Below, piece by piece: positions 1-64,000 of a DNA stretch of 64,000 nt. The position numbers were made by a program, and so were the translations under genes. Origin of the DNA: Pseudomonas sp. PDNC002 (GTDB lineage Bacteria; Pseudomonadota; Gammaproteobacteria; Pseudomonadales; Pseudomonadaceae). Each line of letters opens with the position of its first letter. Within the stretch, counting starts at the first letter, position 1. Location: positions 5,025,502 through 5,089,501 of the forward strand of contig NZ_CP070356.1 of NCBI RefSeq assembly GCF_016919445.1, given 5' to 3'. The notes below the pieces were generated by a model. That model worked only from the letters and a program-made list of their open reading frames with translations, had not been told where the DNA came from and did not search any database.

Positions 1-2
1 GC

Positions 3-3000
3 ATCGATACCCGCGTGCCGGACAACAGCCTGTTCCACGTCAACCCGCAGGCCACCAGCGGCTATCTGGTCGAGAGCGATCCGCGCTTCACCAACTACCG
101 CACCTGGCTGTCCTCGGACTACATGCTCGACCGCCTGAAGCTGGACCCCGGCCTGACCCTGACGCGCCTGGGCGACGGTTTCTACGAGCAGAAGCTGATC
201 CGCGAACAGATCGCCCAGCTCACCGGCAGGCGCTTCCTCGACGGCTACGGCAACGATGAGACCCAGTACCGCGCCCTGCTCGACAACGGCCTGACGTACG
301 CCGAAGCCTGGAACCTGGTGCCTGGCATCGCCCTCACCCCCGAGCAGATGGCGCAGCTGACCAGCGACATCGTCTGGCTGGTGGCCAAGGACGTCACCCT
401 GCCCGACGGCAGCGTGACCCGCGCACTGGTGCCGCAGGTCTACGTGCGCGTGCGGCAGGGCGACATCGACGGCTCCGGCGCGCTGATGGCCGGGCAGAAC
501 GTCGATCTCAACATCCAGAACGACCTGGTCAACAGCGGCACCCTCGCCGGGCGCAGCGTGCTGTCCATCACCTCGGAAAACATCCAGAACCTGGGCGGCC
601 GGCTATCCGGTGGCGATGTCGCCGTCAAGGCGCGCGGCGACCTGAACAACCTCGGCGGCCTGATCGACGCGAGCCACAGCCTCACCGCGGTGGCCGGCCG
701 CGATATCAACCTGACGTCCACCACCCAGGACACCCAGAGCACCCAGGGCAGCGCCACGCGCGTCTCGCGGGTTGCCGGGCTGATCGTCTCCGATCCGGCC
801 GGCGAGCTGATCGCCACCGCCGCCCGTGACCTCAACGTCAACGCAGCGCAGATCGTCAACAGCGGCGAAGGCGGCAAGACCACCCTCGGCGCCGGCAACG
901 ACATCAACCTGGGCACCGTCGCCGTCCAGGAACAGCAGAGCATGACCTGGAACTCCAGCAACTGGCGCAAGGAGTCCAGCGCCGGGGAAGTGGGCAGCAG
1001 CGTGCAGGGCCAGGGCGACGTGCGCCTGATCGCCGGCCACGACCTCAACGCCCGTGGCGCCAGCGTCACCAGCGAGCAGGGCGCGGTACAGGCTTCGGCC
1101 GACCACGACATCAACCTCACCGCCAGCCAGAACAACGCCATGGCCGACGAGGCGCACAAGGTCAAGAGCAAGAGCGGCTGGTTCTCGTCCAAGACCATCA
1201 CTACCCGCGATACGGTCAACGAGACGCTGTCCCAGGGCTCGACCTTCAGCGGCGAGACCACCTACCTCAAGGCCGGCAACGACATCAAGGTCGAGGGCAG
1301 CAACGTGGTTTCCAACGGCGACACCACCCTGGTGGCGGGCCGCAACGTGACCATCGCCTCGGCCACCGACAACCTCACCGAGGAACACAGCCGGGACGTG
1401 AAGAAGAGCGGCCTGTTCAGCGGCGGCGGCATCGGCTTCACCATCGGCACCCAGCAGCAGTCGGCGAAGAACACCGACGACGGCGACAGTGCCGCCGCCA
1501 GCACCGTCGGCTCGATCAACGGCAACGTCAACATCAAGGCCGGCGAGGCCTACCGCCAGGTCGGCAGCAAGGTCAGCGCGCCGGTGGGCGACGTCAACAT
1601 CGAAGGGCGCAGCGTCGACATCGTCGAGGCGCAGAACGCCCACGTCAGCACCCAGGAGAGCAAGTTCAAGCAGAGCGGCCTGTCGGTCACCCTGACCAAC
1701 CCGATCATCAGTGCCGTGCAGACCGCGCAGCAGATGAAGAAATCCGCCGAGCGCACCGACGACAACCGCATGAAGGCGCTGGCCGCGGCCAACGTCGCCA
1801 TGGAAGGCGCCGGCGCCGCCTCCGCCGTCATGGCGAATCCGGCCCAGGCCGGCGGCATCAACATCAGCATCTCCATCGGCGCCAGCAAGAACGAGAGCCG
1901 AAGCGAGCAGCGCGGCAGCACCGCCGCCGGTTCCAGCGTGAGCGCCGGGCGTGACGTGAACATCACCGCCAGCGGCGCCGGCAAGGACAGCGACATCACC
2001 GTGCAGGGCAGCCAGATTTCTGCGGGCCGCGACGCCAACCTGAAGGCCGACGGCGACATCGCCCTGCTGGCGGCGAAGAACACCGTCGAGCAGCACAGCA
2101 CCAGCAAGGGCAGCAGCGCGAGCATCGGCATCGGCTTCGCGGTGGGTGGCACGCAGAACGGCTTCACCATCAACGCCGGCGCCTCGCAGAGCCGCGGCAA
2201 TGCCGATGGCAACGACCTGGTGTGGAGCAACACCCACGTCGATGGCGGCCGCCAGGTGAACCTGCAATCGGGCGGTGACACCCAGCTGCACGGAGCCGTG
2301 GTCAGCGGGCCGCAGGTCACCGCCGATGTCGGCGGCAACCTGAGCATCGAGAGCCTGCAGGACACCAGCACCTACGCCGCCAAGCAGTCGAGCAAGGGCG
2401 TGGGCGTCAGCCTGTGCATCCCGCCCTTCTGCTACGGCGCCTCCAGCGGCAGCGTGAGCAGCAACACCGCGAAGCAGAATTCCAACTACGCCAGCGTCAC
2501 CGAGCAGTCGGGGATCAAGGCCGGCGATGGTGGATTCGACATTCGCGTGGGCGGCAACACCGACCTCAAGGGCGGCCTGATCGCCAGCAGCGACGCCGCC
2601 ATCGCGGCGGGCCGCAACCAGCTCAGCACCGCCACCCTGACCCAGTCCGACCTTCACAACGCCGCCGATGCCAAGGCCACCAGCAGCGGTATCAACCTCA
2701 GCAGCGACATGGTCACCCAGGGCAAGTACGGCGTCGGCAAGGCCATCGTCGGCAACGCGCTGAACTCGGGCAAGGACTCCGGCTCGTCGTCCGGCGACAC
2801 CCGCAGCGCGATCAGCGCCGGTACCGTGGTCATCACCGACGATGCGCTGCAACAGCAGCTCACCGGCAAGACCGCGGCGGACACCATCGCCGGCCTGAAC
2901 CGCGATACCGACAACGCGCACACCGCCGCCGAACGCCAGGACGTCGACGAAATGCGCCGCACCGCTGAGGCGGAACAGGCGATCAAGGTCGAAACCTACC

Positions 3001-3863
3001 GCCAGGCCGTGCAGTTCACCGACGAGGCCTACCGCAAGATGTTCCTGGAGAAGGCGCGGATGTTCGTCATCCTCACCGACGACCAGGGCAACGTGCTGCG
3101 CGACAAGGACGGCGTGCCGCTGCGCCGTGAACTCAACGACACCGAGAAGGCCAACCTGCAGGCGGGCACCGACGGCCGCGTGCACATCGCCAACAACGGC
3201 ATCTTCAACGACGAGAACGGCGCGGCGAAATACGCGGCGCAGCACAGCACCTCGGACGGTCCGCAGTACTTCATCTGGTTCCCGGACGCCAGCAACAGCG
3301 TGTCCGAGTTGCTGATCGCCGGCTACCAGAAGTACCTGGAGAACGATTTCTGGGGCCTGGCCAACGCCACCGTGGAAACCCGCGATGCCCTGCTGCGCTA
3401 TGGCGAGACCGGCCTACACATCGACGGCCACAGCCGTGGTTCGATGACCACCGGCAATGCCATGGAATCCATTGCCCGCCTGCCCGATCCGAGTGGCAGC
3501 CTGAGCAACACCACCCTCAACTTCTACGGCCCGGCCTACAATGCGGCCAAGGCCGACGACCTGCTGGCCATGCTGCAGAATCGCGACGCGATGAGCGACG
3601 AGAAGAAGAACGAAATGGTGGTGCAGTTGCAGAACCACAAGACCGACCCGGTGGGCGGCTGGATCGGCTGGAACCCCGGCACCGGCGGCACCATTCCCGA
3701 CGACAGCAACGCGCTCAAGGAGATCAAGAACGTGGCGGGCGGCAAGTACACCGTGCACAACTGCTATGGCAACGGCGACGCCGCGTGCCAGAAGTTCTGG
3801 CAGGACATGCCCAACAAGAAGCCGGAGCTGGTGCCGGTGAAAACCTACCCGCAGACGCCATGA
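3..3863 (+). CDS. CdiA/filamentous haemagglutinin-like exoprotein, C-terminal part (5' cut by window)
   Basis: The reading frame is open from base 3 and already reads family sequence (IDTRVPDNSLF, then YLVESDPRFTNYRTWLSSDY) before the first GTG at 15, so the true start lies outside the window. What follows is typical of TpsA/CdiA stalks: repeated GNDI/GRDVNI/GGNLSIE beta-helix turns, the SVTLTNPIISAVQTAQQ and GVSLCIPPFCYG blocks, and a pre-toxin segment ending in LNRDTDNAHTAAERQDVDEM. The last ~280 residues form a separate domain. It contains HIANNGIFND, a GQ-like hydrolase elbow GHSRGS (Ser codon at 3432-3434), and a tail with two Cys (NCYGNGDAACQ). No VENN motif is visible. Such proteins are secreted by a TpsB partner, which is not in this window. 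Two lipoprotein genes follow within 11 and 14 bases. Family assignment is firm; toxin activity is inference. Confidence 0.9.
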   Translation: MDTRVPDNSLFHVNPQATSGYLVESDPRFTNYRTWLSSDYMLDRLKLDPGLTLTRLGDGFYEQKLIREQIAQLTGRRFLDGYGNDETQYRALLDNGLTYAEAWNLVPGIALTPEQMAQLTSDIVWLVAKDVTLPDGSVTRALVPQVYVRVRQGDIDGSGALMAGQNVDLNIQNDLVNSGTLAGRSVLSITSENIQNLGGRLSGGDVAVKARGDLNNLGGLIDASHSLTAVAGRDINLTSTTQDTQSTQGSATRVSRVAGLIVSDPAGELIATAARDLNVNAAQIVNSGEGGKTTLGAGNDINLGTVAVQEQQSMTWNSSNWRKESSAGEVGSSVQGQGDVRLIAGHDLNARGASVTSEQGAVQASADHDINLTASQNNAMADEAHKVKSKSGWFSSKTITTRDTVNETLSQGSTFSGETTYLKAGNDIKVEGSNVVSNGDTTLVAGRNVTIASATDNLTEEHSRDVKKSGLFSGGGIGFTIGTQQQSAKNTDDGDSAAASTVGSINGNVNIKAGEAYRQVGSKVSAPVGDVNIEGRSVDIVEAQNAHVSTQESKFKQSGLSVTLTNPIISAVQTAQQMKKSAERTDDNRMKALAAANVAMEGAGAASAVMANPAQAGGINISISIGASKNESRSEQRGSTAAGSSVSAGRDVNITASGAGKDSDITVQGSQISAGRDANLKADGDIALLAAKNTVEQHSTSKGSSASIGIGFAVGGTQNGFTINAGASQSRGNADGNDLVWSNTHVDGGRQVNLQSGGDTQLHGAVVSGPQVTADVGGNLSIESLQDTSTYAAKQSSKGVGVSLCIPPFCYGASSGSVSSNTAKQNSNYASVTEQSGIKAGDGGFDIRVGGNTDLKGGLIASSDAAIAAGRNQLSTATLTQSDLHNAADAKATSSGINLSSDMVTQGKYGVGKAIVGNALNSGKDSGSSSGDTRSAISAGTVVITDDALQQQLTGKTAADTIAGLNRDTDNAHTAAERQDVDEMRRTAEAEQAIKVETYRQAVQFTDEAYRKMFLEKARMFVILTDDQGNVLRDKDGVPLRRELNDTEKANLQAGTDGRVHIANNGIFNDENGAAKYAAQHSTSDGPQYFIWFPDASNSVSELLIAGYQKYLENDFWGLANATVETRDALLRYGETGLHIDGHSRGSMTTGNAMESIARLPDPSGSLSNTTLNFYGPAYNAAKADDLLAMLQNRDAMSDEKKNEMVVQLQNHKTDPVGGWIGWNPGTGGTIPDDSNALKEIKNVAGGKYTVHNCYGNGDAACQKFWQDMPNKKPELVPVKTYPQTP

Positions 3864-3873
3864 GCCCGCTGAC

Positions 3874-4500
3874 ATGCTGACGCGCATGGGCGGCCTGGCC
3901 GCCCTCCTGCCCCTGCTGCTCCTGGCTGCCTGCAGCCAGGCGCGGCCATTGCAACCGCCGCCGCCGTTGTACGAGCTATGGGCCAAGTCCGGCGTGGACC
4001 AGCAGGGTGTGCGCAATGCCCTGCTGGGCTGCGGCTTCCCCGACTCCGCCTACGTCGACAGCACGACCATCACCACCAACGACTATGCCCGTGGCGAGCA
4101 GTGCATGCTCGGCCAGGGCTTCACCTACCAGGATCGCTACACCGTCTGCGACAGTAACCCGCGACTGCCGGCATGCAAAGGCATCGGCACGACGGCGAAG
4201 GGCGGTTCCGCGCAACGTCCGCCCGCCTATGAACAGTGGCGACAGTCCGGCACCGATGCCCAGGGCGTGCAACAGGCGATGAAAGCCTGCGGCTACACCA
4301 CGGTCATCGAACCCATCGACGAGATGCTGCTCAACGATATCGCGGCGGCACAGCTCTGCATGCTTGACCGAGGCTTCCAGTTCACCCGGCCGGCCAACAG
4401 CCTGCTGTGCAAGAACCCGCCGGTGTTGCCGGCCTGTCGCGGAAAAGTCATCGATACCCGCCACTGCTGCGCACCGCCCAAGGCCGCCGGGCAGCACTGA
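3874..4500 (+). CDS. lipoprotein with a tandemly duplicated Cys-rich domain
   Basis: 208 residues. The N-terminus has a hydrophobic signal and a lipobox (LLLAAC), so it should be a lipid-anchored envelope protein. The mature part is two copies of one ~75-residue module. Copy 1 runs from PPLYELWAKSGVDQQGV to PRLPACKG, and copy 2 from PPAYEQWRQSGTDAQGV to PVLPACRG. Each keeps YExW.xSG.D.QGV, a CG after the helix, a QCML/LCML.xGF motif and a C-terminal PACxG, giving conserved Cys that could form disulfides. It begins 11 bases after the haemagglutinin stop, the place where an immunity gene would sit in a contact-dependent inhibition locus. That role is only inference, and no immunity family was recognised. 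Confidence 0.75.
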   Translation: MLTRMGGLAALLPLLLLAACSQARPLQPPPPLYELWAKSGVDQQGVRNALLGCGFPDSAYVDSTTITTNDYARGEQCMLGQGFTYQDRYTVCDSNPRLPACKGIGTTAKGGSAQRPPAYEQWRQSGTDAQGVQQAMKACGYTTVIEPIDEMLLNDIAAAQLCMLDRGFQFTRPANSLLCKNPPVLPACRGKVIDTRHCCAPPKAAGQH

Positions 4501-4514
4501 AACCAGGAATCACG

Positions 4515-5087
4515 ATGCTCACCATCCGCTTCGCCTGCCTTGCCAGCGCGCTGTCGCTGGCCGCGGCCACCCTGCTGTCCGGCTGCGGCAACCTCGCCAA
4601 CGTCAAGTCGTACTCCACGCCCTACTCCGCCCCGCAAGGTGGCGAGACGGCGCGCCTGCGGGTGATCACCAACGGCATGGCCCGCGGCGTACCCGGCAGC
4701 GCCTGCATCGACTGGCGCCACCCGGGCGCCGGCGTGATCGCCGTGGCGCAATCGGGGTTCGCCAACCGCAATGGCCAGAACCTGGGCATGCCTCCCAGCC
4801 GCCAGGCCGAGCAACTGCAACAGGGCGATTTCGTCAGCAGCGAGGTGGCGATCCCGGCGAACCAGCCCTTCGCCTTCAACTTCCAGAGCCAGGGCATGGT
4901 CAGCGGTGGCTACGCCTACAGCTGCCAGCAGTCCATGACCTTCACTCCCGAGGCGGGCGAGGATTACGAGTTGACGCTGATCGAAAGCGGCCAGTGCTTC
5001 GCCCGGCTGCAGCGCCTGGGCGATGGCCGCAACCTCAGCGGCAGCCTGCAGGACACCAGCCTGTGCAAGGCCACCGACGGTTTCTGA
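4515..5087 (+). CDS. putative lipoprotein
   Basis: 190 residues starting at ATG 4515, 14 bases after the previous stop, with a short AGGA upstream. The signal peptide ends in a clear lipobox (LLSGC), so it is probably an outer-membrane or periplasmic lipoprotein. The mature protein has several Cys residues (SACIDW, YSCQQS, GQCFARL, SLCKATDGF) and a beta-rich look. I do not recognise the family. It appears to be co-transcribed with the haemagglutinin and the duplicated lipoprotein. It could be an accessory or immunity factor, or an unrelated envelope protein. In-frame upstream sequence to 4407 overlaps the preceding gene and lacks a signal peptide, so the later start is preferred. Confidence 0.7.
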   Translation: MLTIRFACLASALSLAAATLLSGCGNLANVKSYSTPYSAPQGGETARLRVITNGMARGVPGSACIDWRHPGAGVIAVAQSGFANRNGQNLGMPPSRQAEQLQQGDFVSSEVAIPANQPFAFNFQSQGMVSGGYAYSCQQSMTFTPEAGEDYELTLIESGQCFARLQRLGDGRNLSGSLQDTSLCKATDGF

Positions 5088-5096
5088 GCGACTGGT

Positions 5097-5360
5097 TCAG
5101 GATGGCGAGTACGGCGGATAGCGATCGTCCGGCACACGCCGCTGATTGCGCGGGTCCGGCCCGTCTTCCGGGGCATGCGGCGGATGCGGAGGGTCGACCT
5201 GCGGATCGGCCAGGTCCGGCGAATCCGGATCGAAGCCCAGCTCAGGGTCCACATGCCGCGAGCCGCCGGCCGGGGGCGGCTCCGGCGTATCGCCGGACGC
5301 GGTCCTGTACGACCCGCGCTCGGCGACAGGGTGCTCACTGAGGGGGACATGGCGTTTCAT
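5097..5360 (-). CDS. small proline/aspartate-rich hypothetical protein
   Basis: 87 residues, MKRHVPLSEHPVAERGSYRT followed by a Pro/Asp-rich, low-complexity and probably disordered tail (PDLADPQVDPPHPPHAPEDGP). The start is well supported: an AGGAGG lies 5 bases before ATG at 5360 on the minus strand, better than the upstream GTG at 5366. It is transcribed convergently with the lipoprotein gene ending at 5087. There is no signal peptide, membrane segment or recognised domain. It resembles small uncharacterised Pseudomonas proteins in composition only. Confidence 0.6.
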   Translation of the reverse strand: MKRHVPLSEHPVAERGSYRTASGDTPEPPPAGGSRHVDPELGFDPDSPDLADPQVDPPHPPHAPEDGPDPRNQRRVPDDRYPPYSPS

Positions 5361-5599
5361 GATCACCTCCTGCGTATCTGGCAGTGCCTAGGCAGTCTAC
5401 GCGCAGCCCGCCGGAAGGATCGCCCCTCGTTTCCGCCAGCCGACAACCGGCCCCCAATCAAAAGATTGAGCGGGCATAAACCGCGAAAATTCAGCGTCTT
5501 ACCCTAAGAGCGACGATGCCGGGCACGAAAACGACGCAATTCGTTGCACCACGTCTTTTTCACATGTCCTTGACGAGGCCTTGATCGGACAACTCGATA

Positions 5600-6283
5600 A
5601 TGGCGGAAACTATCGAGCCTCCATCCATGAACGAACCCCAACGCCTGGTCGCCGCCACTGGAAATCGCGATAACGATGGCGTTGTCAGCAAGCTGACCTC
5701 CGACCTGCGCGCGAATATCCACTCGTGGCGGAGAAAGAGGCTCGTTCGCCTGGCTCTGCGCGTCGCCGAAGAGCCGATTCTCATGCTCGAGGTATCGCAG
5801 ACTCCGGGGTTCTATTGGCCAGTGCTTATGGAGCACACCAACAGGATTGTCATTGCGACATCACCTGCTGCCGACTCGCTGCTTGATGCCCATCGGGCCC
5901 TGTCGCGCCCCATGACCCAGCGCATCAGGGCCATGCCCGGCCCCTTGGATTACACCGAGCTGAGAGAGGCTTCGGTTGACTGCATCCTGCTAACTGAAGT
6001 CCCTCAGTCAGGGTGCAATGACGCGAATATCAGATTACTGACTCAAATCCGTCATGTGACCAGAGACACGGCGATTCTCTTCGCCCGCGTTAGCCATCAA
6101 CGTCCCGGAGACGAAGCTCCACAGACGTGCACTTGCGGTGCCGAACCCCACGCCATTGATCCGGCGTCGGCCAATGCGCGCGCTCTGGAGCAAGAGTTCC
6201 TGCGCCTAGGCTTCAACCAGATCAGGCACTACAGCTTCACCCCCGGCGTGGATGGCATTCGGATTTACGTTCTTCGGAAGTAG
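5600..6283 (+). CDS. SAM-methyltransferase-like protein, possibly degenerate
   Basis: 227 residues (an alternative ATG at 5627 gives 218). The layout suggests a class I Rossmann-fold methyltransferase: EPILMLEVSQTPGFYWPVL resembles a motif I strand, IVIATSPAADSLLDAH a motif II strand, VDCILLTEVPQ a motif IV strand, and a late strand pair ends in IRIYVLRK. However, the usual GxGxG loop is absent, so SAM binding is uncertain. A CTCGAE segment near residue 175 gives a close Cys pair. Codon use and GC look lower than in the flanking genes, as in the rest of the 5.4-20.4 kb block. It is the first gene of that block on this strand. The function is not established. Confidence 0.6.
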   Translation: MAETIEPPSMNEPQRLVAATGNRDNDGVVSKLTSDLRANIHSWRRKRLVRLALRVAEEPILMLEVSQTPGFYWPVLMEHTNRIVIATSPAADSLLDAHRALSRPMTQRIRAMPGPLDYTELREASVDCILLTEVPQSGCNDANIRLLTQIRHVTRDTAILFARVSHQRPGDEAPQTCTCGAEPHAIDPASANARALEQEFLRLGFNQIRHYSFTPGVDGIRIYVLRK

Positions 6284-6294
6284 CAGCTCTCTGG

Positions 6295-6633
6295 TTAGCC
6301 CCTCCGCCTGCGCACCCTCACCGCAAGAACTACCCCAACCAGCGCTCCCATCGAAGTGCCGACCAAATCTGCGATGAAGAGCAACGAGTAGGGGAAATGC
6401 GACTTGCCCTCATGAACGGCGGCCAGATCGACGTGACGAATGTCGAGCAGCCAATGCAGGCCGTTGGGCAAGCAGGCGAAGGCTGCCAGCAGTATCGCCA
6501 ACAGAACGTAAAACCAAGCGGCCTCAAGCTCCGGTGCGAAAACCCGCCAGACAACATGGCTCACGATGGCGACGAGCATCGCCAGTAGCAACGAGAAGCT
6601 GCCGTGTTCAACAAGCTCGATAATTTTTTCCAT
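6295..6633 (-). CDS. small integral membrane protein, unknown function
   Basis: 112 residues from ATG 6633; an in-frame GTG at 6654 would add seven. Three to four hydrophobic segments are visible: SLLLAMLVAIVSHVVW, FYVLLAILLAAFACLP, SLLFIADLVGTSMGALVG and VVLAVRV. The protein ends in a positive RVRRRRG tail, so it is an inner-membrane protein. It converges tail-to-tail with the methyltransferase-like gene, 11 bases away. The spacing and acidic or aromatic loops (LLDIRHVDLAAVHEGKSHFPYS) are reminiscent of small VanZ-like proteins, but this is weak and I do not assign a family. Confidence 0.55.
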   Translation of the reverse strand: MEKIIELVEHGSFSLLLAMLVAIVSHVVWRVFAPELEAAWFYVLLAILLAAFACLPNGLHWLLDIRHVDLAAVHEGKSHFPYSLLFIADLVGTSMGALVGVVLAVRVRRRRG

Positions 6634-6810
6634 ACCTGCTCCGCCAATGCGCACCTGGGCCGAGCCCCAGGGTTGTCCCCTTCAAATACAGCACGCTAAA
6701 CCGATAGTCACTACGGTCGACCCTCTGGCGCGTGCCAGCCACTGGCTTCGTGTGATTGGTTCCTGACTTTTGCCGCCCCCTCCGCAGCCAAGTTTCATAA
6801 CACGACTTTC

Positions 6811-6833
6811 AAATGAGAATGACAATTTCTTAA
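6811..6833 (+). promoter_or_regulatory. candidate Fur box upstream of the Fe(III) ABC operon
   Basis: AAATGAGAATGACAATTTCT is a run of degenerate GATAAT-like hexamers. By hand it matches 11 of 19 bases of the Fur consensus in either of two overlapping registers. It lies about 100 bases before the iron-binding protein start, a sensible place for iron repression. No binding evidence; matrix scoring is needed. Confidence 0.45.
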
Positions 6834-6931
6834 CAGCCGTAAAGCGAATATCGCCCCCAATCTCGAGCGATGTCCTGGGCAACAAGAGGCCTCGCACATC
6901 GTATGCAAAGAATCCGTTGGAGCGGCGATTG

Positions 6932-7951
6932 ATGAAAGTGCGCGGTACCTCGTTAGTCATCTTGATAGCAGTTGGAACCGCGGCGTTACTGGGAATCAGG
7001 ACGACTCTCGCGGCATCGGACGACGAGGGAATCGTCGTCTATGACGCCCAGCACGAATCGTTGACCAAAGCCTGGAGTGAAGGCTTCACTCGCGATACCG
7101 GCATCAAGGTCACCTTGCGCAAAGGTGACGACATCGAGCTGGGAAACCAGATCGTCCAGGAGGGCACAGCGTCCCCGGCTGACGTTTTCCTGACCGAGAA
7201 CTCCCCCGCCATGATGCTCGTTGATCATGCCGGACTCTTCGCCCCGGTTGACCCGACCACCATTGCACAAGTCGCAGCTCCTTTCAGGACAGCGGAAGGC
7301 CGCTGGGTCGGCATCGCCGCCCGGTCTACGGTCTTCGTTTACAACAAGAACATGGTGAAAGAGTCGGAACTGCCGAAGTCGTTGCTCGAGCTTGCCGAAC
7401 CCCAATGGATCGGCCGCTGGTCCGCCTCTCCGGCGGGAGCCGACTTTCAAGCCATTGTCGGCGCGCTCCTCGAACTGAAGGGAGAAGAAGTGACGCTCGA
7501 CTGGCTCGACTCGCTGAAGGCAGGCGCCAGGAATTACCGAGGCAACAACGCAGTTCTGAAAGCCGTCAACGCTGGCCAGATCGATTCCGGCGTGATCTAC
7601 CACTACTACTTCTTCGGTGATCAATCCAAGACCGGGGAGAACAGCAACAACACAGCACTGCACTACTTCAAGAACAAGGATCCCGGCGCCTTTATCAGCC
7701 TCTCCGGTGGTGGCGTACTGGCCTCCAGCAAGCATCCGAAGGAAGCCCAGGAATTCTTGAAGTGGATTACCGGCAAGAAAGGACAGGCCATCCTCAGGGA
7801 GGGCACCTCGTTCGAATATGCGGTGGGTGAAGGTGAGCAATCGAACCCGAAGCTCGTTCCACTGGACCAGTTGGATGCGCCAGTCATCGACGTATCGAAG
7901 CTGGATAGCCAAAAGGTCGTAGATCTGATGATCCAGGCGGGCCTGCTCTAA
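6932..7951 (+). CDS. Fe(III) ABC transporter, periplasmic iron-binding protein (FbpA/FutA type)
   Basis: 339 residues from ATG 6932, preceded by GGAG. Sequence upstream in frame (to 6770) does not look like a signal and is excluded. The N-terminus MKVRGTSLVILIAVGTAALL...TLAA is a Sec signal. The mature start GIVVYDAQHESLTKAWSEGF is typical of class-II iron-binding proteins (IVVYxAQHE). Further family blocks are PADVFLTENSPAMM, GIAARSTVFVYNKNMV, GVIYHYYFFGDQ with the paired Tyr ligands, and SGGGVLASSKHPKEAQEFLKWIT. It would carry ferric iron from the periplasm to the permease encoded directly downstream, whose GTG follows the stop with no gap. A candidate Fur box lies upstream. Substrate is inferred from family and context. 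Confidence 0.88.
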   Translation: MKVRGTSLVILIAVGTAALLGIRTTLAASDDEGIVVYDAQHESLTKAWSEGFTRDTGIKVTLRKGDDIELGNQIVQEGTASPADVFLTENSPAMMLVDHAGLFAPVDPTTIAQVAAPFRTAEGRWVGIAARSTVFVYNKNMVKESELPKSLLELAEPQWIGRWSASPAGADFQAIVGALLELKGEEVTLDWLDSLKAGARNYRGNNAVLKAVNAGQIDSGVIYHYYFFGDQSKTGENSNNTALHYFKNKDPGAFISLSGGGVLASSKHPKEAQEFLKWITGKKGQAILREGTSFEYAVGEGEQSNPKLVPLDQLDAPVIDVSKLDSQKVVDLMIQAGLL

Positions 7952-9568
7952 GTGACCGCTCAACAGTTCGAACCCGATGCACGCCTGGGTGGCACCAGTG
8001 AACAGGCGTCACAGCGACCCGCCGCACTGATGCGTCACTGGCGGAACCGATCCAGCCAGCCGTGGATATTCGGAGCGGCTCTGGTCGTTTCAACCTTCGC
8101 ACTTCTGCCGCTCTTTTTCGTTGTTGCCGCGGGCTTTCAAGGGGGAATGCCGCTCATCTCCAAGCTGGTGTTTCGCCCACGAGTCGCAGAGCTGCTTTAC
8201 AACACAGTGATCCTGGTTGCGTTGACCGTCCCCCTTTGCGTGCTCCATGGCGTCGCGATGGCCTGGCTGACCGAGCGCACCCTTCTTCCAGGAAAGCGTC
8301 TGCTTTCCCTGCTGGTCGTGGCTCCTCTGGCTATCCCTGCCTTCGTACACAGCTATGCGTGGATCAGTCTGGCGCCATCGATTCACGGGCTGTTTCCGGC
8401 AGTGCTGGTTTCCGTCATTGCCTATTCGCCGTTCATCTACCTTCCTGCCGCTGCAGCATTGAGACGGCTTGATCCGGTTCTGGAGGATGTCGCCGAGTCA
8501 CTGGGCGACAAACCTCTCAGGGTGTTCCTGCGTGTCGTACTGCCGCAGCTACGTGTCGCGATATGGGGAGGATCGCTGCTGGTCGGTCTGCACCTGCTGG
8601 CCGAATACGGTCTTTTTGCGCTGATCCGTTTCGACACCTTTACGACCGCCATCTTCGACCAGTTCCAGTCCTCCTTCAGCGGCCCTTCCGCCAACATGCT
8701 GGCAGGCGTGCTGGCCCTGGGATGCCTGATGATGCTCACCCTGGAGTCAGCCACACGAGGATCGGCACGCTACGCTCGCATAGGCGCCGGCAGCCCGCGT
8801 TCACCGCAGCAGTACCACCTGTCCAGGAGCAGTTCAGCGCTCGTTCTGATTCTATGTGCGGCATTCACCAGCGCCTCATTGGGGGTCCCGCTCGTGACGC
8901 TGGGGAAATGGCTCAACGCGGGCGGCATTGCCGTATGGAGCTCAAGCGAACTGCTGGTCTGCCTTGGTCAGACGGTGATGCTGGGTGCGGCTGGCGCACT
9001 GCTCACCACCATTGCGGCGGTGCCAATTGCCTGGATTTCGGTGCGAGCGCCAAGCAGGTTCCAGCGCATGCTTGAGGGCAGTAACTACATTGCCAGTGCG
9101 CTCCCCGGCATCGTGATTGCCTTGGCCCTGGTGAGCGTGACCATTCGATTCGCCCAACCGCTCTATCAAACCGTTTTCACGGTACTACTGGCCTATGCGC
9201 TGATGTTCCTGCCACGTGCTCTGGTGAGCCTGCGCGCGGGTCTGGCTCAAGCCCCGGTAGAGTTGGAAAACATCGCTCGCAGCCTGGGGCGCACACCAAT
9301 GCAAGCATTGTGGGGCGTCACCATCCGCTTTGCCGCGCCAGGTGCAGCAGCAGGTGTCTCGCTGGTTTTCCTCGCCATCGTGAATGAGCTGACGGCGACC
9401 TTGCTTCTGTCCCCCAGCGGAACCTCGACTCTCGCCACCGCGTTCTGGTCAAAAACCAGTGAGATCGATTACGCCGCGGCGGCACCGTACGCCCTGTTGA
9501 TGATCCTCCTTTCCCTCCCCCTGACCGGGATTCTTTACCACCAATCCAAGCGAGTAGCAGGCCGATGA
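7952..9568 (+). CDS. Fe(III) ABC transporter, fused two-domain permease (FbpB/HitB type)
   Basis: 538 residues, GTG start immediately after the preceding TAA, so it is translationally linked. The protein is a tandem fusion of two BPD-type permease domains with about twelve hydrophobic segments. It has two EAA-like cytoplasmic loops, [22 protein letters not shown] near residue 178 and [20 protein letters not shown] near residue 440, where the ATPase docks. Both the length and the duplicated layout fit FbpB/HitB/SfuB ferric permeases. It forms the inner-membrane channel between the iron-binding protein and the ATPase whose ATG overlaps its stop. Confidence 0.9.
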
Positions 9569-10656
9569 GCACTCTCGAACTGAAGTCCGTCTCTCGGTTC
9601 TTCGGAACCTATGCAGCTATCGAGAACTTTAGTTTGTCTGTACCGGCAGGCAGCCGAGCGGCGATCGTAGGTCCATCCGGGTCAGGAAAGACCACTCTCC
9701 TGCGCCTGATAGCAGGCTTCGAGGTGCCTGACCTCGGATCGATCACACTCGGCGATACCACGCTGGCTGACATCGAGACCTTCGTCCCCGCGCACCGTCG
9801 TGTCATCGGCTACGTTCCGCAGGACGGCGCACTCTTTCCCCACCTGTCGGTTGCCGAGAACATCGGGTTTGGTCTGCCCAAAGGCATGGAGAACCGCTCG
9901 CGGCGCATTCTCGAGCTGCTGGACATGGTTTCCTTGAATGCCTCCATGGCTGGGCGCTGGCCACATGAACTGTCTGGCGGCCAGCAGCAGCGAGTCGCCC
10001 TGGCCAGGGCGTTGGCGCAGAGCCCTAAATTGATGCTGCTCGATGAACCGTTCTCGGCCTTGGACAGTGGCCTGCGTGTGTCCATGCGCAAGGCAGTATC
10101 GAAGGTACTGAACGACGCCGGCGTGACTGCCATTCTGGTGACGCACGACCAGGAGGAAGCCCTTTCCTTTGGCGACCAGCTTGCCGTCATTCGCCAAGGA
10201 CGCCTCATCCAGTCCGGGGCACCCAAGGAACTCTACCTGCGTCCGGTCGACGAGCAGACAGCTGCGTTCCTCGGGGACGCCCTGGTGCTCCCAGCCAAGG
10301 TTCAAGACGGCTGGGCACGGTGCCCCGTGGGTAAGGTAATGACCGCTGAGAGCGCCCTGAATGGGGACGCCCAGATACTCCTTCGCCCCGAGCAACTCCA
10401 CCTGAGCCTTCGCGGCATGTTCCCGACTAGCTCTGACGGCTGCTACGGCGTGGTGGTTGGCAGTGACTTCGGGGGCGACAAGTGCACGGCCATGGTCCAG
10501 CTCGAGGCGCAACCGCCTGAGGCAGCGACCGGCTCGGGAATCCTGACGATTCCGGTGAGAGTACCGGCGATGGAATGTCCCGATATAGGTATGCGAGTCC
10601 ACATCTTCGCCAGCGGCGTTGCACACCTCTTCACAACGGACGGGCCGGCCTACTGA
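9565..10656 (+). CDS. Fe(III) ABC transporter ATP-binding protein (FbpC type)
   Basis: 363 residues; its ATG overlaps the permease stop in an ATGA, so the three genes form one operon. Walker A is GPSGSGKTT at residues 36-44, the signature is LSGGQQQR near 136, Walker B is [12 protein letters not shown] near 155-165, and the switch His lies in VTHDQEEAL. The C-terminal ~110 residues form a TOBE-like regulatory domain ([12 protein letters not shown]), as in FbpC/PotA proteins. It powers ferric iron import through the fused permease. A match to another class-II anion or polyamine ATPase cannot be excluded from this chain alone, but the neighbours point to iron. Confidence 0.9.
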
Positions 10657-10990
10657 TATCCGGCCCCTATCCAGTCGATATCATTGAAGTACAGGGAAGC
10701 CGCACGACTCTCTTTAGAAACTCTGGCCGCCGGAAAAGCCGAGCTTGCGGAGCAATAGACATCGAGACTCTCGAATCACCGCAATCAAACCCTTCTTGGC
10801 CTCATACAACTGAGGCCTATACAAGAAACAAGGGATTACATTCTTGAAAAGCGACGTGCTGACTCAGCCGAGACCGTGTGGCTCGTCAGCAGAATGTGCA
10901 GAATCCGGTGCCGGCCTCAGTCTCAGCTAAGTTTTGCTCCGTAGGCTCTCCTCCACGCCAACTGAAGCGCGGCCGGAGAGACGCCTCGAT
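10657..10990. other. 334-base intergenic region with a regulated promoter
   Basis: This gap lies between the ABC operon and the COG4705-like gene. No convincing coding frame or Rho-independent terminator was seen. Its 3' part carries the CTCAGT-N5-CTAAGT direct repeat (10916-10932) and a TAGGCT -10-like hexamer at 10942-10947. The 5' 250 bases show nothing I can name. Confidence 0.6.
10916..10947 (+). promoter_or_regulatory. PmrA-like direct-repeat operator with -10 element (copy 1)
   Basis: CTCAGTCTCAGCTAAGT at 10916-10932 contains CTCAGT-N5-CTAAGT, two hexamers repeated with an 11-bp period, the layout of PmrA and other OmpR-family sites (known PmrA box YTTAAK-N5-YTTAAK). A TAGGCT -10-like hexamer starts nine bases later. 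The identical 17-mer with identical spacing to a -10-like hexamer occurs at 18759-18775. The regulator encoded at 12329 is the obvious candidate to bind it. Confidence 0.6.
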
Positions 10991-11758
10991 ATGAACTCAA
11001 GCACGAAAACCTATTGGCTCAACAAAGTTCCGGAGGTGACGCTGTCCTTCTGGGCCATCAAGATCATGTCCACCACAGTGGGTGAGACATTTGCCGATTT
11101 TCTCGCTGTAGATGCAGGCCTCGGCCTGGGGATCACGACGGCGGCCATGGCGGCCTTACTTGCCATCGCCCTGGTCTGGCAACTGCGCACGCGTGCCTAC
11201 ACACCGTGGATCTACTGGCTAACAGTCGTCGTGGTGAGCATTCTCGGCACCCAGCTAACCGACATTCTCACCGATGTACTGGGCGTCAGCCTATACGCCA
11301 GCACGGCCGTGTTCTCTGGTCTCCTGGCCGTCAACTTCGGGTTCTGGTACGCCACTGAGCGCAACCTTTCCATCAAGGAAATCGTTACCCCGCGACGTGA
11401 GCTGTTCTATTGGACAACCGTTCTCTGCACCTTCGCTCTGGGCACAGCCGCTGGCGACCTGGCGACCGAAGCACTCAGCATGGGCTTCACCGTTGGCGTC
11501 TTCCTGTTTGGTGCCCTCATCGCCGCGACCTTCCTGGCTTGGAAGCTTGGCGCCGATGTTGTCCTGAGTTTCTGGATCGCCTACATCCTGACCCGTCCCT
11601 TTGGCGCATCACTCGGTGATCTGCTTACGCAGGCCAAGACTTATGGCGGCCTTGGCATGGGCGCCACCTGGACCAGTGCAATCTTCCTCTGCGTGATCCT
11701 GATGCTGGTGACGGTCGCTCAACTCGGCGTCAACAACGGCAAAAGTGCGTCCCAGTAA
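10991..11758 (+). CDS. COG4705-like multipass membrane protein
   Basis: 255 residues from ATG 10991, with a GGAGAG upstream. It is very hydrophobic, with seven or eight transmembrane segments. The family-typical block KVPEVTLSFWAIKIMSTTVGETFADFL appears at the N-terminus and is echoed later by RRELFYWTTVLCTFALGTAAGDLATEAL and GADVVLSFWIAYILTRPFGASLGDLL. This is an internally repeated (T)(V/A)GETxADxL fold, as in COG4705 membrane-anchored proteins of unknown function. It is the first gene of an apparent operon with a lipoprotein and a two-component system. Its promoter carries the same direct repeat as the arnT promoter, which suggests an envelope-stress or metal-related role. No transport activity can be read from the sequence. 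Confidence 0.8.
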   Translation: MNSSTKTYWLNKVPEVTLSFWAIKIMSTTVGETFADFLAVDAGLGLGITTAAMAALLAIALVWQLRTRAYTPWIYWLTVVVVSILGTQLTDILTDVLGVSLYASTAVFSGLLAVNFGFWYATERNLSIKEIVTPRRELFYWTTVLCTFALGTAAGDLATEALSMGFTVGVFLFGALIAATFLAWKLGADVVLSFWIAYILTRPFGASLGDLLTQAKTYGGLGMGATWTSAIFLCVILMLVTVAQLGVNNGKSASQ

Positions 11759-11783
11759 CCCTTACATCCTCAAGGAGCCTTCC

Positions 11784-12221
11784 ATGCCCCCTTTCAAGAA
11801 AATCGTCTGTAAAGTCGCGCTTGCCGCTGCCATTGCTCTGCTCGGACTCGCAGCCGGCTGCTCAAAGCAAGATGAACCTAAAACTGGCGCGAGCCAGCAA
11901 ACCAATGCGGGCCCGCGCATGCCGACCCAGCTCGGCGACCTTTCCGAGTTCCGCAGCATCGCTGCCGATGTCAGCGCCCTGGTCGACAAGAACGAACTGG
12001 AAAAAGGCAAAGCCCGTATCAAAGATTTGGAGCTCGCCTGGGACAATGCAGAAGCCGGAATCAAACCTCGTGCAGCCGGCGATTGGCACTACCTCGACAA
12101 GGCGATCGACCGCGCCCTTGACGCGCTTCGCGACGGTAGCCCTCAGCAGGCAACCTGCAAGGCCGCAATGGATGATCTGATGAAGGCGTTTGACATTCTT
12201 CAGGGACAACGCCAATCGTAA
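11784..12221 (+). CDS. small helical lipoprotein, unknown function
   Basis: 145 residues from ATG 11784, six bases after AAGGAG; longer in-frame starts lack an RBS. The signal peptide ends in the lipobox LAAGC, followed by a Ser/Gln/Thr-rich linker and an alpha-helical domain (SLVDKNELEKGKARIKDLELAWDNAEAGIKPR...WHYLDKAIDRALDALRDG). This resembles periplasmic lipoproteins found beside COG4705 genes and QseBC/PmrAB-like systems. It lies 25 bases after the membrane protein and about 105 before the response regulator, so it is probably part of the same transcript. The function is unknown. Confidence 0.7.
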   Translation: MPPFKKIVCKVALAAAIALLGLAAGCSKQDEPKTGASQQTNAGPRMPTQLGDLSEFRSIAADVSALVDKNELEKGKARIKDLELAWDNAEAGIKPRAAGDWHYLDKAIDRALDALRDGSPQQATCKAAMDDLMKAFDILQGQRQS

Positions 12222-12328
12222 AGCTCGACAGGCATATCCGTCCCACGGCTATCGTCAAACGATCTTCCCCCTGCACGGCAGCCAGATAGGTCGCCGTGCA
12301 AAGTGCAGTCAGGTTCCAGAGGCTGGGC

Positions 12329-12994
12329 ATGCGAATACTGTTAATCGAGGACGACCGCATGATCGGCGAAGCCATCGAGGGCGCGCTGAAGGATGCCGGC
12401 TACGCTGTCGACTGGGTGAACAACGGCCTGACTGCACTCTCTGCCCTGAGCACGCAGCCCTATGACCAGATCCTTCTCGATCTTGGTCTACCCGGTCGGG
12501 ATGGACTGAGCGTTCTTGAGAGTATCCGCGCACAGGACAATCCCGTCCCCTTGGTCATCATCACCGCGAGAGACAGTCTTGAAGACCGCGTGAGGGGCTT
12601 GGACGGTGGGGCTGATGACTATCTTCTCAAACCATTCGAAATGGCCGAACTGCTGGCACGCATGCGTGCTGTCATGCGTCGCACAAGTGGCACCGCTTCG
12701 CCTGTCCTCAGCAATGGCGTCGTTTTGCTGGATCCGGTTTCAAAATTGGCGAGCAGTGCAGAAGCCCAAGAAGTCCAGCTGTCGAACCGCGAGTTCAGCC
12801 TGCTCCAGGCACTCTTGATCAGGCCAGGCGCGATCCTGTCTCGCAGCGATCTGGAGGATCGTATCTACGGCTGGGGCCATGAAGTCGAAAGCAATGCGGT
12901 CGAATTCCTGATCCATTCGTTACGCAAGAAGCTTGGGGCCAACATCATCAAGAACGTAAGGGGGATGGGATGGATGGTCTCCAAAGGCGGCTGA
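12329..12994 (+). CDS. OmpR/PmrA-QseB family response regulator
   Basis: 221 residues from ATG 12329 (MRILLIEDDRMIGEAIEGAL). An upstream in-frame start at 12296 adds residues that break the canonical N-terminus. The receiver domain has acidic pair D8/D9, phospho-acceptor D51 in LLDLGLPGRDG, the ITAR Thr, and Lys in LKPFEMAELLARM. The C-terminal winged helix reads LSNREFSLLQALLIRPGAILSRSDLEDRIYG...VEFLIHSLRKKLG...NVRGMGWMV, of PhoB/OmpR type. It overlaps the sensor kinase gene by 25 bases. Family position is PmrA/QseB-like. The 11-bp-period direct repeats at 10916 and 18759 are the expected kind of target. Activating signal is unknown; iron or polycation sensing is inference. Confidence 0.9.
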   Translation: MRILLIEDDRMIGEAIEGALKDAGYAVDWVNNGLTALSALSTQPYDQILLDLGLPGRDGLSVLESIRAQDNPVPLVIITARDSLEDRVRGLDGGADDYLLKPFEMAELLARMRAVMRRTSGTASPVLSNGVVLLDPVSKLASSAEAQEVQLSNREFSLLQALLIRPGAILSRSDLEDRIYGWGHEVESNAVEFLIHSLRKKLGANIIKNVRGMGWMVSKGG

Positions 12995-14340
12995 AGGAGT
13001 CAGTGCAGTTCCGCCTATCCCTCGCGCTCTCGGTGACCATCCTGATCGTTGCCTCGCTCGCGAGCATCTTCGCCTTCGTATCCGCATACGATGAAGCGCT
13101 GGAGATGCAGGACAACACGCTGAAGCAAGTCGCAGCGCTCATCGAACGTCAACAGATGACACTGCACTATCCCAACCACGCCCCAGCCGTAGCCGGCGAC
13201 AACGAAGAAACCCGGGTGGTCGTGCAGTACCTGGCAGACAGTGCCATCGCTCCCGAGGCAAACGACAACAGCCTACCGCTACCAATTCCGAGCACCCTGC
13301 CGGATGGCTTCTCCACCGTCAGTGTCGCTGGCGAGGAGTTCCGCGTACTGGTGAGGACTACCTCGGTTGGACAGCGCATCGCTATTGCCCAGGAAACAGA
13401 GAGCCGCGATCGCGATGCACGTGAGAGCGCCTGGCGAGGACTGATCCCTTTCGTGATTCTGATCCCTGTTCTGCTCCTGGTGGTGGCTGACCTGATTCGC
13501 AAATTGTTCCGCCCCATCGCAATGCTGTCGGCCGAGATAGACCGACGAGACGATCAGGACATGGCGCCTATCGACGCGCGTCACTTGCCGACGGAGATCC
13601 GCTCGTTCGCCCTCGCAATCAACCGCCTTCTCGGCCGTGTCGGGAAGTCCATGGAGTCCCAGCGCCGATTCGTCGCCGATGCGGCCCACGAACTGCGCTC
13701 CCCGCTGACTGCCCTTTCCCTCCAGGCGGAGCGCCTTTGCGCGACGGAAATGTCCGAGCAGGCTCGGGAACGGCTGGGCAAGTTGAGACAAGGCATCGAC
13801 CGCGGTCGAAACCTGATCGATCAGTTGCTGGCTCTCGCGAGCGCTCAGTCATCGAACGCCACAGCGCGCACCCCAATCTCGCTGCACAAGGTCTATCGCA
13901 CGGTACTGGAGGATCTCTTGCCGGTCGCCGACAAGAAGCAGATCGATCTGGGCGTGGACGGCGATGACTGCGTGATAGTGACCAACGAACTCGAGCTGCA
14001 GACGATGATCAAGAACCTCGTCGACAACGCCGTGCGATACACGCCGCCACGTGGAAAAATCGATCTGCTGGTTGTGCAGCACGAAAACGCTGTTGTGCTG
14101 CAGATCAGCGACACAGGGCCAGGAATACCTGAATCGGAGCGCGAACGCATATTCGATGCTTTCTACCGAGTTCCGGGAAACGATGAGATTGGCTCTGGGC
14201 TGGGCTTGTCGATCGTGAAGACAATCGCCAATCGAATCGGGGCGAGCATCGAGCTGGACTACTCAGACAGCGACTCGAAAACTGGACTGTGCATCTCAAT
14301 CTGGATTCCCACGGCACAGGAAGCCGTGATCGACGGCTGA
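12970..14340 (+). CDS. sensor histidine kinase (PmrB/QseC type)
   Basis: 456 residues. The N-terminal transmembrane helix (FRLSLALSVTILIVASLASIFAF) and a second one near 160-180 (LIPFVILIPVLLLVVADLI) flank a ~130-residue periplasmic sensor region. HAMP-like and H-box sequence follows (RRFVADAAHELRSPLTAL, phospho-acceptor H240). The ATPase domain has an N-box (NLVDNAVRYTPPRGKI), a G1 box (ISDTGPGIPESERERIFDAFYR) and a G2 box (GSGLGLSIVKTIANR). It is the cognate partner of the response regulator that it overlaps. No ExxE iron-binding motif like that of PmrB is obvious in the periplasmic part, so the signal is not clear. Confidence 0.9.
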   Translation: MDGLQRRLKESVQFRLSLALSVTILIVASLASIFAFVSAYDEALEMQDNTLKQVAALIERQQMTLHYPNHAPAVAGDNEETRVVVQYLADSAIAPEANDNSLPLPIPSTLPDGFSTVSVAGEEFRVLVRTTSVGQRIAIAQETESRDRDARESAWRGLIPFVILIPVLLLVVADLIRKLFRPIAMLSAEIDRRDDQDMAPIDARHLPTEIRSFALAINRLLGRVGKSMESQRRFVADAAHELRSPLTALSLQAERLCATEMSEQARERLGKLRQGIDRGRNLIDQLLALASAQSSNATARTPISLHKVYRTVLEDLLPVADKKQIDLGVDGDDCVIVTNELELQTMIKNLVDNAVRYTPPRGKIDLLVVQHENAVVLQISDTGPGIPESERERIFDAFYRVPGNDEIGSGLGLSIVKTIANRIGASIELDYSDSDSKTGLCISIWIPTAQEAVIDG

Positions 14341-14543
14341 ACTTCCGAGCGAAACATTCGTTAGCTCATCGAGTAACTCGGCGGCACTCCCCTTCACGAA
14401 GCGACCGTTACCCTCGGCTGAGTCCGGGGGCCCACCGGCAGCGCGCCATCTGCAAGATCAGCCGTTCGAGTGGACGTCATGGTGAGACTTCGTCATTTCG
14501 CCATCACGACGCCATTGCACAAAGGCTCCTTGCTAGAGTATTT

Positions 14544-14558
14544 TGAGAATCACTTACA
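14544..14558 (+). promoter_or_regulatory. candidate Fur box upstream of the ECF sigma gene
   Basis: TGAGAATCACTTACA agrees with 10 of the 14 fixed positions of the 7-1-7 Fur motif by hand. It sits about 55 bases before the FecI-like sigma gene, where iron repression of such regulators is normally exerted. This is the only notable element seen in the 14341-14613 gap. Confidence 0.45.
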
Positions 14559-14613
14559 TCTGCAATTTTATTGCAACTAGCCATCCAGATCGTATCCTCG
14601 GTAGACGTCGGTG

Positions 14614-15141
14614 ATGAAGCAAAGAACGGCATCGCTACTGGCGTGCTTCATCGCCGAACGAAAAACGCTGATGCGTTACCTGACAGGGCGCACGGGATGC
14701 CCCGCCATCGCCGAGGACCTTCTGCAGGACGCCTGGCTCAAACTCCACCGCAGCAACGCCGACGACCTGATCGTCAATCCGCAAGCCTACCTGCGCCGCA
14801 TGGCGGCCAACCTGGCAATTGACGACGCCCGTAGCAATGCACGGCGTCTACTCGACTCGACTGAAATTGACATGCTGCTCGATGTTCCCGATGAGGCTCC
14901 TGGCGTGGAACAGCGCGCCGCTGACTTTCAGGCGCTGGAGTGCCTGACTGAGATCCTCGAGGAAATACCTGCGCGTCGCCGGGAACTGTTCCTCGCTGCC
15001 CGCGTCGAGGGCCTGCCTCACAAGCAGTTGGCAAGCCGCTTCGGCGTCAGCCTGCGCACGGTCGAATTGGAAATCCATCGCGCCCTCGACCACTGCACGA
15101 CCCGACTGAAGCAGTTGACCGGCGAACAGACGATTATTTAG
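14614..15141 (+). CDS. ECF sigma factor, FecI/PvdS-like
   Basis: 175 residues from ATG 14614 (a GTG one codon earlier is possible; the RBS is poor either way). Region 2 reads AERKTLMRYLTGRTGCPAIAEDLLQDAWLKLHR...NPQAYLRRMAANLAIDDAR, with the DLLQDAWL core signature. Region 4 reads LEEIPARRRELFLAARVEGLPHKQLASRFGVSLRTVELEIHRALDHC. This is the iron-starvation class of ECF sigma factors, activated through an inner-membrane FecR when the outer-membrane receptor binds its siderophore. FecR and receptor genes follow directly, completing a FecIRA cell-surface signalling set. Confidence 0.92.
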   Translation: MKQRTASLLACFIAERKTLMRYLTGRTGCPAIAEDLLQDAWLKLHRSNADDLIVNPQAYLRRMAANLAIDDARSNARRLLDSTEIDMLLDVPDEAPGVEQRAADFQALECLTEILEEIPARRRELFLAARVEGLPHKQLASRFGVSLRTVELEIHRALDHCTTRLKQLTGEQTII

Positions 15142-15185
15142 TGCCCCCATGTACAGTTCCCGTCTCCTCTAGTACAAGCCCCCCT

Positions 15186-16136
15186 ATGACCCAGCCCTCC
15201 TCCCCTTCGAATCAATCGGAAAGCCGCGCCAGCCAGGCCAACGCCTGGGTCGTGCGCATCACTTCCGGGCGGGCGACGGTAGAGGATGCGCGTGCGCTCA
15301 AGCATTGGTGCGCGCTCACTCCAGAGAATGCCGCGGCTTATCGCGAGGCCGTTCGGCTCTGGAAGCTCGCCGGGCAATTGCCTGCATCGAGCAAGCGCCG
15401 CCGCCCTGGAGTGCGCCTCGCTGCCAGCAGCATTGCAGCGGCGTGCCTGGTAGCTGCGGTGCTGGGCACTATGCAGATCGGCGTATTTCCCAGCGGCTAC
15501 GACCTATTGGCCGATTACTACACGGGTGTGGGCGAGCACCGGCAGGTTCGACTGGCAGATGGCAGCATCGTCGAACTCGATGCAAAAACCCGCATGAGCA
15601 TCGACTTCAGCGATAGCGAGCGGCGCATTTCCCTGGGCGACGGCGCGGCGATCTTCCATGTGCAGCATGATCCGGATCGCCCCTTTGTGGTCAGCGCGAA
15701 GGGTGGCACCGTCACCGCCTTGGGCACCATCTTTGAAGTTCGCTACCAGAACGATGGCATCCAGGTGACCTGCACGCAGGGAGCCGTCGAGGTTCGAGAT
15801 CGCCAGGGCGCGACCGAGCGTGCGCGTGTCAGGGCTGGCGAACAACTGGCGTACGGAGCGCGTGGGACCTCGCCGGTGGCGCTGGTAGAAAGTGAGCAGG
15901 TGCTGGCCTGGCAGCAGAATCTGCTGGTGTTCAAGGCCCGGCCGCTACAGGACCTTGTGGACGAGTTGAACCGCTATCGCCAAGGCCGCGTCATCATCGC
16001 GGACTCGAAGAAAGCGAAAGCCCCGGTCAGCGGTGTCTTTCACCTGCAGCGTCCAGACGAGGTGCTGCAACACATCGAGAACAGTCTTCAGCTATCCGCC
16101 ATCCGGCTTCCAGCGGGCATTATCGTCCTGCGATAA
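15186..16136 (+). CDS. FecR-family anti-sigma/sigma regulator
   Basis: 316 residues from ATG 15186, 44 bases after the sigma gene. The N-terminal ~85 residues are the cytoplasmic sigma-binding domain (NAWVVRITSGRATVEDARALKHWCALTPENAAAYREAVRLW). One transmembrane helix follows (LAASSIAAACLVAAVLGTM). Then comes the periplasmic FecR domain (YYTGVGEHRQVRLADGSIVELDAKTRMSIDF, RPFVVSAKGGTVTALGTIFEVR, VQGAVEVR) and a C-terminal STN-like segment (FKARPLQDLVDELNRYRQGRVIIAD) that contacts the receptor's signalling domain. It relays occupancy of the downstream TonB receptor to the sigma factor. Confidence 0.92.
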   Translation: MTQPSSPSNQSESRASQANAWVVRITSGRATVEDARALKHWCALTPENAAAYREAVRLWKLAGQLPASSKRRRPGVRLAASSIAAACLVAAVLGTMQIGVFPSGYDLLADYYTGVGEHRQVRLADGSIVELDAKTRMSIDFSDSERRISLGDGAAIFHVQHDPDRPFVVSAKGGTVTALGTIFEVRYQNDGIQVTCTQGAVEVRDRQGATERARVRAGEQLAYGARGTSPVALVESEQVLAWQQNLLVFKARPLQDLVDELNRYRQGRVIIADSKKAKAPVSGVFHLQRPDEVLQHIENSLQLSAIRLPAGIIVLR

Positions 16137-16235
16137 AAAAGTTCTCCGACGATTGCGGGTTACCTAATCGGGCAGCGTCTTCAGATAAGAACGCTTTTCA
16201 TCTGCACTTATCTGTTGCTACCAATTGGGGAAAAC

Positions 16236-18617
16236 ATGGGGACGTTACAAGCATCCAAGCCTCGCATGCCTTCGAGGTACCTGATCGTCACTCGCAGCAC
16301 CTGGGCACTTACCGCCCTGCTGAGCTGCTCGGCAATTGCCTCGCTACCGGCCTTCGCTGCCGAGTCGATTCCTGCCGGCAAGGCACAGCCACAATCGTTG
16401 CACTTCTCCATTCCTGCCATGTCGCTGGACGATGCGCTTGCTGCCTACGGAATCACCTCCGGGGTGCAGGTTCTCTATCCGGCAGAGCTCACGAAGGGAC
16501 TTCGTTCGAGCCCCATCAGCGGCATGCTGACACGAGACCAGGCGTTGTCTCAGATACTCGCAGGCTCCGGGTTGTCGTTCCGTTTCACCGATCAGCGCAG
16601 CGTTACCCTGCTGGGCCGGACCAATGACGCCAGCAGGGGGAACGATCCGCTCGAACTTGCCCCCCTCGTTATCTCGGGTGAAAAAATAAATCGCACTCTG
16701 GAGCAAACCCAGACCAGCGTGGTGGTGAACACTGACGCGGACTTCAAGGAGCACGGCGACAACACGCTGAACGATGTCTTTGCTCGCACCCCCGGCGTCT
16801 ACACCCAGCCAGGCAACAAGAACTGGGGTATTCGCGGTGTTCCGGTATCGGGGTTCGACGACCAAGGTCCAGCAACCCTGAACGGTGCGGTGTCGGTCTT
16901 CGTAGACGGCGCGCAGCTGCCAAATCGCGCCTTGACGCTGAGCCCGCTGCCACTGTGGGACGTGGAGCAAGTCGAGGTCCTGATGGGGCCTCAATCGACC
17001 ACTCAAGGTCGCAACTCCCTGGCGGGTGCGGTAGTCGTGCAGACCCGAAATCCAACGTTCACACCGTCGGCCTCTGCACGCGCCAACGTCGGGAACTACG
17101 GCACCCAGGGCGGCGCCGCAGCAGCGGGCGGACCACTGGTGGACGGCGTTCTAGCCGGCCGTCTTGCCGTGGACTATCAAGAGAGCGACGGCTATATCGA
17201 CAACATCGCCACCAACGATGATGCCAACCGCCAACGTAACAGCAACGTGCGCGGCAAGCTGCTGTTCCTGCCCAACGATGAAACAGATGTATTGCTGGGC
17301 TTCACCCATAGCGAAAACCGCCAGGGCGTGAACGCCTCGACCCGCCAGAACGGTCACGTGCGCTTCTACAAGATCGATGAAAACTCCAGCGCATACGACA
17401 AGATGAAGCAGGACACCGGCACGGCAAAGATCGACTATCGCCTGGATGACGCCTGGACACTTACCTCACTGACCGCTCTCACCCGCTCCGACTACAACGC
17501 CCTATTGGACTTTGACCAGACCTCAAGCGACAACATGGAGGCGATCCGAAGCCAGGACACCACGATGTTCAGCCAGGAAGTCCGGCTCGGTTATGACGTC
17601 ACCGATTTGAAAGGCTTCATTGGCCTTTACTACGGGCATACTCGCAACGATTACCATGACCTGCTGACGTCCGATGGAGCGCCGTTCGGCACGGTGAAAG
17701 GCGACACCCGCATCGATAACCAGGCAGTGTTTGGCGAGTTCAACTGGACCTTCCAGCCCGGCTGGACGCTGATTACCGGTGCCCGCCTCGACAGTGAGCA
17801 CAACGACACCCACGTCGACCAGGACGACTTCTCCAGCCCCGGCGATGCGTCGAAGCGCTTCAGCGCTTTTCTACCCAAGCTTGGCCTTGATCATGAACTG
17901 GCAGCCAACCAGTACGTTGGAGTGATGGTTCAGAAAGGCTATCGCGGTGGTGGCGTGAACGTTCGAGCCGGCGGAGGCCATGCCGCTTACGATCCGGAGT
18001 ACACCACCAACTACGAACTCTCCTATCGCGGCGCGTGGCAGGAGCGAACCTTGCGCCTGCGGGCCAACGTTTACTACACCAAGTGGAAGGACCAACAGGT
18101 CAGCATGCTCGACAGCACGGGCAACTTCTTCCAGGTCTACAACGCAGGCGAAAGCACCATCCGCGGCCTGGAAAGTTTCCTGGAAAAGGATTTCGGCAGC
18201 AGCCTCAGCCTGAATGCCGGCATGGCCTACACCGACGGCAAGTATCACGACTTCATGGTTGGGGATACGGACTTGGGCGGCAAATCGTTCCTGTACTCGC
18301 CCAAGTACAAATTTTCTGCGGGAGGCGTTTATCGATTCGCCAATGGGTTGAGCGTGGGCAGCGACATCGTCTACCAGGACGGCGCTCCATCCGAGTACCA
18401 ACTTGACGACGAAGGTCATGTGGTTCATCAGCGCAAGAGCGACTACTACACGCTGGTCAACCTGAACGCCGAGTACCAGCTCACCCAGGAGCTGACAATC
18501 TCGGGCTATGTGAAGAACCTTTTCGACAAGGACTACATCACCAACGACCGCAGCGGCGACTTCGTAGACGTAGGAGCACCTCGTACGTTCACCGTGGCTC
18601 TGCAGTACGACCTTTGA
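16236..18617 (+). CDS. TonB-dependent siderophore-type receptor with N-terminal signalling domain
   Basis: 793 residues from ATG 16236 (GGGG 5 bases upstream; the TTG at 16215 is less likely). Order: signal peptide ending in LPAFAAE; STN/secretin signalling domain (LHFSIPAMSLDDALAAYGITSGVQVLY...VTLLGR, roughly 50-125); TonB-box-like LAPLVISGEK near 140; plug (VVVNTDADFKEHGDNTLNDVFARTPGVYTQPG, VEVLMGPQSTTQGRNSLAGAVVVQT); 22-strand barrel ending in TFTVALQYDL with terminal Leu. It imports an iron chelate energised by TonB and signals through FecR. The ligand cannot be read from sequence. A weak Fur-like stretch (16184-16202, 11 of 19) precedes it. Confidence 0.93.
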   Translation: MGTLQASKPRMPSRYLIVTRSTWALTALLSCSAIASLPAFAAESIPAGKAQPQSLHFSIPAMSLDDALAAYGITSGVQVLYPAELTKGLRSSPISGMLTRDQALSQILAGSGLSFRFTDQRSVTLLGRTNDASRGNDPLELAPLVISGEKINRTLEQTQTSVVVNTDADFKEHGDNTLNDVFARTPGVYTQPGNKNWGIRGVPVSGFDDQGPATLNGAVSVFVDGAQLPNRALTLSPLPLWDVEQVEVLMGPQSTTQGRNSLAGAVVVQTRNPTFTPSASARANVGNYGTQGGAAAAGGPLVDGVLAGRLAVDYQESDGYIDNIATNDDANRQRNSNVRGKLLFLPNDETDVLLGFTHSENRQGVNASTRQNGHVRFYKIDENSSAYDKMKQDTGTAKIDYRLDDAWTLTSLTALTRSDYNALLDFDQTSSDNMEAIRSQDTTMFSQEVRLGYDVTDLKGFIGLYYGHTRNDYHDLLTSDGAPFGTVKGDTRIDNQAVFGEFNWTFQPGWTLITGARLDSEHNDTHVDQDDFSSPGDASKRFSAFLPKLGLDHELAANQYVGVMVQKGYRGGGVNVRAGGGHAAYDPEYTTNYELSYRGAWQERTLRLRANVYYTKWKDQQVSMLDSTGNFFQVYNAGESTIRGLESFLEKDFGSSLSLNAGMAYTDGKYHDFMVGDTDLGGKSFLYSPKYKFSAGGVYRFANGLSVGSDIVYQDGAPSEYQLDDEGHVVHQRKSDYYTLVNLNAEYQLTQELTISGYVKNLFDKDYITNDRSGDFVDVGAPRTFTVALQYDL

Positions 18618-18625
18618 TTGAAGCA

Positions 18626-18653
18626 CGGAGCGGCCGCACGAATTGCCGCTCCG
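18626..18653 (+). terminator. possible terminator hairpin after the TonB receptor
   Basis: CGGAGCGGC and GCCGCTCCG form a perfect 9-bp stem with a 10-base loop, starting 8 bases after the receptor stop. It is not followed by a T run, so Rho-independent action is doubtful. Confidence 0.35.
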
Positions 18654-18758
18654 GTCTACGCCGCCCTCGCCTGCCGGGACCTTGCCCCGCTTCAGCCTGG
18701 GCGATGGCGGCGTAGCCTCTTCGTTCAAGGTGCCGTTACGGCCTGACCCGCCCTCTCG

Positions 18759-18790
18759 CTCAGTCTCAGCTAAGTCTCACCTCGTACCCT
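18759..18790 (+). promoter_or_regulatory. PmrA-like direct-repeat operator with -10 element (copy 2)
   Basis: CTCAGTCTCAGCTAAGT at 18759-18775 is identical to 10916-10932. Nine bases later comes TACCCT (18785-18790), the same spacing as TAGGCT in copy 1. A downstream CACGCCAAC is also shared. It ends 64 bases before the arnT-like start. Both genes are therefore probably controlled by one OmpR-family regulator. Confidence 0.6.
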
Positions 18791-18839
18791 CGCCTCTCAC
18801 GCCAACCCCTGCGTAAGAAACCCTCGAGGATCAGGGCCG

Positions 18840-20424
18840 ATGACCGACATCACGCTCCTATCGACGCGCCATGCGAGTCCACATACCCCAGCCATACATC
18901 GCGCAATACCTGCTGCGGCATACCCTGCCCTGCTGATCGCCTTTGTTCTATTTTTCCTCGTCCCTCTTGGCCTTCACGGGCTCTGGATTCCAGACGAAAC
19001 GCGCTACGCCCAGGCGGCCCAGGAAATGCTCCAGAGCGGTAATTGGGTAGTTCCGCATTTCATGGGATTGCGGTACTTCGAGAAGCCCATCGGCGGCTAT
19101 TGGTTGATCGCCTTCGGCCAGGCGATATTCGGCGACAATCTGTTTGGAGCACGTATCGCCTCTGCCGCGAGCACGGCGGCCACTGTGGGCCTGATATTTC
19201 TGCTTGGGCGTCGCCTCTGGAATGACAGCTGGAAGACCTGGACGGCCGGCCTGCTCTACATGAGCTTCGGCCTGGCTGCGGGCCAAGCCGGCTACTCGAA
19301 CATCGACCCGCAACTGACACTCTGGATAACACTCAGCCTGGTCGCAGGCTGGTATGCCATGGAAGGCAAAGGGCGGCGCGAACAATGGGCTGGGTGGGGC
19401 ATGCTGGGCTTGGCGTGCGGTTCACCGTCAGGAAGCGGATTTCTGGCAGTTCTTTTTCTGGAATGAACACATCCGGCGCTTCGCGGGAACCAAGGCACAA
19501 CACGCGGCGCCCTTCTGGTTCTTTGTACCCATGCTATTCGCCGGCGCCCTCCCTTGGGCAATGCTGGTCGTCCCAAGCCTGAAACGCGCCTGGCGTGACC
19601 GGAAGGAATGCCGCATAGCCTTTCTGAGCCTGTGGCTCGCCATGCCATTCCTGTTCTTCAGCCTCAGCAAAGGCAAGCTGCCGACTTACATTTTGCCTTG
19701 CTTCGTTCCGCTCGCTCTCCTGATGGCCAACACACTGGTCGACAAACTGCGGCAAAGGGATGTGTCTGCGGTAAGTGGCAATGGCTTGCTCAACCTGGTC
19801 GTCGGGAGCCTCGCCCTGCTGGGTCTGGTCGTCGCTCAAATCGTTCACCCGATCTACACAAACCAACCCGTGCAGGTGGTCCTTGCGTTGCTGGTGTGCA
19901 TCGGGTGGGCCGCGTGCGGATTCGCTCAATGGATGCGCCCCACACGCCATTGGTTTGCACCGGCTCTCGGGATCTGGATGCTGATCGCGCTGCTCCCGGC
20001 AGCGATGCCGCAGTCAGTCGTCGATAACAAGATGCCCGATCAATTCATCGCCCAGCACTTGGACGTGCTGAAGACCTCGAAGAGTTTGCTCAGTAATGAA
20101 CTAGGAACAGCGTCGGCTCTGGCGTGGCGGCTCGGTCGCAGCGATGTGACTCTGCTGGATGTGCAGGGCGAGCTTCAATACGGCCTCACCTATTCGGATG
20201 CCAGCAGTCGAAAAGTCACGTCCGAGAACGTCGCAACGTGGATTGCAGATCGAGCAGAAGAAGGCCCGGTCGGGATCGTGTTGGACCTTTCTGGAAAGTC
20301 CAACGCAGTCGCCCCGTCATGGATTCCACCAGGCTCTGAGGTCTACCACGAGAACAACCTGCTCATAGTGGTGACTCAACGCCGCGGGAGTCCCGCTCCG
20401 CCATCGGCGAGCAAAACACCCTGA
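18840..20424 (+). pseudogene. arnT: arnT-like lipid A 4-amino-4-deoxy-L-arabinose transferase, internal deletion
   Basis: The first frame (18840-19466) begins like ArnT/GT83: [32 protein letters not shown] with the catalytic-loop Asp, then several membrane helices up to GMLGLACG. It then falls out of frame and stops. ArnT sequence resumes in another frame near 19424 ([37 protein letters not shown]) and continues to 20424, including the C-terminal periplasmic region. From memory of ArnT, about 55 residues between GLACG and HRQEADFW are missing, so the lesion is a deletion of roughly 170 bases plus a frame change, not a single-base slip. ArnT adds L-Ara4N to lipid A and gives polymyxin resistance. 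A functional split protein seems unlikely because membrane helices are lost. The promoter has a PmrA-like box. Confidence 0.8.
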
Positions 20425-20765
20425 CGATGATCGCGGCGCTGACACGTAACCCCATGGTCTTCACCGGTAGCCGAAACGTGCAAGGTAGAGGCACGGATTG
20501 AGCGCTGCAGCCAGGGCCTTCCACACATAGTCATCGACGACACGCTCTAGGCGCCGACCCTCAACTTCACGTGAGACGCGCCCCATCGGTTACGAAGCCT
20601 GTCGCCCTCGATCGTGGCGGGACGCATAACGAACGAGCGTGAACACCTCCCATCCTCGGGTCATCATCGATATGGATGATGACATGAGGGGTCCGCCACC
20701 TCACTATGCGCAGGAGCCCCACACCCCAGCGGATGGGATCTGCTGCGCCTGGCCCAGGAGGCAAC
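20425..20765. other. 341-base intergenic region with a palindrome
   Basis: This non-coding gap lies between the broken arnT and a lipoprotein gene. Apart from the palindrome at 20660-20683 and the AGGAGG of the downstream gene, I see no feature in it. Confidence 0.5.
20660..20683. promoter_or_regulatory. 24-bp near-perfect palindrome, possible operator
   Basis: Arms GTCATCATC and GATGATGAC flank a central gATATg, so 22 of 24 positions are self-complementary. It is about 80 bases before the downstream lipoprotein start. The shape fits a dimeric repressor site or a hairpin in the leader. No T run follows. No regulator gene is adjacent. Confidence 0.4.
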
Positions 20766-21356
20766 ATGAAATGGACATCGATGGTCATCGCGTGCCTGGT
20801 GACGACTGGCTGCTCCAGCAGTATGCAAAACCTCGTCGGCCCGATGGACACCGACCCGAAGGACCTCACGCTCGAGCAACTCGAAGTACAGAACGAGGCG
20901 ATACGCAAGGTGCTCGAACCCTGCGACACCCTGTTCGGCGTGCAGACGGAGAAGGCCAAGGAGAAGGCCAGATCAGCCTGGTGGCTGAAAGTGCTCGGCG
21001 TCACGTCGGCGTCGATCGTCGCCCCGGCCCTGACAGCAGCAAACGCCTCCGCCAACGCCGCCTGGATTGCCGGTGCCAGTGGAACCGGTGGGGCGGTGAT
21101 CGCCATGCTCGACAGCGCCGACTCGATGGGAATCAGCGGTGTTGCCGCACTGCGCAGCCTGACCAAGCTGGCCGAGGTCATCGGACCGGATATCGACATC
21201 GCCGAAGACATCGCCAAGCCGTTCAACGAGCGTAGCGCCGCTGCGGCCAGAGCCGCCCGCAGATGCCGGCTGCAGGTGCCCAGCGTCGCGCCGGCTGCAG
21301 CGCCGGCTGCTGCACCAGCCCCAGCCCCAGCCCCGCCAGCCGCCGCAAAGACCTAG
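20766..21356 (+). CDS. lipoprotein with Ala/Pro-rich C-terminal tail
   Basis: 196 residues from ATG 20766 with a perfect AGGAGG four bases upstream. The signal ends in the lipobox VTTGC followed by SSS. A polar helical part (DPKDLTLEQLEVQNEAIRKVLEPCDTLFGVQTEKAKEKARS) precedes a long hydrophobic and glycine-rich stretch (VLGVTSASIVAPALTAANASANAAWIAGASGTGGAVIAML), which could insert in a membrane. An Arg/Cys-rich segment and a low-complexity AP-repeat tail follow. I recognise no family. It lies between the envelope/iron island and a YcaC-like hydrolase gene pointing the other way. Confidence 0.7.
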   Translation: MKWTSMVIACLVTTGCSSSMQNLVGPMDTDPKDLTLEQLEVQNEAIRKVLEPCDTLFGVQTEKAKEKARSAWWLKVLGVTSASIVAPALTAANASANAAWIAGASGTGGAVIAMLDSADSMGISGVAALRSLTKLAEVIGPDIDIAEDIAKPFNERSAAAARAARRCRLQVPSVAPAAAPAAAPAPAPAPPAAAKT

Positions 21357-21385
21357 GTCCGCCGGACACCGCAGGCAACCTCCCC

Positions 21386-21413
21386 GCGGCGCCCGGCGAG
21401 CGCCGCCTTACTT
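21386..21413 (+). terminator. hairpin between convergent genes, likely terminator
   Basis: GCGGCGC and GCGCCGC form a perfect 7-bp stem with a 7-base loop, 30 bases after the lipoprotein stop. CTTACTTCTT follows on the plus strand. It could end transcription of that gene before it reaches the converging ycaC-like gene. Confidence 0.45.
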
Positions 21414-22034
21414 CTTGGCAGTCAGCGTGCTGTAGCTGGTGATCAGGTTCCGGTAGTCCGGAATGTGGTTGGAGAACAGCGCGGCCAGCCCCTCGATATC
21501 GTTGCGCCAGTCGCGGTGCAACTCACAGGCCACGCCGAACCAGGTCATCATCTGTGCGCCGGCGGCCTCCATGCGGCGCCAGGCGGCATCGCGGGTGACT
21601 TCGTTGAAAGTGCCGGACGCATCGGCCACGACGAACACGTCGAAACCCTCCTCCAGCGCCGAGAGCGCCGGAAACGCCACGCACACCTCGGTCACCACGC
21701 CCGCCAGGATCAGTTGCTTCTTGCCGGTGGCCTTCACCGCCTTGACGAAGTCCTCGTTGTCCCAGGCATTGATGTTGCCCGGCCGGGCGATGTAGGGCGC
21801 GTCCGGGAACAGGTCCTTCAGCTCCGGCACCAGCGGGCCGTTGGGGCCGTTTTCGAAGCTGGTGGTGAGGATGGTGGGCAATTTGAAGTATTTGGCCAGA
21901 TCGGCCAGGGCAAGGACGTTGTTCTTGAACTTGTCCGGTTCGATGTCGCGTACCAGCGAGAGCAGACCGGCCTGGTGATCGACCAGCAGTACGGCGGCCT
22001 GGGATTTGTCGAGACGGACATAGGGCTTGCTCAT
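21408..22034 (-). CDS. ycaC: isochorismatase-family cysteine hydrolase, YcaC-like
   Basis: 208 residues, the usual YcaC length. Visible family features are DKSQAAVLLVDHQAGLLSLVRDIEP with the catalytic Asp, and a PGNINAWDNEDFVKAVKATGKKQLILAGVVTEVCVAFPAL block carrying the acidic/Lys residues and the nucleophilic Cys in VTEVCVAF with the preceding cis-peptide Val. The C-terminus (WFGVACELHRDWRN) matches YcaC-type octameric hydrolases. The physiological substrate of YcaC is not known; nicotinamidase or other amide hydrolysis is possible. It stands alone on the minus strand. Confidence 0.85.
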   Translation of the reverse strand: MSKPYVRLDKSQAAVLLVDHQAGLLSLVRDIEPDKFKNNVLALADLAKYFKLPTILTTSFENGPNGPLVPELKDLFPDAPYIARPGNINAWDNEDFVKAVKATGKKQLILAGVVTEVCVAFPALSALEEGFDVFVVADASGTFNEVTRDAAWRRMEAAGAQMMTWFGVACELHRDWRNDIEGLAALFSNHIPDYRNLITSYSTLTAKK

Positions 22035-22398
22035 GGCGATTCCTCGTGACGATGGACGCCCGGCGCAGGGCGCCGGGCCGGAGATGAGTCAGCGGTACTG
22101 CGTGCTCGCTCGGATTGCCTCGGCCCCACGGGTCCGACGGCAAGACTCAAGCGTAGGCCATGGAATCCGCTACGCCGATGCAAACAGATAGCACTTCGGC
22201 ACCTGGCGCCGGTCCACGATGAAGGGATTTGGAGACGAGAAGATGACGGCAGGACTTTCAGACTTCACTGACAGATAACTCCAGCGACAAATCCTTACCA
22301 TCTGTCGACATTGTTGCTGTAACCAGTTCTACCGAATGGAAATATTCGTTAAATGTCTATGCTGAAAATTGTACGAAACGTGGTGGGGGGTCAGCGCC
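22035..22398. other. 364-base divergent intergenic region
   Basis: This gap must hold the promoters of the ycaC-like gene (minus) and the Nudix gene (plus). The right half is AT-richer (around 22250-22375). I could not pick out convincing -35/-10 pairs or an operator. Confidence 0.4.
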
Positions 22399-22776
22399 AT
22401 GGCCAGGAACGTTAAAGAGCGCGCAACGGTGATCTGTCGGCTCGACGACAAGATCCTCTTCGTCCGCAAGGCCAAGTCGAAATGGAACCTCCCCGGCGGC
22501 CGCATCGAGGCCGACGAACGCCCGGGCCAGGCGGCCCTGCGCGAGCTGATCGAGGAGACCGGCCTGGCGCTGGAACAGATGAACTACATCGCGCCGCTGG
22601 AGCTGTACCAGACGCTGCACTATGTGTTCGAAACGCCTGTCGATCCGTCGCTGCAGCCCACGCCACTGAACGAGATCGCCGACTGCCGCTGGTTCACCCC
22701 GGAAGAAGCGAGCAAGCGCAACATCAACAAATCGGCACGCCGGGTCCTCAAGAACTGCGTGCGCCAGGCGAGCTGA
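22399..22776 (+). CDS. Nudix hydrolase
   Basis: 125 residues from ATG 22399. The Nudix box is complete: GGRIEADERPGQAALRELIEETGL fits GX5EX7REUXEEXGU, which places the Mg-binding glutamates. It would hydrolyse a nucleoside diphosphate linked to another moiety. The short WNLPGG lead-in and small size resemble MutT/8-oxo-dGTPase-like or ADP-ribose-like enzymes, but the substrate is not determined. It overlaps the tail of the convergent AraC gene by 29 bases. Confidence 0.85.
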   Translation: MARNVKERATVICRLDDKILFVRKAKSKWNLPGGRIEADERPGQAALRELIEETGLALEQMNYIAPLELYQTLHYVFETPVDPSLQPTPLNEIADCRWFTPEEASKRNINKSARRVLKNCVRQAS

Positions 22777-23746
22777 GCCCCGCGCCGGACTCGCCGACCC
22801 AGCGCTTGCGCGCGTTCAGGTAGGCGGCGAGGTCACCGTAGCCCAGGCGCTCGGCAATGCGCGTGCGGCTTTCTCCCTGTAGCTCCAGGTGTTGCTCCAG
22901 CTCCTTGCGCACCTGATCGAGCAATTCGCGAAACCCCATGTCCTGCTCCGCCAGCCGCCTGCGCAAGGTGCGCGGACTCTGGTGCAACTGGTCCGCAACG
23001 CTTTCCAACGCGGGAACCTCGCCGCGTTCGAGCATGCGCCGCGCAATGCCGGCCGCCCTGGCCGCCCAGCCGCTGAGCTGGCGCAGGCGCGCGAGCCGAC
23101 GATCGAGCTCCAGCGTGAGCAGCTCCACCAAGCCGGCGTGGCGCCCCAGCAGCGGCAAGGCGAGCGTCTGCGCATCGAAGTACAGCCGGTTGCAGGCGCT
23201 GGCGAATTCGATTCGCTCGCCGAACCATTGGGCGTACTGCGCGTGGTAATCGGGCCGGGCATGGGTGAAGCAGGCGCGCACCGGCAGCACCGGGCAGCCG
23301 GTGCCACGGCGCAACTGGGTGACTGCCATCACGCAGTAGTGCTCCAGCAGGAAGCGGCTCAACGGCTCGGGGGCGTCGATGATCAGCTCGACGGCGACGG
23401 TGTCGCCCTCCTCCAGCAATCGGAAGGTATCGGTATCCGCCGCCAGCGGGGCGTAGCGCACCCAACAGAGCACGGCCTGCCGCACATCGGCGCAGAACTG
23501 CGCGAGGTGGGCGATCACATGCCAGTCCTGCGGGGTGAACTGGCCGAACAGCTGCAGGCCGATGGCGGGCTCCAGGCTCGCCGCTTCCAGCCACAGCTGT
23601 TCGAGTTCGACCAGGCTGTAGTCGCTGTGACGACGCGCGCGGTGGCTGCTCAGGTAACGCTCCAGCACTTGGCCGAGCGGCCCGCGGTGGTATCGCTGCG
23701 CCACAGGGTTGGCCAGTTCTCGGGTGTTTCTGTCCTTTTCGCGCAT
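22748..23746 (-). CDS. AraC-family transcriptional regulator
   Basis: 332 residues from ATG 23746 (MREKDRNTRELANPVAQRYHRG). A longer in-frame reading overlaps the divergent gene and is rejected. The N-terminal ~200 residues are an arabinose-binding-like domain of the type found in OruR/ArgR-like AraC proteins (SLVELEQLWLEAASLEPAIGLQLFGQF, FTHARPDYHAQYAQWFGERIEF). The C-terminal double helix-turn-helix reads PALESVADQLHQSPRTLRRRLAEQDMGFRELLDQVR and RIAERLGYGDLAAYLNARKRWVG. It is divergent from the hydroxylase gene at 23814 with 67 bases between starts, so it very probably controls that pair. The effector is unknown. Confidence 0.88.
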   Translation of the reverse strand: MREKDRNTRELANPVAQRYHRGPLGQVLERYLSSHRARRHSDYSLVELEQLWLEAASLEPAIGLQLFGQFTPQDWHVIAHLAQFCADVRQAVLCWVRYAPLAADTDTFRLLEEGDTVAVELIIDAPEPLSRFLLEHYCVMAVTQLRRGTGCPVLPVRACFTHARPDYHAQYAQWFGERIEFASACNRLYFDAQTLALPLLGRHAGLVELLTLELDRRLARLRQLSGWAARAAGIARRMLERGEVPALESVADQLHQSPRTLRRRLAEQDMGFRELLDQVRKELEQHLELQGESRTRIAERLGYGDLAAYLNARKRWVGESGAGLSSPGARSS

Positions 23747-23813
23747 GGGTCGCCGTTCGGTCCTGGGTTCTGATGGGCACGCCTTGTCCCATTGGACCCG
23801 AACCGAGAGTGTC

Positions 23814-24671
23814 ATGACTACAACAACAATGCTCCTCGATAATCCGACCGTGATCGTGGCGGGAATCTTCCTCGCCTTCATCCTTCTCGAACTGGCCTGC
23901 GCCACCTTCCGCCAACCCCGCGGCCAGCGCCGTGACGTGCTGATCGAGATCATCGGCTCCAGCCTGCTCTTGGCGGTGACTTTCCCGCTGGTCATGTGGG
24001 CCAGCGGCGCCCTGCTCGACTTCGCCTTCCCCGCCGCCGCCGGTTCACTGGCGGGCATCCCGTGGCTGGCCGGCTTCGCGCTGTTCCTGCTGTTCGACGA
24101 CATGACCCAGTACTGGTGGCACCGCCTGGCGCATCAGGTGCCGTTCCTCTATGCCCTGCACCGTGCGCACCATTCCGCGCCGTACATGAGTATCCGCATC
24201 GTCTATCGCAACAACAGCTTCTACTACCTGCTGATGCCGGGCATCTGGTTCTCCGGGGCGCTGATCCACATGGGGTTGGCGAACGTCTACTACGTCTACC
24301 TGATCCTCAAGATGTGCGTGATCTTCGGCGCCCACAGCAACCTCGCCTGGGACGACAAGCTCTATCGCATCCGCGCCCTGCGCCCACTGATGTGGCTGCT
24401 GGAGCGGACCATCTCCACACCCGCCACCCACTCTGCACACCACGGCCTCAACGCGGACGACGGCGTGACCAACTACAAGGGCAACTTCGGCAACCTGCTG
24501 TTCTTCTGGGACGTGCTGTTCGGGACGGCAAAGATCACCCGGCGCCGCCCGCAGACCTACGGCATCGAGGACCTGGCGCCGGTGAGCTGGCAGGAGGAAG
24601 TCTTCTGGCCGGTGGTGCGTACCCGTGCACCAGCCGATGCCAAGGACGTGGCGGCGGAGGTGGCCCGATGA
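23814..24671 (+). CDS. sterol desaturase/fatty acid hydroxylase family membrane enzyme
   Basis: 285 residues from ATG 23814. Four or more hydrophobic helices are present, with the di-iron histidine clusters HRLAH (103-107), HRAHH (116-120) and HSAHH (206-210), the diagnostic set of the FA_hydroxylase superfamily. Such enzymes use O2 and electrons to hydroxylate or desaturate a lipid at the membrane. The next gene overlaps by 4 bases and encodes an NAD(P)H:FMN reductase-like protein, a possible electron supplier (inference). Control is likely by the divergent AraC regulator. The lipid substrate cannot be deduced. Confidence 0.87.
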   Translation: MTTTTMLLDNPTVIVAGIFLAFILLELACATFRQPRGQRRDVLIEIIGSSLLLAVTFPLVMWASGALLDFAFPAAAGSLAGIPWLAGFALFLLFDDMTQYWWHRLAHQVPFLYALHRAHHSAPYMSIRIVYRNNSFYYLLMPGIWFSGALIHMGLANVYYVYLILKMCVIFGAHSNLAWDDKLYRIRALRPLMWLLERTISTPATHSAHHGLNADDGVTNYKGNFGNLLFFWDVLFGTAKITRRRPQTYGIEDLAPVSWQEEVFWPVVRTRAPADAKDVAAEVAR

Positions 24672-25264
24672 GCCCTAACATCGTGCTGGTTGCCGGTTCC
24701 AGCCAGTTGGACAGCCAGTCGGCGAAGGTCGCCCGTTACCTCGCCGGGCGCCTGGAAAGCCTCGCCCTGTGCGGCTGGGCGCAGGTCATCGACCTGGGCA
24801 CTACACCGTTGCCGCTGTGGCCGGCACCGGACACCGAGAACGTCTGGCCGGAGCAGCGCGAACTGCTGCGCGAGGCGGATGCGCTGGTGGTGATCGCCCC
24901 GGAATGGCACGGCATGGCCTGCCCGGCGCTGAAGAACTTCTTCCTCTATGCCGGGCTGCGCGAGCTGGGCCACAAGCCGGCGTTGCCGGTGGGCGTTTCC
25001 GCTGGCCTGGGCGGCGCCTATCCGCTGGCCGAGCTGCGCGCCTCCAGCTACAAGAACAGCCGCATCGCCTACCTGCCGGAACAGTTGCTCATCCGGCGGG
25101 TGGAGTGCATGTTCAATGACGGCCCGCCGCATGACGAGGACGACCGGCGCCTGCGCGAGCGGGCGGACTGGGCGCTGCGCATGCTCTGCCGCTACGCCGA
25201 GGCCCTGCGCGGGGTGCGCGGACTGATCGACGCGCTCGATCCGGACTACGCCAACGGAATGTGA
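24668..25264 (+). CDS. NAD(P)H-dependent FMN reductase-like flavoprotein
   Basis: 198 residues; the ATG overlaps the upstream stop (ATGA), so the two genes are translationally coupled. The flavodoxin-like fold shows a GSSQLDSQSAKVARYLAGRL phosphate loop, and the family block ADALVVIAPEWHGMACPALKNFFLYAG, in which the usual P-E-Y/W-xG loop contacts the flavin ring. It reduces FMN or quinones with NAD(P)H. Beside a di-iron hydroxylase it may provide reducing equivalents. That link is contextual only. Confidence 0.85.
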   Translation: MSPNIVLVAGSSQLDSQSAKVARYLAGRLESLALCGWAQVIDLGTTPLPLWPAPDTENVWPEQRELLREADALVVIAPEWHGMACPALKNFFLYAGLRELGHKPALPVGVSAGLGGAYPLAELRASSYKNSRIAYLPEQLLIRRVECMFNDGPPHDEDDRRLRERADWALRMLCRYAEALRGVRGLIDALDPDYANGM

Positions 25265-25285
25265 GAAGCCCGTGAGGGATGCGCG

Positions 25286-25318
25286 GGAAGGCGCTTCAAG
25301 GTATCTTCAGCGCCTTCC
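25286..25318. repeat. 10-bp inverted repeat hairpin
   Basis: GGAAGGCGCT and AGCGCCTTCC are perfectly complementary around a 13-base spacer. The element lies between the FMN reductase stop and the next gene. It resembles the REP-like hairpins of Pseudomonas and may also slow transcription; no T run follows. Confidence 0.5.
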
Positions 25319-25350
25319 TACAAAAACGCTCCCACAGGATTCGCACTCCC

Positions 25351-25938
25351 ATGCTTCGCGCCGCCCTGCTCTGCGCCACCGCACTTCTCACCACGGCGAT
25401 GGGTTCCAGCCTCGCCCTCGCCCAGGTCGAGGTGAAGCCGGTGCAGCATTCCAAAGTCGGCGAAGTGCTGGCGGTGCGGATCTCCGAAGACATCGCGCCT
25501 GGCGACTACGAACGCCTGCTCAAGGGCCTGATGGCCCATCCTGGCAAGTTCGCCCGCAAGGTCGTGTTGCTCGACAGCATTGGCGGCAGCGCGGCGGAGT
25601 CGATCAAGATGGGCCGCCTGTTGCGCGAATCAGGCTTCGAAACCCTGGTGCCAACCAACAGCGTCTGCCAGGGTTCCTGCGTCTACCTGCTGGCCGCGGG
25701 CAAGCACAAGACGGTGCGCGGCTACGTCGGCCTGCACCGTCCCTACTACCCGGCTGGTGATTCTTCACAGGCGGCGGGCAGCTACAACGCCCGCACCTAC
25801 TTCCGCGACATGGACATCCCGCTGGAACTGGCCGACACCATGCAGAGCATCGATCCGCAGCGCATGCGCGTGCTCACCCCGCAGGAACTGCAACGCTACC
25901 GTCTGGGCGCGACGCCCAGCCAGATCAGCGCTCGCTGA
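25351..25938 (+). CDS. secreted COG3904-like protein with ClpP-type fold
   Basis: 195 residues from ATG 25351; the longer frame upstream runs through a hairpin repeat. A Sec signal (MLRAALLCATALLTTAMGSSLALAQ) is followed by a ClpP/crotonase-like pattern: VVLLDSIGGSAAESIKMGRLLRESGFETLV and SVCQGSCVYLLAAGKHKTV, where the Ser in QGSC sits where the ClpP nucleophile would be, then VGLHRPYY with a possible His. It may be a periplasmic serine hydrolase, but the family is uncharacterised. It overlaps the tail of the convergent phosphatase gene by 14 bases. Confidence 0.75.
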   Translation: MLRAALLCATALLTTAMGSSLALAQVEVKPVQHSKVGEVLAVRISEDIAPGDYERLLKGLMAHPGKFARKVVLLDSIGGSAAESIKMGRLLRESGFETLVPTNSVCQGSCVYLLAAGKHKTVRGYVGLHRPYYPAGDSSQAAGSYNARTYFRDMDIPLELADTMQSIDPQRMRVLTPQELQRYRLGATPSQISAR

Positions 25939-26569
25939 CCGACTGCGGCCACTGGTCCGCGCGCAGGTAGCCCAGCAGCGTCGGAGCCTGCTGCCCGTCG
26001 CTGAGCAGGAACAGCGATGAGCCGTAGTCCGGGGTCTCCGGGTCCGGCACACTGATCGAATGCTCCAGGTCCTCGATGCATTCGCTATGGGTCACCAGGA
26101 TCAGGTTGCGATGCGCCACCTTGTGCTCGAGCGCCTCGCGCAGCATCGACCCCTGGCAGTTGTATAGCCATGGCTGCTGCACCGGCGCCTTGTCGAACAT
26201 CGAGGTGGCGGTCTGCGCGGCGCGCAACTGGTTGCTGCTGAGGACGTCGGCGTTGGCCAACCCCATTGCCGCGAAATCCTGCCCCAGTTGCCGAGCGCTT
26301 TGCCCGCCGCGCACCGTGATGCCCTCGGACTCCGCCAGGCACGGCGAACTCGAGCGGTCACAACGCTCGGCGTGGCGCACCAGCACGATCAGGTCACCCT
26401 TTCGCCAGTGCTCGCGCAGCTCCGCCTGACGCTCTGCGTCGCCCACCAGCGCCGGCGCCTGTGCGGTATTCAGCGGCAGGAAACCACTGAGCAGGCCGAT
26501 GACGGGCAGTAGCGCCACCAAGTAGAGCCAGCGGCGAGAGAGTGCAGCGAGAACTGTGTGGATAGGCAT
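25925..26569 (-). CDS. membrane-anchored histidine phosphatase family protein
   Basis: 214 residues. An N-terminal hydrophobic anchor or signal (WLYLVALLPVIGLLSGFLPL) precedes a branch-2-like histidine phosphatase domain. It shows the RHG-type motif LIVLVRHAERCD with catalytic His, a second Arg block (LSSNQLRAAQTATSMF), and the distal THSECIEDLE His. The domain should face the periplasm. Relatives include Ais/PmrG-like LPS core phosphatases and other secreted phosphatases; the substrate here is unknown. Cys residues in CDRSSSPC and NCQGS may pair. Confidence 0.75.
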   Translation of the reverse strand: MPIHTVLAALSRRWLYLVALLPVIGLLSGFLPLNTAQAPALVGDAERQAELREHWRKGDLIVLVRHAERCDRSSSPCLAESEGITVRGGQSARQLGQDFAAMGLANADVLSSNQLRAAQTATSMFDKAPVQQPWLYNCQGSMLREALEHKVAHRNLILVTHSECIEDLEHSISVPDPETPDYGSSLFLLSDGQQAPTLLGYLRADQWPQSVSER

Positions 26570-26859
26570 GGGACTCCGCCGTACTGCGAGATCGGTGTCT
26601 GTTCATGGGCTGCCGCGAGGCAGGAAGCCCGGCCCGTCCCTGGGCCTCCATCGCACTACAAGGTTGTCAGATGGCGGGCGAGCAAACCCTAACCCCAGTT
26701 TCGTGAAGAACCCGTTATGAATTGCTGAAGAATCCGTCGCACGGCAAGACGACCGTCCGTCGCCCTGGCGCAGCGGGAGAGTCTGCCTGGCGTATTGCGC
26801 TGCTCCAGGCATCACCGGACTGTGGTAGAAGCAAGGCATATTGCCACCAGGGGTCATCC

Positions 26860-27840
26860 ATGCCGTACGACGCCGCCACCGAGAATCCGGTCTACCAAAC
26901 CCTGCTCGAATCCACCCGCGCCATCCCGTGGAAGATCGACTGGAAAACCATGACCTTCGCCTACATCGGCCCGCAGATCGAAGCGCTGCTGGGCTGGAGC
27001 CAGGACAGCTGGATCAGCGCCAACGACTGGGCAGAGCGCATGCACCCGGAAGATCGCGAGCGGGTGGTCGAGTTCTGCGTTTCGCAGTCCCGCGAGGGCA
27101 CCGACCACGAGGCCGATTACCGCGCCCTCACCTCCTCCGGCGACTACGTGTGGATTCGCGACGTGGTGCACGTGGTGCGCGGTGACGACGGCGAGGTGGA
27201 TTCCCTGGTGGGCTTCATGTTCGACATCAGCGAGCGCAAGCGCGCCGAAGAAAAGCTGATCATGCTGCAACGCCAGTTGGAGGAATATTCGTACAAGGAC
27301 GGCCTCACCGGCGTAGCCAACCGGCGCATGTTCGATACCGTGCTGGACACCGAATGGGGCAGCGCCCAGCGCAGCGGCCAGCCCCTGTCGCTGGTGTTGC
27401 TGGATATCGACTACTTCAAGCAGTTCAACGACCACTACGGCCACATCAACGGCGACGACTGCCTGCGCAACGTCGGCAAGGTGCTGGCCGGCGCCCTGCA
27501 CCGCCCGCGCGACTTCATCGCCCGTTTCGGCGGCGAGGAGTTCGTCCTGGTCCTGCCGGAGACCGACGCCGAGGCCGCGCGGCAGATCGGCGAGCGTTGC
27601 CGCAGCCTGCTGCGCGAACAGCACATCGCCCATGAGAAGTCCGCTGTTTCGTCTCTCCTGACCATCAGCCTGGGCGTCGGCACCGCCGTGCCCGCAGTCA
27701 GCGACCGCCCGCTGGACTTCGTCGCCGCGGTCGACCGCCTGCTCTACCAGGCCAAGCAGACCGGGCGCGATCGCCTAGTGGCAGCGCAATGGAGTCGGGG
27801 CGACGACCTGCGCCGTGATGCGGTGCGCTCGGGTTCCTGA
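26860..27840 (+). CDS. PAS-GGDEF diguanylate cyclase
   Basis: 326 residues from ATG 26860. A PAS/PAC sensor covers about residues 15-125 (IPWKIDWKTMTFAYIGPQIEALLGWSQDSWI...DYVWIRDVVHVVRGDDGEVDSLVGFMFDISERK). A short coiled linker leads to a GGDEF domain with DGLTGVANRRMFD, the metal Asp in LVLLDIDYFKQFND, the active-site GGEEF at 224-228, and an inhibitory RxxD (RPRD) five residues before it. The active site looks intact, so it should make cyclic di-GMP under product inhibition. It is cytosolic, with no membrane segment. The signal sensed by the PAS domain is unknown. Confidence 0.9.
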   Translation: MPYDAATENPVYQTLLESTRAIPWKIDWKTMTFAYIGPQIEALLGWSQDSWISANDWAERMHPEDRERVVEFCVSQSREGTDHEADYRALTSSGDYVWIRDVVHVVRGDDGEVDSLVGFMFDISERKRAEEKLIMLQRQLEEYSYKDGLTGVANRRMFDTVLDTEWGSAQRSGQPLSLVLLDIDYFKQFNDHYGHINGDDCLRNVGKVLAGALHRPRDFIARFGGEEFVLVLPETDAEAARQIGERCRSLLREQHIAHEKSAVSSLLTISLGVGTAVPAVSDRPLDFVAAVDRLLYQAKQTGRDRLVAAQWSRGDDLRRDAVRSGS

Positions 27841-28039
27841 TTCGCACGCTGCGACGTCCTGACCCGACCATCCGGCCGACGCCTGCGCCAGAGCTGACTA
27901 AGCTCTATAGCCACACGCGCGTGCCGGCGGCAGCGCGGTGGCCTCACGAGGGCCGCCGCCACTTTCGCCAAACTTGGCGGTACACCTGGCCCGGAGCCGG
28001 CATTGCGTAGAGCCGACCCCGTAACCAGGACCCCTGACC

Positions 28040-30688
28040 ATGCACGACATCGACCCCGTCGAAACCCAGGAATGGCTGGACGCGCTGGAATCCGTACTGG
28101 AGAAAGAAGGCGAAGACCGCGCCCACTACCTGATGACTCGCCTTGGCGAGCTGGCCAGCCGAACCGGCACGCAACTGCCCTACGCCATCACCACGCCCTA
28201 CCGCAACACCATCCCGGTGGGCCATGAGGCCCGAATGCCGGGCGACCTGTTCATGGAGCGGCGCATCCGCTCGCTGGTGCGCTGGAACGCACTGGCCATG
28301 GTGATGCGCGCCAACCACAAGGACCCGTCGCTGGGCGGGCACATCTCCACCTTCGCTTCCTCGGCGACCCTCTACGACATCGGCTTCAACTACTTCTTCA
28401 ACGGCCCCACCGAGGAACACGCCGGCGACCTGATCTACTTCCAGGGCCACGCCTCTCCTGGCATTTACGCCCGCGCCTACATCGAGGGCCTGCTGACAGA
28501 CGAGCAGCTGGAGAACTTCCGCCAGGAGGTGGATGGCAAGGGCATATCCTCCTACCCGCACCCCCGGCTGATGCCGCATTTCTGGCAGTTCCCCACGGTG
28601 TCCATGGGCCTGGGTCCGATCCAGGCGATCTACCAGGCGCGCTTCATGAAGTACCTGGAAAGCCGCGGCTTCATTCCCGCCGGCAAGCAGAAGGTCTGGT
28701 GCTTCCTCGGCGATGGCGAAACGGATGAGCCGGAATCCCTCGGCGCGATCTCCCTGGCCGGGCGCGAGAAGCTCGACAACCTGATCTTCGTGGTCAACTG
28801 CAACCTGCAACGCCTGGATGGCCCGGTGCGCGGCAACGGCAAGATCATCCAGGAACTGGAAGGCGTATTCCGCGGCGCCAACTGGAACGTGATCAAGGTG
28901 ATCTGGGGCCGTTTCTGGGACCCACTGTTCGCCAAGGACCACGCCGGCCTGCTGCAGGCACGGATGGACGAAGCGGTGGACGGCGACTACCAGAACTACA
29001 AGGCCAAGGACGGCGCCTTCGTCCGCGAGCACTTCTTCGGCGCGCGCCCCGAGCTGCTGGAGATGGTCAAGGAGCTCTCCGACGAGGAAGTCTGGAAACT
29101 CAACCGCGGCGGCCACGACCCGTACAAGGTCTACGCCGCCTACCACGCGGCGGTGAACCACAAGGGCCAGCCCAGCGTGGTGCTGGCCAAGACCATCAAG
29201 GGCTACGGCACCGGTACCGGCGAGGCGAAGAACATCGCCCACAACATCCACGAGATCGACGTGGACAGCCTGCGCGCCTTCCGCGACCGCTTCGACATCC
29301 CGATCAAGGACGACGACCTCGCCAAGTTGCCCTTCTACCGTCCCGACGAAGGCAGCGCCGAGGCGCGATACCTGAAGGAACGCCGCGCCTCACTGGGCGG
29401 CTTCATGCCCCACCGCCACGGCAACAGCCAACGCATCCCGGCGCCGCCACTGGAGACGCTCAAGGCACTGCTGGATAGTTCGGGCGACCGCGAAATCTCC
29501 ACCACCATGGCCTTCGTGCGGATCATCTCGCAGTTGGTGAAGGACAAGGAGCTGGGCCAGCGCATCGTGCCGATCATCCCGGACGAAGCCCGCACCTTCG
29601 GCATGGAAGGCATGTTCCGCCAGCTCGGCATCTACTCCTCGGTAGGCCAGCTCTACGAGCCGGTCGACAAGGAACAACTGATGTTCTACCGCGAGGACAA
29701 GAAGGGCCAGATCCTCGAGGAAGGCATCACCGAGGCCGGCGCCATGTCGTCGTTCATCGCCGCAGGCACCGCGTACAGCAACTATCGCCAGCCGATGCTG
29801 CCGTTCTACATCTTCTATTCGATGTTCGGCTTCCAGCGCATCGGCGACCTGGCCTGGGCGGCCGGCGACAGCCTGACGCGCGGCTTCCTGCTGGGCGGCA
29901 CCGCCGGGCGCACCACGCTCAACGGCGAAGGACTGCAGCACGAGGACGGCCACAGCCACGTGCTGGCCTCGGTCATCCCCAACTGCCGCACCTACGACCC
30001 GACCTATTCCTACGAGCTGGCGGTGATCGTCCAGGAAGGCGTGCGGCAGATGATGGAAGAGCAGCAGAACGTCTTCTATTACATCACCGTGATGAACGAA
30101 AACTACCCGCACCCGGCCCTGCCCAAAGGTGCCGAGGCCGGGATCATCAAGGGCATGTACCTGCTCATCGAGGACCACCGTGCTGCCGCACACCATGTGC
30201 AGTTGCTGGGCTCGGGCACCATTCTGCGAGAGGTGGAAGCGGCGGCGAAGATACTGCGCGAGGACTTCGGCATTGGCGCCGATGTCTGGTCCGTTCCGAG
30301 CTTCAACGAACTGCGCCGCGATGGACTGGCCGTGGAGCGCTGGAACCGCCTGCATCCGGGCCAGAAGCCCAGGCAAAGCTACGTGGAAGAATGCCTCGCC
30401 GGCCGCAAGGGGCCGGTGATCGCATCGACCGACTACATGAAGGTCTACGCCGAGCAGATTCGCCAATGGGTGCCGACCAAGGAATACAAGGTCCTGGGCA
30501 CCGACGGCTTCGGCCGCAGCGATACTCGCGCCAAGCTGCGCCACTTCTTCGAGGTGGACCGTCACTGGGTGGTGCTCGCCGCGCTGGAAGCCTTGGCTGA
30601 TCGCGGCGACATCGAGCCGAAAGTGGTGGCCGAGGCCATCGCGAAATTCGGCCTCGATCCGGAAAAACCCAACCCGCTGGACTGCTGA
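28040..30688 (+). CDS. aceE: pyruvate dehydrogenase E1 component (homodimeric)
   Basis: 882 residues, the size of gamma-proteobacterial homodimeric E1p. The thiamine diphosphate motif starts at GDGETDEPES (224 onward) and ends at VNCNLQRLDGP. Family blocks include MERRIRSLVRWNALAMV, GHISTFASSATLYDIGFNYFF, YFQGHASPGIYARAYIEG, and RTFGMEGMFRQLGIYSSVGQLYEPVD in the pyrimidine-binding half. It decarboxylates pyruvate and acetylates the lipoyl groups of AceF. aceF follows 11 bases later in one operon. The E3 subunit is not encoded here. No PdhR-type operator was recognised in the 199-base leader. Confidence 0.97.
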   Translation: MHDIDPVETQEWLDALESVLEKEGEDRAHYLMTRLGELASRTGTQLPYAITTPYRNTIPVGHEARMPGDLFMERRIRSLVRWNALAMVMRANHKDPSLGGHISTFASSATLYDIGFNYFFNGPTEEHAGDLIYFQGHASPGIYARAYIEGLLTDEQLENFRQEVDGKGISSYPHPRLMPHFWQFPTVSMGLGPIQAIYQARFMKYLESRGFIPAGKQKVWCFLGDGETDEPESLGAISLAGREKLDNLIFVVNCNLQRLDGPVRGNGKIIQELEGVFRGANWNVIKVIWGRFWDPLFAKDHAGLLQARMDEAVDGDYQNYKAKDGAFVREHFFGARPELLEMVKELSDEEVWKLNRGGHDPYKVYAAYHAAVNHKGQPSVVLAKTIKGYGTGTGEAKNIAHNIHEIDVDSLRAFRDRFDIPIKDDDLAKLPFYRPDEGSAEARYLKERRASLGGFMPHRHGNSQRIPAPPLETLKALLDSSGDREISTTMAFVRIISQLVKDKELGQRIVPIIPDEARTFGMEGMFRQLGIYSSVGQLYEPVDKEQLMFYREDKKGQILEEGITEAGAMSSFIAAGTAYSNYRQPMLPFYIFYSMFGFQRIGDLAWAAGDSLTRGFLLGGTAGRTTLNGEGLQHEDGHSHVLASVIPNCRTYDPTYSYELAVIVQEGVRQMMEEQQNVFYYITVMNENYPHPALPKGAEAGIIKGMYLLIEDHRAAAHHVQLLGSGTILREVEAAAKILREDFGIGADVWSVPSFNELRRDGLAVERWNRLHPGQKPRQSYVEECLAGRKGPVIASTDYMKVYAEQIRQWVPTKEYKVLGTDGFGRSDTRAKLRHFFEVDRHWVVLAALEALADRGDIEPKVVAEAIAKFGLDPEKPNPLDC

Positions 30689-30699
30689 GGAGAGGCACC

Positions 30700-32640
30700 G
30701 TGAGCGAGACCATCCGCGTACCCGACATCGGCAACGGCGAAGGCGAAGTCATCGAACTGCTGGTCAAGGTCGGTGATCGTATCGAGGCCGACCAGAGCCT
30801 GCTGACCCTGGAATCCGACAAGGCCAGCATGGAAATCCCCGCGCCCAAGGCCGGCGTGGTGAAGGCCATCAAGGTGAAGATCGGCGACACGCTCAAGGAA
30901 GGCGACGACATCCTCGAACTGGAAGCCGAAGGCGCTACCGAGGCCAAGGCCGAAGAGCCCGCCAAACCGGCAGCCGAACAACCCAAGCCCGCCGCCGCGC
31001 CTGCGCCGCAATCCGCACCTGCGGGAGGCGGTGGCGTGGAAACCATCAAGGTTCCTGACATCGGCAACGGCCAGGGCGAGATCATCGAGCTGATGGTCAA
31101 GGTCGGCGACCGCATCGAGGCCGACCAGAGCCTGCTGACGCTGGAATCCGACAAGGCCAGCATGGAGATTCCCGCGCCCAAGGCCGGGGTGGTGAAAGCC
31201 ATCAAGGTGAAAATCGGCGACACCCTCAAGGAAGGCGACGACATTCTCGAACTGGAAATCGAGGGCGGCGCCGCACCCGCCAGCACTCCGGCCGCTGCAG
31301 CGTCCGCCTCCGCACCAGCTCCAGCCCCCACTCCGGCGAAGGAACAGCAGGCCGCACCTGCGGCCAGCGGCGGCGTGGAGACCATCCGCGTACCGGATAT
31401 CGGCAATGGCCAGGGCAACGTCATCGAGCTGATGGTCAAGGTGGGTGACAGCATCGAGGCCGACCAGAGCCTGCTGACGCTGGAGTCGGACAAGGCCAGC
31501 ATGGAAATCCCCGCGCCCAAGGCCGGGCTGGTGAAAGCCATCAAGGTGAAGATCGGCGACACGCTCAAGGAAGGCGACGAAATCCTGGAGCTGGAAGTTG
31601 CAGGTAGCGCTCCCGCCCAGGCTTCGGCTCCCAGCCCGGAGAACCCCGCCGCCCCTGTCGCCACATCACCTGTGCAGCCCAAGGCGCCAGAAGTGGCGCC
31701 TGTCGGTGCACCTAGTCGCGACGGCACCAAGGTTCATGCCGGGCCGGCGGTGCGCATGGTCGCCCGCGAGTTCGGTGTCGACCTGGCACAAGTCACCGGT
31801 ACTGGTCCCAAGGGCCGCATCCTCAAGGAAGACGTGCAGTTGTTCGTCAAGGAGCAACTGCAACGGAGCAAGTCTGGCGCCTCTGCGGGAGCAACCGGCG
31901 GCGCAGGCATTCCGCCGATCCCGGAAATCGACTTCAGCAAATTCGGTGAAGTGGAAGAAGTGGCCATGACCCGCCTGATGCAGGTCGGCGCCAGCAACCT
32001 GCACCGCAGCTGGCTGAACGTGCCCCATGTGACCCAGTTCGAGTCCGCCGACATCACCGAGGCGGAAGCCTTCCGCATAGCGCAGAAGGCAGCAGCGGAA
32101 AGAGCCGGGACCAAGCTGACCATCCTGCCGATCCTGCTCAAGGCCTGCGCCCACCTGCTGCGCGAGCTGCCGGACTTCAACAGCTCGCTGGCGCCCAGCG
32201 GCAAGGCGCTGATCCGCAAGCATTACGTGCACATTGGCTTCGCGGTGGATACGCCGGATGGACTGCTGGTGCCGGTGATCCGTGACGTGGACAAGAAGGG
32301 TCTGCTGCAGTTGGCCCTGGAAGCGGCTGAACTGGCGGAGAAGGCGCGGACCAAGAAGCTCTCCGCCGACGCGATGCAAGGCGCCTGTTTCACCATCTCC
32401 AGCCTGGGGCATATCGGCGGCACCGGCTTCACGCCCATCGTCAATGCGCCGGAAGTGGCGATACTCGGCGTGAGCAAGGCGACCATGCAGCCGGTGTGGG
32501 ACGGCAAGGCCTTCCAACCGCGGCTGATGCTGCCGCTGTCGCTGTCCTATGACCACCGGGTGATCAATGGCGCGGCGGCGGCGCGGTTCACTCGGCGGCT
32601 CGGGGAGGTGCTGGGGGATATTCGCAGTTTGCTGCTTTGA
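30700..32640 (+). CDS. aceF: pyruvate dehydrogenase E2 with three lipoyl domains
   Basis: 646 residues, GTG start with a GAGGAGAGG just upstream. Three nearly identical lipoyl domains begin at about residues 2, 113 and 226. Each carries the lipoylated Lys in LESDKASMEIPAPKAG and is separated by Ala/Pro/Glu-rich swinging linkers. A peripheral subunit-binding domain follows (AGPAVRMVAREFGVDLAQVTGTGPKGRILKEDV, about 348-380), then the acetyltransferase core (415-646), with H619 in DHRVING. The HxxxDG Asp is Asn (N623), as in Azotobacter-type E2p. From memory P. aeruginosa AceF is about 547 residues with two lipoyl domains, so this one has an extra copy. Confidence 0.97.
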   Translation: MSETIRVPDIGNGEGEVIELLVKVGDRIEADQSLLTLESDKASMEIPAPKAGVVKAIKVKIGDTLKEGDDILELEAEGATEAKAEEPAKPAAEQPKPAAAPAPQSAPAGGGGVETIKVPDIGNGQGEIIELMVKVGDRIEADQSLLTLESDKASMEIPAPKAGVVKAIKVKIGDTLKEGDDILELEIEGGAAPASTPAAAASASAPAPAPTPAKEQQAAPAASGGVETIRVPDIGNGQGNVIELMVKVGDSIEADQSLLTLESDKASMEIPAPKAGLVKAIKVKIGDTLKEGDEILELEVAGSAPAQASAPSPENPAAPVATSPVQPKAPEVAPVGAPSRDGTKVHAGPAVRMVAREFGVDLAQVTGTGPKGRILKEDVQLFVKEQLQRSKSGASAGATGGAGIPPIPEIDFSKFGEVEEVAMTRLMQVGASNLHRSWLNVPHVTQFESADITEAEAFRIAQKAAAERAGTKLTILPILLKACAHLLRELPDFNSSLAPSGKALIRKHYVHIGFAVDTPDGLLVPVIRDVDKKGLLQLALEAAELAEKARTKKLSADAMQGACFTISSLGHIGGTGFTPIVNAPEVAILGVSKATMQPVWDGKAFQPRLMLPLSLSYDHRVINGAAAARFTRRLGEVLGDIRSLLL

Positions 32641-33121
32641 TGCCGAAGCCTACCTGCAGGAGCAACTGCCTTCGTCGGGGAAACCGTCTACAGGATTTCC
32701 CCTCTCCCCAACCCTGGCTGCGCGCCCCGCTCCGAAGGGAGAGGGAGCGGTCCGTGCCGGCTGATGGAACGGCTTCATCCTGCACCGATCGGTCCCCTCT
32801 CCCTCTGAGCGGGGCGCGCAGCCAGGGTTAGGGTGAAGGCCGACCGGGGCACGGACCGATCAGTTAGGAGCAACTGTCTTTCTCGGGAAGCCCGCGCCGA
32901 TGCTTTACCCTCATCCCAGCCCTGGCTACGCGCCCCGCTCCTGAGGGAGAGGAAGCCGACCGCGCCGACTGACACCGAAGATTCATCCTGCACCGAACGG
33001 TCCCCTCTCCCCCCGGGAGAGGGTTAGGGTGAGGGCCGACCGGAGCACGGACCGATCAGGCAAGAGCGAGCCATGCCCGCACGCCCATGGTGCGCTGCTA
33101 CAGGATCACCATCACCATGGA
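32641..33121. repeat. intergenic repeat cluster (CTCTCCC/GGGAGAGG family)
   Basis: This gap between aceF and the convergent MBL gene is filled with copies of a repeat family also seen at 39660-39817, 46466-46586 and 48713-49110. Shared pieces include CCCTCTCCC, GGGAGAGG, GAGGGTTAGGGTGAGGGC, and CTGCACCGAACGGTCCCCTC. Segments at 32700-32760 and 32795-32840 are inverted relative to each other. Short open frames here change frame between repeat copies and are not credible genes. Confidence 0.8.
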
Positions 33122-33985
33122 CTACATCCGATCCAACGGAATCCGCAGGTACCGCACGCCATTGGCCTCGGCCTCCGGCAACTCCCCGCCACGCATGTTC
33201 ACCTGGATCGACGGCCAGATCAGCGCCGGAGCGTTCAGCGTCGCATCGCGGGCCACGCGCATCGCGACGAAAGCATCCTCGCTGATGCCGTCGTGGACAT
33301 GCACGTTTTCCCTGCGCTCGCGCTCGACCGTGGTCTGGTACTGGTGCTCCTCGCGTCCCTCCGTCAGATAGTCGTGGCAGAGGAACAGCCGGGTCGAATC
33401 GGGCAGCGCGAACAGCCGCTGGATCGAACGGTACAACTGCCGCGCATCGCCGCCGGGAAAATCGCAGCGGGCGGTGCCGTAGTCGGGCATGAACAGCGTG
33501 TCGCCGACGAAGGCCGCATCGCCGATGCGATAGGTCATGCAGGCCGGCGTGTGGCCGGGAGTGTGCAGGGCCTCGGCGCGCAGATTGCCGATGGTGAAGG
33601 TCTCGCCGTCCGCGAACAGGTGGTCGAACTGGCTGCCGTCACAGGGGAAGTCTTCGCCCAGATTGAACAGCCCGGCAAAGGTGCGCTGCACCTGGGCAAT
33701 GCTGGAGCCGATGGCCAGGCGTCCGCCCAATTCACCCTTGAGCCACGCCGATGCGGACAGGTGGTCCGCATGCAGGTGCGTTTCCAGCAGCCACTCCACC
33801 GTCAGGCCCTGTTCGCGCACGTAGGCCGCGATGCGCCGGGCGCTGTCATGGCTGACCCGGCCCGCAGCGGCGTCATAGTCCAGCACCGGGTCGACAATGG
33901 CGCAACGGCTCGTGGCGGGGTCGGTAACCACGTAGCTGTAGGTGGACGTCGCGGTGTCGAAGAAGTGCTGGATGCGGGCGGTCAT
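33122..33985 (-). CDS. metallo-beta-lactamase-fold hydrolase (Blh/ETHE1-like)
   Basis: 287 residues from ATG 33985. The metal motif THLHADH places H70, H72, D74 and H75; further ligands fall in [35 protein letters not shown], and LCHDY. The order and the ARCDFPGG block resemble Blh and persulfide dioxygenase/ETHE1-type proteins, which oxidise glutathione persulfide to sulfite. The exact activity is not proven. Its start overlaps the GNAT stop by 4 bases, so the two are co-transcribed from the promoter upstream of 34461. Confidence 0.85.
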
Positions 33986-34461
33986 GCCGGGTTCCTTGCT
34001 GTCGGGGCCGGAGCGCCGAGCGGTTTCTCGTAGCGCCAGGCGTCGCTGCCGTCTTCGTAGAAGCCGGCGCTGCGGGCGAAGCGGACATAGCCGCTGCGCT
34101 CGTAAAGGCCAATGGCGCTGGTGTTGTCGGTGCGCACTTCCAGGCGCAGGCGCCGGCAACCGCGCGCCCGGGCCTGCTCTTCGCACCGTTCCAGCAGCGC
34201 ACCGCCAAGGCCCTGCCCTCGCGCTTGCCGGGAAATCGCCAGGGAGTATAGGCGGGCGATGTCCGAGCCCCGTCTCAGCAGGAGCAACGCGTAGCCCAGC
34301 AACTCGCCATCACGGTCGGCGACCAGCAGGATGGTGCTGGGTGTCCCGATCAGTCTGCGAAAGCTGCGGCCACTGATGCGGTCCTGCTCGAAACACTCTT
34401 CTTCCAGCACCAGCAAGTTCGCCAAATCGGCCGACGTGGCAAGGCGATATAACAGCGACAT
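33982..34461 (-). CDS. GNAT-family N-acetyltransferase (RimI-like)
   Basis: 159 residues. The acetyl-CoA loop is in ARLYSLAISRQARGQGLGGALLERCEEQAR (RxxGxG/A), followed by LRLEVRTDNTSAIGLYERSGYV, typical of RimI-like enzymes. The substrate may be a protein N-terminus or a small amine. It is divergent from a RimK-like ATP-grasp gene (93 bases between starts) and overlaps the MBL gene downstream. GNAT proteins occur next to or fused with RimK-like ATP-grasp ligases in many proteobacteria, which suggests joint action on a peptide or protein tail. Confidence 0.85.
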   Translation of the reverse strand: MSLLYRLATSADLANLLVLEEECFEQDRISGRSFRRLIGTPSTILLVADRDGELLGYALLLLRRGSDIARLYSLAISRQARGQGLGGALLERCEEQARARGCRRLRLEVRTDNTSAIGLYERSGYVRFARSAGFYEDGSDAWRYEKPLGAPAPTARNPA

Positions 34462-34554
34462 GGGTTCTCCGTAAAACTATCGTAATGAACCGGGACATTT
34501 CCTGAAGTTACTGCTTAATAGACACACGGCAACTTTCAGACAGGTCCGTGAACA

Positions 34555-36135
34555 ATGTCTTCGTTACACACTAACTTCCATGAAAAGTTCAGCGCAAGTT
34601 CTCTGCACGTCGTCACCGACACGTCTGCTGAGCCTCCTTCAGCCCGGTCAGGCCAGGTTCTGATCATCGTCGAGCGCAAGGAAGACTGGGCGTCCTATAT
34701 TCCCAGCGAAGATATGCTGAGCGCCCGCGAGTATCTGGAAGATTCGCATCAGTTCGAATCGGGAAAGCGCTTCCAGGTCATCAACCTGTGCCGCAACTAT
34801 AAATATCTCGGCCACGGTTATTACTGTTCACTATTGGCCGAAGCGCGGGGCCACAAGGTCATTCCGTCGGTACGCACCATCAGCGAGCTGGCGAAGAAAT
34901 CCCTCTACGGCCTGGCCCTGGACGGCCTGGAAAGATCCCTGGAAAAAGCCCTCGCCCAGCATCCCTGCGCCAGTACCGATGGCTTCACCCTGCGCCTGTA
35001 CTTCGGCCATACCGACCTGGAACCACTACAGCCCATCGCCCGCCAACTGTTCGAGGCCTTCCCCTGCCCCATCCTGCTGGTGGACTTCCGCCGCACCGAC
35101 GCCTGGCATATCGCGGGAATCCGCCCCGGCGCGCTGCACAAGCTGCGCGATAACCAGGAAGACCAGTTCGCCGACGCCCTCGACCGCTTCAGCCGGCGCG
35201 TCTGGCGCCAGCCCAATTCGCGGCGCCTGGCGCGCTACGACCTGGCCATCCTGCACAACCCGGCGGAAAGCCTGCCGCCTTCCAATGCCGGCGCTCTGGA
35301 TAGCTTCGTCCGCGTCGGCCGGCAGCTGGGCATCGACGTCGAGCTGATCGAGAAGAAGGACTACGCGCGGCTGGCCGAATACGACGCGCTGCTGATCCGC
35401 GAGACCACCAGCGTTGACGACCACACCTATCGCTTCGCCAAGAAAGCCGAGAGCGAGGGGCTGATCGTGATGGACGACCCGGCGTCGATCCTGCGCTGCA
35501 CCAACAAGGTCTATCTCACCGACCTGCTGCGCAGCCACGGCCTGGGCATGCCGGCCACGGAAATCCTCTACAAGGACAACCCGCAGGAGCTGGAGCGCGT
35601 CGGCGCGCGGCTGGGCTTCCCGCTGGTGCTGAAGATCCCCGACGGCTGCTTCTCCCGGGGCGTCTACAAGGTCGAGGACGCCCAGCAACTGCACAGCGTC
35701 AGCGCCGAGCTGTTCGAGCACTCGGTGCTGCTGCTCGCCCAGGAGTACCTCTACACCGAGTTCGACTGGCGCATCGGCATCCTCAACCGCCAGCCGGTGT
35801 TCGCCTGCCAGTACTTCATGTCCCGCGGGCACTGGCAGATCGTCCAGCACAAGGCCGACGGCGAGGTGATCGGCGAGTGCCGCACGCTGCCGGTGGAAAG
35901 CGCGCCGCCCGCCGTCGTGGAGCTGGCACTGAAGACCGCCAACCTGATCGGCGACGGCCTTTACGGCGTCGACCTGAAGGAGCTGGACGGCGAAGTGGTG
36001 GTGATCGAAGTGAACGACAACCCCAACCTCGACGCCGGCATCGAGGATGCCTGCCTCAAGGACGACCTTTACCGCCGGGTGCTGGAGGAATTCATCCGCC
36101 GCCTGGAACTCAAGCGTCGCGGCCAGGCGCTCTGA
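34555..36135 (+). CDS. RimK-like ATP-grasp ligase with RLAN N-terminal domain
   Basis: 526 residues. The N-terminal ~230 residues look like the RimK-like ATP-grasp N-terminal domain (LIIVERKEDWASYIPSEDMLSAREYL, YKYLGHGYYCSLLAEARGHKVIPSV). The C-terminal ATP-grasp domain has TNKVYLTDLLRSHGLGMPATEIL, the PLVLKIPDGCFSRGVYKV glycine loop, LLAQEYLYTEFDWRIGILN, and the metal-binding VVVIEVNDNPNLDAGIEDA. Such enzymes join an amino acid or amine to a carboxylate with ATP. The substrate is unknown. A 47-residue membrane peptide gene follows 23 bases later, and a divergent GNAT gene lies upstream. Confidence 0.88.
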   Translation: MSSLHTNFHEKFSASSLHVVTDTSAEPPSARSGQVLIIVERKEDWASYIPSEDMLSAREYLEDSHQFESGKRFQVINLCRNYKYLGHGYYCSLLAEARGHKVIPSVRTISELAKKSLYGLALDGLERSLEKALAQHPCASTDGFTLRLYFGHTDLEPLQPIARQLFEAFPCPILLVDFRRTDAWHIAGIRPGALHKLRDNQEDQFADALDRFSRRVWRQPNSRRLARYDLAILHNPAESLPPSNAGALDSFVRVGRQLGIDVELIEKKDYARLAEYDALLIRETTSVDDHTYRFAKKAESEGLIVMDDPASILRCTNKVYLTDLLRSHGLGMPATEILYKDNPQELERVGARLGFPLVLKIPDGCFSRGVYKVEDAQQLHSVSAELFEHSVLLLAQEYLYTEFDWRIGILNRQPVFACQYFMSRGHWQIVQHKADGEVIGECRTLPVESAPPAVVELALKTANLIGDGLYGVDLKELDGEVVVIEVNDNPNLDAGIEDACLKDDLYRRVLEEFIRRLELKRRGQAL

Positions 36136-36158
36136 GCGCACCGCCCAAGGAGAACCCC

Positions 36159-36302
36159 ATGGAAGCCACGCATATCGGCCTGACCATCCTGATCGCCATC
36201 GTCGTGTTCGGTACCGCGATCAACTACTTCGACCACCGCATGAAGCCGCGCGAGGTGCGCGAACAGGCCAGGCGCAAGGCTCAGCCAAAGCGCACGCAGT
36301 AG
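36159..36302 (+). CDS. small single-span membrane protein
   Basis: 47 residues: METHIGL-type N-terminus (MEATHIGLTILIAIVVFGTAINYF) forming one transmembrane helix, then a strongly basic tail (HRMKPREVREQARRKAQPKR). AAGGAG lies 7 bases before ATG 36159, which supports translation. It directly follows the RimK-like gene and overlaps the tail of the convergent beta-propeller gene by 22 bases. No family name is known to me. Confidence 0.6.
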   Translation: MEATHIGLTILIAIVVFGTAINYFDHRMKPREVREQARRKAQPKRTQ

Positions 36303-37384
36303 ATCGGCGGCAGGTTGGCGGACAGGCATTGCCAGTGGTCCCCGCCGTTCTCCGACAGCCACAGGCCACCGGTGGTGGAGCCCATCGCCAGACAGGCGCC
36401 GTCGTCGTCGATGGCCAGGCCGTGGCGATACACCAGGTCGAAGGCGGCGCCCTGGGGCAGGCCGCTATCGAGCACGTCGAAGGTGGCGCCACCATCGCGG
36501 GTACGGGTGACGACGAAGCGGGCGTCCACCGGAATGCGGCAGACGTCCTTCACCGCCGGAACGAACCACGCCGTGTCCGGCCGGGTCGGGTGGACGGCAA
36601 CGGCAAAACCGAAGCTCGAGGGCTCGACCTGTACGTCGTTCCAGCGCGAGCCGCCATCGGTCGAGGTGAAGATGCCATTGTGGTGCTGCACCCAGAGGCG
36701 ATCCGGCTGTGCCGGGCAATGCACCAGGCGGTGCGGGTCCTGGATGGCGCCCTCTTCGCGCAGCTCCGGCGGCATGTAGTCGGCGTACATGCCGGCGGTG
36801 GTGACGCGCCAGTTGGCACCGCCATCGTCGCTCTGCCACACGCCGCCGCAGGACACGGCGACGGTCAGGTGCTGGCTGTCGCGCGGGTCGACGCTGACCG
36901 AGTGGATGCCCGGCCAGTCATAGCCGCCGCCCATCCAGCGCGAGCGCTCGGGCACATCCCAGAGCGGACGGTTCAGCTCCCAGCTGTCGCCGCCGTCGTT
37001 GCTGCGGAACAGGCCGCCAGGAATGGTGCCAGCCCAGAGCACGCCGGGTTCGGCAGCGCCGCCGGTTTCCAGGCACCAGATCTGCTGCAGGGTCCAGGGC
37101 GCGGGCGGCGCTTCACCTTCCGCGGGTTCGGGCAACGGGTCGGGTTGCGGCGGATAGGTCGGCACGGCGACCTCCAGCCAATCCTCACCGGCGCGTTGGC
37201 GCCAGAGCTTGCAGCCGAAGTGGCCGAGGTTGAGGGCGGCGTAAAGAGTGTCATCGCGCGGGTCGGCGAGCACCGTGCTGAGCGGTTCGCCGATGAAGTC
37301 GCGGCGGCTTTCCTGCCAACCGTCCGCGCCACGCTGGAAGGTGAACAACCCCTTGCGGGTCGCCACCAGCAGTCGATCATCCAT
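36281..37384 (-). CDS. BNR/sialidase-like beta-propeller protein
   Basis: 367 residues, no signal peptide. Repeated Asp-box motifs (SxDGGxxW) are seen as SNDGGDSWEL, SDDGGANWRV, STDGGSRWND, TRDGGATFDV and SENGGDHWQC, which gives a predicted five- to seven-bladed propeller. The start MDDRLLVATRKGLFTFQR matches the cytosolic VPS10/exo-alpha-sialidase-like family seen in many proteobacteria, for which no activity is established. Catalytic sialidase residues are not obvious. It is the second gene of a pair with a MoaD-like protein (27 bases upstream). Confidence 0.82.
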   Translation of the reverse strand: MDDRLLVATRKGLFTFQRGADGWQESRRDFIGEPLSTVLADPRDDTLYAALNLGHFGCKLWRQRAGEDWLEVAVPTYPPQPDPLPEPAEGEAPPAPWTLQQIWCLETGGAAEPGVLWAGTIPGGLFRSNDGGDSWELNRPLWDVPERSRWMGGGYDWPGIHSVSVDPRDSQHLTVAVSCGGVWQSDDGGANWRVTTAGMYADYMPPELREEGAIQDPHRLVHCPAQPDRLWVQHHNGIFTSTDGGSRWNDVQVEPSSFGFAVAVHPTRPDTAWFVPAVKDVCRIPVDARFVVTRTRDGGATFDVLDSGLPQGAAFDLVYRHGLAIDDDGACLAMGSTTGGLWLSENGGDHWQCLSANLPPIYCVRFG

Positions 37385-37411
37385 TGTGCTCTCCTGAATT
37401 GCCGCCGGTTC

Positions 37412-37681
37412 TCACCCACCGCTCAAGGCCTGCACCACATAGACCTCGCTGTCCGCTGTCAGCGCATCGCTGAGGCGGGCGCGGTCCCGCAGGCGCAGCC
37501 CATCGATGAAGATCGTCAGGTGCCGGCGCAATCCGCCCTGGTCATCCAGCAGGTAGCCGCGCAGCTTCGGCGCCTCGGCAAACACCATTTCCAATGCGCC
37601 GGACAAGGTGTCCGCCGTCAGCTCGCGCTCCTCGATGGGAACATGGCGCTGGATCGACGGGGCAAAGGCGATACGGCACAT
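37412..37681 (-). CDS. MoaD/ThiS-like small protein
   Basis: 89 residues from ATG 37681. A beta-grasp pattern (MCRIAFAPSIQRHVP...LSGALEMVFAEAPKLRGYLLDDQGGLRRHLTIFIDGL) ends in the diagnostic C-terminal GG (QALSGG), which in this family is adenylated and thiocarboxylated to donate sulfur. It is not near molybdopterin or thiamine genes but beside a beta-propeller gene, a pairing I believe is recurrent. The function may be a specialised sulfur carrier; this is inference. Confidence 0.82.
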   Translation of the reverse strand: MCRIAFAPSIQRHVPIEERELTADTLSGALEMVFAEAPKLRGYLLDDQGGLRRHLTIFIDGLRLRDRARLSDALTADSEVYVVQALSGG

Positions 37682-38277
37682 GGGCGAACTCGCAACGGGT
37701 GCTGACTGCACCAGTCTAGGGCAGGCGCGGCGGGTGGTCCGGGCGCTTCGACGGGATGCGTGATGGCCACGGGATAGGCTCTGGAACGGCCTTCGCAGCG
37801 GTCCTTCCCCGGCATTCAGTTTCGATAAAACGAAACCAAACGTCGTGAAAATCACATTTAACAAACCCATCCGCCGTGCGAGTCTCCGGGAATCGTCAGC
37901 CATAACCTTCGACATGCATCTGCTCGTTTCGCCCGCATCGCTGGAACCCGTCGCCGCCCGCAAGGCCGGCAGCGCTGTCCGCCTGCCGCGCAAACATGCC
38001 CGCTGGCTCGAACTGCAACCGCTGACCCTGCCTCTTGAACTGGCCTTCTGGGCGCTCTGGCACTGCCGCCACGCCCGTCCACCGGACGGCACCTCTCGCT
38101 GATCGGGCGTCATCGCCCGAATTCCCTCGACGGAACTACGCTCAGGACTGGCAAAACGCCGTTCTCGAACAAGACGTAGCCCGTTGTATCGCTTGCCTGC
38201 CTTCAATCCTGCGCCCGTCGGCGCGGCCCTGGCCTGCAGGTCGTCAGCGCATCCGCGTGGATGCTAACGAGAGCCCC
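37682..38277. other. 596-base region with little recognisable content
   Basis: This lies between the MoaD-like gene (leaving on the minus strand) and the glutamylpolyamine synthetase. An AT-richer stretch at 37815-37870 could hold divergent promoters. One doubtful small frame (37914-38102) is listed separately. The segment 38103-38277 is open in the synthetase frame but shows no family similarity and no RBS. Confidence 0.4.
37914..38102 (+). CDS. doubtful small ORF
   Basis: 62 codons from ATG 37914 (MHLLVSPASLEPVAARKAGS...LELAFWALWHCRHA). The frame is open back to 37845, but no Shine-Dalgarno is visible for either start. The composition (basic stretch followed by a hydrophobic LPLELAFWALWHC) does not look random. 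It could be a small membrane-associated protein or chance. I do not recognise it. Confidence 0.3.
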   Translation: MHLLVSPASLEPVAARKAGSAVRLPRKHARWLELQPLTLPLELAFWALWHCRHARPPDGTSR

Positions 38278-39642
38278 ATGAATTTCGCCTCCGTGCAAGA
38301 AGCCCAGTATTTCCTGGCCCAGAACCCCGATATCGAGATGGTCGAGCTGTTCATCCTCGACGCCAACGGCGTGCCGCGCGGCAAGCTGCTGCACCGCGAG
38401 GAACTGCTCGCCGTGTACCAGTCCGGCCGGCCGCTGCCCAGCACCATTCTCGGCCTCACCGTGCACGGCGAGGATGTGGAGGATTCCGGGCTGGTCTGGG
38501 ATGTGGGCGATATCGATTGCCGCGCCTATCCGCTGGCCGGCAGCCTGGTACGCCTGCCCTGGCGGCAGATTCCCACGGCGGCGGTGCAGGTCAGCATGCA
38601 CCCCGAGGAAGGCAAGCCGGCCGACATCGCCGACCCGCGCCACGTGCTGATCCGCGTGATCGACGGTCTGAAGGCCGATGGCTTCCATCCGGTGATGGCC
38701 TGCGAGCTGGAGTTCTACCTGCTGGACGCCAAGCGCGATGCCAATGGCCGCCCACAACCGGCGCTGGACGCCGACGGTGGCCGCCCGCGCGCCACCCAGG
38801 TGTATGGCTTGCGCGAACTGGAGCAGATCGAGCCGTTCCTCGCCGACCTCTATGCCGCCTGCAAGGCCCAGGGCATTCCGGCGCGCACGGCGATTTCCGA
38901 ATACGCGCCGGGCCAGGTGGAGATCACCCTGGAGCACGGCGATGCGCTGGTCGCCATGGACCAGGCTGTGCGCTACAAGCGTCTGGTGAAGGGCGTGGCG
39001 CACAAGCACGGCATGCAGGCCTGCTTCATGGCCAAGCCGTTCGACGATCTGGCCGGCACCGGCATGCACATGCACGTGTCCCTGGCCGACGCCGAGGGCA
39101 ACAACCTCTTCGCCAGCGAAGACCCTGCCGGCACTCCACTGCTGCGCCAGTCCGTGGGCGGCATGCTGAAAAGCCTGCTCGACTCGCTGCTGCTGTTCTG
39201 CCCCAACGCCAACTCCTACCGCCGTTTCCAGGCCAACAGCTACGCGCCGCTGGCGCCGACCTGGGGCTGCGATAACCGCACCGTGAGCCTGCGCGTGCCG
39301 GGCGGCCCGGCGAATACCCGGCACGTCGAGCACCGCATCTGCGGCGCCGATGCCAACCCGTACCTGGCTGCTGCTGCGATCCTCGCCGGCATCCATCGCG
39401 GCATCCGCGAGGAGATCGATCCGGGCGCACCGGTGGAAGGGAACGGTTACGCCCAGGCCAAGGAGTTGCTGCCCACCGACTGGCTCACTTCGCTGCGCGC
39501 GCTGGAGCGCTCCAGCTGGGCGCGTGACGCGCTGGGGCACGAATTCCTTGGCGTCTACCTGAAGGTCAAGCAGGCTGAGTACCGCCAGTTCATGGGCGAG
39601 GTCGGGGAGCAGGACTGGCGCTGGTATCTGACGCAGGCGTGA
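38278..39642 (+). CDS. glutamine-synthetase-like gamma-glutamylpolyamine synthetase
   Basis: 454 residues from ATG 38278. It belongs to the GS superfamily: DIEMVELFILDANGVPRGKLLHREEL at the N-terminus, metal and substrate residues in VMACELEFYLLD, YAPGQVEITLEHGDAL and GTGMHMHVSL, the ATP region with NSYRRFQANSYAPLAPTWGCDNRT, and RHVEHRICGADANPYLAAAAIL. This matches PuuA/PauA-type enzymes that ligate glutamate to putrescine or related amines; by neighbourhood it resembles PAO1 PA1566 (pauA3). The next gene is the matching FAD oxidase, so the pair would perform the first two steps of polyamine breakdown. Confidence 0.88.
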   Translation: MNFASVQEAQYFLAQNPDIEMVELFILDANGVPRGKLLHREELLAVYQSGRPLPSTILGLTVHGEDVEDSGLVWDVGDIDCRAYPLAGSLVRLPWRQIPTAAVQVSMHPEEGKPADIADPRHVLIRVIDGLKADGFHPVMACELEFYLLDAKRDANGRPQPALDADGGRPRATQVYGLRELEQIEPFLADLYAACKAQGIPARTAISEYAPGQVEITLEHGDALVAMDQAVRYKRLVKGVAHKHGMQACFMAKPFDDLAGTGMHMHVSLADAEGNNLFASEDPAGTPLLRQSVGGMLKSLLDSLLLFCPNANSYRRFQANSYAPLAPTWGCDNRTVSLRVPGGPANTRHVEHRICGADANPYLAAAAILAGIHRGIREEIDPGAPVEGNGYAQAKELLPTDWLTSLRALERSSWARDALGHEFLGVYLKVKQAEYRQFMGEVGEQDWRWYLTQA

Positions 39643-39659
39643 GGGTGTGCGCGAAGTGC

Positions 39660-39817
39660 CGAAGAGCCCCTCACCCCAGCCCTCTCCCGCAAGCGGTAGA
39701 GGGGGCCGATTGTGCCGAGACGAGCTCGCCGCTCACTGAAATCTCGGATTGAAACCGAACTTGCAGCCCGCTCCGATCAGCTCCCTCTCCCTTCAGGGAG
39801 AGGGCTGGGGAGAGGGA
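39660..39817. repeat. intergenic repeat of the CTCTCCC/GGGAGAGG family
   Basis: A copy of the dispersed repeat lies between the synthetase and the oxidoreductase: CCCCTCACCCCAGCCCTCTC at the left and its partial complement GAGAGGGCTGGGGAGAGGG at the right enclose about 110 bases. The pair forms a large imperfect inverted repeat that could fold in RNA. Confidence 0.7.
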
Positions 39818-39843
39818 AACCGAACAACAACAGGAACACCGAA

Positions 39844-41157
39844 ATGAACGCTGCACTGAACCCCGCCACTCCCGCCCCCGAGCGCGCGAAGTCCTATTAC
39901 TCCGCGAGCCTCAACGAAGAGACCAACTACCCCACGCTGCAAGGCGAGGTGAACGTCGACATCGCCATCATCGGCGGCGGCTTCACCGGCGTCGCCACCG
40001 CCGTGGAATTGGCCGAGCGCGGCTACAAGGTCGCCATCGTCGAGACCAACAAGGTCGGCTGGGGCGCCAGCGGGCGCAACGGCGGGCAGGTCACCGGCAG
40101 CCTCTCCGGCGACTCCGCGATGGAGAAGCAGATGCGCCAGTGGCTCGGCGACGACGTCGACGACTTCATCTGGCACCTGCGCTGGCGCGGCCACGAGATC
40201 ATCAAGAGCCGCGTGGAGAAATACGGCATCCAGTGCGACCTGAAGTTCGGCCACCTGCACGCGGCGATGAAGCAGTCGCACATGGACGAACTGAAGGCCA
40301 CCTTCGATGACGCCAAGCGCCGCGGCATGGGCGACGAGATCAGCCTGCTGGACGGCGCCGGCGTGCGCGCGCACCTGGAAAGTGACCTGTACTGCGGCGC
40401 GATCAAGAACACCCGCAACATGCACCTGCACCCGCTCAACCTGTGCATCGGCGAAGCCAAGGCCGCCGCCAGCCTGGGCACGCTGATCTTCGAGCACTCC
40501 GAGGTGCTGGACATCATCCACGGCCCGCGCCCGGCGGTGGTCACATCCAGCGGACGGATCAATGCCGCGCAGGTGATGCTGGCCGGCGACGTCTACCACA
40601 AGCTGGAGCGCAAGCAGCTCAAGGGCATGATCTTCCCGGCCATGGGCGGCATCGTCACCACCAAGCCGCTGGGGGAGCTGGCCAAGCGCATCAACCCGCA
40701 GGACCTGGCCGTCTACGACTGCCGCTTCGTGCTCGATTACTACCGCATGACCGGCGACGGCCGCCTGCTGTTCGGCGGCGGCGCCAACTACTCGGGCCGC
40801 GACTCGCGCGACATCGCCGGCGAACTGCGCCCGTGCATCGAGCGCACCTTCCCGGCGCTCAAGGGCGTGGACATCGAGTTCCAGTGGAGCTGCGCCATGG
40901 GTATCGTGATGAACCGCATCCCACAGCTGGGCAAGCTGTCGGAGAACGTCTGGTACTGCCAGGGCTACTCCGGCCACGGCGTGGCGACCACCCACATCAT
41001 GGGCGAGATCATGGCCACGGCGATGACCGGCGACCTGGAGAAGTTCGACACCTTCGCCCAGTGCAAGCACATCCGCGTGCCGATGGGCGACGTGTTCGGC
41101 AACCCGATGCTGGCGGCGGGCATGTGGTACTACCAGATGATGGAAAAGCTGCGCTGA
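39844..41157 (+). CDS. FAD-dependent gamma-glutamylpolyamine oxidoreductase (PuuB/PauB type)
   Basis: 437 residues. The Rossmann FAD motif is DIAIIGGGFTGVATAVELAERGYKVAIVE (GGGFTG at 44-49), followed by the GWGASGRNGGQ block typical of DadA/PuuB-like amine oxidases, MHLHPLNLC, and a C-terminal WSCAMGIVMNRIPQLG...YCQGYSGHGVATTHIMGE. It should oxidise gamma-glutamylputrescine-like substrates made by the preceding enzyme. By position it resembles PAO1 PA1565 (pauB2). A repeat of about 160 bases separates the two genes, but both point the same way. Confidence 0.88.
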   Translation: MNAALNPATPAPERAKSYYSASLNEETNYPTLQGEVNVDIAIIGGGFTGVATAVELAERGYKVAIVETNKVGWGASGRNGGQVTGSLSGDSAMEKQMRQWLGDDVDDFIWHLRWRGHEIIKSRVEKYGIQCDLKFGHLHAAMKQSHMDELKATFDDAKRRGMGDEISLLDGAGVRAHLESDLYCGAIKNTRNMHLHPLNLCIGEAKAAASLGTLIFEHSEVLDIIHGPRPAVVTSSGRINAAQVMLAGDVYHKLERKQLKGMIFPAMGGIVTTKPLGELAKRINPQDLAVYDCRFVLDYYRMTGDGRLLFGGGANYSGRDSRDIAGELRPCIERTFPALKGVDIEFQWSCAMGIVMNRIPQLGKLSENVWYCQGYSGHGVATTHIMGEIMATAMTGDLEKFDTFAQCKHIRVPMGDVFGNPMLAAGMWYYQMMEKLR

Positions 41158-41180
41158 TAGGCAGGCTCCGAACTCGACCT

Positions 41181-41262
41181 GTAGGAGCGGACCTTGTCCG
41201 CGATGGGCAACCGGCCACTCCGGCGCGGCCGGAAATCGATCGCGGACAAGGTCCGCTCCTAC
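41181..41262. repeat. 24-bp perfect inverted repeat (GTAGGAGCGGAC family)
   Basis: The left arm 41181-41204 starts GTAGGAGCGGACC and ends GTCCGCGAT. The right arm 41239-41262 is its exact reverse complement, with 34 bases between. A sister copy lies at 46612-46702. These are REP/BIME-like Pseudomonas elements and could form a strong hairpin after the oxidoreductase gene. Confidence 0.75.
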
Positions 41263-41296
41263 GCGTTGCACGGACGACTCGATGCAGCAACGTAGG

Positions 41297-41322
41297 GCGT
41301 ACAACCGCGAACGGTTGTACGC
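41297..41322. repeat. short hairpin repeat (GTAGGGCG family)
   Basis: GCGTACAACCG and CGGTTGTACGC form an 11-bp perfect stem around a 4-base loop, preceded by GTAGG. The same GTAGGGCG lead occurs in the larger element at 56158-56234. It lies in the LysR leader. Confidence 0.6.
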
Positions 41323-41429
41323 GCTGCGGCAGAAGCGCCGCCGCGCCTTGTATCCCGTCGTACCCGCTAGCACTCGACACCACCGCCCCGCTCAGGGATA
41401 AAGGGTCCACTTCGCCGTTGGAGTGAGCC

Positions 41430-42353
41430 ATGCGTTTCCCCTCGATGACCGCCCTGCGCGTGCTGGACGCCGTCGCCCGTCTGGGCAGTCTGTCCGGCGC
41501 AGCCAGCGAGCTGAGCCTGACCCGCAGCGCCGTCAGCCACCAGTTGCACAGCCTGGAAGACTGCCTGGGCATCCCGCTCACCGAACGGGTTGGCCGCGGC
41601 ATCGTGCTGACCTACCACGGCGAGTGCTTCGCCCGCGAAACCCAGCGCGCCCTGGCGATCCTCAACGAGGCGCGGCGCTTCGCCAATGCAGAGGAAGTCT
41701 CCGGCCGCCTGTGCGTGAGCTGCACGCCGGGCTTCGCCACCTACTGGCTGTGCCACCAGATCGGCAAGTTCCAGCGCGCCCATCCGCAGGTGGAGCTGAA
41801 CCTGGTCTCGCCGCGGGTACCCGACGACGTCAGCGACCGCGACGTCGACCTGTTCATCGCCTACGGTGTGGGCGACTGGACCGACCTGCACGTGGACCTG
41901 ATCGCCACCCTCGACACCTTCCCGGTGTGCAGTCCGTCGCTGATCAACTCGGTGGGCGGCCTCGACTCGCCGGAAGACCTCGCCAGCCTGCCCTTCCTGC
42001 ACATGGTCGATCACTCCGACTGGCTGCTGTGGACCGCGGCCGCCGGGGTGAAGAACCTCAACGTGCGCAACGGCATCGTCTTCTCCGACGCGCACCTGGT
42101 GCAGTCGGCGGCCATCGCCGCGCAAGGTGTCGCAATGGGCGATGCGCTGGTCAGCGGCGACGCCATGGCCAAGGGGCAACTGGTGCGCCTGTTCAACGTC
42201 GCCATCGAGCCGCCCAATCGCTACTACTTCGTCACCGACCCGGCCAAGTCCGAGCGCCCCGACGTACGGGCCTTCAAGGCCTGGATGAAGGCCGAGCTAC
42301 GGATGTCCGAACAGTTCCGCCAGAATGCGCGCCATGCGCTGATTGGTGAGTGA
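41430..42353 (+). CDS. LysR-family transcriptional regulator
   Basis: 307 residues. The N-terminal winged helix reads MTALRVLDAVARLGSLSGAASELSLTRSAVSHQLHSLEDCLGIPLTERVGRGIVLTYHG, followed by the effector-binding domain (RLCVSCTPGFATYWLCHQIGKFQRAHPQVELNLVS, DVDLFIAYG, VQSAAIAAQGVAMG), of the GcvA-like subgroup. It is located between polyamine catabolic genes and a PotABCD-type importer, all on the same strand, so it probably controls one or both. The inducer is unknown. The leader contains repeat elements, and no LysR T-N11-A box was clear. Confidence 0.88.
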   Translation: MRFPSMTALRVLDAVARLGSLSGAASELSLTRSAVSHQLHSLEDCLGIPLTERVGRGIVLTYHGECFARETQRALAILNEARRFANAEEVSGRLCVSCTPGFATYWLCHQIGKFQRAHPQVELNLVSPRVPDDVSDRDVDLFIAYGVGDWTDLHVDLIATLDTFPVCSPSLINSVGGLDSPEDLASLPFLHMVDHSDWLLWTAAAGVKNLNVRNGIVFSDAHLVQSAAIAAQGVAMGDALVSGDAMAKGQLVRLFNVAIEPPNRYYFVTDPAKSERPDVRAFKAWMKAELRMSEQFRQNARHALIGE

Positions 42354-42492
42354 TTTCGAACAATGAGGGCAAAAAAACGCGATTGAAGCGGAGAGAGATT
42401 TGACAATACTGCATTAAAAAAAGGCCGCTGATCTTTACCCGATCCTCACCCGGCGGCTGCTCGAACAAGAACAAGAAATCGAGGTAAGTGCA

Positions 42493-43578
42493 GTGGAGCG
42501 ACAGCCCCAACTCCGTGCCATCGGCATCGGCAAGAGCTACGGAAGTTTCAACGCGCTGGATGGCGTGAACATCGACGTCCAGCAGGGTGAGTTCCTCACT
42601 CTCCTCGGCCCGTCGGGCTCCGGCAAGACCACCTTCCTGATGATCCTCGCCGGCTTCCAGGACCCGTCCCGCGGTCGTCTGGAGGAAGGCGGCGCCGACA
42701 TCACCAAGCGCCCCGCCGAGAAACGCAACTTCGGCATGGTGTTCCAGGGCTACGCCCTGTTCCCGCACATGAGCATCGAGGACAACGTCGCCTTCCCGCT
42801 GAAGATCCGTGGCGTGAAGGCCGAGGAACGCAACCGTCGCGTACGCCACATGCTCGACGTGGTCGGCCTCGGCGAGCACCTGGGCAAGCGTCCGGGCGAG
42901 CTTTCCGGCGGCCAGCAGCAACGTGTGGCCATCGCCCGCGCCCTGGTCTTCGAGCCGGACATGCTGCTGCTCGACGAACCGCTCTCCGCCCTCGACAAGA
43001 ACCTGCGCGAGCAACTGCAGGCCGAACTGCAGCGCATCCACCGCCAGGTCGGCACCACCTTCGTCTTCGTCACCCACGACCAGAACGAAGCGCTTGCCCT
43101 GTCCACCCGCATCGCCATCTTCAACCGTGGCCAACTGGCCCAGGTCGATGCGCCGGAAGTCATCTACAACCAGCCGAACAACCGCTTCGTCGCTGAATTC
43201 CTCGGCAAGATGAACCTCTTCCCGCTCAGCCAGGTGGGCCGCGCCGGCGAGCTGGCCTGCGGACGCTTCGGCGAGGCCGAACTGCGCGCCAGCTACTCCC
43301 CCGCCCTGCAGGCCGACGCTCCGCTGCTGGCGGTACGCCCCGAGCACATGCAGCTGCACAGCGCACCGCCGCAGGTGAACGGCCACAACGTGGTGCAGGC
43401 CGTGCTGACCGCCAAGACCTACCAGGGCGCCAGCACCGAGCTGTGCCTGGGTGCCGGCGCCGAAGGCAAGTTGCCCATGAGCCTGGCCGTACACGCCGAC
43501 CACCAGGCCTCGCGCCTGGAGCACGGCTCGAAGGTCTGGCTGAGCTGGCCCATCGAGAAAAGCCTGCTGCTGGCCTGA
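42493..43578 (+). CDS. polyamine-type ABC transporter ATPase (PotA-like)
   Basis: 361 residues, GTG start with GAGGTAAG upstream. Walker A is GPSGSGKTT (39-47), then MVFQGYALFPHMSIEDNVAFPL Q-loop, LSGGQQQR signature, LLLDEPLSALDKNLREQLQ Walker B/D-loop, and VTHDQNEAL His switch. A C-terminal TOBE-like domain is present (LLAVRPEHMQLHS). It is first in a complete importer operon: ATPase, binding protein, two permeases. The neighbouring gamma-glutamylpolyamine genes favour putrescine/spermidine or a related amine as substrate. Confidence 0.92.
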   Translation: MERQPQLRAIGIGKSYGSFNALDGVNIDVQQGEFLTLLGPSGSGKTTFLMILAGFQDPSRGRLEEGGADITKRPAEKRNFGMVFQGYALFPHMSIEDNVAFPLKIRGVKAEERNRRVRHMLDVVGLGEHLGKRPGELSGGQQQRVAIARALVFEPDMLLLDEPLSALDKNLREQLQAELQRIHRQVGTTFVFVTHDQNEALALSTRIAIFNRGQLAQVDAPEVIYNQPNNRFVAEFLGKMNLFPLSQVGRAGELACGRFGEAELRASYSPALQADAPLLAVRPEHMQLHSAPPQVNGHNVVQAVLTAKTYQGASTELCLGAGAEGKLPMSLAVHADHQASRLEHGSKVWLSWPIEKSLLLA

Positions 43579-43634
43579 GCCGCCGAACGCGTTAGTCCCC
43601 TTTTCGCCATCCCACCTGATCGGGAGCTGCCCCC

Positions 43635-44765
43635 ATGTTCAATCCGAAAGAGTTCAATCCGCACCAGCAAGACTGCATCGAAGTCCTTATCGAAAAGACC
43701 CGTCGCGGCCAGATCGACCGCCGTACCTTCCTCAAGGGCATGGGCCTGATGGCCGCCCTGCCGCTGGCCCTGCGCAGCGGCGTGAGCTTCGCCGCCGGCG
43801 ACAAGCCGCTGGTGGTGGTGAACTGGGGCGGCGACGCGATCAAGGCGTTCGGCAAGGCCTGGACCGAGGGCTTCTCCAAGGCCACCGGCATCCCGACCAA
43901 GATCGACGGCAGCGGCCCCACCGAGGGCGCCATCCGCACCCAGCTGTCCAGCGGCCGGGTGAGCTGGGACGTGGTCGACGCGGAAAGCTCGATCCTGCAG
44001 AACCTCGGCAAGGAAGGCCTGGTGCAGCCGATCGACTACAACGTCGTGTCCAAGGACAAGGTGCTGCCGGGCTTCGCCTACGAATACGGCATCGCCGACT
44101 ACATGCTCAGCTACGTGATCGCCTATGACAGCGAGCGTTTCGGCGACAAGGCACCGAAGACCTGGGCGGACTTCTGGGACGTGAAGACCTTCCCCGGCAA
44201 GCGCACCCTCTACAAGTGGATGAACGGCATGCTGGAGGCCGCGCTGCTGGCCGATGGCGTGGCTCCGGACAAGCTCTACCCGCTGGACGTGCCGCGCGCC
44301 ATGAAGAAGATCGAGGAGCTCAAGCCCCACGTACTGGCCTTCTGGGGCTCGGGCGCGGAAACCCAGCAGTTGCTGATCGAGGGCGAGGTCTCCATGGGCG
44401 CGATCTGGAACACCCGCGCCCAGGTGATCACCGAGGACAGCGAAGACCGTATCAAGTGGACCTTCGACAACGCGCTGCTGGGCTGCAGCAACTGGGGCGT
44501 GCTCAAGGGCAACCCGGCCGGCACCGAGGCCGCGATGAAATTCATCGCCTACGCCCAGGACCCGCAATCCCAGGTCGAGCTGTTCAAGATGTTCGGCAAC
44601 GGCCCGGCCAACCCCGCCGCCGCCGCGCTGATTCCCGAGGACCGCAAGCACCTCAACTGCACCGACCCGGCAAACCTGCCCAAGCAGATCATGCTCAGCC
44701 ACGAGTGGTACACCGACCACTACGCGGCGACCCTGGAGCAGTACCTGACCCACATTTCCAAGTGA
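43635..44765 (+). CDS. polyamine-type ABC transporter substrate-binding protein, Tat signal
   Basis: 376 residues. The N-terminus has a twin-arginine motif, DRRTFLKGMGLMAALPLALRSG, before a hydrophobic core and AxA-like SFAAGD, so export by Tat is predicted. The mature protein is PotD/PotF-like: LVVVNWGGDAIKAFGKAWTEGFSKATGIPTK, WDVVDAES, VIAYDSERFGDKAPKTWADFWDVKTFPGKRTL, GSGAETQQLLIEGEVSMGAIWNTRA. The binding-site acidic residues are not assigned. It feeds the permeases encoded next. Tat use is less common than Sec for this family. Confidence 0.9.
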   Translation: MFNPKEFNPHQQDCIEVLIEKTRRGQIDRRTFLKGMGLMAALPLALRSGVSFAAGDKPLVVVNWGGDAIKAFGKAWTEGFSKATGIPTKIDGSGPTEGAIRTQLSSGRVSWDVVDAESSILQNLGKEGLVQPIDYNVVSKDKVLPGFAYEYGIADYMLSYVIAYDSERFGDKAPKTWADFWDVKTFPGKRTLYKWMNGMLEAALLADGVAPDKLYPLDVPRAMKKIEELKPHVLAFWGSGAETQQLLIEGEVSMGAIWNTRAQVITEDSEDRIKWTFDNALLGCSNWGVLKGNPAGTEAAMKFIAYAQDPQSQVELFKMFGNGPANPAAAALIPEDRKHLNCTDPANLPKQIMLSHEWYTDHYAATLEQYLTHISK

Positions 44766-44780
44766 CACGGAGCGCAGGTC

Positions 44781-45617
44781 ATGGCCGATAACGCCCCCTC
44801 GCGGCTGAAGCTGGGCGCCCTGCTGCTGCCGCTGCCGCTCGTCCTGTTCGTGTTCTACGTACTGCCCTTCCTCGGCGTGCTCGGCTGGAGCGTGACGCTG
44901 CCGGAGCCGGGGATCGAGCAGTACCAGCGGATCATGACGGACCCGGCGATCCACGACGTGCTCTGGCGGACCTTCCGCCTGTGCACCACGGTCAGCGTGA
45001 TCTCCCTGGTGATCGCCTACCTGATGGCCTACTGCTGGGTCTACAGCCCGCCGTTCTGGCAGCGCGTGGTGGAAATCTGCGTGTTCATCCCGTTCTGGCT
45101 GTCGGTGCTGGTGCGTGCCTTCGGCTGGCTGATCGCCCTGCGCAGCAACGGTCTGCTCAACGACTGGCTGCAGTACCTGGGCATCACCAACGAACCCTTG
45201 CAGCTCACGCGCAACGAACTGGGCGTGGTGATCGGCATGGTCCACTTCATGGTGCCCTTCGCGCTGTTCCCGCTGGTGTCGACCATGCGCCGCCTCGACC
45301 CGCGCGTGCTGCTCGCAGCGCGCGGCCTGGGTGCCGGGCAGATGCGCACCTTCTGGAGCATCTTCGTGCCGCAGACCATTCCCGGCATCCTCGGCGCCTT
45401 CATCATCGTCTTCGTGTTCTGCCTGGGCTTCTTCATCACCCCGGCGATCCTCGGCGGCGGGCAGACGGTGATGGTGGCCGAGTACGTCTACCTGCAGATG
45501 TTCCAGACCAGCAACTGGGGCCTGGGCGCGGCGCTCTCGGTAGTGCTGCTGGCGCTGGTGAGCGGGATGATCTGGGCGCTGCTGCGCATGACCCGCGTCG
45601 ACAAGCTGGTCGGCTGA
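44781..45617 (+). CDS. polyamine-type ABC transporter permease (PotB-like)
   Basis: 278 residues with six hydrophobic segments (LGALLLPLPLVLFVFYVLPFLGVLGW first). The cytoplasmic EAA-type loop MRRLDPRVLLAARGLGAGQMRTFWSIFVPQTIPGI is in the expected place before the last two helices. It starts 15 bases after the binding-protein stop and is followed 10 bases later by a second permease; together they form the heterodimeric channel. Confidence 0.92.
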   Translation: MADNAPSRLKLGALLLPLPLVLFVFYVLPFLGVLGWSVTLPEPGIEQYQRIMTDPAIHDVLWRTFRLCTTVSVISLVIAYLMAYCWVYSPPFWQRVVEICVFIPFWLSVLVRAFGWLIALRSNGLLNDWLQYLGITNEPLQLTRNELGVVIGMVHFMVPFALFPLVSTMRRLDPRVLLAARGLGAGQMRTFWSIFVPQTIPGILGAFIIVFVFCLGFFITPAILGGGQTVMVAEYVYLQMFQTSNWGLGAALSVVLLALVSGMIWALLRMTRVDKLVG

Positions 45618-45627
45618 GGATTCAAGA

Positions 45628-46443
45628 ATGAACGCACACGAAACCAAAGCCCCCAGCCGCCTGCTGGCGACCATGGCGATGATCTTCATGATCTTCCCGC
45701 TGCTGGCGGTGATCCCGGTGTCCTTTACCAGCAAGCGCTTCCTGTCGATGCCCAACGGCAACTGGTCGCTGCGGCACTACCACGCGCTACTGGACAGCCC
45801 GGAATGGCTCTCGGCGATCAGCCAGAGCCTGATCGTCGCCACCGCCACCTGCATCATTGCGACCGCGCTGGCGGTGAGCTTCAGCCTCGGCATCTGGTAC
45901 CTGCGCTCGCGCCTGGCGACCCTGCTGATCGGCCTGGTGCTGCTGCCCATGGCGATCCCGCCGATGATCTCGGCGATGGTCCTGTACTTCATGGAAACCA
46001 AGGTCAGCCAGTTCGCCCCCGGCCTGGGCTACGACACCCTGTTCGGGCTGACCATCGCGCACATCGTGATGGTGGTGCCCTACGGTGTGGTGACCATGCT
46101 GGTGGCGCTCAGCCAGCTGGACCGGCGCATCGAGCTGGCGGCGCGCAACCTCGGCGCGAGCCTGGGCCAGACCACCTTCATGGTGGTGCTGCCGAACCTC
46201 AAGCTGGGCGTGGCGAGTACGGCGCTGCTGTGCTTTGCGCTGAGCTGGGAGGAGATCGCGGTGACGCTGTTCGTTACCAGTACCGAGGTGAATACCCTGC
46301 CCCGGCAGATCTGGTCCGGCCTGCGCGACAACATCGACCCGGCCGTGGCGGCCATTTCGGTGGTGCTGATCGCGCTGACCTTCGTCGCGCTGGTTGGGCG
46401 GATGGTTGCCCAGCGCATCGCGACGCGGCCGGTAGGGAGCTGA
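45628..46443 (+). CDS. polyamine-type ABC transporter permease (PotC-like)
   Basis: 271 residues, six hydrophobic segments, with the EAA-type loop SQLDRRIELAARNLGASLGQTTFMVVLPNLKLG. The RFLSMPNGNWSLRHYHALLDS periplasmic lead-in is typical of PotC-like subunits. It is the last gene of the ATPase/binding protein/permease operon; a dispersed repeat follows its stop. Confidence 0.92.
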   Translation: MNAHETKAPSRLLATMAMIFMIFPLLAVIPVSFTSKRFLSMPNGNWSLRHYHALLDSPEWLSAISQSLIVATATCIIATALAVSFSLGIWYLRSRLATLLIGLVLLPMAIPPMISAMVLYFMETKVSQFAPGLGYDTLFGLTIAHIVMVVPYGVVTMLVALSQLDRRIELAARNLGASLGQTTFMVVLPNLKLGVASTALLCFALSWEEIAVTLFVTSTEVNTLPRQIWSGLRDNIDPAVAAISVVLIALTFVALVGRMVAQRIATRPVGS

Positions 46444-46465
46444 TCGGAAGCCTCGGCGCGACTTG

Positions 46466-46586
46466 TTACCCTCACCCTGACCCTCTCCCAGGGGAGAGGG
46501 GACTGTATGGCATCAGGCGTGGACAATTGTCTCCGCCGGCACGGACTACCCCCTCTCCCTCTGGGAGAGGGCTGGGGTGAGGGCCT
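46466..46586. repeat. intergenic repeat of the CTCTCCC/GGGAGAGG family
   Basis: CCCTCACCCTGACCCTCTCC opens the element, and GAGAGGGCTGGGGTGAGGGC closes it in inverted orientation, with an inner CTCCCAGGGGAG-type stem. It lies between the PotC-like gene and tusA. Confidence 0.7.
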
Positions 46587-46611
46587 GCATCGCAGAGGAG
46601 GCCCCATTTGG

Positions 46612-46702
46612 GTAGGAGCGGACTCCGTCCGCGATCGCCTTCAGGTCCACTCCTGCAACAACCGCGCGGCGTAAGGACATCGCGGACAGGGTCCGCTCCT
46701 AC
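46612..46702. repeat. inverted repeat (GTAGGAGCGGAC family), copy 2
   Basis: The left arm (from GTAGGAGCGGACTCC) and the right arm (ending GGTCCGCTCCTAC) are complementary apart from two or three bases, with a centre different from the copy at 41181-41262. It abuts the 3' side of the tusA gene. Confidence 0.7.
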
Positions 46703-46727
46703 GCGCATTCGGATATCGGCAGGACGA

Positions 46728-46967
46728 TCACTCCGCCTTCTTGCGAATCCAGTACAGGTAGGTTCCCGCCTCTTCCTGCTGCTCCACCAGCTCGTAGCCG
46801 AGGAAGACGCAGAACTTGGGGATGTCGCGGCGGGTGGAAGGGTCGGTGGCAATCACCTTGAGCAGCCCGCCGGCTGGCAGGTCGCGCACCTTGTTGTGCA
46901 GCATCATGACCGGCTCGGGGCAGTTCAGGCCGGTGGCGTCGAGAATCGCATCGACAGGCTGGGACAT
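46728..46967 (-). CDS. tusA: TusA-family sulfur carrier protein
   Basis: 79 residues from ATG 46967, with GGAG upstream. The CPxP motif ([14 protein letters not shown], Cys16) and the C-terminal [10 protein letters not shown] match TusA, which takes persulfide sulfur from IscS and passes it to TusBCD for tRNA 2-thiouridine synthesis and other sulfur routes. In PAO1 the gene near acnA/pauB2 (PA1564) appears to be the equivalent. It is monocistronic here and is flanked by a repeat. Confidence 0.9.
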
Positions 46968-47109
46968 CACGTCACTCCAGAAAATCCAATGGCGCATTGT
47001 CGCGCAAAGCGCACCGATCGGTCACCTCGCGTCCGTCCGGGTCACCGAACCTTGGTTGGGGGTGAGTCGTGACAACGCCGGGCATGCTGGCGCATTCGCC
47101 CCCAATGGA

Positions 47110-48672
47110 ATGACCATGCGCGCCCTCCTCTGCCTGTGCCTCGCACTGCTCGCCGGCTGCGCCGCGCGTGACCAAGTTCCGGACTTCAGCGCCAGCCAGG
47201 GCAAGGACCTGCCGGCCACCTGGTTTGAGGCGGTCATCGTCGCGCGCGACGGCACCAAGCTCTCCGCCACGGTCTTCCAGCCCGCGCTGAAGGCCGGCGA
47301 AACCGCTCCGGTGATCGTCCACACCCACGGCTGGGGCGGCTGGCGGGTGACCGGCCCGGATGGCTACTACGGCAAGAACATGATGTCCGGCCGCGCCGCA
47401 TTGCGCGCCTGGAAGGCCGGCTTCTGGGTGGTCAGCTACGACCAGCGTGGCTGGGGCGGCAGCGACGGGCGCATCGAGATGATGAACCCGCAGTTCGAGG
47501 TGCAGGACGCCAGCGCGGTGATCGACTGGGCCGCCACGCACCTGCCACGCCTGACGATGGACGGCCCGAACGACCCGCGCGTCGGCATGCTCGGCGAAAG
47601 CTACGGTGGCGCCGTGCAGCTATTGGCCTCGGCGGAAGACCCGCGCATCGACGCTATCGTGCCCATCGCCACCTGGTACGACCTGGCCGACGCCCTGGCG
47701 CCGGATGGCCAGTTGAAGATTGGCTGGGGCGGCGTGCTGGTGAGCCTGGGGCTCGCCACGGGCTACGACCTGGGCAAGTTCGTTCAGTCCGACTACCTGC
47801 ACACTACCGGCGGGCGCATGGCGGCGCCAGTGCAGGCCGAGCTGCACGCCAACAGTCTCGCCAGCTACTGCGCGGCGGGCCGCCTGCCCCACGCCGACGC
47901 CCTGCTGATCCAGGGCCTGCGTGACACCCTGTTCCCGCTGGACCAGGGCCTGCAGATCCGCCAGTGCCTGAAACAGGGCCCGGCGGACGTTCGGCTGCTC
48001 GGCATGCAGGGCGGGCACATCCTGCCGCCGCCCATCCAGGCCTGGAGCGGGCTGCCGCCGTTCAACAACGAGCCGGTGATCCACTGTGGCTCGCGGGCGA
48101 TCAATCTCTACACCGGCATCGTGGCGTGGTACGAGGAAAAACTGCGCAAGCGCCCCGGCGCCGCCGACAGCGTGCCGGATCTGTGCATCAGCCTCGATCT
48201 CGACCAGGGCGTGGCGCTGGACAACCTACCGCCGCCCGGCGTGACCGTGGCGTTGCCGGCCACAGCAATCCGCCCGGCGGTGAGCGGCCTGGTGCAGCCT
48301 TCGCGATTCATTCCCTTGCAGCGAGTGAGCGAAACCAGCGCCTTGCTCGGCAGCGCTGAAGTACGCCTGAGTCAACCGCTGACGGAACGCCCGGACGCAC
48401 AGGTTTTCGCGGCGTTGGCGATCCGCAGCGCCGATGGCCGCACACGGCGGCTGGACGAACAGGTGAAACCGTTGGCAAACCAGGGGAGCACGCGCTTGAA
48501 CGCCGTCAGCGCCAGCCTCGCGCCAGGGGATGAGATCGGCTTGCTGGTGAGCGGTTTTAGCGACCAGTACCTGTTCAACAGTTCCTGGCGGATTACGCCG
48601 GTGGAGTTGCGGGGCGAGGTGCAGTTGCCGAGCGTCGTACCGCTGCAGCCGCGTGTGGCCGGCTCCCAGTAG
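47110..48672 (+). CDS. CocE/X-Pro peptidase-like alpha/beta-hydrolase lipoprotein
   Basis: 520 residues from ATG 47110 (an ATG two codons later is equally possible). The signal ends in the lipobox LLAGC. The hydrolase domain shows VIVHTHGWGGWR oxyanion-side sequence, VVSYDQRGWGGSDG, and the nucleophile elbow GMLGESYGG (Ser164), with a later LIQGLRDTLFPLDQGLQI Asp block and MQGGHILPPP His, which fits the S15/CocE family. The C-terminal ~120 residues form a beta-sandwich-like domain. It is likely a periplasmic or outer-membrane esterase or peptidase. A tandem repeat array follows the stop. Confidence 0.83.
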   Translation: MTMRALLCLCLALLAGCAARDQVPDFSASQGKDLPATWFEAVIVARDGTKLSATVFQPALKAGETAPVIVHTHGWGGWRVTGPDGYYGKNMMSGRAALRAWKAGFWVVSYDQRGWGGSDGRIEMMNPQFEVQDASAVIDWAATHLPRLTMDGPNDPRVGMLGESYGGAVQLLASAEDPRIDAIVPIATWYDLADALAPDGQLKIGWGGVLVSLGLATGYDLGKFVQSDYLHTTGGRMAAPVQAELHANSLASYCAAGRLPHADALLIQGLRDTLFPLDQGLQIRQCLKQGPADVRLLGMQGGHILPPPIQAWSGLPPFNNEPVIHCGSRAINLYTGIVAWYEEKLRKRPGAADSVPDLCISLDLDQGVALDNLPPPGVTVALPATAIRPAVSGLVQPSRFIPLQRVSETSALLGSAEVRLSQPLTERPDAQVFAALAIRSADGRTRRLDEQVKPLANQGSTRLNAVSASLAPGDEIGLLVSGFSDQYLFNSSWRITPVELRGEVQLPSVVPLQPRVAGSQ

Positions 48673-48712
48673 GAGCTATTGCCTCTTCCCGGATGAATCC
48701 GTGTCTGGGCTC

Positions 48713-49110
48713 TCCCCCTCACCCCAACCCTCTCCCTCAGGGAGAGGGGGCAGATCGTGCCGGCTGACATCGCGGTTTCACTTTCCACCGAACGGTCCTC
48801 TCTCCCTCAGGGAGGGGGCGCATCGGCCCGGCTGACATCGCAATCTCACCCTCCACCAAACGGTCCATCTCCCTCAGGGAAGGGGCGCATCGGCCCGGCT
48901 GACATCGCAATCTCACCCTCCACCGAACGGTCCATCTCCCTCAGGGAAGAGGCGCATCGGCCCGGCTGACATCACAATCTCACCCTCCACCGAACGGTCC
49001 CCTCTCCCCCTGGGAGAAGGCGCATCGTCCCGGCTGACATCACGATCTCACCCTCCACCGATCGGTCCCCTCTCCCCCTGGGAGAGGGTTAGGGTGAGGG
49101 CTGACCCGAG
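48713..49110. repeat. tandem array of a 67-68 bp unit (CTCTCCC/GGGAGAGG family)
   Basis: The sequence (A)ACGGTCC recurs at 48791, 48859, 48926, 48993 and 49061, a spacing of 68, 67, 67 and 68 bases. Every unit contains CTCCCTCAGGGA or CTCCCCCTGGGA, GGCGCATCG, CGGCTGACATC and CTCACCCTCCACC. Left and right ends carry the solitary repeat's CCCTCACCCC and GTTAGGGTGAGGGC edges, so the array looks like internal expansion of one dispersed element. Units are contiguous, with no unique spacers. Confidence 0.85.
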
Positions 49111-49202
49111 CACGTAACTCTCGGGGGCGGTAGCGGACCCTGCCCACGGTCGCGCCTACAGGACACTCGTTCAGGGTACAGCGACGATCGTCGGAAACGG
49201 CA

Positions 49203-49224
49203 GTTCGCGAGCAAGCTCGCGAAC
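49203..49224. repeat. REP-like palindrome
   Basis: GTTCGCGAGC and GCTCGCGAAC form a 10-bp perfect stem around AA, 24 bases from the convergent gene end at 49248. This is a widespread Pseudomonas REP core. Confidence 0.7.
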
Positions 49225-49247
49225 AAAATCTGCGCCAACACCTGATG

Positions 49248-50126
49248 TCAGCGCAACGGCCCGTCCGGCGCCTCGTCCAGCTGCGCCAGCAGCATCGGCT
49301 GGCTATCGCCGCCCACCGGCAACAGCGCCCACTGCTCCTTCTTGCCCAGCCTGCGATAGCTTTGCTTCACCTGGCTGCCCAGCGGCAACGGCGCCTTGAA
49401 GTGCGCATCCAGGCGCACGTTCTCCGCCAGCCGGCGGCCAGTCAGGCTGCGCGCCAGGCCCCACATGCCGTGGGCGAAGGGCTTGCCGAAGCCATAGTGC
49501 GAGGCCATCAGCCGCGATAGGTGCAGAGGGTTGAAGTCCCCGCTCAACCCCGCGTAACGCCAGCCGACGATCTTCGGCACGCGCCATTGCACGCCGGAGT
49601 GGACCGGCGCTTCCAGGGTGTGCCACTGGGCGCGCTCCGGCAGCGGGTCGGGCTCGCGTCCATCATCGAGGAAATCGCCACGGCGCAGGTAGGTGGTGAT
49701 CGACTGCCAATAAAGCATGTCGTGGTGCCAGGCTTCGGTGACCACATCCACTTCCAGCCCCAGTTCGCTGCGCCGGCTGGTGAGGATGCGGCAGTCGAAC
49801 TGCAGTGGTTCGTGCTCGTCGAGCATGCGGTAACGCTGGATGTGGCTGCGCAGGTGGATCAGGCCCACGACCGACAGCGGCATGCGCGACCGGCTGAGCA
49901 GGCGCAGGTGCAGCGGCAGGCTGATCACCTGCGGATAGAGCAGCGGCACGCCCAGCGCCGGGTCCAGCCCGAAGTGCTCGCGGTAGGCGCGCAGGTGGCG
50001 CAGGTCGAATCGCAGGGTGCGGCTGTCCATCGCCAGGTAGGGCACGCGCTCATCGCGGCCAAGGCCACGGCGCGGCAGCAGCATGCGGCTGTAACTGCCC
50101 AATAGTGAGGGCAACTTTCGCTTCAC
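49248..50126 (-). CDS. MaoC-like hot-dog domain protein
   Basis: 292 residues if the GTG at 50126 is used (GGAGAC six bases upstream, then KRKLPSLLGSYSRM). An ATG at 50159 lies in the same frame without an RBS. The C-terminal half has the MaoC signature YAGLSGDFNPLHLSRLMASHYGFGKPFAHGMWGLARSL, with the catalytic-type Asp/His of hydratase 2 enzymes. The N-terminal half is a degenerate hot-dog (PLHLRLLSRSRMPLSVVGLIHLRSHI). It may be an enoyl-CoA hydratase-like or acyl-binding protein; PAO1 PA1563 seems to be the equivalent. It follows rlmM on the same strand at 100 bases. Confidence 0.8.
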   Translation of the reverse strand: MKRKLPSLLGSYSRMLLPRRGLGRDERVPYLAMDSRTLRFDLRHLRAYREHFGLDPALGVPLLYPQVISLPLHLRLLSRSRMPLSVVGLIHLRSHIQRYRMLDEHEPLQFDCRILTSRRSELGLEVDVVTEAWHHDMLYWQSITTYLRRGDFLDDGREPDPLPERAQWHTLEAPVHSGVQWRVPKIVGWRYAGLSGDFNPLHLSRLMASHYGFGKPFAHGMWGLARSLTGRRLAENVRLDAHFKAPLPLGSQVKQSYRRLGKKEQWALLPVGGDSQPMLLAQLDEAPDGPLR

Positions 50127-50225
50127 GAAGGTCTCCGGAGGATCTCGCGCGCCTAGCATGGGCAATGCCAGGCGGCGCGACAAGCCACCAAAGGTCGGGT
50201 GGCGCTGCGGAACCTTTCCGAGTCG

Positions 50226-51293
50226 CTAGCGCTCGCCCTTCTCGATGCGGCGCAGGTGGCAGGTCACTTCCTCGCGGTCGTGGTACAGCTGCTTGCAGCC
50301 CACCTGCACTTTCAACCCGCGCTCGCGGAAGGACTCGTGCAAGCGGTCGAGGATGCGCCGCACCTCGGCGTAGCGCTGTTTCATCGGCAGCTTGAGGTTG
50401 ACGATGGCCTCGCGGCACAGGCCCTCGCCGATCCAGGTTTCCATCATGGCGCCGGTGCGCGCGGGCTTCTCGACGATGTCGCAGACCATCCAGTCCATGC
50501 GCTGGCGCGGGCGGAAGGCATAGCCGTCGACGCGCTGGTGCTCCACCAGCCCGGAGTACATGAGGTCTTCCGCCATCGGCCCGTTGTCCACGGCGACCAC
50601 GCGCATCTCGCGGTTGACCAGTTGCCAGGTCCAGCCGCCGGGGGACGCGCCCAGGTCCACGGCAAGCATGTCCGGGGCCAGGCGGCGGTCCCAGTCGGTG
50701 CGGGGGATGAAGTGGTGCCAGGCCTCTTCCAGCTTGAGCGTCGAGCGGCTCGGCGCCTCGCGAGGGAACTTCAGGCGCGGGATACCCATCGGCCACATCG
50801 CGCAGTTGCGCGCCTCGGCCAGGCCGATGAAAGCCTCGCGGCCAGAGCGGAAGGTCAGCAGCAGGCGCGGCAGGCTGGGGTCTTCCACCAGTTTGCCGGC
50901 CTTCACCAGCGCGGCGCGCAGGGGTTTTTCGAACTTGCGGCAGAAGGTCGAGAGCTCCTTGCCGTCATTGGTATCGAAGACTTCCAGCCAGAGGCTGCCA
51001 CATTGCGGGAAAGCGGCCAGGGCCTCGAGGATCGCGCCGATGCGATCCTGTTCCGGCAGTGCGGTAAAGCCCGCGCCGCGCGCCCACTGGCGGGGGAAGA
51101 TCAGCTCGGAGAAACGCAGCTGGCGCATCAGGCGCTCGGCGCCGTCGGCTTCCATGCAGATGAATTCGGCGTAGGCGGTCGCCGGTTTGGCCCGTGCATA
51201 ACCAGCGACGTCCAGGCGCGCGGCGTGCTCGGACAGCTCGGCGCAGACCTCGTTCTCGAAGCCCGGGCGGCAATGCAGTAACAGGGTATTCAT
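50226..51293 (-). CDS. rlmM: 23S rRNA 2'-O-ribose C2498 methyltransferase RlmM
   Basis: 355 residues from ATG 51293 with GGAGA upstream. The N-terminal THUMP-like part starts MNTLLLHCRPGFENEVCAEL, and the C-terminal RrmJ-like methyltransferase has DMLAVDLGASPGGWTWQLV (SAM motif I), VVAVDNGPMAEDLM and MDWMVCDIVEKPAR, matching RlmM (YgdE) at its usual length. It methylates the ribose of C2498 in the peptidyl transferase region of 23S rRNA. It is divergent from acnA. Confidence 0.95.
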   Translation of the reverse strand: MNTLLLHCRPGFENEVCAELSEHAARLDVAGYARAKPATAYAEFICMEADGAERLMRQLRFSELIFPRQWARGAGFTALPEQDRIGAILEALAAFPQCGSLWLEVFDTNDGKELSTFCRKFEKPLRAALVKAGKLVEDPSLPRLLLTFRSGREAFIGLAEARNCAMWPMGIPRLKFPREAPSRSTLKLEEAWHHFIPRTDWDRRLAPDMLAVDLGASPGGWTWQLVNREMRVVAVDNGPMAEDLMYSGLVEHQRVDGYAFRPRQRMDWMVCDIVEKPARTGAMMETWIGEGLCREAIVNLKLPMKQRYAEVRRILDRLHESFRERGLKVQVGCKQLYHDREEVTCHLRRIEKGER

Positions 51294-51639
51294 CGGGGTG
51301 TCTCCTCGGCCGCGCACTATAGAGGCTGCCCGCGAAGGTTTCATGCAGATTCGCAGGAATCATCCCATGGTCGGAGTCATCTGATCTGAACCAGCTTGTA
51401 GAGCGAGCGGTCCAGAACAGATGGCAAGACCCCATCGGGAGGTCTAGCTTGAGTGTTCCGGCGCACCGCGCCGGAAGACTGCCCGATGATTGCCCTGCAT
51501 GGCGAAGTTTGTCGCCAATCGTGCTTTATCTGCGATGGATCAGCTCGATTGCACGCTTTTTCGCCAAGTATCGCTAGCGCACCTGAGCATCAACCGTGCC
51601 TGACGATCACGAGCAGAATCCAAGCCTGAGGAGAATGTC
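51294..51639. other. 346-base divergent region between rlmM and acnA
   Basis: This gap must carry both promoters. The one clear element is a hairpin at 51456-51476. Further right, an AT-richer stretch (51520-51575) could hold the acnA promoter. No Fur, ANR or Vfr site was convincing by eye. Confidence 0.5.
51456..51476. other. strong hairpin in the acnA upstream region
   Basis: TTCCGGCGC and GCGCCGGAA are perfectly complementary around a 3-base loop. Another shorter pairing (AGACC with GGTCT) lies just before it. No T run follows on either strand. It could be part of a 5' leader structure or small RNA, or a degenerate REP. Confidence 0.4.
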
Positions 51640-54372
<2,733 letters not shown>

Positions 54373-54390
54373 CTGATCCAGCAAAAGGGA

Positions 54391-54425
54391 CGGCGGCCTG
54401 CAACGGGCCGCCGCTTTCCTTCTTT
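54391..54425 (+). terminator. Rho-independent terminator after acnA
   Basis: CGGCGGCC and GGCCGCCG make an 8-bp GC stem around a 7-base loop, followed by CTTTCCTTCTTT. It lies 18 bases after the acnA stop. Confidence 0.75.
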
Positions 54426-54496
54426 GGTTTCATTTCCGTGACCAATGGCAATAGGCTATCGTCAGCCACCTGACGCCACTCTTCTGACTTTTTTAT

Positions 54497-54510
54497 GTGA
54501 CGGCCATCAA
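54497..54510 (+). promoter_or_regulatory. candidate ANR box upstream of aer
   Basis: GTGAC-GGCC-ATCAA matches TTGAT-N4-ATCAA at 8 of 10 positions, with a perfect right half. It lies about 70 bases before aer. ANR control of aer is reported in P. aeruginosa, which makes the site plausible. Confidence 0.5.
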
Positions 54511-54578
54511 ATTATCGGTCCAGCGGCCGATACGCTGGACAGCCGTACCATTTTGCCTATTCCCGAGATACCAGCCTG

Positions 54579-56144
54579 ATGCGCAACAACCAGCCGATCA
54601 CCCAGCGTGAACGCACCTTCCCCGCCGAACAGAGACTGATCTCCACCACGGACGCCCGAGGCGTGATCACCTACGCCAACGACGCCTTCACCGCGATCAG
54701 CGGTTTCTCCCGTGACGAACTGATCGGTGCGCCGCACAACCTGGTGCGCCACCCGGACGTTCCACCCGCCGTGTTCGCACATATGTGGACGACGCTGAAG
54801 AAGGGCCGCCCGTGGATGGGCATCGTCAAGAATCGCAGCAAGAACGGCGACCACTACTGGGTCAGCGCCTACGTCACGCCCATCTACGAGCGCAACGAAA
54901 TCGTCGGCTACGAGTCGGTACGGGTGAAGCCCAGCGCCGAGCAGGTTCGTCGTGCGGAAGCACTGTACACGCGGATCAACGCCGGCAAGCCCGCCATCCC
55001 CGCCCGTGATCGCTGGCTGCCGGTGCTGCTGGACTGGCTGCCGTTCATCCTGACCGGCCAGATCGCCTTCCTGATCGGCGCCTGGCTGAATTCCCATTGG
55101 GGCTTCCTGCTGGCCGCCCTGCTTTCCATCCCGCTCGGCCTTGCCGGCCTGAGCTGGCAGCAACGCGGGCTCAAGCGCCTGTTGCGCCTGGCCGAGCAAA
55201 CCACCTCCGACCCGCTGATCGCGCAGATGTACACCGACAGCCGTGGCGCCCAGGCACGCCTGGAAATGTCGATTCTCAGCCAGGAAGCACGGTTGAAGAC
55301 CTGCCTGACGCGCCTGCAGGACACCGCCGAAACGCTCACCGGCCAGGCCCGTGAAGCCGACTCCCTGGCGCACCACAGCTCCGCCGGCCTGGATCGCCAA
55401 CGCCAGGAGACCGAGCAGGTCGCCACCGCCGTCAACCAGATGGCCGCCACCACCCAGGAAGTGGCCGACAACGTGCAGCGCACCGCCGACGCCACCCGCC
55501 AGGCCAACGAGCTGACCACCGAGGGCCGGCAAATCGCCGCCGAGACGCGCGAGGCCATGCAGCGACTGTCCAGCTCCGTTGGCGAGACCGGCGAAGCGGT
55601 CAGTCAGCTGGCTCGCGACAGCGAGCAGATCGGCGGCGTGGTCGACGTGATCAAGGGCATCGCCGACCAGACCAACCTGTTGGCGCTCAACGCCGCCATC
55701 GAAGCGGCGCGCGCCGGCGAGATGGGCCGCGGCTTCGCCGTGGTGGCCGATGAAGTCCGCTCGCTGGCCCAGCGCACCGCCGAGTCCACCGGGCAGATTC
55801 ACCAGTTGATCGCCAACCTGCAGAACACCGCTACCGAAGCCGTGCGCGCCATGGAGTCCGGCCGCCGTCAGGCCGACGAGGGCGTGGACCGGGTACTGCA
55901 GGCGGACAACGCCCTGGTGGGCATCAGCGACGCGGTGGCCAACATCACCGAGATGACCACCCAGATCGCCGCCGCCGCGGAAGAGCAGAGCGCCGTGGCC
56001 GAGGAGATCAATCGCAACATCAGCACCATCGCCAATCTGGCCGACCAGACCTCCGGCGAAGCCCAGCGCACCGCGCTACTCAGCGAAGAGCTGACGCAGA
56101 CCGCGCAGCGCCAGTATTCGCTGGTGGAGCGGTTCAACCGCTGA
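54579..56144 (+). CDS. aer: aerotaxis receptor Aer (PAS-MCP)
   Basis: 521 residues. The N-terminal PAS domain ([84 protein letters not shown]) is the FAD-binding Aer type. A hydrophobic hairpin near 145-185 anchors it in the membrane without a large periplasmic domain. The C-terminal signalling domain includes the MCP hairpin tip ([43 protein letters not shown]), which couples to CheA/CheW. It senses redox or oxygen state and drives aerotaxis, next to the oxidase genes. PAO1 PA1561 is the positional match. Confidence 0.95.
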
Positions 56145-56157
56145 GGCCAGGCAACGC

Positions 56158-56234
56158 GTAGGGCGCATAACGCGCCAGCGTTATCCGCCGTGACCTGAAA
56201 CGGCGGATAACCCGTCCCGGGTTATTCGCCCTAC
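56158..56234. repeat. large inverted repeat (GTAGGGCG family)
   Basis: Left GTAGGGCGCATAAC and GTTATCCGCCG are mirrored by CGGCGGATAAC and GTTATTCGCCCTAC on the right around TGACCTGAAA. This makes a ~77-base cruciform-like REP element after aer. Part of the motif (GTAGGGCG) recurs at 41293. Confidence 0.7.
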
Positions 56235-56302
56235 GGCCCTCTAGGGGCACACCATGCACGCGATCGCAGGCATCGCCCGCTCCCACAGGGAGCGCCGTGC
56301 GA

Positions 56303-57475
56303 TTACTTGAAGTCCCACTGCATCTGAGCCGGGATGCTCACATCCCGCGATGAGTGCACGCAGACGTCCACGTAATCGGTGAAGCGTGGCGGCGCGGCGA
56401 TGCCTTCGTCGAGCAGGCGCTGGTTGTCGAACAGGTAGTTGAGGTCGGCAAAGCCGCTATACAGACGCAGCGCGCGCAGCACCAGCCGCGGGTTGGCCTT
56501 GCCGATGCGGCTTTCGAAGCTGCCCGCCAGTTCGCGCAGGTCATCCGAGCTGACCTTGCGGTAACGCTTGCCCACCGGCGCTTCGCCGCGGGCATCGGCG
56601 TAGGCCTGGTCGATCTCGCCAAAGGTGCAGGCCGAACCATGGCCGGCGGAGATGTGGTAGAGGCCGTGGTTCAGGGTGGGCTTGAGTGCCAGGGCGACCA
56701 GCGCCTCGGCGCAGTAGTCCACCGGAATCACATCGATCTGCTCGTCCAGTCCGCAGGTAAAGCTCTCCAGGGCGAAGCCCATGCGGAATACCCAGAAGAT
56801 GCTGCCCGAGGCGCGGCAACCCAGCTCACGATGGCCGACCACGATGGAGGGGCGTGCCACCACCAGCGGCAGGTTCGGCAACTCTTCGCGCATGCGCCGC
56901 TCGATCTCGGCCTTGGAGGCGGTGTAGTCCACCAGTTGCTCTTCGCTGTCCGGGAAATCCCAGGACTCGCGCACCGGCGACTCGCGCTGCGGCCCGCAGC
57001 ACATGGCCGTACCGACATGCAGGAAGCGCTTGAGGTTGCGCGACTGGCTGAGCAGGCGGGCGAAGGCGAAGGTGCCTTCGACGTTCACTGGCCAGATGCT
57101 CGGGTTCTTCGAGAACGAGGCGACAGCTGCGCAGTTGATCACCTGCTCCACGCGCATAAGGCGTGCGCGCTCGCCTTGCATCCAGGCGGTATCGAGCAGG
57201 TCGCCACACAGGATCTGGCTTTCCAGCAGGACGTCCAGGTCGCACTCCGGCACGCAGTGCAGGCGCAGGTTGTCACGCAGGCGCTCCAGCCCCTGGGTGG
57301 GCGACTCGGCACGTACGAGGAACAGCAAGGCCGAGGTATGTCCCTCGGCGATCAGGTTGGCGGCGACCGCGCCGCCGAGGAAGCCGGTGGCGCCCGTCAG
57401 CAACAGGCTGTGCGCGGCGCCGGAGGTGAATCGGGTGGTTGGGGTGGCAATGCGTTCAGCGTAATCGGGGGTCAT
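56303..57475 (-). CDS. NAD(P)-dependent thioester-reductase-like SDR
   Basis: 390 residues. It is an extended SDR with GATGFLGGAVAANLIAEG (Rossmann glycine motif at the N-terminus) and family blocks of the NAD_binding_4 (male-sterility/thioester reductase) type: LFLVRAESPTQGLERLRDNLRLH, VEQVINCAAVASFSKNPSIWPVNVEGT, LVDYTASKAEIERRMREE (catalytic YxxxK), and LVVARPSIVVGH. There is no carrier-protein or adenylation domain. It may reduce an acyl thioester or modify a nucleotide-sugar-like substrate. The neighbours (aer, an alpha/beta hydrolase) do not define a pathway. Confidence 0.82.
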   Translation of the reverse strand: MTPDYAERIATPTTRFTSGAAHSLLLTGATGFLGGAVAANLIAEGHTSALLFLVRAESPTQGLERLRDNLRLHCVPECDLDVLLESQILCGDLLDTAWMQGERARLMRVEQVINCAAVASFSKNPSIWPVNVEGTFAFARLLSQSRNLKRFLHVGTAMCCGPQRESPVRESWDFPDSEEQLVDYTASKAEIERRMREELPNLPLVVARPSIVVGHRELGCRASGSIFWVFRMGFALESFTCGLDEQIDVIPVDYCAEALVALALKPTLNHGLYHISAGHGSACTFGEIDQAYADARGEAPVGKRYRKVSSDDLRELAGSFESRIGKANPRLVLRALRLYSGFADLNYLFDNQRLLDEGIAAPPRFTDYVDVCVHSSRDVSIPAQMQWDFK

Positions 57476-57562
57476 GGCAGCCTTCGGCCTGTCCTCTGGA
57501 ATCGGGGCGCCGGTCTCGGGGACCGGCGCGGCGAGGATAGGAAGGCTTGCCTTAAGGCGCGG

Positions 57563-58261
57563 TTATGGAGCGAGAAACGCCGCGATCCTCGCGGCGGCAC
57601 TGTCCAGATGCTGCGCGTGGGTCAGCCCGGAGGACTTGAGCGGCTTGAGATCATGGTCGGCGGCCGCCAGCCAATGCAGCTGGATGGCCGGCGACAGCGC
57701 GTAGCCCTTGACCGTGGGGCGGTCGCCCAGCGCATCGCGTTCGCCCTGGATGATCAGGGTCGGCGTCTTGAGTTCGGCGAGATGCGCGACACGGGGTTTC
57801 TCCGGCTTGCCAGCGGCATAGAACGGATAGCCGAGGCAGACCAGGGCGTCGACGCCCAGTTCGTCCGCCAGCAGGCTCGCCATGCGCCCTCCCATGGACT
57901 TGCCGCCGATGGCCAGCTTGCCGGGCACCTCGGCGCGCACCTGCGCGTAGACCTGCCGCCAGCACTCCAGCAACTGCTTCTGCGGATTCGGCGGCCGCCG
58001 CCGGCCATCCTCCCGCCGCATCGCCATGTAGGGGAACTCGAATCGCAGCACGGCGATGCCGCACGCGGCCAGGCGCGCGGCGATGTCATCCATGAACGGG
58101 CTATCCATCGGCGCGCCGGCGCCATGGGCCAGGATCAGCGTCGCCGACAGCTCGCCCGCGGGCCGGTTCCGCAGCAGCGACAAAGCGCCGCACGAGACCG
58201 GCCGAGAGGTCTCAGGTGGCAATTGATCCGTATCAATATGCTTCGAAGGGCCTTTATCCAT
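57563..58261 (-). CDS. alpha/beta-hydrolase (KANL3/Tex30-like)
   Basis: 232 residues with ATG 58261. Features are LILAHGAGAPMDSPFMDDIAARLAACGIAVLRFEFPYM, the nucleophile elbow GGKSMGGRMASLLADE, LGYPFYAAGKPEK, a TPTLIIQGERDALG Asp block and a DHDLKPLKSSG His. This is the COG3571-type cytosolic hydrolase family of unknown substrate. The first ~20 codons overlap the ANR box of the divergent cco operon (58223-58236). Either the coding start is further in, or the two really share sequence. PAO1 PA1558 is the probable equivalent. Confidence 0.8.
   Translation of the reverse strand: MDKGPSKHIDTDQLPPETSRPVSCGALSLLRNRPAGELSATLILAHGAGAPMDSPFMDDIAARLAACGIAVLRFEFPYMAMRREDGRRRPPNPQKQLLECWRQVYAQVRAEVPGKLAIGGKSMGGRMASLLADELGVDALVCLGYPFYAAGKPEKPRVAHLAELKTPTLIIQGERDALGDRPTVKGYALSPAIQLHWLAAADHDLKPLKSSGLTHAQHLDSAAARIAAFLAP
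58223..58260 (+). promoter_or_regulatory. perfect ANR/FNR box and class-II promoter of the first cbb3 operon
   Basis: TTGATCCGTATCAA (58223-58236) is a perfect TTGAT-N4-ATCAA. A TATCCA -10-like hexamer at 58255-58260 places the likely transcript start near 58270, so the box centre would be at about -41, the class-II position. It predicts oxygen-limited induction of ccoN at 58375. Confidence 0.8.
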
Positions 58262-58374
58262 CCTTCACTCCGCTAATTCCGAATTAGTACCTATCCCAAG
58301 GGGGAGGGGCGGCGTAAGCCGTAAAAAACCTGCCGGGATGGGCATAGCCCATAACCGTGGATGGAAGCCCATAA

Positions 58375-59799
58375 ATGAGCACAACCAATCAGACCGCTTA
58401 TAACTATAAGGTGGTCCGCCAATTCGCCATTATGACAGTGGTGTGGGGGATCGTCGGCATGGCCGTCGGTGTCCTGATCGCCGCTCAACTGGTGTGGCCG
58501 GACCTTAACCTCGGCTTACCGTGGACGAGCTTCGGGCGCCTGCGTCCGCTGCATACCAATGCGGTGATCTTCGCCTTCGGCGGCTGCGCACTGTTCGCCA
58601 CCAGCTACTACTCGGTGCAGCGCACCTGCCAGACCCGCCTGTTCGCAGGTCCGCTCGCTTCCTTCACCTTCTGGGGTTGGCAGCTGGTGATCCTGTTGGC
58701 CGCCATCACCCTGCCGCTGGGCATGACCTCCTCCAAGGAGTACGCCGAGCTGGAATGGCCGATCGACATCCTGATCACCATCGTCTGGGTTTCCTACGCC
58801 ATCGTCTTCTTCGGCACGCTGATGAAGCGCAAGACCAAGCACATCTACGTGGGCAACTGGTTCTTCGGCGGCTTCATCCTGACCGTGGCGATCCTGCACG
58901 TGGTCAACAACCTGGAAATCCCGGTCAGCCTGACCAAGTCCTACTCCCTGTACTCGGGCGCCACTGACGCCATGATCCAGTGGTGGTACGGCCACAACGC
59001 CGTGGGCTTCTTCCTGACCGCCGGCTTCCTGGGGATGATGTACTACTTCGTACCCAAGCAGGCCGAGCGTCCGGTCTACTCCTATCGCCTGTCCATCGTG
59101 CACTTCTGGGCGCTGATCGCCGTCTACATCTGGGCCGGTCCGCACCACCTGCACTACACCGCGCTGCCGGACTGGGCTCAGTCCCTGGGCATGGTGATGT
59201 CCCTGATCCTGCTGGCGCCGAGCTGGGGTGGCATGATCAACGGCATGATGACCCTCTCCGGCGCCTGGCATAAGCTGCGCACCGACCCGATCCTGCGCTT
59301 CCTGGTGGTCTCCCTCGCCTTCTACGGCATGTCCACCTTCGAAGGCCCGATGATGGCCATCAAGACCGTCAACGCCCTCTCCCACTACACCGACTGGACC
59401 ATCGGCCATGTACACGCTGGCGCCCTGGGCTGGGTTGCCATGGTGTCCATCGGTTCGCTGTACCACATGATTCCGAAGGTCTTCGGCCGCGAGCAGATGC
59501 ACAGCGTGGGCCTGATCAACACCCACTTCTGGCTGGCCACTATCGGCACCGTTCTCTACATCGCCTCGATGTGGGTCAACGGCATCACCCAGGGCCTGAT
59601 GTGGCGTGCAGTCAACTCCGACGGCACCCTCACCTATTCCTTCGTCGAAGCGCTGGCCGCCGGCCACCCGGGCTTCATCGTGCGGATGATCGGTGGCGCC
59701 ATCTTCCTGCTGGGCATGCTGGTCATGGCCTACAACGTCTGGCGCACCGTAGCAGCCGCCAAGCCGGCTGAAATGCAAGCCGCGGCGCAGATGGCCTGA
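58375..59799 (+). CDS. ccoN2: cbb3-type cytochrome c oxidase subunit I (first cluster, PAO1 ccoN2-like)
   Basis: 474 residues, about twelve transmembrane helices. Haem and CuB ligands lie in [44 protein letters not shown] and [14 protein letters not shown]. It is the catalytic subunit that reduces O2 to water and pumps protons in the high-affinity cbb3 oxidase. Leading residues [32 protein letters not shown] differ from those of the second copy. The number 2 follows from position next to the hydrolase and from the ANR box, as in PAO1. Part of the 3' half is almost identical in DNA to the second copy. Confidence 0.94.
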
Positions 59800-59809
59800 G
59801 GAGTCCGAC

Positions 59810-60418
59810 ATGAAACACGAAGTACTCGAGAAAAACGTCGGCCTGCTGGCCCTGTGCATGGCCGTCGCCGTGAGCATCGGCGGCCTGACCCAGATCGTCC
59901 CGCTGTTCTTCCAGGACGTGACCAACACCCCGGTGGAAGGCATGAAGCCCTACACCGCCCTGCAACTGGAAGGCCGTGACGTCTATATCCGCGAAGGCTG
60001 CGTGGGCTGCCACTCGCAGATGATCCGTCCGTTCCGCGCCGAGACCGAGCGCTACGGCCACTACTCCGTCGCCGGCGAAAGCGTCTGGGACCACCCGTTC
60101 CTGTGGGGCTCCAAGCGTACCGGCCCGGACCTGGCCCGCGTCGGCGGCCGCTACTCCGACGACTGGCACCGCGCGCACCTCTACAACCCGCGCAACGTGG
60201 TCCCGGAGTCGAAGATGCCCGCCTACCCCTGGCTGGTCGAGAACAAGCTCGACGGCAAGGACACGGCGAAAAAACTGGAAGTGATGCGTGTCATGGGCGT
60301 GCCCTACACGGACGACGACATCGCTGGCGCCAGCGACGCCGTCAAAGGGAAGACCGAAATGGACGCCGTAGTCGCGTACCTGCAGGTCCTCGGCACCTCC
60401 ATCAAGAACAAGCGGTGA
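59810..60418 (+). CDS. ccoO2: cbb3-type cytochrome c oxidase subunit II, monohaem cytochrome c
   Basis: 202 residues. One N-terminal membrane anchor ([26 protein letters not shown]) is followed by a periplasmic domain with one haem c motif, GCVGCHSQM (C64, C67, H68), and a later Met in [12 protein letters not shown]. It transfers electrons from CcoP to CcoN. It begins 10 bases after ccoN and is followed 4 bases later by ccoQ. Confidence 0.95.
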
Positions 60419-60422
60419 CAGC

Positions 60423-60614
60423 ATGGATATCGGGACCATTCGCGGCCTCGGCACCGTCATCGTGATGGTTGCCTTCGTCGGCGTACTGCTCTGGGCTTAC
60501 GGCGGCAAACGCAAGGAGCGCTTCGACGAAGACGCGCTGCTGCCCTTCGCGGATGACCCGGTAGCCAAGCGGCACGCTGAGCAAGAGCAAGCTTCTAGGA
60601 GCAACAACGCATGA
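60423..60614 (+). CDS. ccoQ2: cbb3-type cytochrome c oxidase subunit CcoQ
   Basis: 63 residues with one transmembrane helix ([20 protein letters not shown]) then a charged cytosolic tail ([14 protein letters not shown]), the usual CcoQ form. It stabilises the oxidase complex. Its stop overlaps the ccoP start (ATGA). Confidence 0.92.
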
Positions 60615-61534
60615 CTACCTTCTGGAGTCTGTACATCACCGTTTTAACAGTCGGCTCGCTGATCGCCCTGCTGTGGCTGGTCTTTGCCACCCGCAGCGGG
60701 CAGTCCTCGAACACCACCGACCAGACCATGGGCCACGCCTTCGACGGCATCGAGGAATACGACAACCCGCTGCCCAAATGGTGGTTCCTGCTGTTCGTCG
60801 GCACCATCGTGTTCGCCGCCGGCTACCTGGTGCTCTACCCGGGCCTGGGCAACTGGAAAGGCATCCTGCCGGGCTATGACGGCGGCTGGACCCAGGACAA
60901 GCAGTGGGAGCGCGAAGAAGCGCTGGCCAAGGAAAAATATGGCCCGATCTTCGCCAAATACGCCGCTATGCCGGTGGAAGAAGTCGCGAAAGACCCGCAA
61001 GCCATCAAAATGGGCGAGCGCCTGTTCGCCACCTATTGCTCCATCTGCCACGGCTCGGACGCCAAGGGCGCCCAGGGCTTCCCGAACCTGACCGACAGCG
61101 ACTGGCGCTGGGGCGGCACTGCCCAGGACATCCAGACCACCATCCTCGGTGGTCGCCATGCCGCCATGCCGGCCTGGGGCGAAGTGCTGGGCGACAAGGG
61201 CGTGCAGGACGTGGCTGCCTTCGTCACCGCCAACCTGGACGGCCGCAAGCTGCCCGAAGGCGTGACCGCGGACAACGTCGACAACGGTAGCAAGCTGTTC
61301 GCTACCACCTGCGTCGCCTGCCACGGTCCGGAAGGCAAGGGCAACCCGATGATGGGCGCACCTGACCTGACCCATCCGGGCGCGTTCATCTACGGTTCGA
61401 GCTACGCGCAACTGCAGCAGACCATCCGCCACGGCCGCCAGGGCCAGATGCCGGCGCAGGAGCAATATCTGGGCAAGGACAAAGTGCACATTCTGGCCGC
61501 CTACATCTACAACATCTCCGGCCAGGCGAAGTAA
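60611..61534 (+). CDS. ccoP2: cbb3-type cytochrome c oxidase subunit III, dihaem cytochrome c
   Basis: 307 residues. N-terminal membrane helices ([22 protein letters not shown] and [28 protein letters not shown]) lead to two cytochrome c domains: YCSICHG (C143, C146, H147) and TCVACHG (C234, C237, H238). It accepts electrons from soluble cytochromes and passes them to CcoO. It ends the first operon, and a terminator hairpin follows. Confidence 0.95.
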
Positions 61535-61549
61535 ACTTCCCGCCTCCGA

Positions 61550-61582
61550 CTCGCGCCCGTCAAAAACGGGCACGAGTTTCTT
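61550..61582 (+). terminator. Rho-independent terminator after the first ccoP
   Basis: CTCGCGCCCGT pairs with ACGGGCACGAG (one mismatch) around a 5-base loop, followed by TTTCTT. It lies 15 bases after the ccoP stop. Confidence 0.75.
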
Positions 61583-61696
61583 CCCTCCGCAATATCGCGA
61601 CGAAGTGTCGCACCCTCTCTATCTCCTTTCTTCACACCCTTCCCGTTCGCGTCTAAGCTGGTTTCCATTCGCAAACCTGCAATATGACTAACCTGA

Positions 61697-63318
<1,622 letters not shown>

Positions 63319-63319
<1 letters not shown>

Positions 63320-63927
63320 TGAAGCACGAAGTAGTCGAGAAGAACATCGGCCTTCTGGCCTTCTTCATGGTCATTGCGGTGAGCATCGGCGGTCTGACCC
63401 AGATCGTTCCGCTGTTCTTCCAGGACGTGACCAACAAGCCGGTCGAAGGCATGAAGCCGCGCACTGCGCTGGAGCTGGAAGGTCGTGACATCTACATCCG
63501 CGAAGGCTGCGTGGGCTGCCACTCGCAGATGGTCCGTCCGTTCCGCGCCGAGACCGAGCGCTACGGCCATTACTCCGTCGCCGGCGAAAGCGTCTGGGAC
63601 CACCCGTTCCTGTGGGGTTCCAAGCGTACCGGTCCGGACCTGGCCCGCGTCGGCGGCCGCTACTCCGACGACTGGCACCGCGCGCACCTGTACAACCCGC
63701 GCAACGTAGTGCCGGAATCGAAGATGCCCTCCTACCCCTGGCTGGTGGAGAACAAGCTCGACGGCAAGGACACGGCGAAGAAAATGGAAGCCCTGCGTAC
63801 GCTGGGCGTGCCTTACACCGACGAAGACATCGCCGGTGCCCGTGATGCCGTCAAAGGCAAGACCGAGATGGACGCTGTCGTCGCCTACCTGCAAGGCCTC
63901 GGCACCATCATCAAGAGCAAACGGTGA
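63319..63927 (+). CDS. ccoO1: cbb3-type cytochrome c oxidase subunit II (second cluster)
   Basis: 202 residues, the same length as the first copy. Membrane anchor [26 protein letters not shown], haem c motif [10 protein letters not shown], Met ligand region [12 protein letters not shown]. It is translationally coupled to ccoN by a TGATG overlap. The nucleotide sequence around the haem motif is nearly identical to the first ccoO, with changes mostly at third positions. Confidence 0.95.
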
Positions 63928-63932
63928 CAGTG

Positions 63933-64000
63933 ATGGATATCGGGACCATTCGCGGTATCGGCACTGTAGTAGTGATGGTCGCCTTCGTCGGCGTCCTGCT
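63933..64000 (+). CDS. ccoQ1: CcoQ subunit of the second cbb3 cluster (3' cut by window)
   Basis: Only the first 22 codons are in the window ([20 protein letters not shown]...), nearly identical to the N-terminus of the CcoQ at 60423. It starts 5 bases after the ccoO stop, the same layout as in the first cluster. The ccoP of this operon should follow outside the window. Confidence 0.88.
   Translation, partial: MDIGTIRGIGTVVVMVAFVGVL

Follow-up and report, generated by a model that had tools for sequence, protein, structure and literature searches.

A conserved direct repeat with a -10 hexamer as candidate operator of an OmpR/PhoB-type regulator and of a second arnT gene in Pseudomonas sp. 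PDNC002

Two copies of a promoter element were found in the window, i.e. the whole stretch of 64,000 nucleotides of Pseudomonas sp. PDNC002 that was analysed. We propose, and consider likely, that this promoter has a built-in activator site for the response regulator encoded at 12329, through which the regulator's own operon would be self-activating and a second arnT gene (arnT2) would be controlled as well. In the proposed mechanism, the kinase encoded at 12970 would phosphorylate the regulator, which would bind the direct repeat CTCAG-N6-CTAAG (11-bp period) as a head-to-tail dimer. The bound regulator would compensate for a missing -35 element, and RNA polymerase would be recruited to the -10 hexamer TAnnnT, nine bases past the 17-mer that contains the repeat. 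At site 1 this would activate the DUF347-lipoprotein-regulator-kinase operon, and at site 2 it would place arnT2 under the same control. Activation rather than repression is suggested by the layout of the site. No TTGACA-like promoter was found between 10600 and 21000, where 2.7 would be expected, which fits an activator-dependent promoter.

The 17-mer CTCAGTCTCAGCTAAGT occurs, as exact matches in the whole window, at 10916-10932 upstream of the DUF347-regulator operon (copy 1, with the pattern CTCAG-N6-CTAAGT) and at 18759-18775 upstream of arnT2 (copy 2), both on the plus strand. Nine bases past each copy stands a -10-like hexamer on the same strand (TAGGCT at 10942-10947 and TACCCT at 18785-18790), followed further downstream in both cases by CACGCCAAC, and the distance from 17-mer to start codon is 58 bases (ATG at 10991) and 64 bases (ATG at 18840), respectively. 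All of this agrees with the original prediction, which had described the repeated plus-strand 17-mer, a TA(GG/CC)CT hexamer nine bases on, a later shared sequence and a start codon after 58-65 bases. A third copy with up to three mismatches is absent from the window (expectation from shuffles 0.08). The prediction had also called for a genome scan, in which many unrelated copies would have spoken for a dispersed repeat; CTCAGT-N5-CTAAGT was found exactly twice in the 6.39-Mb single-contig genome, and the sites with one mismatch are also two in number, both within ORFs. The identity of the two 17-mers might be taken to indicate a functionless dispersed repeat or a recent duplication, but this is hardly credible with two copies in 6.39 Mb and with an element position that is kept across many species. 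Moreover, the 100-bp flanks are only 27% identical upstream and 28% identical downstream (ungapped), and hence the copies are not a duplicated segment. The genome-wide count and the conservation together refute this explanation.

The bare pair of hexamers is not rarer than chance, as judged by a control in which the same pattern is read backwards: exact matches in this genome number two against two in the control, and matches with up to two mismatches 73 against 136. No genome-wide regulon could be delineated with the bare pattern, which shows no enrichment over the reversed control. Addition of the -10 hexamer at nine bases makes the pattern specific, with 14 sites against 2 controls at no more than one mismatch in 25 genomes of the window's genus. 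In the PDNC002 genome the same search gives two sites against no controls, and these two are the only ones that the whole genome retains.

Conservation of the element was assessed in 80 loci (the best 80 of 260 relatives of the DUF347 gene, with flanking sequence of up to 10 kb to either side), using the pattern CTCAGT-N5-CTAAGT-N9-TAnnnT with at most two mismatches. By its DUF347 gene, the nearest named relatives of the window are P. pseudonitroreducens and P. nitroreducens. The element lies upstream of DUF347 in 77 of the 80 loci with at most one mismatch and in a 78th (L154) with two. It is present, including the -10 hexamer, in all 78 loci that bear the regulator and in neither of the two that lack it (L151 and L168), where DUF347 and the gene for the small lipoprotein are present without regulator, kinase or element. 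The TAnnnT hexamer is found at nine-base spacing in 78 of 80 loci, as was demanded by the search pattern. Two loci deviate in the position of the element, which precedes DUF347 by 1139 bp (L200) and 200 bp (L201) and stands ahead of another ATG, and in one of the 78 (L146) the regulator is split over two frames. Information content is high from the bases immediately preceding the first half-site through to the -10 hexamer, and further upstream than six bases from the element no column exceeds 0.31 bits. Some of the high-information columns are fixed by the search pattern, but a CAG in the spacer and a T two bases past the second half-site are conserved though the pattern left them free. These 80 loci contain no additional targets above background: with at most one mismatch there are 79 sites against 0 controls, and with two or three mismatches six sites (one being the L154 operator) against six controls. 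The conservation and the tracking of the regulator support the original prediction of a real operator at the level of a predicted site, and autoregulation is supported by the presence of the element upstream of the regulator's own operon in all 78 loci that have the regulator.

A possible RNA structure was also observed downstream of the element. In the leaders, including that at 10948-10990 of the window, a CTCC (CTGC in L138) near the -10 hexamer pairs with the ribosome-site stretch. This pairing was predicted in nine of nine DUF347 leaders folded, with energies no better than those of shuffled sequences; z-scores in ten leaders ranged from -1.9 to +0.5, and a leader hairpin is not convincing. 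The CTCC near the -10 hexamer may lie outside the transcript.

Element and regulator occur together in 54 of 274 genomes from two genera; one of them is found alone in 2 genomes and neither in 218. In the larger set (249 genomes of the genus of G054; regulator orthologues at E <= 1e-90), the element was found in 47 genomes and the regulator in 47, with both in 46, neither in 201 and no site in the reversed control. The sole element-only genome (G287) has an operon without lipoprotein gene and regulator, in which DUF347 seems to continue directly into the kinase, and the sole regulator-only genome (G346) is an assembly that is 73% complete. In the window's genus, element and regulator are found in the same 8 of 25 genomes (2 sites in the control), and a third locus with DUF347 and lipoprotein gene, in G122, is without both regulator and element. 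The Fisher value for the association of element and regulator (6e-48) overstates independence, because the two lie in a single operon, and so are in part simply inherited together, in genomes that are themselves related. There is also overlap between the 80 loci and the 274 genomes (L123-L125 match G060, G107 and G084). The arnT2 sites and the loci without regulator are the only evidence that operon linkage does not affect, and they are few in number. Since the element occurs almost only where the regulator is present, it is very probably the landing site of the 12329 regulator. In G255 a second element without mismatch was observed (C1:1273698-1273729; L254, L290), upstream of a distant (38%) paralogue of DUF347.

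Members of this regulator family are much alike (the 12329 regulator is 50% identical to its nearest paralogue in the genome), and a BqsR-type site of the same genome has a like layout and similar pentamers. The element could thus belong to the BqsR/CarR orthologue (3914026) or to a QseB/PmrA-like paralogue (95859), with the 12329 regulator as a passenger. We regard this as unlikely, as loci and genomes without the 12329 regulator are also without the element, except for G287. Furthermore, the excerpt of PMC12666569 describes BqsR as a P. aeruginosa system, and BqsR would be expected in genomes of the genus that lack the element. The nearest paralogue (G000:C1:95859, L280) has, as read by eye, a GTTAAC-N5-CTTAAT within 400 bp before its start, which is a more classical PmrA/QseB-like repeat. 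Binding by the 12329 regulator is the reading followed below.

The first gene of the operon (10991-11758, plus strand) encodes a DUF347 membrane protein (PF03988, 4.1e-53; COG4705-like according to the original prediction) with eight predicted helices and a structural model with a mean pLDDT of 74. It is followed by a gene for a small lipoprotein-like protein, orf146 (11784-12221, plus strand), with a lipobox-like LAAGC and a helical domain (mean pLDDT of the model 76.5). No Pfam family was found for orf146 at E <= 0.001, and a loose-threshold Pfam search with 37 lipoprotein relatives gave scattered weak matches only. A fold search of the DUF347 protein and the lipoprotein against the PDB gave no match at E <= 0.001, and therefore suggests no function for either.

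The regulator (12329-12994, plus strand) consists of a receiver domain (PF00072, 8.2e-28) and a winged-helix Trans_reg_C domain (PF00486, 1.5e-18), as is characteristic of the OmpR/PhoB family. Its best NCBIfam models are QseB (NF007663; 215.3 bits, curated equivalog cut-off 345) and PmrA (NF007928; 209.6 bits, curated equivalog cut-off 330), both below cut-off, and by this measure it is not PmrA. CarR orthology goes to the gene at 3914026, which scores 248.6 bits to 8gc6 (the CarR structure used to identify the BqsR/CarR orthologue) and 177 bits to 9yfa, and not to the 12329 regulator. The sensor histidine kinase (12970-14340, plus strand; PF00512 and PF02518) has an ExxE motif at residues 42-45, at the end of its first hydrophobic stretch. 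By this motif it resembles the iron-sensing kinases of the PmrB/BqsS type, which carry a periplasmic ExxE. The extended motif ExxExQD is found in 73 of the 78 kinases, while 5 are without it, and the kinase of the nearest paralogue in the PDNC002 genome, read by eye, has no ExxE at that place. In BqsS the segment R44-E45-x-x-E48 has been tested, and its second Glu is essential for Fe(II) binding (PMC12666569, in excerpt). The placement is the same in both kinases, just past the first membrane stretch (E45-x-x-E48 in BqsS, E42-x-x-E45 here), which hints at a metal signal; such a signal is plausible.

The second target, arnT2 (18840-20424, plus strand), is broken in PDNC002 into two overlapping ORFs in different frames (18840-19466 and 19354-20424). 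As calculated from the coordinates, it is a net ~158 nt shorter than two intact relatives (580 and 561 aa, in L072 and L073), and the break is an out-of-frame internal deletion. With arnT2 broken, the arnT output of this system looks lost in PDNC002, and arnT2 is probably not the route of the lipid A branch in this strain. A full-length arnT is located elsewhere in the genome (2239927-2241504, 688 bits), and no element with up to three mismatches was found in the surrounding 10 kb.

With the P. nitroreducens copy as query, arnT2 was found together with the regulator in six genomes of the genus, including the broken copy in PDNC002 (copies with regulator are 76-100% identical). The element lies about 80 bp before the arnT2 start in all six, i.e. 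in PDNC002 and five relatives. In two of the six, arnT2 directly follows the kinase with a gap of ~145 bp, and in three it is unlinked to the regulator (at a distance of ~95 kb or ~14 kb, or on a different contig). For the arnT copies of G122 (69%) and G092 (66%), which are without the regulator, the best site within 1.5 kb upstream has at least four mismatches; the regulator-less G076, in which the arnT start is missing, was left out of the element count. One arnT2 (71%) was found in the other genus, in G159, where the element ends 315 bp upstream, before a DUF347 remnant; it is the only copy above 56% identity among the matches listed in 249 genomes. In G092 (contig 10, 325578-328049), the arnT2-like gene is preceded by two adjacent matches to the orf146 lipoprotein family, at a locus without regulator and element. 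Thus, the originally proposed mini-regulon with arnT finds support in the element that precedes arnT2 in the relatives but is compromised in PDNC002, where the gene is split in two frames and lipid A modification through it is doubtful.

FecI- and FecR-like genes (14611-16136, plus strand) are located between the kinase and arnT2, and the same block includes a FecA-like TonB-dependent receptor (16239-18617, plus strand). No close relative of FecIRA was found in the 80 loci, of which 76 reach at least 4.5 kb beyond DUF347: for FecI the best identity is 27%, with distant relatives (25-27%) in three loci, for FecR it is 32%, with distant relatives in six, and FecA has no match. The FecIRA block looks like a local insertion, and an fbp-like transporter adjoins the operon in 18 of 80 loci; the iron-uptake island of the original prediction is therefore a local feature. 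As support for iron, both transporter and FecIRA block are weak. Coupling to iron would be a guess, for which the kinase's ExxE motif is the only support. In L195 (a gammaproteobacterial assembly) a CTAAGT-N5-CTAAGT was observed at 5062-5078, upstream of an fbp-like operon, with no TAnnnT at the usual distance. It is very unlikely that the conserved site is the promoter of an ECF sigma factor, e.g. FecI at 14611. This FecI is located between the two sites, and the conserved CGTA is like some ECF -10 elements, but the relatives of FecI do not exceed 27% identity and occur in 3 of 80 loci, against 78 of 80 for the element, and the conserved block spans ~20 bp with two half-sites rather than a short -35. 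On these grounds the explanation was rejected.

The binding site itself shares its architecture with PmrA boxes. As predicted, it is a direct repeat of the PmrA type with a period of 11 bp. The -35 position falls at the first half-site: given a 17-bp spacer from the -10 hexamer, the -35 would straddle the first half-site and the spacer, a placement also reported for PmrA at the pbgP promoter (PMC4660055, in excerpt). The predicted YTTAAK half-sites, on the other hand, are not found, as each half-site has 4 of 6 matches to YTTAAK-N5-YTTAAK in either register. When the register is moved by one base, copy 1 becomes CCTCAG/GCTAAG, each with 5 of 6 matches to the Klebsiella PmrA half-site CCTAAG (PMC10927774, in excerpt). 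The BqsR box TTAAG-N6-TTAAG differs from CTCAG-N6-CTAAG in its bases at equal spacing.

The residues of PmrA that contact bases are Thr187, Asn188, Val192, His195, Asn196 and Arg210 (PMC4660055, in excerpt). In the 77 full-length orthologues among the 78 regulators, Asn188, His195 and Arg210 are kept, the position of Thr187 is Ser, that of Val192 is Phe (75) or Tyr (2), and that of Asn196 is Ala (53), Ser (16) or Gly (8). Five paralogues in PDNC002 have Val or Ile at the Val192 position and His or Arg at the Asn196 position. The altered residues of the recognition helix may explain the altered half-sites. A wider reading, which we offer tentatively and hold to be somewhat less than an even bet, is that this is a third PmrA-type metal/cation stress system in Pseudomonas, in which an aromatic residue (Phe193) and a small one (Ala/Ser/Gly197) of the recognition helix would have shifted the operator preference from TTAAG to CTCAG/CTAAG, so that cross-talk with BqsR and with the cell's PmrA-like regulator would be avoided, and in which a portable second arnT would carry its own site wherever it moves.

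In the open-licence literature, COG4705 appears in no paper. Among the matches listed, none of those for DUF347 is on the present system, none of those for CTAAGT with response regulator and Pseudomonas is evidently on the present site, and none of those for Pseudomonas arnT/PmrB/iron is evidently on the DUF347-regulator system. As judged from sequence comparison and from the open-licence literature searched, the predicted operator and mini-regulon are real and their layout is ordinary, while the half-sites and the system that they serve are new. A widespread sensor-regulator pair, on which no study was found in that literature, thus gains a candidate landing site and a small regulon, with natural controls in the genomes and loci that lack both regulator and site. 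If the proposal is true, the role of the DUF347 membrane protein could be tested via a defined switch, and the system would offer an uncomplicated example of how operators diverge between sister regulators of the same cell.

Compared with known systems, the site would function as PmrA and BqsR boxes do, with its own half-site sequence. PmrA/BasR of Salmonella and Klebsiella is likewise an OmpR-type regulator with an 11-bp direct repeat over the -35 and with arnT as a target, and in the shifted register a single base separates each half-site of copy 1 from the Klebsiella sequence. It differs in that the regulator described here is below the PmrA cut-off, with two of the six base-contact residues changed and one Thr replaced by Ser, and in that the controlled arnT is a second copy and not the full-length arnT at 2239927. 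ColRS of P. putida, another two-component system that responds to metals, also controls a regulon that includes an ArnT homologue, but its ExxE is near the second membrane stretch, unlike that of the present kinase (PMC4074579, in excerpt). The likeness to BqsRS of P. aeruginosa includes a link to cationic-stress defence and a box of two pentamers six bases apart, the last of which overlaps the promoter core; BqsR binds TTAAG-N6-TTAAG and activates (PMC4682146, in excerpt).

The BqsR orthologue is a separate gene in the same genome (3914026), and its operon starts with two small ORFs, which we take to be PepSY-like, whereas here DUF347 comes first. Upstream of that operon, a scan that required the same -10 distance and allowed three mismatches found the orthologue's own site, TTCAG-N6-TTAAG-T-N9-TAGTCT, with the same layout as the element described here.
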